Origin: Limnoperna fortunei
Taxonomy: Eukaryota > Mollusca > Bivalvia > Mytilida > Modiolidae
NCBI GenBank assembly: GCA_944474755.1
Contig: OX104119.1
Coordinates: 83,704,896-83,768,895, forward strand
DNA length: 64,000 bases
Direction: 5' to 3'
Shown here: in pieces, positions 1 through 64,000 of the stretch
How positions within the stretch are numbered: the stretch's first letter is position 1
Layout of the letters: the number at the start of each line of letters is the position of its first letter
Program-made: the position numbers and the translations under genes
The notes under the pieces: model-generated
Databases searched by the model: none
Told to the model about the DNA's origin: nothing
Seen by the model: the letters and a program-made list of their open reading frames with translations, nothing else

Positions 1-559
1 TACGAACTTCTATTTTAGAATGCTGGATTTACAATCAGTAAAAGGTATTTTACAATTAATGATGTCATGATTAAGGCATTCTTAGCTACCTGTCGACGAC
101 TGTGTTTCCATGGATTCCCACATAACTTAGAATCCAGAAGAACACAACCTCTTTACCTAGTTTTCAGCGATTTATAAATGCCAATTAGTTTTTAAAATAA
201 ATGGATTTGTAGTTTTAGTATTTTCAATTGCCGGAAGACATAACAAAGAATCAAAGCATATAATAAATGTACTCTCATCTGACGAGGCAATAAGTTTTAG
301 TGCAAGAAGGATATATTGCGCTTCAGCACTATATACAGAAGAAGCGAAAGGAAAAGTGTTGTTGAATAATTAAAGGTTTGTGTCCGATTACCTAGATAAA
401 AAAATACCGGTTTTAGGTTTAACCATGGTGGGTTATGTGGTGTTTTAATAGCAGCAATTTCATCTCAATTTTTACCAAAATTTTTTCAAATAAGGTTTTA
501 CTCTGGTGCCAAAAGTTGAATTTTTTTTTATGTTTTTAAAAAATATTTGTGTAAAGATT

Positions 560-2300
560 TTTGAAAACACAGTCGTAGGCTGGGTTATCATGATACGCTT
601 TCGATTTGGTTGCATATTGCAAAGCGAGCTTCATTCTTCTTTGATACAAATAAGTCTCGTTTGCTTCTAAATACGAACTATTTACAGGTGTGGTTCTAAA
701 CGCTCAAAGACATAGTCTCAATCCTTGATGGTGTATAGTATCAAGGATTTTGACATATAACTTGCAAGCAGAACCATAAATAAAGTAACTGTAATCCAAT
801 TTCAATCGAACCAGCGATCTGTAAAGATTGGTTAAAACATCGTACTCAGCATCCCAGTGCTGGATATGACTTTTAAAATATCTATCCTCTTGAATTTAGT
901 GAAAAATTTGGAGGGATATACACAGAGCATAAAGTACTCATTTTGGCAAAAGATATCCTAGCAGTAACCGCCTGAAGATCCGTGCTGAGATCTACAGGGA
1001 TATGTAAAACTTGATCTTTTACGAAAATGGTAGAGCCGCCAGCAGCTAAATCATTCTCGACTACATATTTGCTGTATATAGAATAGTTTTTAACGGTATG
1101 GCATAACCTGGTTTAGGTGGGATTCGTAGAGACAAACTGTAACAGGAAGAAAGTCTTGAACTGATAATATAATTTTAAGAAAATTAATCTTAAACCTCAA
1201 TATTTCATTGTATTATTGTACCCATTATGATTTGCTAATACGGCAATAGTTGAGTTTTTTTGGAGCTGTTTCGCCGGATTCTGCTGGGAGATCTACTTTT
1301 AGATCCATTATCTGGGCGTAGTGCATCTATGGATTTATGGGATCGACCTAGATAGTAGTGTCTAGATGATCTAGACTTCCAAACCTGTTGTGGACCTTAA
1401 TTAAATCCCGAAGCAGTTTTGAGTACCATCTCCTTTTTATGTATGTTTTTTTTTAATATGAAGTATTTGAATTCGAGTTAGTATTTTTTAAATTTTTGGA
1501 ATGCTTGAAGAATTAGTTGAGGGTACCAAAGACGTAGCAGTTTGAGAAAATGAAGATTTCCGTGAAGATTGAATGATTTTGTCGGTGGTTTCAACTGGTA
1601 GTCTAGTAGGTTCTTGTTTGTCAATCGGCCAGGTGATAATTATCTAGGTTTCAACAGATGTGAAAACACGTTTGGTCAGACTGGCATATGACGTTGATGC
1701 AGGAGACTAGGATTACTCATTGTCTCATGGTAAGAGATGTTTTTTTCAGTTTATAACTTTTGTATTTCTTTTTACTATTTAAAACCTTTACAAATCCTTT
1801 TTAAATGACAATCGTGAATGAGGACATGTTGACTTCACCACAATTGGCCCACTTTGGAGATAAGTGCAGGTAAAGCCTTCATGTTCCTCTTCTGCACACA
1901 TAAAAGATGAAGTGACCTCTGCACTGTACCTTCCCATGGCCGAACGTTTGACACTTTAAGCAGCGAACAGGGTTGGGGGATGTATGCGCTGACTTTAACA
2001 TTATACAGATCGATTTTTATTGTAGGAGAGACAGATGGAGTATTAAAGTGCAGAAGAAAGGTAATCGGTTTGACCTGAACACCTTCTCTGTTGGCTGCGA
2101 ATCTTTTGTCTTTTGTTATACTCTCAGGTTTAAGTTCTTTACAAATTTCGTCGTCTGTAAGTTCAGACAGATCTTAGTGTCTGTAGCGAATACTACCTTG
2201 GCTGGAATTTAGAGTTCTGTGAGGAGCGGAGATGTTTAAATCAAGATTGACCGAACCGGGTCCATCCGGCCTCCTGTCTAGTTGAAGTCGGAGACTAAGT
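560..2300 (-). mobile_element. Decayed Jockey-like LINE, copy A (ORF1 zinc knuckles, EN, RT C-terminus)
   Basis: Read on the minus strand, about 2,000-1,800 encodes a gag-like ORF1 end with a clear CCHC knuckle (CLKCQTFGHGKVQC) and a second degraded one (CAEEEHEGFTC). About 1,250-900 encodes an apurinic-type endonuclease stretch recognisable by motifs such as LPVTVCL, AAGGSTIFVKDQ and LCSVYIPP. About 860-575 encodes the C-terminal RT tail (LYRSLVRLKLDYSYFIYGSA, then LALQYATKSK and NPAYDCVF). This order is that of Jockey/I-group LINEs. The reverse-transcriptase core expected between the endonuclease and the tail is missing, and stops and frameshifts are frequent, so the copy is dead. A related copy lies at 41.4-42.2 kb on the other strand. 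The clade call rests on motif memory, not an alignment. Confidence 0.7.
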
Positions 2301-3594
2301 GGTGTGTTGAAAAAATCTAAACCCACTCATCCGCACTAATTGATGCAGCAGAGAGTGATCTCTCAACCACCAGGATTCCTTCCTCCACCATCACGGGTTG
2401 CAACACACGGCAAACATGTCGCTTCTATAAAGTTGAGGAAGCTTCGCCCTTCAGCCACCACCTTCTTTGCAAATCCTTAAGAAAGTTGTCAATCAAATGT
2501 TAAATACATTTTATGGAATAGTTTGAAAGGGAAATAATTTAATAGAACAGATAAAATGGGATTCACAAAAGGCAAGACATGATATGCCGATTCATTGAAG
2601 TCAGGGCTAACTCGATTTCCCGTCTATAAAAAGTGAGGGTTCGGTAATTTATCGGAACCGTTTACCCGGCCTACTGACATCCCGTCCTGTAGTCCTTGGT
2701 CCCACACGGGGTTATAACGGTTGGAACTAATAGAAATCGAGGACACGATGAAAGACATAAGTATTATAAATATAATAATATATATAACTAAACTTAATCA
2801 AACTAAATAATATAAGTATATTACAATAATATTTAACAAAATATAGACACTAAGTAAATCATGGAAAATCACACTATGCCGCGCTTGTTATTACATCCAT
2901 TTTTATTAGGGGAGAAGGCCATAGAACCCGGTTTTGTAAGAATTTCAGATAATGTATTTCTAATGAGTTCAGAAAGACAGCGATTTTGTTTATAAAACTT
3001 TGATCCTTATGTTTTACCAAATTTGAACGGCTATTTGAAGATCGCGCGAGGTAATTTTGGATTTCTTTTCAAAATTGCCATCATAATCAAATTAAATGTT
3101 TTTAGTAACATTCATTCACAGCATCTTAATCAACCTGGAAACAAGTCGGAGCATTTTCATTTTTAGCGGTCATCTTGGATTCCGAATGGCTGCCATAGAA
3201 ATTTGTGCAATATGGTTCGTTATACCATACTTCTTTTAAATTTACAAATTTTCATTAAAATCCATATACTTTTTTATTTTTCAGGTTTTTTTGTTTTTAA
3301 AATTGCCGAAATAAAAAAATTTATACGGGCGTGCACTGCTTCAAGTCAAGACCAATTTATGGGTGAAGTTTTATATCGATCCAACTTACGAAAAATATTG
3401 CGGAAAAAGTTTTGGTTGATAGTGGTAGAAAAAGAAAAATTAGAAGAAGAAGAATTGAATTTATACCCTTTAGTAAATAAAACAATAAATCACAGCTGTA
3501 CAAGGTATAAAAAAAATTGCAAAAGTCTGAAATGGCCGGGTTGCAAATGCAAGTGCCTTAATAAATAGGGAATGGTATACAATTTGTAGGACAA
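2301..3594. other. No recognisable gene
   Basis: The stretch includes a very AT-rich segment near 2,755-2,840. A 121-codon + strand ORF at 3,203-3,568 is Lys-rich with a Cys cluster at its end, but I recognise no domain. The block 2,249-2,288, just inside the neighbouring LINE, reappears inverted near 25,793-25,832 with a few mismatches, so it is repeat-derived. Confidence 0.5.
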
Positions 3595-4030
3595 GTTGAT
3601 TACACAAAATAGGTACCGTCTTCTGCAAATGGTCTGAAAAATGACGGATTTCCAAAGTCTGAGAAATTAGAAAAAAATCCTAAAACAATTCCAGAATAGC
3701 AGATGCGCAACTTCAATCAATGTGCAATCTTTCTGTGATGTTTCAGAGATCTGGGTTGAAAACTGTAGCAGGCGTTAAATACACAAAATATTCACCGCCC
3801 TCTGCAAATGTTCTGAAAAATGTCTAAGTTTTCATGTCTGGAAAATTAGGAAAAAATCGAGGAACAATTCCATAATAGCAGGTGCACAACTTCAATTCAT
3901 GTGCAATCTTTCTGTGATGTTTCGGAGATCTTGCTTGAAAACTGTAGGAGTTAATTACACAAAATAGTACCCTATTTGCCCCGGGCAGCCCGCCTGCCAT
4001 CCCGCCCGCCCGCTCGACTTCACTATACTA
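3595..4030 (+). repeat. Tandem duplication of a ~180-bp dispersed module
   Basis: Two successive modules share the same landmarks in the same order: ACACAAAATA, CTGCAAATG, TCTGAAAAATG, CAACTTCAAT, GTGCAATCTTTCTGTGATG and GAAAACTGTAG. A third ACACAAAATAG begins at about 3,957 and runs into a CCCGCCCGCCCGC-rich tail. The architecture (repeated module, then a tail of short C/G-rich direct repeats) matches other dispersed repeats here at 13.9, 28.5 and 30.9 kb. No coding potential is seen. Confidence 0.75.
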
Positions 4031-4479
4031 TAATCCGGGTTTGCACTTCGTGTCGTGCAACCCGGCAAACAAATCAAGTCACATTAAATATAAACCTAAC
4101 AGACCCATCAAGATCTGCTGCAATAAATTTCTCTTAAAACTAGTATCAAAAAGATCTTCCACTTAAGTCACACCAGCAATTACACATTTCAAAATAAAAA
4201 GGTTCCTCGGTTTAAGGGTTCATTACCGAATGTTTAAAGAACGAAGGTTTCTCTTAAATATCAACCACTGACGTGTCAACTATTATTACTCTAGATGACT
4301 CAAAATATTTCCATGTTTTTATAAAATCTTGATAAAAGTTTAGGAGGTTAAGATATTCAAATTCCTAATCAAGTAGTAGCAATTAAACATCATAATTCAA
4401 ATTAAAAACAATAGACAGAAAAAATATTTTCAATTTTTTAACAAGGATAAACATCTAAAATCAGAATTCTAGATAAAAT

Positions 4480-7400
4480 ATGAACTAAACACTGTCCTTG
4501 GAAACCAAATGTTTCTCTGGCCAGAAAAACTACACTAGTTATTTTAGTCATTTAGCTATTTTGAATGGCATTAATAATTTCATCGGGCACGGTCAAGGAA
4601 TTTAATTGATTCCACAATTTTGACGCGGAGAGTAAATTAATAACAAGTGTTTGTAGTGACAAACCCTGGGCAAAAGTCTTCCAAAGTTTGACAAAAATAT
4701 CGTCTTTTGACCTTAGTTTGTGTAAAAGAGGTTCAAGGCAAATGGCATATAGTTGACCAGGCAAGGAACATCCTTATCGTATACCTCTTTTAAATATAAA
4801 ACGGGAAGATAATGAATTATTAATTTTCAGTAGACTATATAAATAGTTTTTATACAGGATATAAAATAATCGCAAAAACCGAAAACTTCTAATATCTTCA
4901 TCAGGTAGCCGTGATTAACACGATCAAAAGCCTTCTCTTGATCAAGGGAAACATTAACAAGTGGAATATTTTATTGATTAGCATAGCACGTAGCATCGGA
5001 AATAAAACGAATATTGTCACTGATATGTCGCCCGGGAACACAATAACTTTGATCGCTATGTAATATATCGGGTAGAACGATACGGAGTCTTAACGCACTA
5101 GTTAATATTTTATAGTCGCAACAAAGAAAGGACACTGGTCTCCAGGTTTTTAACTAACTGTACAAAGAATATATTTTCCCCCGCCAATCTTGGATACACT
5201 TGAACTCAGATTTCTGTAATCACCAGGAAATCCAGAAATTCATATCAACATACGATTTGTCATCTTAAAGAAATGTATTTAGACACCAGTAAGCGCTCTT
5301 GTGTTTACCCCGTATTTCTTAAAGTACACACGAACAACAAAAGTGTGATCAGATATATACATTCAATTATTTCAGATGAACTGATGAAATGACTATTATG
5401 TTTGGAGAAATACATTTGATCGAGTATCGCGGCGACACGGTCATTCCTCGACCAGAATTAAATTCTGTCGTACGGACGAATATAACGAAACGTATCAATA
5501 AATTTGAAACATTTAACCGAATTTTTAAACTCTTTGCAAGAATGGGGATGGGGTTCAATATCTCTGGTCTAATCTCCATAACAATTAAAATCACTACCAA
5601 AAAATATTGGAATGGAAGAATGAAGTTGATTCAAATGGTGTTTTAAATGTTTCAAAAATAAGAGTTTCTTTTTGGTGCAAGTTGGGGAATAAACATTCAA
5701 CAAATATACAGTTTGCTCCTGTATTTTAATAGTTGCCTGTAAAATGCGACCTGGTACAACTATTTAATGATATAGAATTAGTATATTCTTTGAGAAACAT
5801 ATCGCAAATCCTGAAGAAATAGTTGAGAGATGAGAGAAAACTATTTCTCCTCTCCATATCATTTTCCATACACCTTCATAAGAAAAATGGTATCTGGAAT
5901 TCATACAGTGTCTGCATTTAATTTGTTAATTTGGATTTTAACGAATCTAATATAAAATATCGACAACCTTAAGTGTTTAGTGAAACCAACGACAAACCGG
6001 ACATTACAATTGTAACAATTGTAATGAAAAAAAACAGAACAAAAATGCATAAGTAATAAGACAATACATATTGATTTGGGTACATTTTTTGTCTAAGCAT
6101 GAGTTTTCACATATGCCTTTTATTTCTTAATTTAACTTATTTAGACACGCTTTTAATTGTGATGATGACTCATGGTTTCTGCGAAGGTCTGTACAATCTT
6201 GACAGAGTTGTCCTACGAATGATGTATATTCTAAACATTTTTCCCAAAGATGTTTTGTTGCTTTTGAGTTCAGAAACTAATCGATCGAGCAACTCAGTTC
6301 ATAGCCTTTGTTCAGTAAAAACTACGATTTGGGACATATTTTGTTCTAATAATTAGGAGGATATAGATTCAATTTCTACATCCTCTTCCTCATTGGTGTT
6401 AAGTAAAATATGGGATGCAAGGGGAAAATCCCATATACTAATATCATCTGGAGCAGATACAGCTTCAGTTGTGGGAGTTTGCACACAAATAACTGAGATG
6501 TTGCTAGCTGGACGTTAAACAACAAAAACAACAATCAATCAATCAATTACACTAAAAGCAGAATCATTGTTTTCTACTTTACGTATAAGTGCAGTCTTAG
6601 TTGGCAATACATCAATCTGCACTTATTCAGGTTGAGAGTGGACATCCACAATGATAGTGGAACCAGAAGATTCTTTAGATTTTTCTCGATTCGTAACATT
6701 ACTACGGTGTTGGAAGCAACACTTTGATTTCCAGTGGCCCAAAACCAGTGTTTGTAGCAGTAGACTGCTGTTCAATCGCAGTTGGTGGTACCATTTCAGC
6801 TGTAAACAGGGCGTCTGTATTTTCAACTTAATTTTTAATCTCCGGTCGATAATGGGGACATCGATTTTGAATATGCACAGTATGTTTGCACTTAAAACAG
6901 ACAACATCATGTATTACAAATATTCTGCCTTATTACATATCAAAGGATTCCAGTAATGTAACATTTGGGTGAAGAATAGGGGACACTTGTCGTCTAAATG
7001 ACTTGAATTGTTTTAGTGCTGGTATTTGAATACCGAGTGCAGTGGGTGTTATGTCTAAAATACTTAACACACTTAGTCACCCTTGAGTAAATCATTTCTA
7101 ATAAAAGGGGGACAATTAGACAAAGTAACGTTTTTATGGATTTTTACCAAACTTTGATTCTCAACAAACTAGTCTCAATACTTAAGCCATTAGAACACAT
7201 TTCAACATCATCGATGTTGAATTAAAAGACTAAAACTCCAGACCCCATACGAGAGGCAGGCATTTTTTTTTCTGGTAAGACAATAGTTGAAATAGCAACA
7301 ACATACTGTTCGATGGTGCGGTTATTTTCACACCGTGTTTTCTTGCAACAAAGCCAAAACGTTTTTGACCAAATGACGTCATCCCGTTGTTATTTTTCGA

Positions 7401-7520
7401 CCTTGAACTTTCTTGAAAAGTACCTCACCATTTTCACTGGACAAAGTTTTTGATCCTGAACAGTAGCGGCTTAATACTGTAGTATTAACATTTGTCTTAG
7501 GCAAACTACCTTTGACGATA
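4480..7520 (-). mobile_element. Decayed Tx1/L1-like LINE
   Basis: On the minus strand ORF1 remains occupy about 7,300-6,860 and end in a CCHC zinc knuckle (CFKCKHTVHIQNRC) near 6,900. About 5,600-5,370 looks like an endonuclease end. About 5,160-4,480 contains RT motifs in several frames: WRPVSFLCCDYKIL, then CVPGRHISDN, then VSLDQEKAFDRVNHGYL (RT block with the first catalytic Asp), then GQLYAICLEPLLHKLR and finally FFWPEKHLVSKDSV. This series is characteristic of Tx1/L1-group LINEs. I did not find the second catalytic block (the xxDD box). Many stops and indels show an old copy. A SINE tail at 6,498-6,546 lies inside it. Confidence 0.7.
6498..6546 (+). repeat. 3' tail fragment of the (CAAT)n-tailed SINE family
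   Basis: The sequence GCTAGCTGGACGTTAAACAA followed by CAATCAATCAATCAAT is the 3' end shared with the longer SINE copies at 31-33 kb. Only the tail is recognisable, so this is a 5'-truncated insertion. Confidence 0.6.
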
Positions 7521-7559
7521 TAGTCTTTTTAAATAAATTAATGTCTCAAAGATATTTTC
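6960..7559. other. LINE ORF1 remnants, otherwise no gene
   Basis: The minus strand of this stretch still shows scattered ORF1-like peptides of the Tx1-like LINE in several frames. No continuous ORF of note and no RNA gene is seen. Confidence 0.4.
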
Positions 7560-7830
7560 GCTGAATCATACTTAGTCTTTCCTATTTTTGTTTTCCCTAT
7601 ACACGACAACGAGTAACTCGACTGGTCTTATTATAGGCAGGCACTGCTTATTCGTGCGGAGCACATGAGTATACTCATAGTGTTTATTGGTTTTTTGGTT
7701 ACTCTCTGTATTTTTTGTGTGTTTGGTTTTTGTGTTGCGTTTGTCTTTATCCGGACTTGAAACTGTCCCTTGACTTTTAGCTCTTGTTGTTCGGTCGGTT
7801 GTCTTTTCTATTTTTCTTAACACAGTATTG
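7560..7830 (+). repeat. 3' UTR-like tail of a bivalve-type RT retroelement
   Basis: The complement of this block matches 22,255-22,440 over long stretches, for example TCAAGGGACAGTT, TCCGGATAAAGACAAACGC and AAGCAGTG.CTGCC. The copy at 22.3 kb directly follows the RT reading frame of a minus-strand retroelement. The block is therefore read as the 3' untranslated tail of the same family, here in + orientation without its RT. ORFs across it (for example 7,572-7,823 minus) are low-complexity and not conserved as protein. Confidence 0.6.
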
Positions 7831-8130
7831 CAATATCTGAAAATAACTAAGTAGATTTACATCCACAACTAAAAAATGAAGGCGACGGAAAAGAATAAAC
7901 AAAAATTTAATCCAAGAGAAATCTCGGCAATCCGAAAAAATAATACGACATATACACAAAATGATACTTCTTCTTCCAAACACAACAATATAAATATTAA
8001 CGAACTACAATACAAAATAACCAAGAAATAAATGCTCTCAAAAACATTTCCTATCCCTTCAAGAAGAAAAAGAAGAAGAAACGGAACGTTTAGAAGCCAT
8101 AATATGAAAGTGGGCAAAATCCGTTTGTTT

Positions 8131-8380
8131 GTTTGCTTGAATGTTGTTTTACGCCACTTTCAGCAATTTTTCAGCTAATCATGGCGTCCAACATTTATTG
8201 GGAGAGGTAGCCGGAGAACCCGAAGAAAACCCCCGACCTTCGGCAATCCTTGTCAATTAAGATTAGAGTCGAACTCACCCTGCCCGCAGTAAGGCTCGAA
8301 CCCGCAATCTATCTCAGTGTTGACAAACGACGTAATCAATAGTAGGCGAACTACCTTAACCACACGGCCCCCAAGGCCCC
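8131..8380 (-). repeat. tRNA-derived SINE (family 1)
   Basis: The minus strand starts GGGGCCTT and carries a tRNA-like head. Its A-box region corresponds to TGGCCGAGTGG in the copy at 17.5 kb, and its B box is GGGTTCGAGCC. A body follows with the conserved block GCCGGAGAACCCGAAGA (as read on +) and the end CGCCACTTTCAGCAATTTTTCAGCTA. The same organisation is seen at 17,521-17,783 and 41,560-41,700. The copy is diverged and has no intact protein. Confidence 0.8.
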
Positions 8381-8389
8381 AAGTCCACA

Positions 8390-9421
8390 TCGTGGTCGGG
8401 TACTTAATATAAGTAAAAAACGGTGCAAAAACTTTGTTTTGAGTGAATTAATAAGAGCAACAACATAATACCATCTATTTATAAATCGATATTCCTTATT
8501 AGCTGTGTAGCAGAGATAATGAAACGTGTTATTTATTTATATATTTTGACAGCATGTCAAGAATTCGAATATATCAATATCAATCCGGTTTCTTACTGTT
8601 TCCCAATTCGTCAGGTGTTAGAAATAAACAATAAATATGTATTTTTAATTCACTTCATATAAAGGAAAAAGATTGGTGTTTTCCGTTATGCAACTAAAGC
8701 TTTTGGCATATAGCATGGGAATTTAGTAAAATGATTTAATTTTATCTACGAACTAAAAGCCAGCAAAGAGTAGTTATCAAGCAATCGTCATGTGAGCTTT
8801 GCAACTAACTATGGTTCGAGAATCCTCTGTCGTCTAACGCTTTTTTGCGTGGGACGCAGAAAAAGCGTTGGAAAGAAGAGGCTTTTTGGACTTAACTACT
8901 ACTACTCTAAACAAACGAAGCTAAACATCAACGGTAGTGTTTAAGTTTGGAGTTGGCCCGCCGAAACTTTCCCGTTGATGACCCTTTAGTTGTTTATCCG
9001 ACATTCCATCCTTCCCTTAATTAATTTGTCATGTGTAATATTACATGTGCATAACAAATCTAAACAGTTTTACAGTTAATTGTTTTTTTTATTGGCGATC
9101 TGAATGGGCAAGATAATTTGTGATATGAAATGTTTGCTCAACCCGTCAAATAGTGGTGGTCTGTGAAATTCCAGACAGCAATACATAAACAACAATGTGA
9201 TGACTTTTGCGAGAATTGTAGAAAAAATGAGTCCCCATTGAACCTTCGTAAAATTTGTGAAGCAATTAAGAAAAAGCATTCCGACTCTTTAATGATAAAA
9301 TCAGAAGACGTGTACACATGTAGTTGCATACAAATCTTGAATACACTGCACGCCTTTCCTTGAGAAGATGAACAAATTATCATTGCAAAAAACTAAAAAG
9401 GAGGATAGTTCTAAATCGTAA
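8390..9421. other. No gene recognised; contains a short perfect-looking hairpin
   Basis: Apart from the hairpin at 8,834-8,871 I see only AT-rich sequence and short ORFs. The + strand ORF at 9,163-9,363 contains two CxxC-like pairs but matches nothing I know. Confidence 0.45.
8834..8871. repeat. Short hairpin
   Basis: The arms TAACGCTTTTTTGCGT and ACGCAGAAAAAGCGTTG are complementary apart from one mismatch, around a GGG loop. This gives a stem of about 16 bp. Confidence 0.75.
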
Positions 9422-9632
9422 GACTTGTTTAAAGATCAATCGACATTAATGAGATAGATTTGACACTGCCACTGACGGAAATTTCGTCCGAGGCTAAAAA
9501 GGAAGAGGACAAAACTTCCGGTAATTTCACGGACATAGTGTCAGCGAGCAATAGAGGAACTACAAATCATTATGAACGGCAAGCTTTGTCTCCTTTTTAG
9601 CTTCGGACGAAATTTCCGTCTTTAAACAAGTC
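9422..9632. repeat. Foldback element with interrupted stem
   Basis: Inner arms at 9,474-9,503 and 9,591-9,620 are complementary over about 30 bp with one mismatch (left arm begins GACGGAAATTTCGTCC). Outer arms GACTTGTTTAAAG (9,422-9,434) and CTTTAAACAAGTC (9,620-9,632) pair as well. On the left, 39 bp (9,435-9,473) separates the outer from the inner arm; on the right they are contiguous. This is what an insertion into one arm of a longer foldback would leave. No target-site duplication was seen. Confidence 0.75.
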
Positions 9633-10369
9633 AATAGCAAGAGAAGGTTTCGCCTATGGTCTAAGGAATTCCTTCCTGATCTTATGAATAAGGCCTATTC
9701 ATGAGAATCGACTGAAATTTGGAATAAGAAATTAAAGGAGTACAAACATACCCTCTTGACTGCTTTTGTAAATTTCGTGGATCAAAAATTGATGTCGAGA
9801 TCAAGGCTAAATCGGAGCTGCAACAAAGAGTGCCGGCATGAAGATATCTGATCTTACCAGAAGATTTATAATGTTGAAAGATCGACACAAAAAAGAACTG
9901 GCAGATTTAAAACAGATATAAGAACAGCTAACAGCTCTTGAAGAAAAACCAACATTAATAATAGAAAGAGACAGGTGGGTAAATTTACAGAAAACAATAA
10001 TAATTAATTACAGATAATGAAAAACACTATTCAGATTTTAATTTTCAAATCGAAAGGTATGTACAAGTATATTCTCTAATTTATGACAAACAGTACATGT
10101 GTTATTGTTTTGTTTAAAATATGACATTCATTTTATCATGGAATTTGATACATAAAGCATGAAAAATATGTGATCTATCAGCAAAATATTTAACTATGCA
10201 ATGCCCAATCAAATTAGTTGGCTATGCATTGACATAGAAGATAAGCATATATCTGCATTAGCAGTTATGGCTAGGTCGTTTATATTTCACAAGAAAAATA
10301 TGCAAAGCGGCAAAGAAATATATTTGCAATGCAACAAATCTAAATTGAAATCACAAATAGAAGAGGCAA

Positions 10370-10800
10370 AAAACATGTAGTATATTTTTCCACGAAAGTT
10401 TTAACTAATCATGAATTTGTAGTGCTATCAAAAGGCTTGAAATTCATTCCTGCTCCCTCAAAAGGGCAAAAAAGATTTAATGAGAGATTTTAATGAATGT
10501 GCAAGGAATTGAGATGTAAATTTTTATATCACTCCAAGAAAGAGAAAACACACTGATTTAGGGTAAAAAGTTACTATGAACCTCAGTATAGTTGTGAGGT
10601 ACCTAAATATTATGTTTATAAGAAAAAACACGATTTGTCGTCGATGCATAAATTTAACAATCTGAAACCTGAAGAAAGGTTGAGAATATTTTCACTATTA
10701 CGAGACAAATCAATTGTCATAAAGAAAAGTGATAAAGGGGAAAATGTCATAATCATAATCAAGGATATTTATCTATAAGAAGGTAATAGACAATTACAAT
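10370..10800 (+). mobile_element. Penelope-like retroelement fragment (N-terminal part of the RT ORF)
   Basis: On the + strand the peptides LSKGLKFIPAPSKGQ (about 10,427), then CKELRCKFLYHS, then LKPEERLRIFSLLRDKSIVI and KKSDKGENVII (to about 10,755) appear in the order typical of Penelope-like ORFs (LSKGLxFxPTP...FxxxxR...LxxDxxIVIKxADKGxxVVI). Stops and a frame change separate them. A charged coiled-coil-like peptide (KDRHKKELADLKQ) near 9,885 may belong to the same element. The catalytic RT core and the GIY-YIG nuclease are not present. Confidence 0.6.
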
Positions 10801-10809
10801 CATACCATT

Positions 10810-11860
10810 ACTAGAAAATTGATAGCTTTGATTTCCTGTATCTTACATAACATCCATCGTGTTGTAATTTAGTTATATATATATATAAAAGTTAATTCGG
10901 TACATGAAAAACAAGCTATAAAAATGTGAGCAATTCTCCCTAATTAATTTCATCGCTATCCATCCCAAATACCTTTTCGATCAATATACAAAATATTAGA
11001 TGCAGTCTGTAGCACATATTCTGTGAAAGTGTCATCAAATTCTATTCAGTGTTCGAGGTGAGGTTGCATTTAGACGAGTCCATGTTTTGCTAAAGGAAAC
11101 CCAAATATAATTACGATCGAAATGCAGAATATTAGGTGCACAGTGGCACTATCTGGCATAGATTAAGAAAAAGCTTAATTAAATTTCACTCAGTAGTTTA
11201 GGTTGTTTTGAGAATAAAAGATGAATACCCTTATATCACAGAATGTTAAATGGATAAAAAATTAAAGTTTCGTCTAATTTTAAGGACCCGCGGAAAAGAG
11301 ATATGTACCCGAAATGTAGCGGACAAAAGGACAGACAGACGGACTTATACCCACTCTTTATATACTCTCCAATTGTAAAGTTGTATGCTAATAAAATGTT
11401 CATGATTTGACTCCAAAAAAAATTTCTCTACCGGTCTATGTAACTAAAGGAAGCTCAATATATAGTCCCCTCAAGCTGACGTGTATATATTTTTTTTCTT
11501 TTGGAGAATAGAAACTTCACAATAAAAACTTAATCTCCTCTTTTAAGATTTTAGTTTGAAACTATGTGTAAACATGATAATTTTTAATTATAGTAGCAAC
11601 GGTACACAACGTCCTAATATAAACGAACATGCCGTAGCTGTATTCAGAATCATGAACTTGGTAGACAGGTTTCCAGTGGTGAATCCTATAAAATTAATGA
11701 CTCTGATATTAGTCACTATCGGGATTTCTAAACCAGACGGAACAATAACGTAATTGTTTAGACCATACAGTTTTATTCTTATGTGAGAATATAGATATGC
11801 CATTACAATTTTGGAATATGTACACGAATAGTTCTTAAATGTATGACATGTTTAATGTAC
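10810..11860. other. No gene; dispersed-repeat end near 11.3 kb
   Basis: The stretch contains GGACAGACAGACGGAC near 11,330, a signature of the dispersed module repeats of this window. No coding sequence is recognised. Confidence 0.45.
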
Positions 11861-11864
11861 TGAG

Positions 11865-12065
11865 CGTTACTTGTTTGTTTGAAATGGATTTTACGCATCG
11901 TTCGGCAATTTTGGGCTACTGAAATGGGGTAAGCCGTGCTACTTGTTGAAAACCACACATTCCGTCAGCTGAATTTGCAGTCAGTAAATCTAGAACTTGA
12001 ACCTCATTGTTGACACTCCATTGTTATCTCGTCGTAATTACCAAGCGATTGTAGCGTGTTGTTTG
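11865..12065 (-). repeat. Probable tRNA-derived SINE (diverged)
   Basis: The minus strand contains a B-box-like AGGTTCAAGTTCT and, upstream, a tRNA-like stretch starting near CAACACGCTACAATC. The 3' part (ATGGATTTTACGC on +) resembles the GTTTTACGCCACTTT end of the family-1 SINEs. It is too diverged for a firm family call. Confidence 0.4.
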
Positions 12066-12069
12066 TTCG

Positions 12070-13920
12070 TTACCTGATTATACTCAGGATCCAAAGAGTC
12101 TAGCATTTTATATTAACTTCTCGAGGTCAACACTAATACAACTGTTCTGCTAACAATTTTATGCTATATAATAACCAATTTTATATAACCCCCTAGTTAT
12201 AGAAATACAAGCTACAAACTCTAGCTACATATATATACTTATGTATCTCTATTATACTTATAAGCTATGTTTATGAACTATTTTCCTATATACATGTATA
12301 TGAATTTACACAACAACCAACAACTCCAATATCCCCTAAATCAGACCCAACCTAATTGATACTACACAAGATATATCGAAAACCAATGTTCTATACAACC
12401 ATTCCTTATTTCTAAATATATATATATCACCTGGGATACGTCTCTAATAGCGCAATTCTCTTAGACTACGGCAAATAATCACAATGCTTATATGCCGCCT
12501 ATGGTCTAGAAATGCGATGCTGCTGTACCACTATCCCTTATGACACATAACCTAGCTTATATTCAAAACGTTACTTTGAGACTTACTGGTCTGAGAGGCT
12601 GTGACAAGTTTTCAACATCAGACGCTATAAGCTCTAGCTACGTTAATTGAATTATTCTTATATCACTTTAAGCTCCCAAGTTTTACTTATAGATTTCGTT
12701 CTATGTCTCTAGTTACGCTGACAACCACTTTTGACGTAGTCTTTCAAAAGACAATGATCGAGCATTCCGTCGCAGTATTTATACTTCTTTAAGGATTATT
12801 CCATTTTTATAGGACAATTCCTACCTAGTCCACATCCTAGCAACAGGGGTTAGTGACAATGTGTAAACTGCGTCATTATTACTTCCGTTACCTAATATGC
12901 GTTCTACTCATAACATAGCTACACATAATTAATAAATCGTCACAATATTTTGGAAAATTTAACATTGCATTTTTCAGCCAGAAATAACTTTAATGAAAAC
13001 TTATTTTACGTCATCAAAACGCACGCACTTACTGATAAGTCGATCGATTTCTTTTCTAGCAAAAGTCAAAGAAAGTAATTTGGAAAAGCGCATCTGTTTA
13101 GTATTTTTACAATAGATGTCGAAATATTAAAGAAAACAACTGGATTATAAAAGACGTTTTATAAAATATTCTGGTCTTTGTCATTATAATAAATAAACTA
13201 TCAGTATCTGAAGATACCGCTGTGAAACAAAGTAACAAGGAGTTGTGGTAAACTCATAACTTGTGCCGTTCTGGTGTAAAGCAGTAGGATTTTTTACTGC
13301 TTTTTATATATTTATAGAAGGCAGTTAATAAGCCGGATTCACGTTCAATTGTTTATCCTGTTTTGACCAATTATTGCACACATTGAAAGGCAATGGACAT
13401 CCAAATATACAGTTAGAAACAGTTCTTCCAAACTGAATTTAAACTGAAGTTAAATAAACACTAATTTTACAGTATACACACAGCAGCCGCAGTACCAAAA
13501 AATAAAACAATTGGAAAATGTGTTGCTAAATTAAATGTAGACAATTGTGATCAATCCAATCCACATGCATAATGCACATGTTAAAATTAATAGGTATTGC
13601 ATTAATAGTCATTCCACGAAGAAAACTGCAGATTTATTATAGAAGTGTAAATGCTGACCTGTCTCATGTTTTGCACCATTATGTGGTAAAGATTAACAAG
13701 AAATATGTTCTAATCTTCATGGCTAAACAGATTCTTCCAATATGTAATAGCCACTAAACCTAGTTTAAGCGCAATCAAAATTTCACCCATATATGTTATA
13801 AACATGCATGTCATTTAGACATCGTTCAACATTCACGATTCTAAGAATATAAAGGAAACACATGCAAATGTGATCTTTTTACCATTTGACTTCAAATATT
13901 TTCCAAGGATCATTGAATAA
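12070..13920. other. No gene recognised
   Basis: AT-rich sequence. The longest ORF (13,572-13,757 +) has no recognisable domain. Confidence 0.45.
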
Positions 13921-13924
13921 TTAA

Positions 13925-14410
13925 AGAACCTTAGTGAGCACGCTCACATACTCCACGCTTCCACATAACTATCAGGTTCCATAAAATTGTGATCAGTAGT
14001 TTTTGAGTAGAAGCGCAAACGAGTTATTTCTTACTTGTTTTTTTTTAAATTTCTAGGTTTAAAGGAGTAATAACTACTACTAAAAATATGATATCATAAT
14101 TTCTTGTCGAAATTCACAACTACATCTGGTGTTTTTCATTCCTACCTATTTTCATCAAATAGTGATCGGAAGTTGCAGTGGAATTGTGCTTTCAAGAATA
14201 GTTTGAGATGTTTTAAAGTTAAAAAAAAACCAAAAATATCCTATCATAATTTCCTGTAAATATGCTCAACGACATATGTTCTTCATTCCTACCAAGTTCC
14301 AGAAAATTCTTACTAGTAGTTACAGAGGATTTGCGCTTACAGGAATAGGACTGGCGGACGGACGGACCAGTCAAAACATTATACCATCTGTAACTTTGTT
14401 GCATAGAGAA
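13925..14410 (+). repeat. Dispersed repeat with two tandem ~155-bp modules and GACGGACGGAC end
   Basis: Two modules share AAAAATATgaTATCATAATTT-like starts, TTCATTCCTACC, a G.GGATTT/TTGCGCTT-like segment and CAAGAATAG/CAGGAATAGG ends. The second ends in GGCGGACGGACGGACC and ATTATACCATC. The upstream part contains GTGAGCACGCTCAC, also present at 28,444. The same design recurs at 28.4 and 30.9 kb. No protein is encoded. Confidence 0.65.
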
Positions 14411-15650
14411 TAATATATAATATACTTAAAATATTATTCAATTATTGTTTTCTCTTGCATATAAAGCTGCAATTTAGAAGGTATACAGCTACGTATATAG
14501 TTTTCATATCATCTGTAGTGGGAGCAATCAACGACCGAGTAGTTAAGGCAGCTATTCCTCTTATACTAATAAAAAGCATGTCAACACTAAGGGTGTGATC
14601 AAGCCTTGATTGACAATTGCCAGTTTTTACTGCAAGAAATGGAATTTCGTTTGAGGCCTCCAATAATAAAAAAATTAAACATCGAAATACTTGAAAAGTC
14701 ACTGAAAGTGGCTTTTAACCCAACTCCTGCAAGAAACCAAAAAAAATACATAGAACAACAAATGAAACAAATATGTATATTTATTAATAAATAAAAGAAG
14801 AATTTTAGGATGAATCGTTCTGAACATACATATTTCTAACAAACATGGTGAATCACCTTTTAATAAATGTTTATATTATATGGCCTTCTTAATACAACCT
14901 GTGTTTAGCGAATTCCAGTGTTAAAGCCTCATCTTACAGAATATACATCCTGAAATGAACAAAAAAATCAATACTATACAACCTGTGAATTTTTTGCTCC
15001 CAAAATCATTTGCATAATAATATCGCGCGGACAAAATGCTGAATGAACAATGACCATGTATAACCACAGTTTATATACCAGTAAAAGAGTGACTTTATAA
15101 AACAGTAAATCATGTTATATTAAGTAAAGTTTTAACGAGCATCGAAAATGCGAGCTATACGGTTACATGCTTGTATGAAAAAAAACGTGATCGATATGAA
15201 CAAATATATTTTAGATGGTAGATGAGCTATCCGAAGAAAATATCGTAGACGAACACTAAAATGAATATGAAAGTAGACACAAAAATTATTTTTGAAATAC
15301 ATGTTAATACAATAATGTCAGACAAATTAGTGCAATCTGAAGCGCTCTATCGATGGTTTTGTGACGTCATGAACAAATTATAATAAGTCGTGACTTCACC
15401 AGAAGTACTGTTAGGTTGAATGAAGTAACGCCATGAATAATATGCGCTGCTTGCATTTAGGCTGCACTTATTTTCATGTTAGTTTTAAGTTATGTTTCCG
15501 GGTAAGTTTTAATGAGGTTCGGACTTTTTTCTGCGCATTTATTAGGAGATAGCTGCAGCGGTGTATTAAAAAAGTGAAGAAACAGTGTTGTGGTTCTCGA
15601 AAAAAAGCTTCGCGGTTTCAAAATTATAATTTGACCAAAGATGACGGAAA
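14410..15650. other. No gene recognised
   Basis: No conserved reading frame was found. The minus ORF at 15,490-15,753 is an antisense shadow at the start of the LINE. Confidence 0.4.
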
Positions 15651-15659
15651 CTTTTGTGA

Positions 15660-17330
15660 AAAAGGAAATATCTGGAATGTGTACAGCAAAGGCAACTGGT
15701 TTAGAAAATATATCTGTTAAATTTCTTAGACTAACAGCTGATGTGATTGTCAATGCTCTAACTTTTGTATTGAATTTTTCAATTGAAACAAATTATTTTG
15801 TAAATGAATAGAAAAGTGCTAGGGTTACTCCTATATTTAAATCCGGTGATGATCATATTGTAAACAACTATCGACCAGTTTCTGTATTTCCAATTGTAAG
15901 TAAAATCATTGAACGACATGTTTTTAATGCCTTTTATGACTACTTATCTTTTAACAAATTAATAACAAATTATTAATCTGGTTTTAGACCAAAACACTCG
16001 TGTGAGACAGCATTAAATAGCTTTGTTGATCGTTGGTTCAAACACATTGATAATGGCAAATTAACTGGAGTATTATTTATTGACCTTTAGGCATTCGATA
16101 CTGTTAACCATAATGTATTATTGTATAAGTTAAAAGCTTTTGGTATTTGTGAGAATTCTCTTTTGTGGTTTAAGTCATATCTTTGTTTTCAGAAAACAAT
16201 GTGTTGGTTGGAACGGAATATTGTCAAAACCTCTAAACATCACAATTAGTGTTCCACAATGCTCCATTTTTGGACCTTTATTTTTTATTTTATATATCAA
16301 TGACTATCCTAAATGTTTAAATTATTAATATGCAACAATTTATGCATATGACACGTCACAAGATGTTTCAGATAAATCTGTAGATATCATTGAGTACAAA
16401 CTTAAAGAAGATCTTATATGTGCTATGGAGTGGATGAAAAACAATAAGATAACTATGAATTTAAAAAAGACTCAATGCATGCTAATTGGTACAAGACAAA
16501 GTTATCAAAATGTAGAAAACTGTGTATTGAAGTTAACAATGTTATTATTGAAACTGTTGATGTAGCTAGGGAGTTAATATTGATTGTTCTTTGACTTGGT
16601 CTTATCAAATTGAATGTCTAACAAAAACGATATCAAAGAAAATTGGAGTTCTAGGTAGGTTGAAAAGTTTTATGTCAAGTTTTGCATTACTTAAAGTTTA
16701 TAACTCTGTTATATTTCCACACTTTAATTATTGCTGTACTATTTGGTCAAGTGAAAAAAATGCTGCAAATATTGATAAGATTTTTAAGCTTCAGAAACGA
16801 GCAGCACGTATAATTTTGAAGGAGAAATGTGTAATGACTCCATCTGTTGTGCTTTTTAATAAACTCAAATGGATGCCTTTACCTGATTATTTTGTATACA
16901 GAAAAGCAATTTTAGTTTTTAAATCTTGAAATCAGCTTGTTCCAAAATATCTTAATGTTTTAAAATATTTACACCAAATAAGTACCAGATCAGGGTGACA
17001 GAGTAGCCATAATTTATTATATATCCCAAGTCAAAAACAGAATACTACAAAAACATTTCATATATCAGGAAGCTATTTATGGAATGATTTAGAAGAAAAC
17101 TTCAAAACATGTACAACTATTGAATCTTTTAAACAGTTATATCTGCAACAGTATTATAGTTAAAGTTAACTAATGTCCTTGTTTATGTAATAATTTTTAT
17201 TTAGTTTATATTGTCAATCTTATACTTTATTCTGTAAATATGTACATAATGCAGGACCATATTGTTAACTAGTTTTGATAAGTAAATATGCTATCCTGTT
17301 GAAATAAAGAAATTTATTTTCATTTATAGA
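15660..17330 (+). mobile_element. CR1/Jockey-type LINE, 5'-truncated RT with 3' end
   Basis: The + strand reads as an RT with few lesions: KATGLENISVKFLRL, then ARVTPIFKSGDD, NNYRPVSVFPIVSKIIERHV, SGFRPKHSCETALN, GVLFIDL (a stop follows where Lys/Gln is usual), AFDTVNHNVLLYKLKAFGI and a GPLFFILYINDYP block. The catalytic YADD box has become YAYDT near 16,350, so even apart from the stops the enzyme would be inactive. The C-terminal tail (16,591-16,929: KKIGVLGRLKSF, VYNSVIFPHFNYC, IWSS, LQKRAARII) is well preserved. No endonuclease is present. The 3' end is about 17,330, with AATAAAGAAATTTATT-type sequence. Confidence 0.8.
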
Positions 17331-17520
17331 GATGCCATAATGTTGAAGAATAATTGCCCGTGAGTGTGTAGAACACAAGCAAAAACGGTGACAGTTAAAC
17401 ATTTACACGTGAAAACATTTTTATACCTTTTTGCCTTAGACTCTTTCACTCACTTTGTTTGCGACAATGTTTTTTCGTTTCCTTGCCATATTTCGCCCCG
17501 AATGATATTCCTGTTTGGTT

Positions 17521-17783
17521 TTTTTTTGTTTGAATGGTGTTTTAACGCCACTTTCAGCAATTTTTCAGCTATTTCATGGCGTCCAGTTTTTATTGGGGGA
17601 GGAAGCCGGAGTACCCGGAGAGAACCCCCGACCTGCGGTAGGAAAACTGGCAATCCTTGTCAATTAAGATTGGAGTCGAGTACACCGTGCCTGCAGTGAG
17701 AATCGAACCCGCAATCTCAGTGTTGACAGACCACGTGATCAATAGTAAACGAACTACCTTGACCACTCGGCCACCGAGGCCCC
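17521..17783 (-). repeat. tRNA-derived SINE (family 1), best copy
   Basis: The minus strand starts GGGGCCTCGGTGGCCGAGTGG (A-box region) and continues through GATCACGTGGTCTGTC to a B box GGGTTCGATTC. A body follows containing the complement of GCCGGAGTACCCGGAGAG, and the element ends GGCGTTAAAACACCATTC. The A and B boxes are at tRNA-like spacing, so the head is tRNA-derived and should carry a pol III promoter. It is the most complete of three copies in this window. Confidence 0.85.
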
Positions 17784-17789
17784 TTTATA

Positions 17790-20700
17790 TTCCTGTAGTT
17801 TAATGATAAAAAAGAGAATAAAAAGCTATACACTTCATTGGTTTATAATTCTATCTGTACTAATGAGGCATACTCATATATATCAATATCAATAATGCCC
17901 AAAATGTCTAGAAAATTATTGAGGGCTGTGTGTCTTACAGTTAAAAAACTTAAGAAACTCCCCCATGTCTTCACAAAAAAATTCACATAACACTAAAAAA
18001 AAAATTTCCAAGTTAATTTTAGAGAACAAAGTCCCATAACCGTATGACAAAAAATCGAAATTTTTTATTTTTTAAAATAGGGCATATAATGGGATATAAA
18101 ATGATACCCACCACGTTGCATTGTTTTAATATTTTTGAACACATTTTACTGAATTCAGCCTATAGGAATAGCAATAGGATAATAATCCATCTCAGAAGAC
18201 AATTTTTTACCTTGACAATTCACCTATAAAAATAATTTTAAATTGGCAAAACTTAAAAACTTTAAATGGGATTGTGTTGAATATTTAATTTGATCTTTAT
18301 TTTATAGAACTTGACAGCTACGGACGGACGGACGGAAACTCATATCCATACGGAGGATGTAACATAATATCCCGTTATATATAACATTTTAGAGCCTGTC
18401 TATTAGAAAACCATGCAAAACTGAAAATTTTGTCCGGTAACAACATTTTTAAGTGACATAATTTGTTATTTGATATCCAAATTACAAGTCATGCGCCACA
18501 TCCCTAAAAGTCCTCGCAATGTTCTACTTCTAAAATTAAAGGCTTTTAATTTTTAGAATAAATACTCTCATCATAAGGTGGTTTCCATACTGCAAAAATT
18601 GGCTGTTTTCTCTAGCATTTCTCGAAAAATACAGTACAAAAAATGAACCTTTTAGAATTATATCGGTTTTCTTTGCTATTTTCCATAAAACTGTCTAAAT
18701 GTTGATTTAATAAAATCAAAGAAATTGACACCGTGCCAATCGCTTGACATATCAACTAAAAATGTAGATTCAAATAGATCCCATTTTTAAAGAATTATTC
18801 TATGTAAGTAAATACCTAAAAGAATCTGTTTGTTTGCTGCAGTTAGTTAATATCAAACTTATTTTTCAAGCTTTGCAAATTTCTATTTGATGTTATTTTT
18901 GTTGCTTAAATATGATTAAATAAGACGGAACATGGATTTATTTTCATTCTTATTTTGAACACAAAATTCTTATAAAAAGTCAGAAAGTTGTTATTTTATA
19001 CATAAATACTTTGAAAATAACTCGTTAAAATCAGAAGCAGATAAAATTAAATAAACAATCCATTTCTATCAGTAATTTTCAAAATTTATATATTCACTTT
19101 AGATTTCCTTCTTGAATAGTACTGTGATGATCTCCATTGCCTGTACTTTTTTATTTTGTTGAAATATAAATGATTGCGGTAAAAAAGTATAAGAGTAAAA
19201 GTTAAAGAAATTATACATGAATAACATCAAACAGTGTGCCTTGTAATTTTAATCTGAATATGGAAAGTCCTCATGAAATTCAAAGGCCAAATTTAGAGTG
19301 AACTACAATAAGTCCACCAACATTTCTTCGTAATATTTCTTGTGACGTAGTTGATTTAGACTTTCTGTTACCAGTTGCATTATTGATATTATTTCTTTCC
19401 CGAGACCTGCCTTCCGAGTTGTTTATGCATGGAATAAAATATTTTATGTTAAAACATGTAGGTTGTCATCATAACAAAACAAGGTTTTGGACAATTTGAA
19501 GGCGTTATAATTCTTTTAGTGTGTACTGACATGGTGTTATTGTTGTTAATTCTGGAGATAAATGCACAAATGGCTAATGTGTAAAAAACTGTGGCAGGCT
19601 GAGAAATAGTTAACTTCAAACATTCACAAAGGTACATTTTATAATAGTTGTTATCTTGGAAATATAAGCATAAAACTGCAAATTTTATATCTTCCTCATT
19701 TGAACCGTTTGACCGATTTTTGTAAATGGAACCTCAAAATGTTTTTGCAGTCTCTTTCCAGCTATACAATGAAAAAATTAAAAAAGGAAATTCAAATACA
19801 TCATTTTATTGCTACAAATCACACAAATCTTAACCGAAATATTCCATCTTTCAAAAGCTGTAAAATCTTAACCTGTTGTTTGCAAAGCTAGCCGATCCAT
19901 ATATTATTTATTTTATTCAAGCGCAACAAAGAAATAATAAATTTAATTAAATTAAGCTGTTCACTTTAAACGGATAGACCCGCAAATACAAGCAGTAAGC
20001 TTCATGCATAATATAGAACGTTTCTAAAATTCTTGGCAAGGTACCGATTTCCATGATTTTACTTCGTTCAGTAAATATTTCTTAAAAGGTGATCTATTGA
20101 TTATCTTAATGTCATATGACAACAGTACCTATTCATTGACCTTTTAAATGAAACTTAAACTAGAATTATATGTTTCTACAAATAGAAACAGTGCTAAATT
20201 GTGTTATAGGAGTTACACAACTTTCTATGCATATATCTTTGAAGTATGCATGATTATTTTACAGTTTTCAAAATTGTCACCTGGACAACTTTTCATGGTT
20301 TTCTCGTAGACAGGCTGTCTAAAAGATTTATTTTGGCCTTGATATAGGGCGTTTTTTTTAAATTACAGGACTGTTTCAGTGTCCCAATCTGCTAGAAAAA
20401 CCTAAACAGTTTAGAAAGGCGCCCTTTTTCATAAAGGACTGTTTATTCCTGCTCATAATGTTTCAATAATTCAATTATAAATTAAGCAATCAATATTTTG
20501 ATTGCTTAATTAATGTATGCATATATGCTTTACCAATACTATTCCTTTCATAATTTGAACACCTGACACAGAAGCATAAATTATTTTAATCCTGCCCATG
20601 TTTTTTTCATTTGCTTTACTTGACCAATATGAATGAAGGTAATGTTTTGTATGTCTGACATTTCTGACATCCACATAATTTTGGTCGACATAGTTTTATC

Positions 20701-22190
20701 TCGACAAGTCGTGATATTATTATACCGAATTACCATAAATATCTCGTTATGTCGGCTCTTTTCTCTTTTTATCGCGACTGGTCGAGAAAATATTATCTCG
20801 TCATTTTATGGAAAAGTGGAGATACTTTTCACAGACCTATAGAACTATGATAACATCAGGATATAATAGTTATTTTATAGAACATATTTGGAAACCGCCT
20901 GCCACCACGCGCATGCTATTTTATTGCGTTTGATTGGGTTGAATTTATTTAACAATCCAAGCAACCTGCTACTGCAATGTATTCATGGTCATTTTTAGCT
21001 GGTAGAATTATTAAATTTAGATATTTTCTGATTGAGAATTTAATTATCAAAATTGATCAATTTTACGGTCTATCAAGCAGTCAAATATAATGATTATACT
21101 ATATTTGAGACAGTATTTATAACTAGTAATCATAGATACCTTATTAATAATAGAGGTGAAAACGGGAAATTATAAAAAAGATGGAATGCCAAAAGAATTG
21201 AAGTAAACCGTTCTAAAATCATGAAAATACAAAAAGCTAGCCAGATAGGTATGGAGATCAAATTCAAGTGTCCCACCTGGTTAAATTCCTTTTATTCGGA
21301 ATATCTTGTTTAATTTATTGCATAAACTTAGCCAAAATCTTACTTCATTTCAGTAAAAATGACCAGCAAATGCATCCACTCACTTATTCGACAACTGTCG
21401 CCAAAATGGAAAAGTTATTACAGCCACCAAATTTGGAGAGTTTAAGTCGTAATAAGCATTTCAATTTTTAAAGACAGATAGCTTGAACATTCATTTTTAC
21501 TCTTCATAATAACACAATATAGGCCATGACAGAAATAGCAGGCAAAACATATTCTTTTTCCCTTCGCCTGCGACAGTGACTGAATATAGCCAATCTCACT
21601 GCAAACATTCATATATAAAGTTAATGTAATATCGAACATTACTCTTGTAAATAAAATTATTATAAACAAGCTCCACACATTCGCAAAGTGTTGACAAAAG
21701 CTCTACAAAAGAAACCATAACAACGAGTGTGCACATGACGTATCTCGTCTACATCTCTTTATTGTCTGTTTGTACATGGTTTTTGTTATCGACAACAATT
21801 TTGAGGTTTTCTCACAAAGGGTAACATCCAGTCATCTAAGTCTGCTGTCTTACCTTCTAACTTTCACTACTACTAGTTTGAGATAAAGAAATTTATAGTT
21901 TACGAAAAGAGCGACATATTTGTACAATATTTAATGACTTCTGTAATCAAGACCAAAAAAGGAACTGGAGATCTCTTTTTTTGCTACCAAAACAGTTAAA
22001 TATATAAATCTACCTTCATGAATTTCTTTAGGTAACCGGTTTTCTTTTATGGTTTTATTACTGCAGCAATAACAAATTAATTGTCAAACAATATAGCTTT
22101 CATTTTTATCTGAATAGTAATGTCATTTAATTAATGAAGTTCGGTGTCTATTTACATTTTATCTACTTAAGTATACTTTCTGTTTAGAAT
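17790..22190. other. Long gene-free AT-rich stretch
   Basis: No domain, RNA gene or large repeat was recognised over 4.4 kb. A GGACGGACGGACGG tract near 18,325-18,340 marks the end of a dispersed module repeat. ORFs here (for example 20,633-20,842 and 21,442-21,678) are short and of random composition. Confidence 0.5.
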
Positions 22191-22194
22191 AGGT

Positions 22195-23060
22195 TCAAAT
22201 AGAAAACTATTAAATAAAATCTATGACAAGCGTGATGACTTTAAATAAAATAGCAAATAAAACCGGCCGAACATTAAGAGCCAAAAATCAAGGGACAGTT
22301 ACAAATCCGGATAAAGACAAACGCAACACATAAACCAAAAATACAAAAAAGCACTCAGGACGAGTAAGCAGTGTCTGCCACTAATTAGACACCAATCGAG
22401 TTAACATTGTCATGTTTAGGGAAAGTCAAATCCAGGAAACGAAGCACTACCTATGACAGCGAAAATATCAGATCGTATTTGAGACACCGATTTCCCATAA
22501 GATCAATCAAGTCATGGTGACGACCATAGAAGGTCTGAAGAGATAACATCAACCTGGGTACAACAAACCCTTGTTTGAGTAGCTTGGCAGTCAACAGCAG
22601 TGATTGGCCTATAAAACCGGAATACCGATCGCTGTATCTAGAATAACGTATAAGTTGTGAAATGTACACACCATACGCTGCAGCCTCTGGAATGTTGCTG
22701 TCGATGAACGGGAAGTTGACAATTGGAAAGTTGAAGTCATGACGTTTTTCGTGAGGAGTAGAGTTTTTTAGTTTTCCTGAGTCTATTTCTAGAATTAGGT
22801 CTAAGTAGAGGCTGATCTTACTTTATTGGTGGTGTCTATAATTTCAAGCTCGCTAGGGTAAATTGAATGTAAATAGTCACCAAATTTAGCATTGTTGAGG
22901 GAAAAAGCATCATCAATATAGCAGAATGAATGTTAAATGAAAGGTCTGGCAAAGAGAGTAGCACAATTAGTACCTATTGTAATACAAACAGTGCTTTGAA
23001 AAACATGTCCTCCTAACAGGACGAATATGTTGTCAATAAGAAAATTTAACGTGTGACAGA
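22195..23060 (-). mobile_element. RT retroelement fragment with 3' tail
   Basis: On the minus strand, about 23,050-22,450 reads FLIDNIFVLLGGHVFQ, then GTNCATLFARPF, then FCYIDDAFSLNNAKFGDYL (YIDD catalytic box) and SIYPSELEI. It goes on to DFNFPIVNFPFIDSNIP, YGVYISQLIRYSR and LLKQGFVVPRL, ending YGRHHDLI. This RT family is abundant in molluscs and cnidarians; I am unsure of its formal class. A stop and frame changes interrupt it. 22,440-22,255 is its 3' tail, shared with 7.6 kb. At 22,200-22,250 on the + strand, IYDKRDDF is a motif of the same RT family, so a second inverted scrap abuts the tail. Confidence 0.7.
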
Positions 23061-23069
23061 TTTGATCTT

Positions 23070-24480
23070 CAGTATATTTATCTTATTTGCCACTTCAAAT
23101 AGCGCAACCCATCTTATACGAATAATATCTTGGTTACATGATCTAGTTTTGCGCTGTTAAAATTCAAATAGTTCCACGACATAATTGTTATTTTGTACCA
23201 TATTTGTTATTTTGAAGTATTATTGTTCAATGATATTATTAGGAATAGTATTATTATTTATTTCCCCCAGCATTTTACCTTTATGAAACGACTAACGACC
23301 GAGTTTTCAGTTCCTTTTTTACGGAAAAATTATATGTAAAAAGACTGTATTTAAAAACTATTGAGACAGGGTGAGTCAAAAACAAGTTTTGTAGATCATT
23401 GTCAAAAACTAAGCTTCTTCAAAACAAGTTTGAATCATTTTTATTAACTTTAGAAGCAAAGTTTAGATTGTCATGTTGAAAAGTCGTTCATATCGAAATT
23501 CGATATTACTGCCATTTAGGATGAAAAATATGGTGTTTCTCTCATAGTGTCATTTTTAAAATGTCGCACTATTTAAAAAATAGTAACCAATACAAACAGG
23601 AGTAAACTAGTTCTCGACCAACTTTCAATTTTCTGCACAGAGCATTTTGCTAAAATGCGTACTGATACCAGTAAAACCGGTACACATAAAATTCGATGAA
23701 TTGTTAAAAATAGCAATTTGCGTTAAAACAATACGCACAAAAACTGAAAAATTAAAACACTCATGATTGTTGTGCATATATATTTTGTATTTTTATAATT
23801 ACATGAAATAAATATTATTTTCCTAGATTTACTTTGTTAATCATTGCATGTATACAATACAATTTAATCTCTTTAAGCTGACTACATAACTGTGTTGACT
23901 GCCATTCAAACATCATGACCTATTTATAAGGATATTCTGTCATGTGACCTTTTAACAGTTTTCTTTGAATACAGGTTTGCGTGTAATTTGTTTTAAATTG
24001 TGGTCTGCTATATTCTCAGCTAATATTTAGAGAGAAACCACGGCGAAAAGCCACCCACTTAAGTTCGGTCGAAAAAAGGTTTTAGTCAAGCAATACTTTA
24101 ACTACGTCGGTCTGGAATTTAAAACTAAGGTTTGGAAACTGTAGATCATGAGTAGATATAAGTATCTAACCTCCATTTTCTAGTAATAAAACATTTCTGG
24201 GAAAGAAACTTTATTATTGGTGTTGAATGTAGATTTTCAACTCTTTTACATCCTTATCATGTTGATAAGATGATGTTGCGCTTAGCATAAACAATGGTAC
24301 GACCCGGAAGTTCAGAAAAAAGGGAATTTGACACTAGAACAAAACTTACATATCTAAACAAATACTATCTTTTCCCTATTTTAGTCATGATCATTGTACA
24401 AAAAAGCGTTCAGTTAATTTTTGTTCTATTTCATATATTTATTTTTTGTACTTATTTAATGTTTTCTTTCAATATATTTT
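23070..24480. other. No gene recognised
   Basis: AT-rich sequence with only short ORFs; nothing else is supported. Confidence 0.45.
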
Positions 24481-24484
24481 TTTC

Positions 24485-24590
24485 TGCTTACTTTATTGGA
24501 ATTCGAACTCGCACCGTTGAAACACTTATAACCCATTCGCTTGCCCTATATCAAAAGCTCTGTACCGCTGTGCCAAATCCGCTATAGAAA
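24485..24590 (-). repeat. tRNA-like sequence, probable SINE head
   Basis: The minus strand contains TTGGCACAGCGGTACAGAGC (A-box-like) and, about 45 bases on, GCGAGTTCGAATTCC (B box). I could not pair a convincing acceptor stem or anticodon arm, so it is read as a tRNA-derived repeat rather than a tRNA gene. Confidence 0.5.
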
Positions 24591-25435
24591 AGTACAGTTT
24601 AATTAACCAGACATAGTACATGTACGCTAACGTGTAACAATGACATTTGTGTACACCATAAATATACATACAAGTACTAAAAGGCAAAGAACAGGTTTAT
24701 AGTATGCTAGAATTCCCGATCGATAAGTGAGCATATTTGTAACTTTTGGAGGATGTGTTTTTCAGCAGACAATTCAATCGGAATTCTAATAGGTACAAAC
24801 TGTTCCACACTCCTTATCGATTTGTTCCTGTATTCTTGTGAAACTGAATTTTTTCGACGTCTTATTAACGACAGAAGATAGAAGAAGCTTGGTCCTTTAA
24901 TTCGTCATATAGATATATTGATGATGTCCTTTAAATTAATAACCCTCAGTTTGCTGAGTGGCCTTTAGATCTAGAAATTAAGAAACCATAGAAACAGCTT
25001 CATTTATATCGATGTTCGACTTACACCTCAAATATGACACCAACGGTCATCTTAGCACAAGAATTTACGCCATACGAGATGATTTTAGTTTCAAAATTAT
25101 TAATTTTCCTGCAGCAATATTCCATCTTTACTGTATTAATGATATTAATTATATTTCACAATTGATCAGGTACGCAAGAGCTTGAAGCGAGTATAATGGT
25201 TTTTGCAAACGTCACCAATATCTTCGGAATAAACGACTGGTCCGCGCTTTTACTACAAATATTACTTCCTTTGTCAAACAATATTCTATATCGTTTTAAA
25301 ATATGGTTTCAGATAGTTTTTCCAAGTTCTAAATTCAGTGTACAGTAAACGTACTACGATTATTGCTGTATACACTCAGTAGTGATGAGTGGCGAGTGGT
25401 ATATGATACATATGATATCTCTTTTAAACAACTTA
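24590..25435. other. No gene recognised
   Basis: No conserved coding or RNA signal was found. Confidence 0.4.
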
Positions 25436-25439
25436 CCAA

Positions 25440-25705
25440 ATCACAATCGTCAGTAATGGAAGCGGCATGGTTTAGCATGCCATAAAACCTGGTTTAACCC
25501 ACCATATATTTTAAATGCATGTACCAAGCCAGGAACATCGCCGTAACTACTATATTATTAGTTCTTGGTTCTGGAGTTTACTGGTTTCTCGAACTTTGAT
25601 GTGTGGATTGTCCTTTTTGACAGTTTCATCGGTGTTCGGTTTCTTGTTATTACCTTCATTTAAGTTGAAATGTTCGTTTACAGTAATTTTTGGCATATAA
25701 AGAAT
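25440..25705 (+). repeat. Dispersed repeat copy 1 (partner at 29.9 kb)
   Basis: It shares with 29,870-30,100, in direct orientation, GTAATGGAAGCG, GGCATGCCATAAA-like, TGTACCAAG.CAGGA, TTGATGTGTGGATTGTC-like and GACAGTTTC.T.GGTGTTCGGT. One copy lies just outside and the other inside the 15-kb element, so they are independent insertions of one family. ORFs across them are not conserved as protein. Confidence 0.65.
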
Positions 25706-25729
25706 TAAGAGATTAACTTTTTATCTAAC

Positions 25730-25900
25730 AATAAGGTCATGAAGATTGTGACCCCTGGGTCATGGTGGTTAAAACACACAACTTTGGCCTTTACTTCAAC
25801 CAGACTGGAAGCCGAATGGACCCGGTTCGTTCAATCGGCTACTCGCCTTGAGCCCTTTTAAAGCTTTTCGTCCATCGTATACATTCACTTGATTGCATCT
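25730..25900 (+). repeat. Possible LINE ORF1 scrap
   Basis: The peptide FNQTGSRMDPVRSIGYSP and its DNA match the 5' end of the LINE copy A region (2,249-2,288) in inverted orientation. Nothing else of the LINE is recognisable here. Confidence 0.35.
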
Positions 25901-26160
25901 TGTGAATCCTGACATTACATTTGTTCAGTTACAGGCATTAAGAAGGCCAATCAAGTAGACAGAGTTTCGAATGGTTGTTTGCCAGGTAACCCGGAGCACA
26001 AGGGTTGTCTTCTTTGAGAAATTGGTCTGTTTGAGTATAACACACATGGAATACCTGATGCCTTTTGCTGGAGATTTGCCGAGACCAAGTTGCACTCCGT
26101 CGTGGGTGGGGACAAAAGTTGACGACGCGATTCATGTTCTTGAATAGTTAGGATTACAAC

Positions 26161-26168
26161 AAACCTCT
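26161..26168 (+). repeat. Left target-site duplication of the 15-kb element
   Basis: AAACCTCT lies immediately outside the left terminal GTAGCAACC. The same 8 bp follow the right terminal GGTTGCTAC at 41,150-41,157. Confidence 0.8.
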
Positions 26169-28200
26169 GTAGCAACCGTTAATGTAATAACAACCGATCA
26201 TGTAATAAACTTTTAAAATATTTTTTTGACATATTGTAATAAACTCAGTAGGTTATTTAAAAATACCTGATCGTAAAATACACCTTAGGTTTATCTTAGG
26301 CTACGCAAACATTTTTTTTTTAATTCTTAAATTTATTACATTAACGGTTGAGACAGTAACCGTTAATGTAATACAACACCCAAATGCGTCAAAACTCAAT
26401 TTTACTAGGAAAGATTGTAATATAAACGTTTATGCTATTGAATAAAAGTTACTAAAGGTCTGGATTCAACATAAAAAGATTTCAATGTTTGAAATTTTTA
26501 GTTTATTACATTAACGGTTGAGAATGTAACCGTTAATGTAATACAACACCCAAATGCATCAAAACTCAATTTTACTAGGAAAGATTGTAATATAAACGTT
26601 TATGCTATTGAATACAAGTTACTATAGGTCTGGTTTCAACATAAAAAGATTTCCAGGTTTGAAATGTTTAGTTTATTACATTAACGGTTGAGAATGTAAC
26701 GGTTAATGTAATACAACACCCAAATGCATCAAAACTCAATTTTGCAAGGAAAGATTGTAATATAAACGTTTATGCTATTGAATACAAGTTACTATAGGTC
26801 TGGTTTCAACATAAAAAGATTTCCTGGTTAGAATTTTTTAGTTTATTACATTAACGGTTGAGAATGTAACCGTTAATGTAATACAACACCAAAATGCATC
26901 AAAACTCAATTTCACTAGGAAAGATTGTAATATAAACGTTTATGCTATTGAATACAAGTTTCTAAAGGTCTGGATTCAACATAAAAAGGTTTCAATGTTT
27001 GAAATTTTTAGTTTATTACATTAACGGTTGAGAATGTAACCGTTAATGTAATACAACACCCAAATGCATAAAAACTCAATTTTACTAGGAACGATTGTAA
27101 TATAAACGTTTATGCTATTGAATACAAGTTACTATAGGTCTGGTTTCAACATAAAAAGATTTCCTGGTTTGAATTTTTTAGTTTATTACATTAACGGTTG
27201 AGAATGTAACCGTTAATGTAATACAACACCAAAATGCATCAAAACTCAATTTCACTAGGAAAGATTGTAATATAAACGTTTATGCTATTGAATACAAGTT
27301 ACTAACGGTCTGGATTCAACATAAAAAGATTTCAATGTTTGAAATTTTTAGTTTATTACATTAACGGTTGAGAATGTAACCGTTAATGAAATACAACACC
27401 CAAATGCATCAAAACTCAATTTTACTAGGAAAGATTGTAATATAAACGTTTATGCTATTGAATACAAGTTACTATAGGTCTGGTTTCAACATAAAAAGAT
27501 TTCCAGGTTTGAAATGTTTAGTTTACTACATTAACGGTTGAGAATGTAACCGTTAATGTAATACAACACCCAAATGCATCAAAACTCAATTTTGCAAGGA
27601 AAGATTGTAATATAAACGTTTATGCTATTGAATACAAGTTACTATAGGTCTGGTTTCAACATAAAAAGATTTCCTGGTTTGAATTTTTTAGTTTATTACA
27701 TTAACGGTTGAGAATGTAACCGTTAATGTAATACAACACCCAAATGCATCAATACAACACCCAAATGCATCAAAACTCAATTTTACTAGGAAAGATTGTA
27801 ATATAAACGTTTATGCTATTGAATGCAAGTTACTAAAGGTCTGGATTCAACATAAAAAGATTTCAATGTTTGAAATTTTTAGTTTATTACATTAACGGTT
27901 GAGAATGTAACCGTTAATGTAATACAACACCAAAATGCATCAAAACTCAATTTCACTAGGAAAGATTGTAATATAAACGTTTATGCTATTGAATACAAGT
28001 TACTAAAGGTCTGGATTCAACATAAAAAGATTTCAATGTTTGAAATTTTTAGTTTATTACATTAACGGTTCAGAATGTAACCGTTAATGTAATACAACAC
28101 CCAAATGCATCAAAACTCAATTTTGCAAGGAAAGATTGTAATATAAACGTTTATGCTATTGAATACAAGATACGGTAGGTCTGGATTCAACATAAAAATT
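26169..28200 (+). repeat. Left terminal inverted repeat with 11-unit 170-bp array
   Basis: After about 160 bp of unique terminal sequence, a palindrome with arms TATTACATTAACGGTT and AACCGTTAATGTAATA recurs. Its core starts at 26341, 26511, 26681, 26851, 27021, 27191, 27361, 27531, 27701, 27892 and 28062. Spacing is exactly 170 bp except for one 191-bp step, caused by a 21-bp duplication (ATACAACACCCAAATGCATC plus one base) near 27,740-27,770. Units differ at a few sites (GGATTCAAC or GGTTTCAAC; CTAAAGG or CTATAGG; CACTAGGA or GCAAGGA). Confidence 0.95.
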
Positions 28201-28284
28201 TGCGGAAAAAAAGAATAATAATAATCTGAAGAAAAACAACAAGTCTTCACATTGGAAATGGTAAAGACCTTAATTATGATTCAA

Positions 28285-28400
28285 CCCACTGTATTTTGCA
28301 CGGTCAGGCTTTCCGTATTATAAACTGAGAACCCAGCTACTAGGGGATTCACCGAGTCTGCAGGTTAAACACTGACAACCCTCCCAGTTTGATCCCGGTG
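28285..28400 (-). repeat. Fragment of (CAAT)n-tailed SINE family
   Basis: The minus strand contains TAATACGGAAAGCCTGACCG preceded by GGGAGGGTTGTCAG-type sequence. This is the central block shared with the copies at 31.2, 31.6, 32.3 and 37.1 kb. Confidence 0.6.
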
Positions 28401-28439
28401 TAAGTAAATAATGACAAGCACAAATAAGAACAAGTGTGG

Positions 28440-28880
28440 ACTGTGAGCACGCTCACAATGGGATACCCACGCTTCGCTTCAAGTCCAATTATCTCCCCTG
28501 AATAATATCCGACAGCAACGAAAATTCTGCATGCATATCTACACATGATATACTTCCTTCATGTAAAGTTTCATCAAAATCTGTCAAACGGTTTAGGAGG
28601 AGTTGCGCTTACGAGGTCTTCCACTGAATACTTTATTTAAAAAGTCTAAGTCCAATTATCTCCCCTGAATTATGTCCGACAGCGACGAAAATTCTTCATG
28701 CACATCTACATATGATGTTCTTCCTTCATATAAAGTTTCATCAAAATCTAGCGGTTTAGGAGGAGAAGAGCATACAAGGAATGTTGACAGACGGACAGAC
28801 AGTTGACAGACGGACAGACAGACAGGGTTATTCCTATATACCCCCCCCCCAAAACAAGTTTGCGGGGGTATAAAAAAGGC
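28440..28880 (+). repeat. Dispersed repeat with two tandem modules and GACAGACGGACAGAC end
   Basis: Two modules each contain CAAGTCCAATTATCTCCCCT (or near), CGACAGC.ACGAAAATTCT, CATATGATGT-like, CTTCCTTCAT.TAAAGTTTC and ATCAAAATCT, then GGTTTAGGAGGAG. The second ends GTTGACAGACGGACAGACAG and TATACCCCCCCCCC. GTGAGCACGCTCACA sits at the start. The design is the same as at 13.9 kb. Confidence 0.75.
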
Positions 28881-28924
28881 ACCTATTAGACTTTCATCTT
28901 TATCTAAGATTACATGTGACAAAA

Positions 28925-30365
28925 CAATTGCAAAAAATGTAATACATTTATTGTTTATTAACCCAGAGTATTCTTTTGTGCGACATATAGGTTCTGATAA
29001 ATAAAACTCAGTTATACAAATGAAATATTGGGGTTTCTTTTATTAAAAAAGACCATGCTGTTTGGTGGGATTATTTAGATATAATTTTGGTAAGGGATCT
29101 TCCAATGCATTTACACGCAGATATTTCAAATTGGCAAAGTGATAATAAAGTAGAAGAGTTTTAACTTTTTTGTATACCAATATAAACCTAATTTGTATAT
29201 TCGTAAATATCGACAACTGTATCGGTTTATCGATTTTTCTAATCCTACAAAATGTTCTTTCTATTTATACTACAGTTGAAATTCGACTTTTTCTGCTGAA
29301 AAATAAAAGACTTTGCCAATTTAGACTTTCTATTTTTTTTTAGTAATGGCGACCTTTTCCAATTGGTAGTGTAGTGAATGTGTTTAACATGTTTTGAAAA
29401 TTTTAATTGATAATGAAAAAATAACCATGACGTCTGAAAAATCAGCATCTTAATTTTCAAACTATTTTGACTAAGAGTAACACTACAGGACGTGTGCAAA
29501 GTTCGGAACATCTGATACCACCCTGTGGTCGGCATATTTGTTGCTTGTGTTATAGTGCGTTTCCTGTTAGCCTTAGTATTTGAAAATGTATTTTTTATTA
29601 GTATCGATACCTCCTGATTACTATATTTTTGTCTTAGATATGTGGCCATATTGTGATGGCCACAAAACATTCTTAAAACATTGCCCTGCAGACACGTGCA
29701 TTCCCTCTGAGTAAGAAAATCTTTGGCTTTGTACAGGACTACAAGATATGTTTACAGACAACAATTACTTGGCAACAGCTGTCGTTACCATTACGATCAG
29801 ATGTAAGATGGGCTATAAATATATGAACTTGTGTGTGGTGTGGTGTCCAACCGTTTTCGTCGGCAGACCAGCTCACATACTACAGTAATGGAAGCGAGAG
29901 GTTTGGCATGCCATAAAGCCTGGTTTGACCCACCATTTCTGTTGAAATGCTTGTACCAAGTCAGGACCATTACAGTAGTAGCTATATTTTTGGTTGTTGA
30001 TTCTAAAGTTTGCAGGTTTCTTGGACTTTGATTTGTGGATTGTCTTTTTTGACAGTTTCCTTGGTGTTCGGTATTTTGTTACAACCTTCATTTCAAAATG
30101 CCAAAATAAGACTGATTAAAAATATAAATAATTGCTCATACAAATAAATTTTAGAAAAGTTGTTCGTACACAGCTTATGTTATGACAAATTCTGAAGTCA
30201 AAGATGGAAATAACTGCTTCAAACTGTCTAGAAGAATATGCGAATGGTTCAATATTGTACGTAATATTAACACGAAGTGCGGGTAAGCAAGTATATTGCA
30301 ATCATCCACGCGAGGTTTACAATCTAACCGTACGGAGACTGCAATTACTGATCGTTAGCTGTAAT
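28925..30365. other. No gene; one dispersed repeat inside
   Basis: This interior segment of the 15-kb element shows no recognisable domain. The minus ORF at 29,245-29,670 (141 codons) is Ser/Lys/Asn-rich and unfamiliar. The repeat at 29,870-30,100 is listed separately. Confidence 0.4.
29870..30100 (+). repeat. Dispersed repeat copy 2
   Basis: Direct-orientation partner of 25,440-25,705, better preserved over GGCATGCCATAAAGCCTGG and TGTGGATTGTC. It lies inside the 15-kb element. Confidence 0.65.
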
Positions 30366-30370
30366 AATAG

Positions 30371-30665
30371 TTGATTGATTGGTTGCCAGCGAGCAATATT
30401 ACAGCTATATCAAGGACGAGAACAAGTTAACAAACAATAAATTGTGTTAAGATAAATTTCAGTTTTCATTCCTAATACTGGGACAATTACCGGCACAAAA
30501 TCCAACTGTACTGACTGCCTAACCTGACCCCAGGTAGCAGAAAGGGGAAGCACTTTTATATGGAGGTTGCGTGGTAATAATACTTAAAGTTTAACATCAG
30601 ACCTGAGTGGCTGACATATTCGGAGACAACCGCGTTCCTTGTGTTTTAAAGACCTCTATTTAAAA
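30371..30665 (-). repeat. (CAAT)n-tailed SINE copy, diverged
   Basis: On + it begins TTGATTGATTGGTTGCCAGC, the complement of the family tail, followed by GAGCAATATTACAGCTATAT and CGAGAACAAG. It ends near CGCGTTCCTTGTGTTTTAAAG. It is more diverged than its neighbours. Confidence 0.6.
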
Positions 30666-30879
30666 ATTTTTTCGAAAATTAGTAGCTGTACAGTTGTCAT
30701 TAAATAAGGTACAAATTTACTTCCCTATCCTACTCTTCATACTGTACTAGTGGGAGTTAGATTTCCAATCCACCGCATTAGTTCATTCCATCTCGGAAAT
30801 TAAAGTTTGTTTTTGCCTGCAAAAATGACCCGTACCCCAAATTGTCCATGTATGGTAAAATGTATGTAAACAATGGAAG

Positions 30880-31180
30880 TTGATATTGTGCCCTCAATCC
30901 ATACCAAGTTTCATAAAATTTCGTTAGCAGCTTCAGATGAGTTGCGTTCACAAGCTGATTTGGTGGCATAATTGTGAAATTTCGGAAAATCAAGGGGTGT
31001 AAATCCCACAAAATATACCGGATAAAAAAATCGTTGCAATATGCCCAACTGTATATGGTGCCCTCAATCCATACAAAGTTTCATAAAATCATTTCAGTAG
31101 TTTCAGAGGAGTTCACTGAAAAAAATGTAGGACAGACGGACAAGACAAAAACAATACATCTCCCCACCAAAGTGGGGGAG
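30880..31180 (+). repeat. Dispersed module repeat, third example
   Basis: The module TGCCCTCAATCCATAC.AAG, then TTTCATAAAAT and CAG.AGTTG, occurs twice. It is followed by GGACAGACGGACAAGAC and a CTCCCCACCAAAGTGGGGGAG inverted repeat. The layout is the same as at 13.9 and 28.4 kb. Confidence 0.65.
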
Positions 31181-31224
31181 ACATAATTAATTTATTGATT
31201 TTTTTTTCTTAACTGGTCTAAGAC

Positions 31225-31600
31225 TGATTAAAGCTGCTGGGCCCATACTGTGAGGGTTCTAAGTACTTGACACATAGAGCTGCCCAGTGCGTCCTATCGT
31301 TTAAGGGTTGCCAGGTTATCATACGGAAAGCCTGGCCGTGGACCATAATGGATAGCGCGTTAAGATAGTACCGCGCTCCTTGAACGATAAAGACCCCTTT
31401 TGTAGATTTCGACAAAAAAGAAGGTTCATTGTTAAAGGATAATTCTCCGTCTTTACCAAATGCTTCATATTTCTCCAGTGGATGTAAACAAAATTAGTTC
31501 CCGTTGGTCCATCCCTTATCATCGTTGAATTGTTGTTTGTACACTTGTTCTCGTCCTAAATATAGCTGAACTATTTGCTCGCTGGACGTTAAAATAAAAT
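31225..31600 (+). repeat. (CAAT)n-tailed SINE copy, 5'-truncated
   Basis: It contains the family blocks ATACGGAAAGCCTGGCCG, CGCTCCTTGAACGATAAAGA and GAACTATTTGCTCGCTGGAC followed by GTTAAA. The (CAAT)n tail has decayed. Confidence 0.7.
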
Positions 31601-31634
31601 TTAATCAAAAAATAATAAAGCTGAAATACTGCTT

Positions 31635-31998
31635 GATTGATTGATTGGATGGATGTTTGTTTTACGTCCAGCGAGCAGTACTTCAGCTATATTCAGAACG
31701 AGAACAAGAAAACAACCAATAAATCAACGTGAAAAGGGGGCGTTACATAACGAATAAAATTTAGACTGACAACGGAAAAGTATGTAGTATTGGGTAGGGG
31801 CGGGGAGTCTTTATAGTGCAAAGAGTGTGTCACTCTCCAAACACATCACCCAATACAGTCCGCGGCCAACCTTTCCGTATTAAGACCCGACAACCCCCTC
31901 CCCCTTTTCACAAGAAGGTCTCTCTTATACGCTGTCCGGCGACCCGCTGGGCTGTTCTGTGGGTGGGTAGAGCACTGGGAACCCTCCCAGAATGGTCA
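31635..31998 (-). repeat. (CAAT)n-tailed SINE copy
   Basis: On + it begins GATTGATTGGATGGATG and TTTTACGTCCAGCGAGCAG, then CTATATTCAGAACGAGAAC. It ends with CCAACCTTTCCGTATTAAG and CCCTCCCAGAATGG. It lies tail-to-tail with the copy at 31,225-31,600. Confidence 0.7.
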
Positions 31999-32309
31999 CA
32001 GTTTAATCAATTGAAAATTTGCCTACATGTATCACATATTTTTCAAGCAGCCCACACCATGAAAACATGCAAACAAATGTTTATGTTTATGAGTTTTCTT
32101 AAGACATTATGGTGCCAACGGCATAAACATGTTGCAAAATGTTTGCATTTGTGTGATTTTTTGACGTATTTAATTACCGAGTTAATTAGAATGGAAATAC
32201 GTGATTGTATTTGAGTCATCAAAAATTGGCAGATTTCATGTCCGAGGTGTTTTAATCAAATATCATTTAGACAAAATTTGATTATAAAACGTCATTTCAG
32301 TATATTTTG

Positions 32310-32823
32310 GCCCCGTGCGGGATCCGGGTGGCTAAAAGAATAGACCGCAGTCGCGCTAGCTTGTCGTAAAAGGCGACTAAATAGCGCCCAGTACCCTGAC
32401 CGGCGTGTCAGGTCGGTTTGCCTAAAGACCGACTGGGATGTGTGCCCCAGGTGGTTGAATGGGGTACCCCTGGCAAGCTGGGGTTGTCAGGCCATAATAC
32501 GGAAAACCTGACCGCAAACCATATTAGTGCACCGTGTTGGGAAAAATGCCACGTTCCTCGCACGTTAAAGAACTATGCTGTAGTATTCGCTACGAGTAGG
32601 GATTTCGATCCCGCTACAGGAGGCTAAATTGCCCGACCCTATCCACCCTCCCATTTGCCAGTGGCAATCTAAAATCCGTTACCCCTATTTTTCCTTGTGT
32701 CCCATCCCATTTTCATTCATCATCATTTCATGTTCATTTTATCATCCATTTCATGTTCATCGCCTGGATATAGCTGAAATATTGCTGCTCGGGCGTTAAA
32801 CACCATTAATCAATCAATCAATC
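32310..32823 (+). repeat. Full-length (CAAT)n-tailed SINE with 11-bp target-site duplication
   Basis: AGTATATTTTG lies directly before GCCCCGTGCGGG (32,299-32,309) and directly after the CAATCAATCAATC tail (32,824-32,834), so both ends are fixed. The 514-bp copy defines the family: a GC-rich head with CTTGTCGTAAAAGGCGACTA and CAGGTCGGTTTGCC, then the ATACGGAAAACCTGACCG block. These are followed by a B-box-like TTTCGATCCC and GATATAGCTGAAATATTGCT near the end. The head is not an obvious tRNA. Confidence 0.85.
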
Positions 32824-32839
32824 AGTATATTTTGCATTG

Positions 32840-34220
32840 AAAATGCTTAATATCACTTCAATTTATTCATTTATTTATAAAAAAATAAAGTATAATATTT
32901 TGCGCCCCTCCAATATCATGATGTCCAATACATCTGTTAGGTCATCTTTTTGGTGTTTAAAATACTATGCAGAGTTACAGGTTGGCAATTTCTTTTTATT
33001 ATGTTTGTCTCTTGTACTTTATTTACATCGTTTTATTATAACTACACTATATTAAAAAAAAATAACGCTTTAAAGTTTTGTCCATTATGTCACATTCCCT
33101 CCTGTTACCACTACCTAATTTTTCTATTATAAAGCACATTAATGACTCTGATTTATGTTTTCATAATGCATTACAATTACATCACTTCCTGCAGCCATTT
33201 TAATGACAACAAAAGTTTAAGAAGCGGGGTGTTTTAAAAATCCATGATCATCCAAGGTAAGATTTAACATAAGGATACTTTGTGTTGTTCTGCCCTGTTA
33301 TGGTGGTTTTATTATTATTTTGAAATGATTTTTATGATTTAAATCAATTATTATCTCTGTTTTTTGGAACATTTTGAAAATACCATGAGCGACATGAAAT
33401 ACACTTAAACATAATTTAAATAAATGAAACAAAGTATTGCATAATTCCTTTCTGTTACTTTCCTTTATGTTGCTTGTTAAAAAGTAACAGGAAAGATAAA
33501 ATAGAAACATGAATGAACATCTTGATTATAATTTTCAATTTTATTTATTTCTGTCTAATACTGGAAAGAATTTTATTTTCCTTTTTGAAAACCATAACAC
33601 AACCTAACAAATACTGGAGTAAAATTTTATTTATGTGATTTAATTCTTTTAATTGGTCACTAAATTATTTTACCTTGGTCACAGAACAGAACCAAATCAG
33701 TAACAGGAAGGATGGAAGAGTATAATCTATTGATGTAATACATTTTTTAAACCCTATCTGGCAAAACTTTTGTTCATTCAATTCTAATTTTTACAAAAAG
33801 AAATACTATATTGTAATTTAAGGTACAGATATAAGGAAAATATGTTTAGTAACAGTAAAGAAATTATAAGTAACAGCATAGAGAATATGTATACATGGTA
33901 ACATAAAGGAATTTAATTATTATATTTTATTGATTTATTACAGATAGAAAATTGTGAAGCAAAGGGAAAAAAGAAACACAGTCCTTTCCAACAGGTAGTC
34001 TATCCTTTTTTATAACAGTCGTAAAGTATTTTTTATTAGAAAGTTAAAAAAAGATTTGTAACGGTTACAGCAAGGAAAATTAATCATTTAGTTAAATACA
34101 TAGATGCTTTTTCTTGAAGTGATTTAAAATCAAATACCATGAGTGACACTGGAACTTGGTACTAAGACTGGTACTGCCAAAAGATAAATATTACCTTTCC
34201 AACTTAAACTAATTAATTGT
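32840..34220. other. No gene; upstream region of the transposase
   Basis: AT-rich, without domains. CTTTCTGTTACTTT and AAAGTAACAGGAAAG at 33,448-33,495 form a 14-bp stem with one mismatch. Further AGTAACAG motifs lie near 33,701, 33,850 and 33,872. This may be the 5' flank, promoter or intron of the transposase gene. Confidence 0.4.
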
Positions 34221-34223
34221 ATT

Positions 34224-36276
34224 TTGTTAACAGATAAGGCTTTTAGTGTCTTTGAAAAGCACAGAAGACACAGACAAAGGAGGGATGCAGATCCTAATCG
34301 CATACAACAATATCTAGAAAAAGAAAAGACGAAATACAGAGATGATCTTGCATTAGGGAAAAGAAAAAATGTTGCACAAATGTCTAAAAGAGAGAAGAGG
34401 ACTATCAGGAAAAGAAGAGGAAACAAAAGCAAGAACTTAAAGAAAGAACAAAAATGTTAGAAAATCTAGAAACTCCTCCTGTCTCTCCATCTCACCAATC
34501 AGAACCTGTGCCGTCAACCTCGACTAGATCTTCAAAAAAGCTGATTGAAGTAGAAAACAAACAGAAGACATCAAGAAACACTAAAAACGAGAGTGCTAAA
34601 AAGGCAAAAGTTTCGAAATGCTACAGAGATTTAGCTAAGAAGAATTTCAGATCAAGATTCTCAAGAAAAAAGTTAATTTCTTTAGAAAGAAATGTGAAAG
34701 AGAACAAAAGAAAACACGCACAATCACACAAGAACCGCCCACACCGAGAAAACTAACAAGGAACCTTATGAAGAGGTCAGAGAAAACCAGAAGTCATACT
34801 CTTTTATTTCATCACACAATGTTAGCTCAGATGAGGAGAGACAAAAAAGAAGGAAAGAAATACACGATGAACCTTTTTACTGGACAGTTACTTCGCAAGT
34901 ACAAGCTTAAAACCAAAGCACTCAAGACAATTGGCTTTAATTTTAGAAGAAAAACTAGAAATACCAAAGGTTCTTTAAGTTCTCGTTTGCATATGTTCTT
35001 CAGTTTCTACAAAGAGATGATGTTTCAAGATTAACATCAGGAAAAAAGTCAACTATAACCCGTAATGACATTAAAAAACAGAAAAAGTTGTTGTGTGATA
35101 CAACGAAAAATCTACATGACAAATATATAGCAGAAAATCACAATTTTCAAATCAGCTATTCCGTATTAAAAAACAATGATATTATAGACACAAACAATCT
35201 GTCAGAGCTTTTCAAAAGGGTTGTCTGCAGTACTTTGAATAAAAACTGCATGTATGGCATGTGCAAACCGTGTTATGGCAAGAAAGTTATCAACAGGACG
35301 ATAACAGAGAACACGAAAGTGACATGGAACCAGTGGACAAGTGTAAAAGAATCAAGAACATTTAGGACAAGTGAAGAAAAAGAAATTAATCTGATAAAAA
35401 AAGGAAGTGAAGTGTGGATCCATAAAGACAGTAATACAAGAGTTTGAAAATGCCCTAAAACCTAAAATTACAAAACACTTTTATAATATTCAAAACCAGT
35501 TTTAGTATTACAAACAGCTGAAAGAAGAACTTACTGATGATGAATGTTTAATACACATAGACTATGCAGAAAACTATATTGTCAAACTTCATGAAGAAAT
35601 CCAATGTGTTCATTTCGGGGCTTCGCAGCCCCAAATTACTTTAAATACTGGTGTGTACTTTATTAAGGATCTACCTAGTGGATCAACATTTTGCACTTTA
35701 TTCGACTCTCTTGAGCATGGACCTACAGCTGTGTGGACACATATTCGACCAGTTTTTAATTACATTAAGGCAAAGTACCCTTATATTACCTTTTTACATT
35801 TTTTTAGTGATGGACCTGTGACACAGTACAAGCAGAAAAAGAACTTTTATTTACTTTCAACCGAGATCTTTATACTTGGGTTTGAAGGCGCCGCCTAGAA
35901 TTTTCACGAACGAAGCGCTTCAGGTCATTGAAAAGGCATTCCTGATGCCGTGGGCGGGAGCCTGAAAGGAACAGCAGATACACGGGTCAGATTTGACGAA
36001 GATGTGACATCTGCAGCAAAGTTTAAAGAAGTCTTAGATAAAACAGGAACTAATGTTACACTTTTTGTTACTGATCCACAAGATGTCAAGCTTTTTGAGG
36101 ACCAATATGCTGCATTGTTAAAGCAGATAAAGGCAATACCAAAAACATTGCAGCTTCATCAAATTAAAAGTTCATCTCCTTCTACTGTCGTATACAGAGA
36201 TATTAGCTGCTCGTGTGGTTTTAAGGAAAGTACAATATGCAAAGGTCATGAATTCAAGAAAAAAAATTTCGTTTAG
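34224..36276 (+). pseudogene. DDE-type transposase of unassigned superfamily (frameshifted)
   Basis: Successive + strand pieces in changing frames make one protein. The first is a Lys/Arg-rich N-terminal domain (34,224-34,440: FEKHRRHRQRRDADPNR, LSK-like MSKREKRTIR). A basic linker follows to about 35,030. At 35,088-35,447 there is a Cys motif (NCMYGMCKPC) and VTWNQW. At 35,530-35,640 is IDYAENYIVKLHEEIQCVHF, whose Asp I take as the first catalytic residue. At 35,653-35,898 is FFSDGPVTQYKQKKNF, the likely second Asp, and at 35,890-36,000 HEKGIPDAV then GGSLKGTAD. This HxKGxxDxVGGxxKRxAD series is familiar from uncharacterised invertebrate transposase-like proteins; I cannot name the superfamily. 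At least four frame changes and one stop (after 35,898) make it a pseudogene. It sits centrally in the 15-kb element and is the obvious source of its mobility. Confidence 0.7.
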
Positions 36277-36336
36277 AGCCCAATTCGACTGCTGACAGAA
36301 GTAAAATCTCAAAACCAAAGTTTACAGAGGGTAAAG

Positions 36337-37055
36337 ATGTATCCGAGGACCATACAGAAACTGAAACTGACAAAGAAAATGTGGGAGATTGTAATACAAA
36401 TCTTTCTGAAGAACGAAATGAAAACTTATGGACACAGTTTCTCGAAGCAATATGTCATTGTAAAGACTATGCAAGTTTTAAAGAAGAATGCAAAAGAATT
36501 CAGATGGAAGATGTTCAAGGACAAGAACGTTCTATTTTGGAATGCAAATCTACAGTTGACCAAAAAACTAGGTTGTGGAAGCCTATTCATATATGGAGAT
36601 GACAGTCATGCTAGTGAGATAAGATTGAGAATCATCTTAGAACTTGTCTTACATGAGAAATATTATATGGACAGAAAAAATTTAAAAGTAACCACGTCAT
36701 CTGGCAAAACAAGAGATCTAAGAAAATCTTTTGCAATGTACTCTGAGGTTTTTATGCCTGGTATACATCTAAGCCAGAAACTTATGTAAGCTATATATCA
36801 ACAAGAAATAATGAGCATTGCAAAACCCCAAAAATATATGGGAATGTGGCAGATGTTTGGACTCTAGTGTTTTGAAAATGAACATTTTTTCCTGCTATCC
36901 AAAACTAGGAAATCCCAATGTACGTGAAGATTTACATCGACAGATTAATCCAAGATCAACATAACAGCAACAAGTGTAGCATTTATCATGTGGAGTAGCA
37001 CTCGATCCGATATGGTTGCAAATCACTGGATGCCCAATCACTTTTTGGCAATGCT
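36337..37055 (+). pseudogene. OTU/vertnin-like domain, degraded
   Basis: The + strand reads LGCGSLFIYGDDSHASEIRL, RIILELVLHEKYYMD and SFAMYSEVFMPGIHLSQ. After a stop comes QQEIMSIAKPQKYMGMWQM. In the next frame comes CYPKLGNPNVREDLHRQINP, and then FIMWSSTRSDMVANHWMPNH. This order, ending in a W-[ST]-x-T-R and HW.PNHF block, is that of vertnin-like proteins and related OTU-fold cysteine-peptidase-like domains. The usual catalytic D-G-x-C stretch would be at LGCGSLF and looks altered or deleted. The domain follows the transposase in the same orientation. The SINE at 37,055 begins a few codons after HWMPNHF. Whether it was one polypeptide with the transposase cannot be told. Confidence 0.5.
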
Positions 37056-37460
37056 ATCCATTGACAAGATCTGGGACCATACTGGGAGGGTTTCAAGTGC
37101 TCGACCCACAGAGCAGCCCAGCGCGTCCCCTGGTGGAGGATAGGGGAGACCCTCTCGTTGGGGAGTTGTCGGGTCATAATACGGAAAGCCTGACCGCGGA
37201 CCGTAAGGGTAACGTGTTTGGAGAGTGCCACGCTCCTTGCACGATAAAGACCCTTTTGTAGATTTCAAAAAGAGTAGGCTCATTGTAGCCGCTACAAAAG
37301 GCTAAATTTTCCACCCCTACCCAAAACTCCATATTTTTCCAGTGGCAGTCAAAATTGTATTCCCTGTGACCCATCCCACCCCCATTTTCCGTTGATTTAT
37401 TGTTTGTTAACCTGTTCCCATCCTGAATATAGCTGAAATACTGCTCGCTGGACGTAAAGC
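37055..37460 (+). repeat. (CAAT)n-tailed SINE copy between OTU-like and F-box-like coding
   Basis: It contains GGACCATACTGGGAGGGTTT, ATACGGAAAGCCTGACCG, CGCTCCTTGCACGATAAAGA and GAATATAGCTGAAATACTGC, then TCGCTGGACGTAAAG. The ends are truncated, with no clear tail or duplication. Confidence 0.75.
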
Positions 37461-37469
37461 TGGACGCCC

Positions 37470-37913
37470 CCACCAATATTTAGCGAAGAAACTGAAAGGT
37501 GTGAATCTGAAACTGTGTTGTTTGCTCAACAAAATGATGCCTCTCCTTTTCTGCCAAATCTTGTACTAGAGGAGATTTTCAGAATAAGTGTCAGACAGGA
37601 ACCAACAATGATGTTCTGCTTACAACATGTATGTCAGTTTTTTCATGCTTTAATTAAGTCCATAGGTTATCCCAGTTTGTACATTCGCCACACACAAATG
37701 TCATATGTTCCAGAAGTAATAAGCGTCCGGCGTTTGATTATGGCCTTTGGCAGAAATAGCGGACTTATGATAAGTGTCAGGGAAATATTAAATGCCTACG
37801 GGATCTACTCAAATCTTTTTCAAGTCAATGTAATTAACGCCATAATTAAGGTCACAAGACACGTAGGTGCCCCGATGCTGCAGTCTGGACATTTTGATAA
37901 TATTTCATCTTAA
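37470..37913 (+). CDS. F-box-like ORF carried by the 15-kb element
   Basis: The frame is open from about 37,476 (Glu/Ser-rich lead) with Met at 37,515, and ends at 37,913. Residues about 13-50 read LPNLVLEEIFRIS, LQHVCQFFHALI and PSLYI. That fits the F-box pattern (LPxxVLxxIF...L..VC..FH.L), a 40-residue module that recruits Skp1 in SCF ubiquitin ligases. A second half (ISVRRLIMAFGR) is unfamiliar. It has no substrate-binding repeats. It is an uninterrupted 132-codon frame beside badly decayed coding, which suggests younger age or constraint. It could be an exon of a larger gene or a captured host fragment. Confidence 0.5.
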   Translation, partial: PPIFSEETERCESETVLFAQQNDASPFLPNLVLEEIFRISVRQEPTMMFCLQHVCQFFHALIKSIGYPSLYIRHTQMSYVPEVISVRRLIMAFGRNSGLMISVREILNAYGIYSNLFQVNVINAIIKVTRHVGAPMLQSGHFDNISS

Positions 37914-37919
37914 ATTCGA

Positions 37920-38785
37920 ACACATTTTCGATTAATATATGCATACGTACGTAGCTATTATTAGCCACTGTGGACTGTTTTCGTCCAGAAATATTTTTTG
38001 CCACGAATATGTCAAAGCTTCGTCCTAAATAATAGAATAAATACATCAGGCCAGAAAGAATGTCTCCCTGTTTGCCATGCAAATCTTAAACCCGGCAAAA
38101 GGTATATTGTTTTCTTAGTATTGCCAGTACAGTAAGATAGAGTGTCATACACGGCCCTACTCATTACCCCGTACTTTTCAGTGGTAGTTAAAGTTTTGAT
38201 CATGTTGTCCTACCCATTTTTTTTTTTGTTTGACTTATTCTTCTGATTGGTCTTCACAAACTTATGAAGATTCAGTTGATTTAAAGGAATTTTGATTCTT
38301 TCGACGATGAATTTTGTCCATAGTAGCTACCGAATCTCCTGCTCAGCACTTTATCTTGTCTACCTCTTCGTGTGTAATTTTGTCGGTATTGCCCAAATGC
38401 AATATCACTCATCCTGGTACTTCAAGATGTTACTTTTTGGATGCTAATGGTAGGGTTTCCAGTTTCCAGCAATTGGATCGTACATTTTATTGTTAAGCAT
38501 CATGCCTACCATTCTAGAAAATCCATCCACTTTTCTCCCTGTTTAATCTGTGAATTTCACGTTCCCTTTCACACAGTCGATGCAAACGTCCATCTTCTTT
38601 AACGTGTCTTTAATGTCGATCGCGTCTAACTACTTTGTTTTCAGACATAAAGTAAGCTTTCTGGTTATTTGTTACACAAATCCAATGCATGATCATGTTA
38701 CTTTAGTGGTGACTTGCAACATAATTTATCCATTCATTGATATAATCATTCTTTACATTCACTGCCTCGCACATTAACAAAAATT
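37920..38785. other. No gene recognised inside the right end of the 15-kb element
   Basis: Two short + strand ORFs (38,314-38,496 and 38,550-38,777) have no recognised domain. The array begins at about 38,780. Confidence 0.4.
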
Positions 38786-41149
38786 CAAACCAGGAAATCT
38801 TTTTATGTTGAATCCAGACCTTTAGTAACTTGTATTCAATAGCATAAACGTTTATTTTACAATCTTTCTTAGTGAAATTGAGTTTTGATGCATTTTGGTG
38901 TTGTATTACATTAACGGTTACATTCTCAACCGTTAATGTAATAAACTAAAAAATTCAAACCAGGAAATCTTTTTATGTTGAAACCAGACCTATAGTAACT
39001 TGTATTCAATAGCATAAACGTTAATATTACAATCTTTCCTTGCAAAATTGAGTTTTGATGCATTTGGGTGTTGTATTACATTAACGGCTACATTCTCAAC
39101 CGTTAATGTAATAAACTAAACATTTCAAACCTGGAAATCTTTTTATGTTGAAACCAGACCTATAGTAACTTGTATTCAATAGCATAAACGTTTATATTAC
39201 AATCTTTCCTAGTAAAATTGAGTTTTGATGCATTTGGGTGTTGTATTACATTAACGGTTACATTCTCAACCGTTAATGTAATGAACTAAAAATTTCAAAC
39301 ATTGAAATCTTTTTATGTTGAATCCAGACCTTTAGTAACTTGTATTCAATAGCATAAACGTTTATATTACAATCTTTCCTAGTAAAATTGAGTTTTTGAT
39401 GCATTTGGGTGTTTTATTACATTAACGGTTACATTCTCAACCGTTAATGTAATAAACTACAATTTCAAACATTGAAATCTTTTTATGTTGAATCCAGACC
39501 TTTAGTAACTTGTAGTCAATAGCATAAACGTTTATATTACAATCTTTCCTAGTGAAATTGAGTTTTGATGCATTTTGGTGTTGTATTACATTAACGGTTA
39601 CATTCTCAACCGTTAATGTAATAAACTAAAAAATTCAAACCAGGAAATCTTTTTATGTTGAATCCAGACCTATAGTAACTTGTATTCAATAGCATAAACG
39701 TTTATATTACAATCTTTCCTAGTGAAATTGAGTTTTGATGCATTTGGGTGTTTTATTACATTAACGGTTACATTCTCAACCGTTAATGTAATAAACTAAA
39801 AATTTCAAACATTGAAATCTTTTTATGTTGAATCCAGACCTTTAGTAACTTGTATTCAATAGCATAAACGTTTATATTACAATCTTTCCTAGTTAAATTG
39901 AGTTTTGATGCATTTTGGTGTTGTATTACATTAACGGTTACATTCTCAACCGTTAATGTAATAAACTAAAAAATTCAAACCAGGAAATCTTTTTATGTTG
40001 AAACCAGACCTATAGTAACTTGTATTCTATAGCATAAACGTTTATATTACAATCTTTCCTAGTTAAATTGAGTTTTGATGCATTTGGGTGTTTTATTACA
40101 TTAACGGTTACATTCTCAACCGTTAATGTAATAAACTAAAAAATTCAAACCAGGAAATCTTTTTATGTTGAAACCAGACCTATAGTAACTTGTATTCAAT
40201 AGCATAAACGTTTATATTACAATCTTTCCTTGCAAAATTGAGTTTTGATGCATTTGGGTGTTCTATTACATTAACGGTTTACATTCTCAACCGTTAATGT
40301 AATAAACTGAACATTTCAAACCTGGAAATCTTTTTATGTTGAAACAAGACCTATAGTAACTTGTATTCAATAGCATAAACGTTTATATTACAATCTTTCC
40401 TAGTGAAATTGAGTTTTGATGCATTTTGGTGTTGTATTACATTAACGGTTACATTCTCAACCGTTAATGTAATAAACTAAAAAATTCAAACCAGGAAATC
40501 TTTTTATGTTGAAACCAGACCTATAGTAACTTGTATTCAATAGCATAAATGTTTATATTACAATCTTTCCTTGCAAAATTGAGTTTTGATGCATTTGGGT
40601 GTTGTATTACATTAACGGTTACATTCTCAACCGTTAATGTAATAAACTAAACATTTCAAACCTGGAAATCTTTTTATGTTGAAACCAGACCTATAGTAAC
40701 TTGTATTCAATAGCATAAACGTTTATATTACAATCTTTCCTAGTAAAATTGAGTTTTGATGCATTTGGGTGTTGTATTACATTAACGGTTACATTCTCAA
40801 CAGTTAACGTAATAAACTAAAAATTTAAAACATTGAAATCTTTTTATGTTGAATCCAGACCTTTAGTAACTTGTATTCAATAGCATAAACGTTTAGATTA
40901 CAATCTTTCCTAGTAAAATTTAGTTTTGACGCATTTGGGTGTTGTTATACATTAACGGTTACTGTCTCAACCGTTAATGTAATAAATTTAAGAATTAAAA
41001 AAAAAATGTTTGCGTAGCCTAAGATAAACCTAAGGTGTATTTTACGATCAGGTATTTTTAAATGACCTACTGAGTTTATTACAATATGTCAAAAAAATAT
41101 TTTAAAAGTTTATTACATTATCGGTTGTTATTACATTAACGGTTGCTAC
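38780..41149 (-). repeat. Right terminal inverted repeat with 13-unit 170-bp array
   Basis: This is a mirror image of the left array. The palindrome core starts at 38911, 39081, 39251, 39422, 39591, 39761, 39931, 40101, 40271, 40442, 40612, 40782 and 40952 (spacing 169-171). It then runs into the unique terminal segment that matches the left end in inverted orientation, including CTACTGAGTTTATTACAATA. The array has two more units than the left. Unit variants (AGTGAAATT, GCAAAATT, AGTAAAATT) are interspersed. Confidence 0.95.
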
Positions 41150-41157
41150 AAACCTCT
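41150..41157 (+). repeat. Right target-site duplication of the 15-kb element
   Basis: AAACCTCT follows GGTTGCTAC and matches 26,161-26,168. Confidence 0.8.
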
Positions 41158-41329
41158 ATCAAAACGTTTCTTTTTTTAACATAAAAACCCTTATAGGCTG
41201 TGTAGATGCTAAAATATCCCAAAAATGAAATCCGGCTCAACACTAATTGAAAAGTCTGTAAATTTTCTTCAACTGAATTAAATTCTTAAATTAGACATAT
41301 CTTCACTTCTCACAGAACAGAAGAGGCTT

Positions 41330-42235
41330 AAAGGTATGTTTGTTTGAAAAAACCCCAGTTGAAGGAAAATGATAAGATTGCAAAATTATAAGATGAATAC
41401 AACATATGATGAGAATAGTACAGCTGCTGGCAGCTGAATTATTTTCGTGAAAGATCAAATTTTACATAGCCCTGTATACCTAAACAATTATCTTCAGGCT
41501 GCTGCCGTAATGATATCATGATATCATGAGAAAAAACAATTATATCTTATGTTTCACGAGGGGCCTCCGTGGCAGAGTGGTAGTTCGTCTATTATTGATC
41601 ACGTGGTCTGTCAACACTGAGATTGCGGGTTCAAGCGTCACTGCCTGCAGGGTGTGCTCGAATTCAATCTTGATTGTCAAGGATTGCCAGTTTTCCTACC
41701 CATATGAAAATGTTAAAAAAATAAATGTCTAAATGCATTCGATATTTAAAAAGTTTATCAAGCACTGTGAGCGTGCGGATTGCAAAGTTACAGCTGGTTC
41801 GATATAAATTAGATTATAGTTGTTTTATTTAGGTTCTGCTCACGAGTCATATGTCAAAATCTTTGATACAGTTCCAATCAAGGAATACCACGTTTAAAAG
41901 TGTGTAGGTTGAAGCAGACAAACCCTCCTTTGTATCAAGCAAGAATAAATCTCACTTTTCAACCAACTTAAGTCTTATCTTGCAGTTCTGCTCACGATTG
42001 TGTTTTTAAAACTTTTTATCAAAACCTTTATGAAACACATTTGAACAAAATTCAATCTTTTGGGCTGCGGATTAAATCTCATTTAGAAATTTCAAGTCAA
42101 AATTTAAATGAACTTCTACATAATCGGCCTTTGTTAAAATTGAAACCGATATTTATTGATGATCTAGGGAAACATAAAAAGTCCGAATCAAACACTTTAA
42201 TAATTCAGCAACACTTTGAGGAAATGAAACTATCA
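41330..42235 (+). mobile_element. Decayed Jockey-like LINE, copy B, with a SINE inside
   Basis: The endonuclease part at 41,390-41,515 reads STAAGS then IIFVKDQILHSPVYLNNYLQ, clearly homologous to AAGGSTIFVKDQVLHIPVDL of copy A. After the SINE (41,560-41,700) the RT C-terminal tail follows. It reads QLVRYKLDYSCFI, GSAHESYVKIFDTVP, then PPLYQARINLTFQPT, and SAHDCVFKTFYQNLYETHLN running into an open frame to 42,235. Again the RT core is absent. Several frame changes exist. Confidence 0.7.
41560..41700 (+). repeat. tRNA-derived SINE (family 1), 3'-truncated
   Basis: It starts GGGGCCTCCGTGGCAGAGTGG (A-box region), continues GATCACGTGGTCTGTCAACA and has a B-box region GCGGGTTCAAGCG. It ends at GCCAGTTTTCCTACC, losing the conserved central body present in the 17.5-kb copy. 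Confidence 0.8.
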
Positions 42236-42239
42236 TGAC

Positions 42240-43160
42240 CATTGATCAATCTATACAGACGGATGGAAGGACGGCGAAAAAGTTGCATCAGCCGATGTCG
42301 TTTAAGAGAGTAAATTTATTGTTTAGTGTTATAACATATTCATATTTTTTCAATAAATTACACACAGATGCTTTAATATGACATATTTTGTAATGCATTA
42401 AAAAAGTACGGGAAAAGGAATAACATACCATTTTTAGCAAATTTGAAGGGTACACAAAAACAAGAAAAATATAATTTTTGTAGAAAGTGTAGATAATGAA
42501 CCTTACTTTTAGAAAACAATTTAAAAAATGCATGTCCGTGTGCAAAATTTTAAGATAGAGCAAAAAAAAGATTTATGGCATAAAAAAGTACGGGAAAATG
42601 CACCTTTTTGAATATTTCTTTATTTTAATTGCTGTCATGGCATCAAATTAATGTAAAATGATAAAATTTTCTTTTTTTTAAACAATTAAGATCTTGTTTT
42701 TACTTTTGTGCATATTCACTTGAAAAATTTTTAAGGATCAAAGATAATTTTTGGGTACCAAAATAAAAAGTTTATGAAAATAATTGTCCACCTAAAACTA
42801 TATCATCATAGCTACAATGACATCAAATGGTTTAAAGAATTTGACCCAAGAACATATTCTAATATGAAGCTGTTATTAGGTTTTCCAGTTTTTATTCTTT
42901 ACTGTGTACCAGAGTCTGACCGTATACATTATTGACTTTATAAATGCAAAGTTTAACTAGAATACTGACAAAGTCAGAAAGGGCCCCTCAGCAAAAAAAT
43001 CTAAGTGTTTTCAAAATTATTCAACAGATTTACTTGAAATTTAAATATATATACCAGGAAATGCTACATAGCAAGTGTTCTTATAAGATATGTGCACAGA
43101 CGGTCAGACAGAGTGTGATTACTATAAACCCCAACCTGTTCAGGATGAAAAGTCAGTATC
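42240..43160. other. No gene recognised
   Basis: AAAAAGTACGGGAAAA occurs twice (about 42,400 and 42,583), suggesting a decayed repeat. GACGGTCAGACAGAG near 43,099 marks another dispersed-repeat end. Confidence 0.4.
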
Positions 43161-43162
43161 TA

Positions 43163-44760
43163 CTAGAAAAAAGTTAACATCATTACATATTCTGTAAAAA
43201 AATTTGATACATTTGAAATAATCTCATCAGATTTAGTGACTCTTAAATTTGAACCACACTGTTCAGAAAACAGATCTTTATTACCTGATTTCCCATTTCT
43301 TAAAAATGCTAACTTCAACTGAGAAAAAGTCAGACCACTCTTACTTATAATATTAGCAGTTCTCTTTGTTATTATTTTAGAGTCAACTAACAGCTTCAAA
43401 GATGGCAAGTTTTTATGCAATGATTTTAAAGCACAATATTGCAAAACAATACAATCCTTGTGCTCATAAGCTGACCTGATCTTATCTATATAATTGGCTT
43501 TTTCATTGACTAGAGTTCTCAATGAACTTACATCTTCGTCAGCATAATGAGCACCATAGGACAAATCAATTAAGTCTTTACATAGCAGTCTGCGACGTTA
43601 TCCACCAGCTCGATGCCCCAAACTAGTAATTTTCAGCTCGGACTAGTAAATTTTATTTATCGCTAGCCAGACCGGCCTAGTAAAAAATATAACTTCCCTT
43701 TTATGTTATTTGAAATTAAAACATATTTGGGGTTCAAATTGAGTTCAAAGTATTACAAAAAAGATCGTGTACGAAGTCTGAACTAATTATACAAATAAAT
43801 ACAAATACAAATATCTTTATTCCAATCAAGGGCCCTAGAATAGAGCATGAAATTACAAACAAGTGATTATAATAATTGGTGACATGTATAACATAGAAAA
43901 CAACATTACAATAACAGCTTGATAATGTTATAACTTATGACACTTATGTTGGATTATTATACATTTATCCCGAGGAGATAAACAGAAGGAAACGAGAACC
44001 AGTCGCTAGTTCCGGTACTTCGATCTGTCTGATAACCAGTAAAAAGTGGTCCAACACGGACACAATAATGAAGGCAATTGTGTATAAAACGAAAAGACTA
44101 TCATGTTTCCCCCGATTAATTATATAACTTTAATGGTATAAAAATGTTTTAGTTTAATTCACAGAATCAAAAAAGTTATTAAAATAAATTTATGTCATTG
44201 AGTTATCTTCGCAACACCGTGTTGGTACACTTCGATCTTTTTGGTAATTAGAAAGACCGCAGACCAGTCACCATGTGTCAACAAACATAAAAACGTAAAT
44301 TTTTCGCTAATGTAAAATCCTTAAAATTAGCTAAAAAAAGTTTTCAACCAGCTTAAACCCTTCAGGTATGCTCAGAATGGAGAATGGAGGATTTTGCATC
44401 TAAGATTTCAAAATTTTTATGGGGGGGCATGCTCCCAGACCCCCCTAGCAGGTACGGGTCGCTTCGCGACCCTCAACCGGTGTCGGACTAGTGGAAAATT
44501 TTGAGGTCTAGTAAATTTAAATTTTTACTAGTCCAGTGGACTAGTACCCTCAAAAGTTTTTGGTGCAGACTGACATAGTAAAGACTGTGAATAAAATTGA
44601 CGCACAGGATAAACATTTTAAAACAATTTCAAAGTGTCGACAAAACCAGTAACATTTAACTGAAAATTTTCCAACAATTTACAATTATCAACAGCATAAT
44701 ACAAAATTGGGCAGTCATAGTTAAAAATGTTATGCCCAAAAATGACGATTTCTCTAAGAA
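43163..44760 (-). pseudogene. DEDD-type exonuclease-like gene, split by an inserted element
   Basis: The minus strand reads EIVIFGHNIFNYDCPILYYA and then FVDTLKLF up to about 44,620, a stop, and NVYPVRQFYS to 44,579. The frame resumes beyond an inserted 987-bp element with LCKDLIDLSYGAHYADEDVS and runs open to 43,163. GHN..NYDCPIL (third acidic block) and the H-x-A-x-x-D (HYADED) block are the late motifs of DnaQ/DEDDh 3'-5' exonucleases, in the arrangement of PML-like invertebrate exonucleases. The first D-x-E block is not present. One premature TAA and the insertion disable it. Upstream it abuts, in a different frame, the Mutator-like exon at 44,765-44,851. Confidence 0.65.
43586..44572. 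mobile_element. 987-bp TIR element with 6-bp target-site duplication
   Basis: The ends are CAGTCTGC (43,586) and GCAGACTG (44,572), flanked on both sides by ACATAG (43,580-43,585 and 44,573-44,578). Subterminal CTAGT motifs recur (ACTAGTAATTTTCAGCTCGG near the left; several ACTAGTCC/GGACTAGT near the right). A GC-rich GGGGGGGCATGCTCCCAGAC block sits at about 44,420. No transposase is encoded, so it is a non-autonomous DNA transposon. Removing it and one ACATAG copy keeps the exonuclease reading frame in phase. Confidence 0.85.
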
Positions 44761-44764
44761 TTTA

Positions 44765-44851
44765 ACAAAGAGACTATTGTAAGCTCTTCCACTTCCTCTG
44801 GTTTGCCATCCAGCATCTACAGAAACTGTTATATCTTCAGTTCCATGACAT
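44765..44851 (-). pseudogene. Mutator-like transposase-domain gene, exon 3 (truncated)
   Basis: The minus strand has a splice acceptor (TTCTGTTTAG) directly before 44,851. The exon then reads CHGTEDITVSVDAGWQTRGS and GRAYNSL, the VSxDxGWQxRGxGxxYNSLSGH block of the invertebrate Mutator-like transposase domain; its Asp is a candidate catalytic residue. The split Glu codon joins in phase with exon 2's GA/GT donor. After YNSL the family's next segment is missing and the exonuclease-like sequence begins in another frame. Confidence 0.7.
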
Positions 44852-45317
44852 CTAAACAGAAGATTATGAAGAAAACAATTAAACATTGTTCAATTTCAAG
44901 ATATAATCATATTTCATACTATAGATACAAATGAAAACTTCATTGGCTTTGCACAAAAATAGTCTTGTCTTGATTTTCTTGAAGTACAAATGTACTTCCA
45001 GTTTTTATTCAGTGATTGATATTTGAGTTGGATCTCATCTACTAATATCTTCTTTTAAATTAATTTTTTTTTTGGTTTCATAATGAAAGTTTACTGTTCA
45101 AGTACATATATTGTTCTTAATTACATGTATGTATTTATGTTAATGATTTGATAGAAGACAAAACTTTCTGTAATTTTTTTAAATGTATAAAAAATGAGTA
45201 AAAATTATGAATTACATGCTTTTGTACTAGAAAATACCCTGTATGTAATTTATTTATATTTAAAACAATAATTTTGTGTTTCAACCCTGTAATTGCAACA
45301 AAAAAGTTTCTTCTTAC

Positions 45318-45505
45318 TCCTTGTTCAGTTCTTTTTCTGTTTCTCTCCATTCTTCCATGGACTGGTCAGCAGTTTTTTTCAATGTTTTTCCCAATTTCCT
45401 TCATTCTATGGTCAAACATAAAGTGGCTAACAGTTGTGATGTTAAGAACAGACAACAGTCCATTTACCTGTTGTTCTCCTTATCCAACTTACAGATGAAT
45501 AGCAG
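45318..45505 (-). pseudogene. Mutator-like transposase-domain gene, exon 2
   Basis: The acceptor is AAACAG before 45,505 and the donor is GTAAGA at 45,317. The exon encodes AAIH, two in-frame TAA stops, then GEQQVNGLLSVLNITTVSHF and MFDHRMKEIGKNIEK. One extra A in a run of six shifts the frame, after which TADQSMEEWRETEKELNKE continues. This matches the family's HAGxGxxxVNxLLxxxNIPxxxxxxxxxREREIG region. The lesions show the gene was already dead or decayed afterwards. Confidence 0.7.
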
Positions 45506-45984
45506 CTGTTTGAAATGAAATGTTAAAAGTTTATTACATGGAGTATGAAAAGATATATATTATATTTTTTGGAAACATATTGAGCAGAAATTTATGCATT
45601 TTTATGGCATGATACTGATAACCAATGTAATTGTTTTGGGGTTTTTTTTTATTACCAGGAAATATTTCATACACATGTACAAAAATATGTAGTTTAAGAA
45701 TTTCGTCCCAGAATAATTATTAATGTAGATTTCAACAAATCACCGCTCATATTCAGACACAAAGTTATGACATCATCTTCTGACTTCACTTAAGGACTTT
45801 CTTGTGATACCGGAGACATTACTGTGTATTTGTATGTAGTGTAATCCAAGACATGTTAGTTAATCATAGTTTTTGGACTGCTCCTGTTTATTGATATGTC
45901 AACAGGAGCAAGTAAGATCTTATTTCATTACATAGCTGTATAGTGTGTCTCTGGTGTCTCTTAGTTTTTTTAGTTTGTTTTGTT

Positions 45985-46003
45985 TTGTGTGTGTGTGTGT
46001 GTT
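45985..46003. repeat. (GT)n microsatellite
   Basis: An uninterrupted run of about nine GT units, preceded by a T/G-rich stretch. Confidence 0.85.
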
Positions 46004-46149
46004 CAGACATTTTGTATCATTCCCACTTTTTAAAACTACTATCGACTATTTATTAACCATTGTGTATGAGCCTAAACCAATTATTGCAATTGAGTTCAAG
46101 CAAATAAATTAATTGCATTGAAATTCAACTTAACTAAAGGTACATGTAC

Positions 46150-46175
46150 CTAGTGCTAATTTACTGTTTACATAC
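46150..46175 (-). pseudogene. Mutator-like transposase-domain gene, exon 1, downstream remnant
   Basis: Directly next to the 3' LTR, the minus strand reads YVNSKLAL. It then meets a GT donor (CTAG/GTACAT) whose phase fits exon 2. It continues the frame broken at IWD on the far side of the retrotransposon (56,554). GTAT here against GGAT there is the probable 4-bp target-site duplication with one change. Confidence 0.7.
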
Positions 46176-46486
46176 TGTAGTGAAATATGTGAGAGACCAA
46201 GTGGGGTTGCTAATCCCAGCTCCCAGCAGGTGGGGGTAAAGGTTGTAGCCCTACGTGTATGTGCAATTACCTGATAATATCCGTCGGTAAGATGGCGTCT
46301 AGTCTCGGCTGTAGCACAGAAGGTTCCACACTAACCACCATGCGTCTACGTCACTGCACGTTGGATCCGGATCCCTCTAGGCTCTTCATCCGTCAAGCAT
46401 CAGTGGTAATGCACATCCCCAAGTAACCCCGGGCGTAAATGGGTCTGACTAATCCCCAGAATAAGGAGGCGCCTAATTTCACCACA
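46176..46486 (-). repeat. 3' LTR of the Gypsy-type element
   Basis: 311 bp on +, from TGTAGTGAAATATG to TAATTTCACCACA, nearly identical to 56,243-56,553. The outer flank GTAT (minus sense) is the likely target duplicate. Confidence 0.9.
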
Positions 46487-46501
46487 TCCCCCATTTTCTT
46501 C
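46487..46501 (-). other. Polypurine tract
   Basis: The minus strand reads GAAGAAAATGGGGGA immediately before the 3' LTR, the expected plus-strand primer of reverse transcription. Confidence 0.8.
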
Positions 46502-46971
46502 AGCGCGGGACCCCTGTCCCGAGTAAAAACAATTCCCCAACCGGGTACTCCACAGGGTCTGTGACTTCTACCTTGACTTTAAAACTACCCCCCCCCCCCC
46601 CGATCCTATAAGTAACTAAACCCCTAGCGCTCCTATCGCAAGGACTAGAAAAAATACCTAAGTGAAGACGCCATCTTAAAAAACAATAAATTTCTGAATT
46701 CATTAGAAATTAACTCTACCTAAAACTACTACATAACTGCCTAATAACGATATTAACAACTAAGAATCCCCCCCTCCCCGTGCGAAGACGGGATAGATAG
46801 AAGAGTCCTCCTTCCTGGAGTAAAATGAGACCAACATGATGAAACGTATATACATAATATACAACCACCCCACTACCTATGATAAATATCAAATCCACTA
46901 ACGCCACCCTAGCGTGGAAAAGCCGCAGCCGCTAAGCTTTACTCCCATATAGTATAGTGTCCATATCCCGA

Positions 46972-48290
46972 CTATACGTCCGGGGTATACCAGCCCTTTA
47001 GCATGTCCAGTTGCCATGGCTGTAGCACTCTCATCAAATGCATCATGACTCGCCAATAAGAGAGCGTCGCATTGCAGTTTATTGGGTGGAGCCTAAAATA
47101 ATCCGGCTCGTCCCAGTCCATCTCATTACATAGTGAGAGCAGTTGAAAGCGGTCCTCCGCTTTGATTTTTGAATCGTGCGGTATTCTGCACCGTGTATTC
47201 ACATAATCCACTAAGTGCTTGACCTTTGCTGATTGGCCACATATAGTCCTGGCCAGTTCTTGTAACAATCTTCCAATTTCCCTTTGGAACTCTGGACTTT
47301 GTTTCTGCGCTTCTGTTTGTTTATCGGTCAGTAGAGGCGGCAGATTTTTTTGCACATGTTTGCGGAGTTTCCTTGTGCGGATCCCGCATCCTGGAACCAA
47401 ACAAGGTGATTCCTTACCAGATGATTTATCCGTTTTCTCCTCCTGTGATGAGGGCTGTGCTCCCCCACACGCTCCCTCCTGGCTTGTACTAGGCTTTTCC
47501 ACTGGAACTGGAATTCTTACTGGCACTGACACCCCAGTATCCCCGGGTTCAGTGTGTAGCCTCTTCCCTGGAGGGGGATTCACGTCTTCCTCCTCTTGTT
47601 CCTCCCCGGCCAATATTCATAATCACTGACATCGGACGATTCTCCGCCCGCTGGCGTATAAACTCCAGTCACCTGGATCCGACAGACTTCCTCCGTCTGT
47701 GGCGGTTCCACAATTTCCTGTGAGAGTGGCTGGTCACTCTCTGCGTCCGAAAATATACCATCCGCTACTGCCTCACTTGAAATATCCAACTAATTCGTTA
47801 TTGTTAGATCTTGCTCCCAGGGGACCTCTGGAGTACTGATCTCCTGTGTTATGGCTTCCTCCACAACCGACGACACTGTGTCCTCCACCTCGGTATCGGT
47901 GTGCACCTCCTCTTGGGTGATTTCCATTTCCTCCCGTATTCTTTCTTCCGGCGGGAATTCTATTGTTCTCCGCAACCTTATTCGTCTCGTGAAACGTTCC
48001 CTAACACTTATTCTTCTCCTTTGCCACTGTACCCACAATAAACCTGCCCTCCCATGGCCTGGGGGCGGTGGAGGTATGTCACCTCCTGCTAATAACGCTC
48101 CTCGTGGGAGTGGGGTAACGTCCCCTGCACCCATCGGATCCACTCCGATATCTACTGTGACACCTCTACCTCTTAATACAACTTCCCTAATTTCCATATT
48201 CTCTGCGATATTCTCAGCGATAGCCCCCTCTAGAGGGTGGGCACCCCTACCAATACCTGCGTAACGCAACATACTAGTCCTTTGTAAGAC
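46972..48290 (-). pseudogene. Accessory ORF downstream of integrase (env position)
   Basis: Minus-strand coding runs 48,272-47,790, then one stop, the same frame to 47,580, and a one-base shift to the final frame 47,613-46,972, about 430 codons in all. The N-terminal third is Gly/Pro/Arg-rich and the middle Glu/Thr/Ser-rich and acidic. The C-terminal part holds CLVPGCGIRTRKLRKHV, a C-x4-C...H arrangement like mollusc retroelement zinc motifs. It is followed by a helical region ending LHPINCNATLSYWRVMMHLM. There is no signal peptide or membrane segment, so it is not an obvious envelope. A strong acceptor (TTTTATCTTTCAG, ending at 48,291) precedes its first Met, suggesting expression from a spliced RNA. 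The function is unknown; nuclear or regulatory roles are possible. Confidence 0.6.
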
Positions 48291-48305
48291 CTGAAAGATA
48301 AAACA
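48289..48305 (-). promoter_or_regulatory. Candidate splice acceptor for the accessory ORF
   Basis: The minus strand reads TTTTATCTTTCAG then GTC, a pyrimidine-rich tract and AG six codons before the accessory ORF's first Met. It pairs logically with the leader donor at 55,912. Confidence 0.45.
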
Positions 48306-48419
48306 AACCTGTCAGACCTATGAAACAACACATGAGACCCGCCGTGACAACTGCAGTAGTGGTTCACTATCCACCTACCAAGTTCCTGACTATAAAAAAC
48401 TACTTTCCTGCCTACTACC

Positions 48420-48562
48420 TGACAGTTGGGACACTTATACGTATCTAATTCCTCGGCCTCCAAGCCGACAAGTTTATACATGTTAAATGATACCACTCTT
48501 TACAAGTGTCGCACTACACCATGGTGTCACCGGTGTCCGGACCTCTGCAAATACAATATTTC
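48420..48562 (-). pseudogene. PHD finger at the C-terminus of pol
   Basis: The minus strand reads KYCICRGPDTGDTMV, a stop in place of Gln, then CDTCKEWYHLTC. In a shifted frame comes TYKCPNC. Together these are the eight zinc ligands of a C4HC3 PHD finger (CxC...CxxC...HxxC...CxxC), with the Trp two residues before the His typical of histone-H3-tail readers. Gypsy-type integrases more often end in a chromodomain. The finger directly follows the integrase C-terminal region (PYVYKIKLQ). Stop and frameshift are decay. Confidence 0.75.
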
Positions 48563-48753
48563 CTATCCTTCTTAGTCTGACTAGTTTCCTCCGGTAAAAT
48601 GTCCTCTCCTCGTAGGAGTCTCTGCTGGGCTTTCTCCAGCCATGCAGGAATTTTCCGGTCCCTACATGTTTTAAGTCTATCATGATTTGTGTTGAACACA
48701 ACTTTTTGTAACTTAATCTTATAAACGTACGGTGTAATCACTTGTACAACAAT

Positions 48754-50364
48754 TCACGGTCCTTTCCACGGACTACTTAGTTTTTTGTTCTTCCCAACTA
48801 CTTGTGCTGTATCTAGCACGTATACTAGACCTCCAATCTTATATTGATGTCCAAAGATTTTAATGTCATAGTCACGTTTCATTTTGTTCTGAGTCGTATT
48901 CAAAGTATTTCTAGCAATCTCGTGAGATTTGCGAATAGCAGTTTCCAACCTTGCTATATATTCATCACTTCCTGTATACAATTTCTCCTGTCCATGCGAG
49001 AACATGAGTTCTGCCGGTTGATTTGTCTCTCTTCCTAACATAAGCTTGTTAGGGGAAAATCCTGTATTTCTATTCACCGATGAGCGTAAAGCTCCAGCTA
49101 ATTAAGCTATGTGCTCATCCCAATTGTCCTGGGAGCCATCCACAAAACAACGAACGGCGTCCATGAGGACTCTATTTTTTTCTCTCAACTTGACCATTCG
49201 CCGACGGTCTATACGGCGTTGTCCTAGCCTTATATATTCTCAACAATTCACAAACTGATTTGAAAAGTGAGCTTTCAAAGTTTCTCCCTTGATCGGTAAA
49301 TATTTGAAACGGATACCCAAACACGGTAAAAAATTCGTTCATTGCTGCTCTAGCCGTTACTTCCGCAGTCTGGGACGGTAACGGAATGCACTCTGTCCAT
49401 TTTGTAAACTGATCCACCATCATGAGTATGTACTCATTGCCATTCTTGGTCTTCGGCAACGGTCGCATAAAATCAAGATGTACACGCTCCATCGGTGCAC
49501 CCGCATGGTATTGCGTCATCTTACACTACAAATGTCACATGTCACTACAAAGTTTCTAATTTCCTTAGACATGTTGTACCAATGGTATTTCTGTTTAATC
49601 CTAACCATTGTGCGTTCGGTCCCTTGGTGACCGGCTGACGGTAACTCATGACAAAGTTCAAGTACCTCTCCCCTTAGGCTAGCAGGGACAACCAACCTAG
49701 TTCCCGCTCCCTCCTTCTTGGGATGGTTCCTCAAGATTCCTTGCTCATCTAAATAAAACATAGACTTATTTATATAATAATTCTTAGCTGCTGGTGATGC
49801 TAAAAATAGTACATTGTCCGGTGGTTCTATCTTGTCCTTGAGCCAAGTCAAGATAATCTTCAAATCTGGATCCCCAGATTGTGCTAGTTTAATTTCATCA
49901 TTACTGAATCCACTAATCAGTAATCCTCCTTCCTGTGACACGGCTGTCACAGTGTAATGATTTTCACTTTCAGTTAATATCACTGGTCGGTTACCAGAGC
50001 ATATGTCCATGCTTGTGGTAAACAAGATATTATCTGCACTTTCCAACGGTGTGTTCGATTGTTCATCATCACTGTATAATGTTATCAGTGCTGTAGCAAA
50101 GTCCTGAACAGGTTTATCTCTGCACTTCCTGTTTCTAGTCAGAGATACTGCTTCGTCAACTTCGTACGTAAATTTATTCCATGTACGGTGTGCTCTCTCA
50201 CACGTAGTACAACCTCTGCAAGGTAAGTCCGATAACTCCAGTTCAGCCTGGAAACCTGGGCATGGCACCTCACTTTCTCCTATCCGTGAAAGTCCATCCG
50301 CGTTTCCGTGGAGTCTACCTGAACGGTGTTTAATGTTCATATCATACTGACTAAGTTCTTCCAT
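48754..50364 (-). pseudogene. pol: Integrase region of pol
   Basis: The tail of RNase H (NADGLSR) is followed by an HHCC zinc domain, with HELPSAGHQG and CDIC near 49,690-49,520. After a small frame overlap comes the catalytic core, 49,519-49,172: VHLDFM (first Asp), IFTDQGRNFES (second Asp) and PSANGQVERKK (Glu). The frame breaks at 49,172 and resumes at 49,077 with SPNKLMLGRE and the GPF/Y-like SSPWKGP. The DD-35-E residues are all still visible. At least three frame changes and a stop at the core start disable it. Confidence 0.85.
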
Positions 50365-50403
50365 CCACCTTGCAAGTTGACCTTGTGGTTCCTTGAAACC
50401 TAG

Positions 50404-50649
50404 TTACCAGGTTAAGCTACTGTGGTCTGTTCTGACCGTAAAGTTCATGCCAAGCAGATAGTGTCTAAACTGCCTGGTAAACCTGATTACAGCTAGTAAT
50501 TCCTTCCTTGTCGTACAGTAACGACGTTGCTCTGGGGTCAATGCAAAACTACCATAAGCTATGACCCTTTCCCTGCCGTTCTGCACCTGAATTAGTTCCG
50601 CTCCGATAGCTTTGTCGGACGCATCCGTGTCTAGGATGTAAATGATCAT
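50404..50649 (-). pseudogene. pol: RNase H domain of pol
   Basis: It reads LDTDASDKAIGAEL (first Asp), then RRYCTTRKELLAVI (Glu) and FTVRTDHSSLTW (Asp), the standard retroelement RNase H series. It is separated from the RT connection by a one-base shift near 50,640 and ends in a stop where the frame should continue into MEELSQYDMNIKHRSGRL. Confidence 0.85.
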
Positions 50650-51658
50650 GTTTCGTCGGTAATGCCAACACTGGCGCTGAAGTCAATTTCAACTTGATCT
50701 GATCAAATGAATTCTGTTGACTCTCAGTCCATTTGAACTGCTGTTTTCCTATTACTTCATGCAATGGTCCTGCAATCTTAGAATAGTCCTTAATAAAACT
50801 GCGATGGTAATTCGCAAATCCAAGGAATTCCTTGGTACAAGTCGGTACAGGCCAACCCATAACAGGTTCAAGATGCTGTTGACCTATCTGTATACCATTG
50901 CTGGTAATTTTCATTCCTAAGAACTCAACGGAAGTTCTAAATAATTCGCACTTTCTAGGTTTCAGTTTGAGTTTATATTCCCTCAAACGCCGAAAAACTC
51001 ATTTCAGGTTTTCCAAATGATTCTCGAAATCAGATCCCAAAACTAAAATATCGTCTAAAAAAGCTAAGACAGTTTTCCATGTCAGTCCTCTCGGCACCAA
51101 GTTCATCACTCGGGCAAAAGTGCTTGGAGCGTTACAGAGTCCGAAACTCATCTTGACACATCAAATAGTCCATACTTCGTTATAAATGCTGTCTTCTTAC
51201 GATCTTCAGGTTTTATACTGATCTGCCAGTACGCACTGTTCGCATCAAGTTTAGAATACCAATAACACTTGTTTCCTGCAAGTGTATCTCTATGAGCGGT
51301 AATGGGTCTTTGACAGTGACTGAGTTTAGGGCTCTATAGTCAAGGCACCACCTGACACCTCCATCCCGTTTCCGGATAAGCACTGGAGCAGACGCCCACT
51401 CCGACGTAGAGGGTTGTATACTCCTGCATCTAACATTTTTCTGAGATGTTGTTCCTCTTCATCAACAAAACATGATGGAGTACGTCGCATTCGTTGCTTC
51501 ACAGGTTTTGCTGTACCTGTATCAATCTCATGTTCAATCTGTGTGAAATTTCCTAGATCGTAATCGTCTTTCGCAAAAACATCCCTGTACTCGTATAACA
51601 GGTGTTTAAGCTTGAACTTCTGTCCCTCGGTCAACTCTTCAGTTGATTTTTCAAACAA
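50650..51658 (-). pseudogene. pol: Reverse transcriptase domain of pol
   Basis: It starts LFEKSTEELTEGQKF after a stop at 51,659. IEHEIDTGTAKPVKQRMRR is the usual pre-RT motif. Then come a frameshift, [29 protein letters not shown] (first Asp), a shift, MSFGLCNAPSTFARVM and FLDDILVLG (the catalytic FLDD box). A TGA interrupts near 51,000 before YKLKLKPRKCELF and SVEFLGM. All catalytic motifs are readable, and at least three lesions inactivate it. Confidence 0.85.
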
Positions 51659-51661
51659 TTG

Positions 51662-52381
51662 TTATAAATACTCTGGTAAAACAACATTAGATTGATCCTT
51701 ATTTCGTATACTGTTCACCTGGCCCACCACTGGGGGTCCAGTAATAACTGATATCTCCTCAGCATTTGCTATATGCTGTCCTTTCCTAAGGATAATATTG
51801 TCCTCAGTGACATTAATAAGACATAATTCCGGTTGACAACCTGGATTACAAACTGTTCTAGCTCCTAACAGATGATCCTGTTCTACGGTTTCCACGACAT
51901 ATTCCTTACTAATATGTTCAGATTTACCACTGAGTCTCACAGCTGAGTGTGGGGGTATGACAGTTCGCCTGTCCACTGTCACCCTACATATCCTAGGTTT
52001 TGACAATTCCATTGCTCCTTTTTTCCCATAGTGCAATTGAATTGAATCACCATGCATAAACAAGATGTCCTTCCTTATATCTACGATAGCATTGTGCTTC
52101 TTAAGAAAATCTAGTCCCAGTAGCATATCATCATCGATTCGTGCTACGTGTAATGTTTCTTGCCAATTACGCAATCCTATAGCTACACTTACAGGAGCTG
52201 TCCTTTTCGCACGAATTTCAAATCCACGCCCTGCGTTGAACATGATTACGTCCTTAACCAGTTTAGGTTTCTCTCTAAACTTGTTATATATTACTTCATC
52301 CGAAATAACTGTCACTTCCGCTGCAGTGTCTACTACAGCAATGAGCGGATTCACATGTACGGTAACGGGAACTCTCAGCAT
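51662..52381 (-). CDS. pol: Aspartic protease segment of gag-pol
   Basis: An uninterrupted 239-codon minus-strand frame. Residues about 14-24 read IAVVDTAAEVTVIS, the D-T-A aspartic protease active-site loop (catalytic Asp at residue 18), and LLGLDFLKKHNAIVD near residue 87 is the second conserved block. As in other Gypsy elements the active enzyme would be a dimer. A TAA after PEYL separates it from RT. The + strand ORFs across this region are antisense shadows. Confidence 0.85.
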   Translation of the reverse strand: MLRVPVTVHVNPLIAVVDTAAEVTVISDEVIYNKFREKPKLVKDVIMFNAGRGFEIRAKRTAPVSVAIGLRNWQETLHVARIDDDMLLGLDFLKKHNAIVDIRKDILFMHGDSIQLHYGKKGAMELSKPRICRVTVDRRTVIPPHSAVRLSGKSEHISKEYVVETVEQDHLLGARTVCNPGCQPELCLINVTEDNIILRKGQHIANAEEISVITGPPVVGQVNSIRNKDQSNVVLPEYL

Positions 52382-52518
52382 AGCTGACGTCCCTAATTTT
52401 CCTATCCCTAGTGTACCATCACTAGACTGTGTATTCTTACTAAACTCTTGCTTGTTCCCTTGTTTGCTAGGGTATTTCGGTCTTTCCCTCGGGGTAAATG
52501 GCGTACCTCGGAGATCCG

Positions 52519-52654
52519 GGCAGTTTCTCTTGTAATGCCCTGGTTTGTTGTAATAAAAACATCTGTAATCATTACTTTTCTGTTCTCGCCTACTCTGTTC
52601 TGTAGGTCGATACGTGTTCGGTTCATATTGCCTACTGTCCTGTTTTCTTCCTGT
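52519..52654 (-). pseudogene. gag: Gag zinc knuckle and C-terminal gag, part 1
   Basis: The minus strand reads CFYYNKPGHYKRNC at 52,561-52,519, a CCHC knuckle in which the second Cys has become Tyr. The basic run upstream is cut at 52,654 by the TRIM. Across the TRIM the frame is in phase with GYPPR at 53,110. The open frame overlapping it at 52,408-52,626 is in another phase. Confidence 0.75.
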
Positions 52655-52658
52655 TCTA

Positions 52659-52836
52659 TGTAACAGGAGGCCTATCTGCGTTGTAGCAGGTAGTAGGTAT
52701 ATAGCCAGTCAAAATCGACTGAGCTAACGGAGTACTTCTTTAGCTCACTTGGTTAGAGGGCTGGCTGGCAACACTGAGATCCCGGGTTCGATCCCCGGTA
52801 GTGACGATGTCATTATTTCCATGCTCTACCGTTACA
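52659..52836 (+). repeat. TRIM 5' LTR
   Basis: 178 bp, TG...CA ends with inverted TGTAAC/GTTACA termini. Confidence 0.88.
52735..52808 (+). promoter_or_regulatory. tRNA-like pol III promoter in TRIM LTR 1
   Basis: TAGCTCACTTGG at 52,741 fits the A box (TRGCNNARYNGG) except at one position, and GGTTCGATCCC at 52,785 fits the B box exactly. The flanking CCGGG/CCCGG pairs form a five-base T-stem. No complete acceptor stem is evident, so it is tRNA-derived rather than a functional tRNA. Confidence 0.75.
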
Positions 52837-52927
52837 TTTAGCGCCCAACTGAAAAACACACATGGAGGATTTGTCGGTTGGTTGTGAATCATCATGAGTA
52901 TGATGATTCTTCGTAAGGGGGGAAGAG

Positions 52928-53105
52928 TGTAACAGGAGGCCTATCTGCCTTGTAGCAGGTAGTAGGTATATAGCCAGTCAAAATCGACTGAGCTAACGGA
53001 GTACTTCTTTAGCTCACTTGGTTAAAGGGCTGGCTGGCAACACTGAGATCCCGGGTTCGATCCCCGGTAGTGACGATGTCATTATTTCCATGCTCTACCG
53101 TTACA
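52928..53105 (+). repeat. TRIM 3' LTR
   Basis: 178 bp, with the same A and B boxes at 53,011 and 53,054. It differs from LTR 1 at TCTGC(G/C)TTG and GGTTA(G/A)AGG. Confidence 0.88.
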
Positions 53106-53109
53106 TCTA

Positions 53110-53900
53110 GGAGGGTATCCTGACTGTGAACCAGTTTGCTTAAACTGTTGATTATAGGGTTCAGCCCTTTGTTGTTTCAGCTGGTTCAGCTCCTTCGACA
53201 TTGCTGTCATGTTGTTTGTCATAGCTGTCATGTGGCTAGACATAGCTGCCATGTTCTGAGCTAATGTGTCCGTTATTTTCATTAGGTTCGATGCCATTGA
53301 TTTCACTTCATCCTTCAGTGAGCTAATTTGTTCCATATTACCATCTGGCTTCTTGCCATAGACCCGTATTTTAACTCGTTCATCGTCCGTAACCATAGGG
53401 CTACCATAGTTCACTGTTGTATCAGCTTGAGTAGCATCGATTGCTTTACTTGTCTCTTGAAAGTACTTTATAATGTCCAATGCTTCATCCAATGTCTTGG
53501 GTCGAGCATGACAAGCATGTTTCGCTGCTTGCTAATCCATACATTCTTGACAAAAACGGTCAATTACGGTCTGATTGACAAACTCTTCAGGCACTCCCGA
53601 GAAGGCTCTTACTGCTAAAAGCTGTAATCGGTCGGCCCATTCATCCAAACTATCGTCTTTCCTCTGAGCACTATTGTTGAACTCTGCTCTCAATGTTTGC
53701 GGTAACTCCTGGTACCCAAAACGTTTTTCAATTTTACGGATTACCTTCTCATAGGTAATGTCTGGATCCTGATCAAGCAATAAAGTGTATGACACTTGCT
53801 TCATTTTCAAGGCACCAACAGACTCCGTTTTTCCTGGTCTGTCAGTCTGTTGACTGTTGAATATTCCTGGAACTTCCGGAAGAATGATCGCCATGCTGCT
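53110..53900 (-). pseudogene. gag: Gag core and coiled-coil, part 2
   Basis: From 53,894 the frame reads on through YEKVIRKIEKRFGYQELPQT and SLDEWADRLQLLA to FCQEC, a typical Gypsy gag (capsid C-terminal-like) series. One stop follows at about 53,532. The same frame then continues LDEALDIIKYFQETSKAID (53,492) and a Met/Asn-rich heptad region (SHMTAMTNNMTAMSKELNQL) predicted to be a coiled coil. It ends SQSGYPPR at the TRIM insertion. Confidence 0.75.
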
Positions 53901-54745
53901 TTATTCTTTCCTGTGAATTTCAAATTTTTCGGTGTTTGCAACGTTCTCGTCTGAGACTTAGGGTTCCTACCCCTGAGGTATCTACGCAGTAAATCTTCCG
54001 ATGAAGAACCTCTCACCTGTCTATACTGTTGTGACATACGACTAGGCCTTTCCTGTTTACTATCTGTATCCATTCTAACTATACTAGACGGTGCTCCTTG
54101 CACGGACATTTCCTCAAAAGGTATCGACGTCGGTGGAGTATAATACTCTACTACTGAAGTACTATGTGATCTGGGAATGGGGTTCACACCATGTCCCTGT
54201 TGTATTATTCCCTGTACGCATTGGCCTAATCTTCCTCCTTGTTGATAGAGGTGTTCATGTTCCCTTTGTAATTTAGCAACCTTTTGTTGTAACTGTAAAT
54301 ATTCATGCTCCAGGTTCCAATACTGATCCTGTAATTGTTTCCTTTCAGTATACAAATGTTCACGTTGAGCCTCTTGTTCCAGCAACGATTGCTGCTCAGG
54401 CGCCCTTTGTTGACTTTTTCGATCAACAAATGATGCTAACTGTTCTACCCTTCCTGGTAGCTGTTGTTGTTGTTGTTGATTTTTTCGGTCACACAACATG
54501 TCTTGTTGAACATGAATTACTGACTGTTGGTAACTTGGTAGTTCAAAATACCTCTGTTGACGGTCTTCAACATCCTGTTGACGTGTTCTCTCAACATAAA
54601 AATCTTGTTGCTCCTGTTGTTGATCAACGACTATCTGTGGTTGTTGCTGAAATCCAACTTTTTGTTGTCTTGGTTGAATGCCAGGTGTTTGTTGAGGCAG
54701 TTGTTGACGGTGTTGTTCTAGTTGATCACTAATGACATGTTGCAT
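53807..54745 (-). pseudogene. gag: Gln-rich and coiled-coil gag segment
   Basis: A 312-codon minus-strand frame. The first ~140 residues are Gln-rich repeats, then QLQDQYWNLEHEYLQLQQKV forms a long coiled coil. A Ser/Arg-rich linker follows, and finally LKFTGKNKAAWRSFFRKFQE, the start of the gag core. A one-base shift near 53,880 leads to the next piece. The frame also differs from the preceding Gln-rich ORF, so an indel lies near 54,730. Confidence 0.7.
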
Positions 54746-55278
54746 TTGTTGAAATGGTCGTTCGACAAACGTGGTTGTTGTTGACTTGGTCCGTCTATAT
54801 TCGACTGTTGTTGATAAGGTCTATCCACATACATGTCTTGTTGTAGTTGTTGACTTGGTCTATCAACAAATAAATGCTGTTGAAACGGTTGTTGACTTGA
54901 TCTGTCAACCACAATCGCTTGTTGAATCTCAAGTTCACGACTTGGTCGGTCACCAAATATCGGTTGAAACATATGTTGATGTTGTTGACTTGGTCGGTCC
55001 ATCATCATTTGTTGTTGTTGAACTTGTTGATGCATTGGCTGGTCACCAAACATGTACGGTTGTGGTTGTTGACATGGTCTATCAACGGTTGTGTGTTGTT
55101 GAAACTGTTGTTGATGTTGTCGATCAACAACTGTGTCCTGTTGCGGTTGTTGACTTATTCGGTCAACAAGTGAATGTTGTTGTTGAAGTTGTTGACATGG
55201 TCGGTCAACGGTTGGTTGTTGTTGTTCAAATGATAGACTCAGTTGGTCCTCAAGCGTATCATATTGTTGGCTGAGCAT
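54746..55278 (-). pseudogene. gag: DRPxQQ repeat region of gag
   Basis: The minus strand encodes about a dozen irregular repeats of 15-20 residues around (V)DRPxQQxQQ, for example TVDRPCQQPQ and MMDRPSQQHQ. The repeats are visible at DNA level as TTGTTG-rich + strand sequence. Such low-complexity Gln repeats are unusual in gag and suggest self-association. The + strand frames here (Val-rich) are antisense shadows. Confidence 0.75.
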
Positions 55279-55325
55279 ACCAACAAACGGTGTTGATGTG
55301 TACGGTTGATCAACTATATCCTGCT

Positions 55326-55726
55326 TTAACTCACGATACGGTGTGTCGTACGAATTGCCACTATAGTTTCAAGTTCTTGTTTAATAATCCTATCAAGAAA
55401 GCCTTGATCAATGTTCCCTATATTAAACTCCCTACATTTTTCCAATGTATGTTTATCCACTTGAAAGTTTAACGCAAATATGGCATCTGCACATTCTTGT
55501 TCAGTTTGCAAAATAGTTTTATACAACTCCGCACCTTCCTGTGTGAGATTTGATGTATCGAACGGTTCAGGCCAGCGCACTGACTCTTAAAACTATTGTC
55601 TCTTGGTACTAAAATATTCTGCGCTGTAGCAGTTCCTACTCCTGGTAACAACAACAATTGTTTATACTCACAACTATTAATATCAACTTTGGGATACAAG
55701 ACACCCTTCCTGACTACACTAGACAT
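55326..55726 (-). pseudogene. gag: Gag N-terminus with helix-hairpin-helix motif
   Basis: It starts MSSVVRKGVLYPKVDINSC at 55,726. Residues about 15-40 read DINSCEYKQLLLLPGVGTAT then AQNIL, matching the helix-hairpin-helix pattern (INxAxxxxLxxLPGIGxxxAxxIL) of ComEA/RuvA-type DNA-binding modules. After RDNSFKSQ a one-base shift near 55,580 moves to a frame reading MRWPEPFD and LYKTILQTEQECADAIF, which continues to 55,326. The hairpin Gly residues are intact. Confidence 0.7.
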
Positions 55727-55904
55727 TTCTGACTGACAACTAACACTGGGGGTAAATAAACTGAAAACTTCCGAAAAACTACTGGAATCACACGAAATAA
55801 CCTTCCGATAACTAAATCAACATAACACAGCCTTACTCTAACTAAATCGATCACGATTTTACTGTGATCTACTATAAAATCGTACAAAATCAAAATGTAA
55901 ACAA

Positions 55905-55916
55905 ACACTTACCTTG
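55905..55916 (-). promoter_or_regulatory. Candidate splice donor in the leader
   Basis: The minus strand reads ACAAG/GTAAGTGT, a full-consensus 5' splice site lying between the 5' LTR and the gag start. It would allow gag-pol skipping to the acceptor at 48,291. Confidence 0.45.
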
Positions 55917-56224
55917 TTTCCGGTTTGCAATACACACTGGTGTATTCCCCACAATCCAATTTCCGGTACGTCGACCTTGGATTACACAATAAACGTGTGC
56001 CAGACTCAACTAATAGCAACCTTCGCTTCAAAAATGAAAAAGTTTTCAAACCCCAAAACAACCTTCGAAAACTACTAAAAAGTATAAAACGGTTGTCACG
56101 ACAGTCTTCTACATACACAAAAATTGCAATAACATGCACAAAAATGAAAATCCCTGTTTTTCCCAACAGGTTCCTATCAGGGCTACACAGCCTCCCGCTT
56201 CGACTTTTAACATTAAAGTTAACC

Positions 56225-56241
56225 AAATATCCTCGTCGCCA
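56225..56241 (-). other. Primer-binding site
   Basis: TGGCGACGAGGATATTT begins one base after the 5' LTR on the minus strand. A leading TGG matches the CCA end of a tRNA; the tRNA was not identified. Confidence 0.7.
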
Positions 56242-56242
56242 A

Positions 56243-56553
56243 TGTAGTGAAATATGTGGGAGACCAAGTGGGGTTGCTAATCCCAGCTCCCAGCAGGTGG
56301 GGGTAAAGGTTGGATCCCTACGTGTATGTGCAATAACCTGATAATATACGTCGGTAAGATGGCGTCTAGTCTCGGCTGTAGCAGAGAAGGTTCCACACTA
56401 ACCACCATGCGTCTACGTGACTGCACGCTGGATCCGGATCCCTCTAGGCTCTTCATCCGTCAAGCATCAGTGGTAATGCACATCCCCAAGTAACCCCGGG
56501 CGTAAATGGGTCTGACTAATCCCCAGAATAAGGAGGCGCCTAATTTCACCACA
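56243..56553 (-). repeat. 5' LTR of the Gypsy-type element
   Basis: 311-bp partner of 46,176-46,486 in the same orientation. The outer minus-sense flank ends TGGGAT. Confidence 0.9.
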
Positions 56554-56799
56554 ATCCCAAATCCTCTCGGGTCTTTTCCCAGTTGGAACTTTGTTGATTT
56601 GTTTGCAAGACTGATTCATGCACATTACTCTTAAAATGGATCCCAGACCAAAGTCGTTAATATTCAGGGCATGTTTAAGCTGTAGTGGTAATCCACAATA
56701 TTTGCAATCCATATTGTCAGCAATAACACCCAACTCTACTACTCTGCGTCCCTGCCTCCAGGTATCTGCAGGTGGTGTGATGTTCGTCATTTTCGTCAA
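56554..56799 (-). pseudogene. Mutator-like transposase-domain gene, exon 1, upstream part
   Basis: The minus strand reads TWRQGRRVVELGVIADNMDC, then KYCGLPLQLKHALNINDFGL, then GSILRVMCMNQSCKQINKVP and TGKRPERIWD, where the LTR begins. GRRxVELxxLAxxxxCxxCxxxL, GLGSxLxIxC and VxTGKR are the landmarks of the N-terminal zinc-bearing part of invertebrate Mutator-like transposase-domain proteins. The frame continues (VNSKLAL) at 46,175 beyond the retrotransposon. The true start is not clear: Met at about 56,790 or an upstream exon. The codons after IWD in this frame are LTR-encoded. Confidence 0.75.
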
Positions 56800-56879
56800 T
56801 AACTTCTTCGTGATTTACATGAGAGACATCTGGTGTTTTAGATATAATGCCTCAAATACTGTGGCGTATCAATGATCTA

Positions 56880-58080
56880 AAGAAATAACCTTTTGAATTT
56901 GTCTCTTTTTATGTCCATCTCTGATCGCCGCGAGTTTGTTTACATTTTTCTCCGTGTTAAATCCAATTTTAAGCTTGCCCATTACCGATATAAATGTATT
57001 AAAAAGATCATGAAACAGCGTAAAAATATCAAAATGTGTGTATAAATTGTATAAAACGTAAAAATATTGCTGAAACCATCTCGTCTGCTTCCTTGTCGAC
57101 AATGTAAACAATTATAGATTATTTGCGTTTTTTGAAACGAGATGCGTTTTCTCGTCCATATCTCATCGAAGGGCGACAGCCCTGAGATGAGATGACGAGA
57201 AAATGCATCGAGTTTCAAAATACGTAAATAATCTGTTTATCGCTGTTTTGTAACATTGTGACGTCACAGTGTTTACTTAACGACGTCTTGACAGCGATCT
57301 GAGATGGGCCTATCTCACGTTAGTAGAGTGAGATGGAATAATATCGCACACAACAATCAAAGGAAAATACTGCAAAATAGCGATAATAAACCGGAAGTCT
57401 CGATTTCCGTTGTCGTTTATTTTTCCAAAAGTAGACATCTAATTAGGTTTAAAACGTTTCACACATTTTATAAAGTATTTATCATCGATTGTATTATTTA
57501 TTACACGTAAAATTATTTTCTTATTCCTTTCGTTTTACAATATCTCATTCCCATCTAGGGTGCGCAAAACGGGTCAAAACCATGACCAGCAATCATCCTT
57601 AACTATTTTGTGTGTAACTTAATGAGATGAAGCCACTACTGCACGTACATAATTTTAAGATATATAGAGATTAGGCGACCAAGTTGTTTTAAATAGATGT
57701 CGTCTTGGCCATAATACGAAGTCAAAGAGTTATATTTTAAATAATGAATCGCGTCGCAAGTGTATGCTATGCAACTGTCCACCACACACTATCCAGTTTG
57801 TTTTGATGGTCTGAATCGACGTGTTGCAAATGCGGAATATTTTATACTGTAAATATTTATAATAAACTGTCGCAAGCGAAACAATTTTATAATTTGTAAT
57901 AGAAATTAATTTATACAGTAAGATTTAATTTTCCTGCTAATTACTGATATAATATAGTTTTATTGTTTTAGTTTCATTTGCATCTGTTTATATGCTCATA
58001 TTATTGTTTGATATCACTTTTCTGTATTCACGAGGGATATTCAGTTTCATACATTCAAATAATCCCTGTATTTTAATTTT
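56880..58080. other. No gene; contains a long hairpin
   Basis: Apart from the inverted repeat at 57,115-57,236 there is no recognisable feature. Confidence 0.45.
57115..57236. repeat. Long imperfect hairpin
   Basis: The left arm (ATTATAGATTATTTGCGTTT, TTTGAAACGAGATGCGTTTT, CTCGTCcatATCTCATC) and right arm (GAGATGAGATGACGAGAAAA, TGCATCGAGTTTCAAAATAC, GTAAATAATCTG) pair over about 50 bp with several mismatches. The loop is about 18 nt containing GGGCGACAGCCC, itself a small stem. Confidence 0.8.
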
Positions 58081-58137
58081 CACTACCTGAATATAGCTGA
58101 AATATTCTTCGTAAGACGTAAAACAACAATCAATCAA
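58080..58137 (+). repeat. 3' tail of (CAAT)n-tailed SINE
   Basis: CCTGAATATAGCTGAAATAT, TCTTCGTAAGACG and CAACAATCAATCAAAT match the family 3' end. Confidence 0.6.
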
Positions 58138-58139
58138 AT

Positions 58140-59495
58140 ATGAAGATTGTTCGCAAAAGCCTTCTTCATAAGTCCTTATAACTGAGTTAAGCTTAACTAT
58201 ATATGATGTAAACAATATGAGCTGGAAGGGATAATAATATTGTTGTCACAGAGGAGGAAATGGACAAACGAAAAGCTTAAATCTCCATTTTTATATTTTT
58301 TCTGCTTCTCAATTAAAAAAATTAGGTAAAATGCTGAACTATTACTGTCCGCAAAAAGATAGTTAGTTTTTAACACCCAATCCATCATAAAACCATGCAA
58401 TATGAGCCACAAGGGGGTGTTTCAAATATGCATGAAACTTTGTGAATTTGTAAGTCTTACTGATATAAGACTTTATCTAAAATATTTCAACTGAACCCAC
58501 TCTCTGTAAGGAGCAAGGCTATTTTTAAAATCCGGCAACCAGTTCATCAGCTCAGAAAAAGCATTTTTTTGTGATTTTTCACTAAGTTCAGTTGTAAATA
58601 AAATCAACACTATACAAATTTCAAACATTTTCTTTTTATTATGTGTAAATATGGTTGTCAAACTTACATTTTCATTAAAAGCTACAAATTTTAGATCCTG
58701 TGCCAAGGGGAGATAATCATGTCCCATTGCCCGTTGGAAAAAAAACAAAAATATCACATTTAAAAAAACTATTACAGTTTCTAATCCAATGGTGATAATT
58801 AATATAATTAAATACTATTACAGGGTTAAGGCATGGTACAAACTAATAAGAGAATAAAATCAGTGGGCACTCATTTTCTTTTATCTTAGACGGAGACACA
58901 AAAGTGGCGAAATTTTGCTATTTTTCTCAAAAACTCTAAAAATTTCTATTTTTGTAAAGTTAATAATAAAATTGACCATGTTGACACAGCATCAATTATT
59001 ACACAAATCAGATTGCACAATGACATATAATCATTCCAGGAACATTTAAACAAATATTCTTAGCTTGGGTAACAGTCAACATGAGTATGACCTTCGTGCA
59101 ACCTTGGCACTTTTGCTGTCAATGTGTTACATAAAGTAGTTTGAAGAAGACCTGAATTTTTTCTTGTTAAATATTCATATATTTAGTATGAGTGAATGTA
59201 AACCATTAATTTAAAAATAAAACCTTGTTTTTAACTTTCTTTCAGATGTTTAATTTTTCTTGAAGGTGTGAGGCTAACAACACAGCGTTTTGGGATACCA
59301 ACAATAGCCCAAATTTAATATTAAATTTTAAGACACCGTAGACTCAAAATCGCAAACATCACCATCAGCAATTAACTTATACATAATTGTAAAGACTGCT
59401 CCATTTCTACACCTTTCTTTAGTCCATAGAATGTATAATATAAAGATTAGAATGGCTGTCTTCCATGGAAGACTAATGTCGCCTGCGTCTTTAAA
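58140..59495. other. No recognised gene; one unfamiliar ORF
   Basis: The minus ORF at 58,473-58,757 (94 codons) ends with a plausible-looking soluble peptide (NAFSELMNWLPDFKNSLAPY), but I recognise no family. It could be an exon of the neighbouring minus-strand C2H2 gene or chance. Confidence 0.35.
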
Positions 59496-59500
59496 TATTC

Positions 59501-59655
59501 AGTAAACAGGAAGTAGATTAGTTACAACCAAAAAATCTCTTCACACCATATAGTATATATGTCCACTATATGTAAAATCTTAAGTACTGGGTAAACAGGA
59601 AGTAGCTAATATTAAGACATAAAATCGCTGTACACCATATAGTACTATAGGACAA
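59501..59655 (+). repeat. Two-copy ~92-bp tandem repeat
   Basis: GTAAACAGGAAGTAG followed by ATAAAATC/AAAAAATC and ACACCATATAGTA occurs at 59,502 and 59,591. The second copy is shorter. Confidence 0.65.
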
Positions 59656-60035
59656 AGCTACATACCAAATATCAATAGGCTGTGGCATGTAGTTGCATGG
59701 AAATCTGTGACGCAAGTTTTTGTGACTCCACAGGATGACGGATAGTGTCAAAGTGACTCAATATATGTGGCTTTGCAACACGTTGCAGGCGACATAATAA
59801 ATGATCGTAAATGATTAGGATAAAAGTCCAATGTATTGTTTCCAATAAATTTGCTTCAACGTAAAAAAGAACATGAGTGCGAAGGATGGATAACTTTCCG
59901 GTGGACCTAAAACAAGATGTCCCCAAACAGTTAATGTAATTTAATAACAAAAAATCATTTGTAACCTAATACATTTTCGTTTTATTAAAGACAGTCTGCT
60001 TTTGGTAGGTAGTTTATTTTTCACTATTAGAACAT

Positions 60036-60686
60036 TTAATTATTTGGAGTAAAAGGATCAAGACCTTTTAACATAATTCTATCAGTTAAGCTGGACATGT
60101 TCTCTTGTCTTTCGGACATTAAAATTTCGGATAACACTTCATCTAGTTCAACTTCATTCAATAACGTTTCATTTTCAATGGCAATTACTGGTTTCTCCTT
60201 CCTTGTATTTTGTTTAGAGGTGAAACTTGCAAACAGGCTTTTGATTTGGTTGATAGACAACCATTCGTCTGGGGAAAACATTTTTGACCCATCATCATTT
60301 CTCTGTTTCCTAAGCCTTTCCGAAATCTCATCATAGTAAGGACGTTTTCCAGTCTTTTCTCCTTCATCATAAATATCCCTTAAAAAAGCCTTCACTTTTT
60401 GAGAAAATCGACCAATTCGACGAGTTTTCTTTAATGCCCATCCTTTATCAACATCATCTTCTGGGGTACACAATATTGTAGACTGTTCGATTACAGCTTT
60501 ATATTCACCTCCAATTGTATTGCATTTGTCAGCCCACATTTTTTTTACAATGTCTGTTCCAGACTGTTTTGCATATAGGTGTACTCCATTCAAGATATGT
60601 CTTTCTAGGCCATTTGCTGTTGCGAATTCATTTTGACATCCTGGTTCTGAACAGGCAAAACCCCTGCTGGTGTTATCTTGTTCTTC
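60036..60686 (-). CDS. C2H2 zinc-finger protein, terminal exon
   Basis: A clean acceptor (ATATTTTGCAG) precedes 60,686. The exon then reads EEQDNTSRGFACSEPGCQNE, with a C-x4-C-x12-H-x5-H finger (residues about 12-35), running through GLERHILNGVH and later KGWALKKTRRIGRFSQKVKA. A conserved-looking domain FLRDIYDEGEKTGKRPYYDE and then MFSPDEWLSINQIKSLFA follows. The exon ends with an acidic tail and stop at 60,036. The W-A-L-K...RF...Q...F...G..TG.K....V...MR....G...F...E.L...QI..FF series is known to me from uncharacterised invertebrate and cnidarian proteins, often in many copies. The frame is intact over about 215 codons, unlike its surroundings. Upstream exons were not identified. Confidence 0.7.
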   Translation of the reverse strand, partial: EEQDNTSRGFACSEPGCQNEFATANGLERHILNGVHLYAKQSGTDIVKKMWADKCNTIGGEYKAVIEQSTILCTPEDDVDKGWALKKTRRIGRFSQKVKAFLRDIYDEGEKTGKRPYYDEISERLRKQRNDDGSKMFSPDEWLSINQIKSLFASFTSKQNTRKEKPVIAIENETLLNEVELDEVLSEILMSERQENMSSLTDRIMLKGLDPFTPNN

Positions 60687-60689
60687 CTG

Positions 60690-61615
60690 CAAAATATTGT
60701 AACAAAAATGACTAAAATATATAAAAACACCAATGACACCCCTTATATAATGGACACATTCTATCAATGTTAAACGGACAGCATCTTTTACGCATAAAGG
60801 ATTAACCACATATCTTTGGCAAAGTAAAGTAATGTCTACAAAACTGCAATATTCTTTACTCTATGGTGATTTAAATTATTGTGAATTTTAGAAAAAAACA
60901 TCAAATTTTTCTGTAAGCATGATAAGCATGAGGTTGTCAAAAGGGGTGGAATTTTAATATGACTTGTTTATTTATATCCAGACGCATATCAATGAGAATT
61001 TTGACCATGTTAGTTTGAGAAGGATGGGAAACTGGTTACGAATGACAGGAATATAACAATCTACATGTAAAACCATTGGGAAAAAGCCAAAGAAATCTCA
61101 TACAATTGAGACTAGGATTTCAGGTCTCTGACAAGGCTCTGCTGAGGCAAAGGCAGGGGCAGATCCTGGATTTTAGTGTTTTGGGTGGAGAGGGTGTAAA
61201 GATTATTTTTAGTGTTTTTTACAGTTTTAGGGAGGCTATATCCGGTACGCCCTTCCTTGGATCCGAGCCTGAGAGATGTTGGGATATCTTGCCCAAGGAG
61301 ATTTCCTTGTCCTGTAACCTCAACAGAATTTGATTCTTTTTCTCACCCTACACAAAGCTTCATAGTCAGACTTGCCTGACATGAATTTCCATGAACCAAT
61401 CTATTTTTTTTATTTTTGAAATTTCAGATTGACTAAATTCAAAATTGTTCGTAACACCAGGTTTCTTTCCTTGTATTGCACATTGTCCATTTTCATAGTT
61501 CTACAGAACACAGACATTGGCTGTTTTTTATGACGTCATAATTAGCTGTTTAACCTGTGTAAAGAAGTGAAAGTTCACTTCTGGGTTCTTTTACAGATTT
61601 TGCCTAGATCTGTCA
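60690..61615. other. No gene; MITE-like repeat near 61.2 kb
   Basis: Apart from the palindromic repeat listed at 61,152-61,275 I see no domain. Upstream exons of the C2H2 gene may lie here unrecognised. Confidence 0.35.
61152..61275. repeat. Possible MITE
   Basis: CAGGGGCAGATCCTGGATTT and CCTTGGATCCGAGCCTG form imperfect inverted ends around a T-rich middle. Confidence 0.35.
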
Positions 61616-61617
61616 AT

Positions 61618-62713
61618 TGTAGTGAATCACAACAAATAAAAATTTAAATTTATTATAGAACAAAACAAAACAAAAGAACATATTTACAGAACAAAATCAA
61701 AACCTTTCACACCTCAATCTCACCACGCCACTCAACATACAACTATCTGACAAATTACAACAGAAAACATAAAAATCTAGTAATAAAGTCAGTTCATCAC
61801 AGTCTTAAATTTATCACATACGTTTTCCATTGAAACATGTACGACTTTCCAAATTGAAATGAATTCTTTTTCAATAAATGTTTGTATTCTGCAATATAAC
61901 TTTATTGCTATTCAAACTCGCATATGAATCCACCCGCCAAAGTAATAAACAAATTACTCAGTCAATATAACAAATTTTCATAAATTACTAATTATAAATT
62001 GTCTTCCAAATCTTCAACTCGTACTACAAATTACAGGTACTCCCTGCATGCTATTTAATACAGGTAGATAAACACCAAGTACAAGATTGTCTGTACACAA
62101 TCCAAAATCTGATTGGTATAAAATAAAATAATGGTCCGATGGACAAATCAAACGTCCTGGGCACTCCAAATCATGATGAAAGCAAAACAGCCAGAAAAAT
62201 CCCCTGTGAAGGAACAAAATGCCTATTTTGAGACAAATGCACTTAAGTATTTGAACCCGCGTAATTAATTCATATAATATCCGCAACGCGCCAATTATAC
62301 AAGCAATTTAAACATGCAAACCCGTGTGAAACTTAAACAAGGATAACCGGGCGGAGTTGGACAACATGTGCAACTTAAAAACCTACCTGGGAACCTTTTA
62401 ATGCCCTGGTGAGCTCAAATAACCTGGAAATTTCTTTATTACATTTCTTTTATGTTGAACTCTGACAATAATCAGGTTCCATCTCAAGTTTGCACAAACC
62501 ATGTGCTCAGACTCTAGCACATCTTATCAGTTCAATGCCTAGGTGCCCACTGACACACCTGAGGCAAAACTGGTTCTTCTTGTGTTATTTTAATACTTAA
62601 CCTTCAAAACCTGTTACACCTGTTCAGGTTGATTAGTACTATAAATAACATATCTGTACTAGTAAAGTACAATCAAAAGAGAGATAACTCTAATTTATCT
62701 CTACAACTTTACA
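61618..62713 (-). repeat. Candidate 3' LTR of a second Gypsy-type element
   Basis: The minus strand shows TTAGTGGGGAGGAT (polypurine-like) followed by TGTAAAGTTGTAGAG at 62,713. A matching CA end (GATTCACTACA) is found at 61,618, giving about 1.1 kb. The 5' LTR is outside the window, so neither the length nor the ends can be confirmed. Confidence 0.4.
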
Positions 62714-62867
62714 ATCCTCCCCACTAAGGAGACAAAATGACATTTTTGTCCGACCCCTTTAAAAACCCTCACCGTATCCTGGAAAAGAAATACTTACCTC
62801 AACCAAGCAAAAAGTAACATAACTACAATCCTGTAATATAATACAAACTTGAGAATTCAGGGGATTC

Positions 62868-64000
62868 CTATTCATCAATCCTAGACAATGCATCCGCTAC
62901 AGCATTTAACTTACCTGGTACATAACTCACTGTATACTTTAGTTCTTGAAGAGTCAAACTCCACCTCAAAAGTCTTTGATTATTCATCTTCATCCTCTGA
63001 AGCCACTGCAAAGGAGCATGGTATGTTTCAATGATAAACTCTTTACCATCCAAGTAAATCCACAAAGCTTTCACTGCCCAAACGATGGCATAACATTCCT
63101 TTTCAATGACAGAATACTTACGTTCAGCATTAGAGAACTTTTTGCTCATGTACAAAATTGGATGCCTACCATCCTCAAATTCCTGCTCAAGGACACAACC
63201 TACACCTGTTTTACATGCATCTGTTCTGACAATAAATGTCCGAGCAAAATCCGGAGTTCTCAAAACTGGGTCTGCTGCTACCAATGACTTCAGTTTTTCA
63301 AAACAGCTCTGATGCTCCTCAGTCCAAGTTACCTTATTTGGCAAACTCTTCTTTGTCAAATCAGTGATACAAGCCGAATACTTTGAAAAAGAAGGCACAA
63401 ATTTTCTATAGAATCCAATAAGACCAATAAATTGACGAACCTGTTTCTTAGTGGTTGGAGGCTTGAATTCCATAATGGCACTCACCTTATCACTGGTTGG
63501 CTGAATTTCTCCATTACCCACCAAATGACCTAGAAATTCTAACTTATAAAATCCAAGGTTACACTTCTTGGGACGAGCTGCAATATTTGCCTTTCTGAGT
63601 GCCAACAATACTGACCTGATGTGTTCCAAATGCTCTTCAAAGGAATCACTAAAGATGCCAATATCGTCAATGAATGAGTCTGAAAATTCCTGGCAATCCT
63701 GTAAAACTTTCCTCATAAGACGCACAAATGAGGCACTAGAATTTACCATTCCAAACGGCATAACAGTAAACTGACATTGTCCCATTGGTGTTACGAAGGC
63801 ACTCTTCTCTTTAGCATCATCGTCAAGACTAAGCTGCCAGTAACCCTTGGTAAGATCAAGTTTACTTATGTATTTGGCTTTCCCTAGTTTAGATAATACA
63901 GTTTCCATACTAGGCATGGCTACAGGATCAAACTCTGTAACTTTATTAAGGTCTTGATAATTAACACAGAATCTTATTGAAGAATCCTTTTTCTTGACAA
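62868..64000 (-). CDS. pol: RT and RNase H of a second Gypsy-type element, partial
   Basis: The minus-strand frame is open from the window's right edge. It reads RFCVNYQDLNKVTEFDPVAM, YISKLDLTKGYWQLSLDD (first Asp), FGMVNSSASFVRLM, SFIDDIGIFSDSFEEHLEHI (FIDD box), LEFLGHLVG and FIGLIGFYRKFVPSFS. RNase H follows with FIVRTDACKTGVGCVLEQE, YSVIEKECYAIVWAVKAL and NAVADALSRIDE, then a stop. All RT catalytic residues are present with no frameshift in view. The integrase expected after ADALSR is absent: only about 155 bp separate the stop from the polypurine tract. The intervening sequence contains GAGGTAAGTA and TTCCAG splice-like motifs. Confidence 0.85.
   Translation of the reverse strand, partial: VKKKDSSIRFCVNYQDLNKVTEFDPVAMPSMETVLSKLGKAKYISKLDLTKGYWQLSLDDDAKEKSAFVTPMGQCQFTVMPFGMVNSSASFVRLMRKVLQDCQEFSDSFIDDIGIFSDSFEEHLEHIRSVLLALRKANIAARPKKCNLGFYKLEFLGHLVGNGEIQPTSDKVSAIMEFKPPTTKKQVRQFIGLIGFYRKFVPSFSKYSACITDLTKKSLPNKVTWTEEHQSCFEKLKSLVAADPVLRTPDFARTFIVRTDACKTGVGCVLEQEFEDGRHPILYMSKKFSNAERKYSVIEKECYAIVWAVKALWIYLDGKEFIIETYHAPLQWLQRMKMNNQRLLRWSLTLQELKYTVSYVPGKLNAVADALSRIDE

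Follow-up and report, generated by a model that had tools for sequence, protein, structure and literature searches.

Foldback elements such as Tetris (PMC4079207) and Tm1 (PMC3169594), and Galileo as cited in PMC4079207, end in long inverted repeats made of variable numbers of tandem units, a design that the family described here shares. Units measure ~220 bp in Tetris (PMC4079207) and 14 bp in Tm1 (PMC3169594). According to the passages of PMC4079207 available to us, Galileo units hold extra transposase sites, satellite arrays grew from Tetris units, and array-ended foldback transposons are for the most part assigned to Mutator; Galileo (P) is one of the exceptions, and for some elements no enzyme is known. 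They differ from the present family in their target duplications of 8-10 bp and in their enzymes, which are of Mutator or P type where known (passages of PMC4079207 and PMC3169594). The initial annotation of the locus knew of no described superfamily with this combination of features; since array-built inverted repeats are already known from Tetris and Tm1, the terminal design is not unprecedented.

Two groups of integrase-type DNA transposons are also relevant. In the parts of PMC10045372 seen, IS3EU always has TA..TA ends, while GingerRoot ends are mostly TA..TA and occasionally TG..CA; these parts make no mention of end arrays, and the words OTU and protease are absent from that paper. Ginger1 has TGTNR ends, and in several of its families the integrase transposase carries a C-terminal OTU domain; the available parts of its description give inverted repeats of 40-270 bp without mentioning arrays (PMC2836005). 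Further comparisons concern Dada, whose 6-7 bp duplication resembles the 6 bp found here but which is without terminal inverted repeats and inserts into small RNA genes (PMC3706591, in the part consulted), and Helitrons of the Pacific oyster. The latter likewise bear satellite-like units, some of 164-166 bp, but there a short array lies centrally within a rolling-circle element, in contrast to mirror-image end arrays with target duplications (PMC8268682, from the part at hand).

A 15-kb element with mirror-image arrays

The window, a stretch of 64,000 nucleotides of Limnoperna fortunei, contains a genuine 15-kb mobile DNA element with mirror-image arrays at its ends (Table 1). The outer 872 nt of both arms are 97% complementary, and their pairing runs from 26168 to 41150; the limits proposed earlier (26169-41149) located the element properly but fell one base short at either end. 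The matching termini noticed then, TGTAGCAACC...GGTTGCTACA, are seen in the sequence and recur in further genomic copies. Likewise borne out were the long terminal inverted repeats built from two inverted tandem arrays, for which 11 and 13 units of ~170 bp had been counted, in agreement with our measurements, and the richness of these arrays in the tip motif, present in 52 copies in the window element.

Table 1. Features of the window element and its flanks (positions in the window)
Feature	Position	Strand	Evidence
Left target site duplication AACCTC	26162..26167	.	
Left terminus TGTAGCAACC, bearing the 18-bp motif in tandem; terminal segment preceding the array	26168..26331	+	
Left array: 10.9 units of 170 bp, an inverted tip-motif pair in each	26332..28198	+	
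Interior lacking long reading frames; partly common to several other copies	28199..34187	.	
Probable passenger, a second DDE transposase present as a pseudogene; its C-terminal part is vertnin-like	34239..37065	+	tblastn pieces
RNase H-fold DDE domain of the pseudogene, DD32E pattern	35416..36270	+	
Interspersed repeat separating pseudogene and integrase-OTU remnant; the element contains several diverged copies	37071..37458	.	
C-terminal remnant of integrase-OTU transposase (F-box-like ORF of the initial annotation)	37464..37910	+	
Right array mirroring the left one: 13.1 units of 170 bp	38779..41000	-	
Right terminus ...GGTTGCTACA	41001..41150	-	
Right target site duplication AACCTC	41151..41156	.	

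For the interspersed repeat we also use the label 'SINE-like', which was coined in the present analysis.

At each tip the 18-bp motif is present as a tandem pair, and it recurs as inverted pairs in the array units; these paired copies of the tip motif are putative transposase sites. Over 133 units, the two unit motifs diverge by 1.7% and 1.1%, as against 5.2% for the rest of the unit. This conservation is not clean, as a 16-bp stretch elsewhere in the unit diverges by just 1.27%. In 5 units of three old copies, one motif is even the more divergent part (10% versus 7.8% for the rest).

Copies in the genome and a related family

We refer to the family of the window element as family E. The genome search suggested in the initial annotation, for the same ends with variable array lengths, revealed further copies: 199 tips were found genome-wide with at most 2 mismatches, against 0 for a reversed control pattern, and array lengths differ from copy to copy. 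Among the 100 tips listed of these 199, neighbours within 35 kb formed 28 facing, 0 diverging and 4 same-strand pairs. Partial copies cluster on C12.

A second family, here called family 2, has the same array design, similar tips and 6-bp duplications, with 202-bp units whose sequence is unlike that of family E. Compared with each other, family E and family 2 tips agree at 31 of 42 bases, a value equalled by 0 of 20000 shuffles; once the motif is set aside, no likeness beyond chance is seen between the 170- and 202-bp units. The element ends read TGTAG..CTACA and TGTAA..TTACA in the two families. Among the matches and tips listed, 22 of 33 family 2 array clusters, picked by eye among these matches, have a tip within 5 kb on their outer side. 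The seeding of free satellite DNA by such arrays, put forward in the initial annotation, is a conjecture. In at least 11 cases an interior lies between two arrays, and among the matches listed the arrays of all 11 run minus on the left and plus on the right.

Two of these 11 interiors hold open frames, of 868 aa on C4 (read from the sequence) and of 865 aa on C10 (known from the table of frames only), and both copies carry exact 6-bp duplications. The 868-aa protein matches rve (PF00665, E 4.8e-12) and OTU (PF02338, E 6.1e-9), both above the Pfam cut-offs, with D159, D222 and E257 in its DDE core. Neither Integrase_H2C2 nor any Mutator, P or hAT family was matched by this protein at E<=1. In a comparison with retrotransposon integrases, the family 2 transposase group separates from them.

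Insertion creates 6-bp duplications

An 8-bp flanking duplication had been reported for the window copy. The string AAACCTCT does occur at both flanks, yet the A/T at its outer positions is part of the element at the opposite end, and the duplication is actually 6 bp. Among the 12 family E copies used for these statistics, the flanking repeat is exact over 6 bp in 8 and over 8 bp in 3. When families E and 2 were pooled, exact 6-bp duplications surrounded 24 of 33 end pairs (family E, 8/12; both family 2 copies on C4 and C10; further pairs, 14/19), and 4 of the remaining 9 match at 5 of 6 bases. Target sites vary in sequence. Both middle bases are nevertheless G/C in 21 of the 24 exact duplications, and in 11 of the 14 fetched after this pattern had been noticed, against a two-base frequency of 0.12 for the window flanks. 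The C10 copy of family 2 breaks into a 28-bp minisatellite whose neighbouring units match the flanks joined at one copy of the duplication: the minisatellite is a natural empty site.

Coding remnants inside family E

The DDE-type transposase announced in the initial annotation exists as a gene, but it is broken: frameshifts disrupt it, and its catalytic region contains three in-frame stops. It belongs to another transposase group and is probably not the driver of the element. Its stops were found again in other copies. The vertnin-like part is also real; rather than a separate OTU/vertnin-like domain, it is the C-terminal part of the same DDE protein. This gene matches, in pieces, residues 13-1056 of a 1361-aa relative in copies E0, E1 and E11; part of the match is held by E2, and the gene is also found at C4:82.6M. 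Its closest open relatives, L034 and L035, differ in their termini and are flanked by apparent 4-bp duplications (two copies only).

As for the ORF at 37458-37910, previously described as F-box-like, it has no match in Pfam and is rather the C-terminal remnant of an integrase-OTU transposase: positions 37530-37802 show 49% identity to residues 752-842 of an integrase-OTU protein. These same residues are represented in E0, E1 and E11, while pieces spread over residues 304-868 occur in E5 and OTU pieces at C4:82.6M and C6:41.7M. No integrase core was seen in any family E copy, and the link of family E to an integrase-OTU enzyme hence rests on the C-terminal remnants and on family 2.

Placement of the element and the enzyme that would move it

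Very probably, the window holds a defective family E copy of an integrase-OTU DNA transposon lineage with arrays of putative sites at its ends, and this copy was moved in trans. The enzyme driving family E is likely, as judged from sequence, an integrase (rve)-OTU transposase, open in the related family of the same design. As the window copy has no integrase core, only the C-terminal end of this transposase and a broken passenger, it would have been moved by an enzyme made elsewhere. We propose a model in which family E is moved by cut-and-paste by an integrase-type DDE transposase bearing an OTU domain. This protein would recognise the 18-bp motif, in its tandem pair at the tips and its inverted pairs in the array units; the arrays would serve as long binding platforms, with cutting at the outer ends only, and insertion would produce the 6-bp duplication with its G/C core. 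A role of the arrays in transposition is suggested by this arrangement.

The lineage is best read as nearest to IS3EU/GingerRoot and Ginger1, judged by their descriptions, with foldback-like ends. With IS3EU and GingerRoot, as presented in the accessible parts of PMC10045372, it has in common 6-bp duplications (24/33) and, for the family 2 protein only, an rve-type DDE core, upstream of which no H2C2/HHCC zinc domain was detected. Ends that are not TA..TA argue against strict IS3EU, though not against GingerRoot. Compared with the parts of the Ginger1 description seen (PMC2836005), the likeness lies in the TGTNR ends (here TGTAG and TGTAA) and in an OTU domain C-terminal to the integrase (family 2), and the differences in the duplications, 4-bp CCGG or CCGT/ACGG in Ginger1 and 6 bp of varied sequence here, and in the H2C2 zinc finger and YPYY motif of Ginger1, the family 2 protein having no H2C2 match.

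Could the DDE/vertnin transposase be the element's own enzyme, with the integrase-OTU pieces as passengers? Its DDE-type fold and its recurrence in several family E copies speak for this. However, the nearest open relatives of that gene lie between other termini with apparent 4-bp duplications, and in family 2, where tips are similar and duplications likewise 6 bp long, the arrays enclose integrase-OTU frames and not the DDE/vertnin gene. We consider such an exchange of roles improbable; the DDE/vertnin gene is probably a passenger, a broken transposase of another group. Still less credit is due to a foldback element of Mutator, P or hAT type like Tetris, Tm1 or Galileo. The tandem units in inverted repeats and the 8-bp string flanking the window copy would fit, and a 6-bp duplication alone is no bar, as 6 bp are given for hAT6 (PMC12730594) and 4 to 10 bp for the IS256/MuDR group (PMC10045372) in the parts consulted. 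Yet those foldback elements have duplications of 8-10 bp and the linked enzyme here has an integrase core. Membership in Mutator, P or hAT is not supported on the same grounds, with 6 bp in place of the typical ~8-10 bp and no match of the family 2 protein to such a transposase at E<=1. That satellite DNA or a segmental palindrome merely resembles a transposon, as the satellite-like units and the clustered partial copies on C12 might suggest, is scarcely conceivable and is refuted by the 199 tips, the facing and never diverging pairs among the tips listed, the target duplications and the natural empty site.

Beyond the integrase-OTU assignment, a wider reading is put forward tentatively, at somewhat less than even chances: the two families may represent an undescribed animal integrase-OTU transposon lineage, distinct from strict IS3EU and from Ginger1. 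Satellite-size arrays of paired transposase sites would be functional and heritable components of its ends, and the lineage would generate and disperse new satellite families. As two families with different units (170 and 202 bp) have the same design and tips, the arrays would be rebuilt under selection.

Here, end arrays accompany open integrase-type transposase genes in family 2, which agrees with family E in design and tips but not in unit sequence. Such arrays illustrate a route by which satellite-like DNA can travel through a genome. Two old questions, the function of arrays in transposition and transposon ends as a source of satellites, become testable in one genome: because array length varies between copies, it could be compared with success in copying.

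Extent and arrays of the window element

Genome search located the window at C9:83704896-83768895 of the 1.34-Gb genome. The array arms, matching ends and flanking repeat that the initial annotation had attributed to the element were all present, with slightly corrected boundaries (see table). The two arrays, previously counted as 11 and 13 units of ~170 bp, have a unit length of 170 bp and hold 10.9 and 13.1 units; over their outer 872 nt the two arms were 97% complementary. With a 16-base motif (up to 2 mismatches), we counted 26 forward and 26 reverse copies in the element, that is, 52 of the 53 copies in the whole window. Each tip has them in tandem, and each array unit has one pair of them in inverted orientation. 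As we read the family E units, TGTA directly precedes the motif, like the tip without its GCA.

Coordinates of the element, its relatives and neighbouring features
Location	Feature	Details
Window 26168-41150	Family E element (E0)	Corrected from 26169..41149
Window 28481-28821	Repeats inside the element	Two diverged copies of ~136-bp repeat, then 19-bp tandem repeat
Window 37530-37802	Similarity to 868-aa protein	Residues 752-842, 49% identity
Window 49178-49504, - strand	Integrase-core similarity outside the element	31% over 113 aa; perhaps a retrotransposon
Window 53197-55224	Several tandem repeats	Periods 21 and 42 bp
C4:71.1M	Family E copy E5	Piece of another gene
C4:51.5M	Open frame	868 aa
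C10:11.3M	Open frame	865 aa
C4:82622788-82654242	31-kb family E copy (locus L063)	Outer duplication matches 5/6
C5:77.39M	Copy E9 (locus L021)	Contains a retrotransposon, presumably Gypsy-type, with 930-aa open frame
C12:52106979-52139574	Four family E left tips (loci L025-L028)	Spacings 5.67, 7.0 and 5.67 kb, then single right tip
C13:61.19M, C14:19.75M	Second DDE transposase group (loci L034/L035, with L059-L062)	Pfam-less, vertnin-like C-terminus

Copies of family E and their target duplication

Of 134 candidates for a 232-base left-end query, 40 were scored and contained 259 matches; 12 places were examined, the window (E0) and 11 fetched ones (E1-E11). The ends TGTAGCAACC...GGTTGCTACA were flanked by an exact 6-bp repeat in 8/12 and by an exact 8-bp repeat in 3/12. 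The genome contains further copies with the same ends and variable array lengths, and the duplication is of 6 bp rather than the 8 bp initially proposed. The outer T and A are part of the element, because they are kept even where the target differs. Of the other four places, two (E4 and E9) are decayed at their ends, E10 has a 4-bp match and E11 a 5/6 match.

Full unit-to-unit intervals varied among copies from 0 to 12 (left) and 0 to 18 (right), single or decayed units being scored as 0, and the same tips also bound short elements of 375, 714 and 1145 bp. In 133 units from 11/12 places, motif divergence was 1.7% and 1.1%, against 5.2% outside motif and anchor. This contrast is weakened by another 16-bp window of the unit, away from the motifs, diverging as little as 1.27%, and by five units of old copies E4, E9 and E10, where motifs diverged by 10% and 1.25% against 7.8% for the rest.

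In the tip series on C12, the left part of the element is duplicated in tandem. At L063, an OTU gene piece adjoins reading frames which we take to be Maverick/Polinton-like.

An integrase-OTU transposase as likely driver, and a related family

The gene piece in E5 matched OTU weakly, at E 0.016, which falls short of the Pfam cut-off; its relatives include the two long open frames, of which the 868-aa frame alone had its sequence read. This protein, of the type that probably drives these elements, carries rve (E 4.8e-12) and OTU (E 6.1e-9) domains, both above the Pfam cut-off, and residues D159, D222 and E257; E5 aligns in pieces to residues 304-868. The F-box suggested for a window ORF found no support in a Pfam search, and the stretch aligns instead to this integrase-OTU protein. 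Protein search with the 868-aa sequence returned 52 proteins, 38 of which form a distinct group (E below 1e-38). A precomputed OTU domain is present in 30 of these 38, and the named members are coral, echinoderm and fish proteins. A tree of 53 integrase cores had a 99/98 branch between 39 rows of the integrase-OTU protein group, some lacking an OTU call, and 13 retrotransposon-type rows; a single bacterial row, whose branch was very long, lay on the side of the latter.

Separately, the second DDE group comprises 7.46-kb elements with inverted repeats of 29-32 bp and apparent 4-bp duplications. Its domain has 113 matches in the L. fortunei genome, a number of them within open frames 800-900 aa long; related proteins from animals and metagenomes number 332.

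The 868-aa frame adjoins an array that belongs to the related family (family 2) and has units of 202 bp. This unit, typically with three motif copies one way and one the other, has 468 matches genome-wide; among the matches listed, at least 11 interiors lie between two arrays, 11/11 as - left and + right. The left array of the C10 copy reaches 7.2 kb. Family 2 tips, TGTAACAACCCGTTTTGCAATAACAACC..., are flanked by exact 6-bp duplications, GAGGTC (C10) and TACCAA (C4). The C10 copy lies inside a minisatellite with a 28-bp unit; when its two flanks are joined at a single copy of the duplication, they match the units next to them. Tips of families E and 2 agree at 31/42 bases without gaps (0/20000 shuffles as good); comparison of whole units (170 vs 202 bp) gave no likeness beyond chance.

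A pattern for both families' tips (up to 2 mismatches) matched 199 times genome-wide, against 0 for the reversed control. The 100 tips among the matches listed, 36 from family E and 64 from family 2, formed, as neighbours within 35 kb, 28 facing, 0 diverging and 4 same-strand pairs, and each of the 28 facing pairs joined tips of one family. Fetching 19 further junctions (all listed pairs not yet seen, plus C4:82.6M) gave 14 exact 6-bp duplications, three 5/6 matches and two without match, bringing exact duplications to 24/33 end pairs. Both middle bases were G/C in 21/24 exact cases, and the third base in 24/24; the G/C middle was spotted in the first ten duplications, and the later ones give 11/14.

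Relation to known systems and proposed mechanism

Within IS3EU/GingerRoot, GingerRoot is nearest, judged by the length of the duplication, the TG..CA ends and the absence of any detected zinc domain, whereas the TA..TA ends of strict IS3EU are absent from this lineage, as far as sections of PMC10045372 describe both. Ginger1 is nearest by TGTNR ends and OTU, but its 4-bp CCGG duplication and H2C2, as given in parts of PMC2836005, are not found here. Foldback elements, in excerpts of PMC4079207 and PMC3169594, have the same design.

The elements have defined ends with duplications, arrays with paired motifs, and tips similar to those framing open integrase-OTU genes. The transposase would bind the 18-bp motif, and arrays, offering many sites, may help to gather protein or the two ends. 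Cutting would occur at the outer tips only; the TGTA-motif arrangement in family E units would fit sites bound but not cut. In other proteins, OTU domains act as deubiquitinases, and one might guess that here the domain protects the transposase. As the window copy is unable to make its own integrase, it would have moved in trans, by enzyme from elsewhere.
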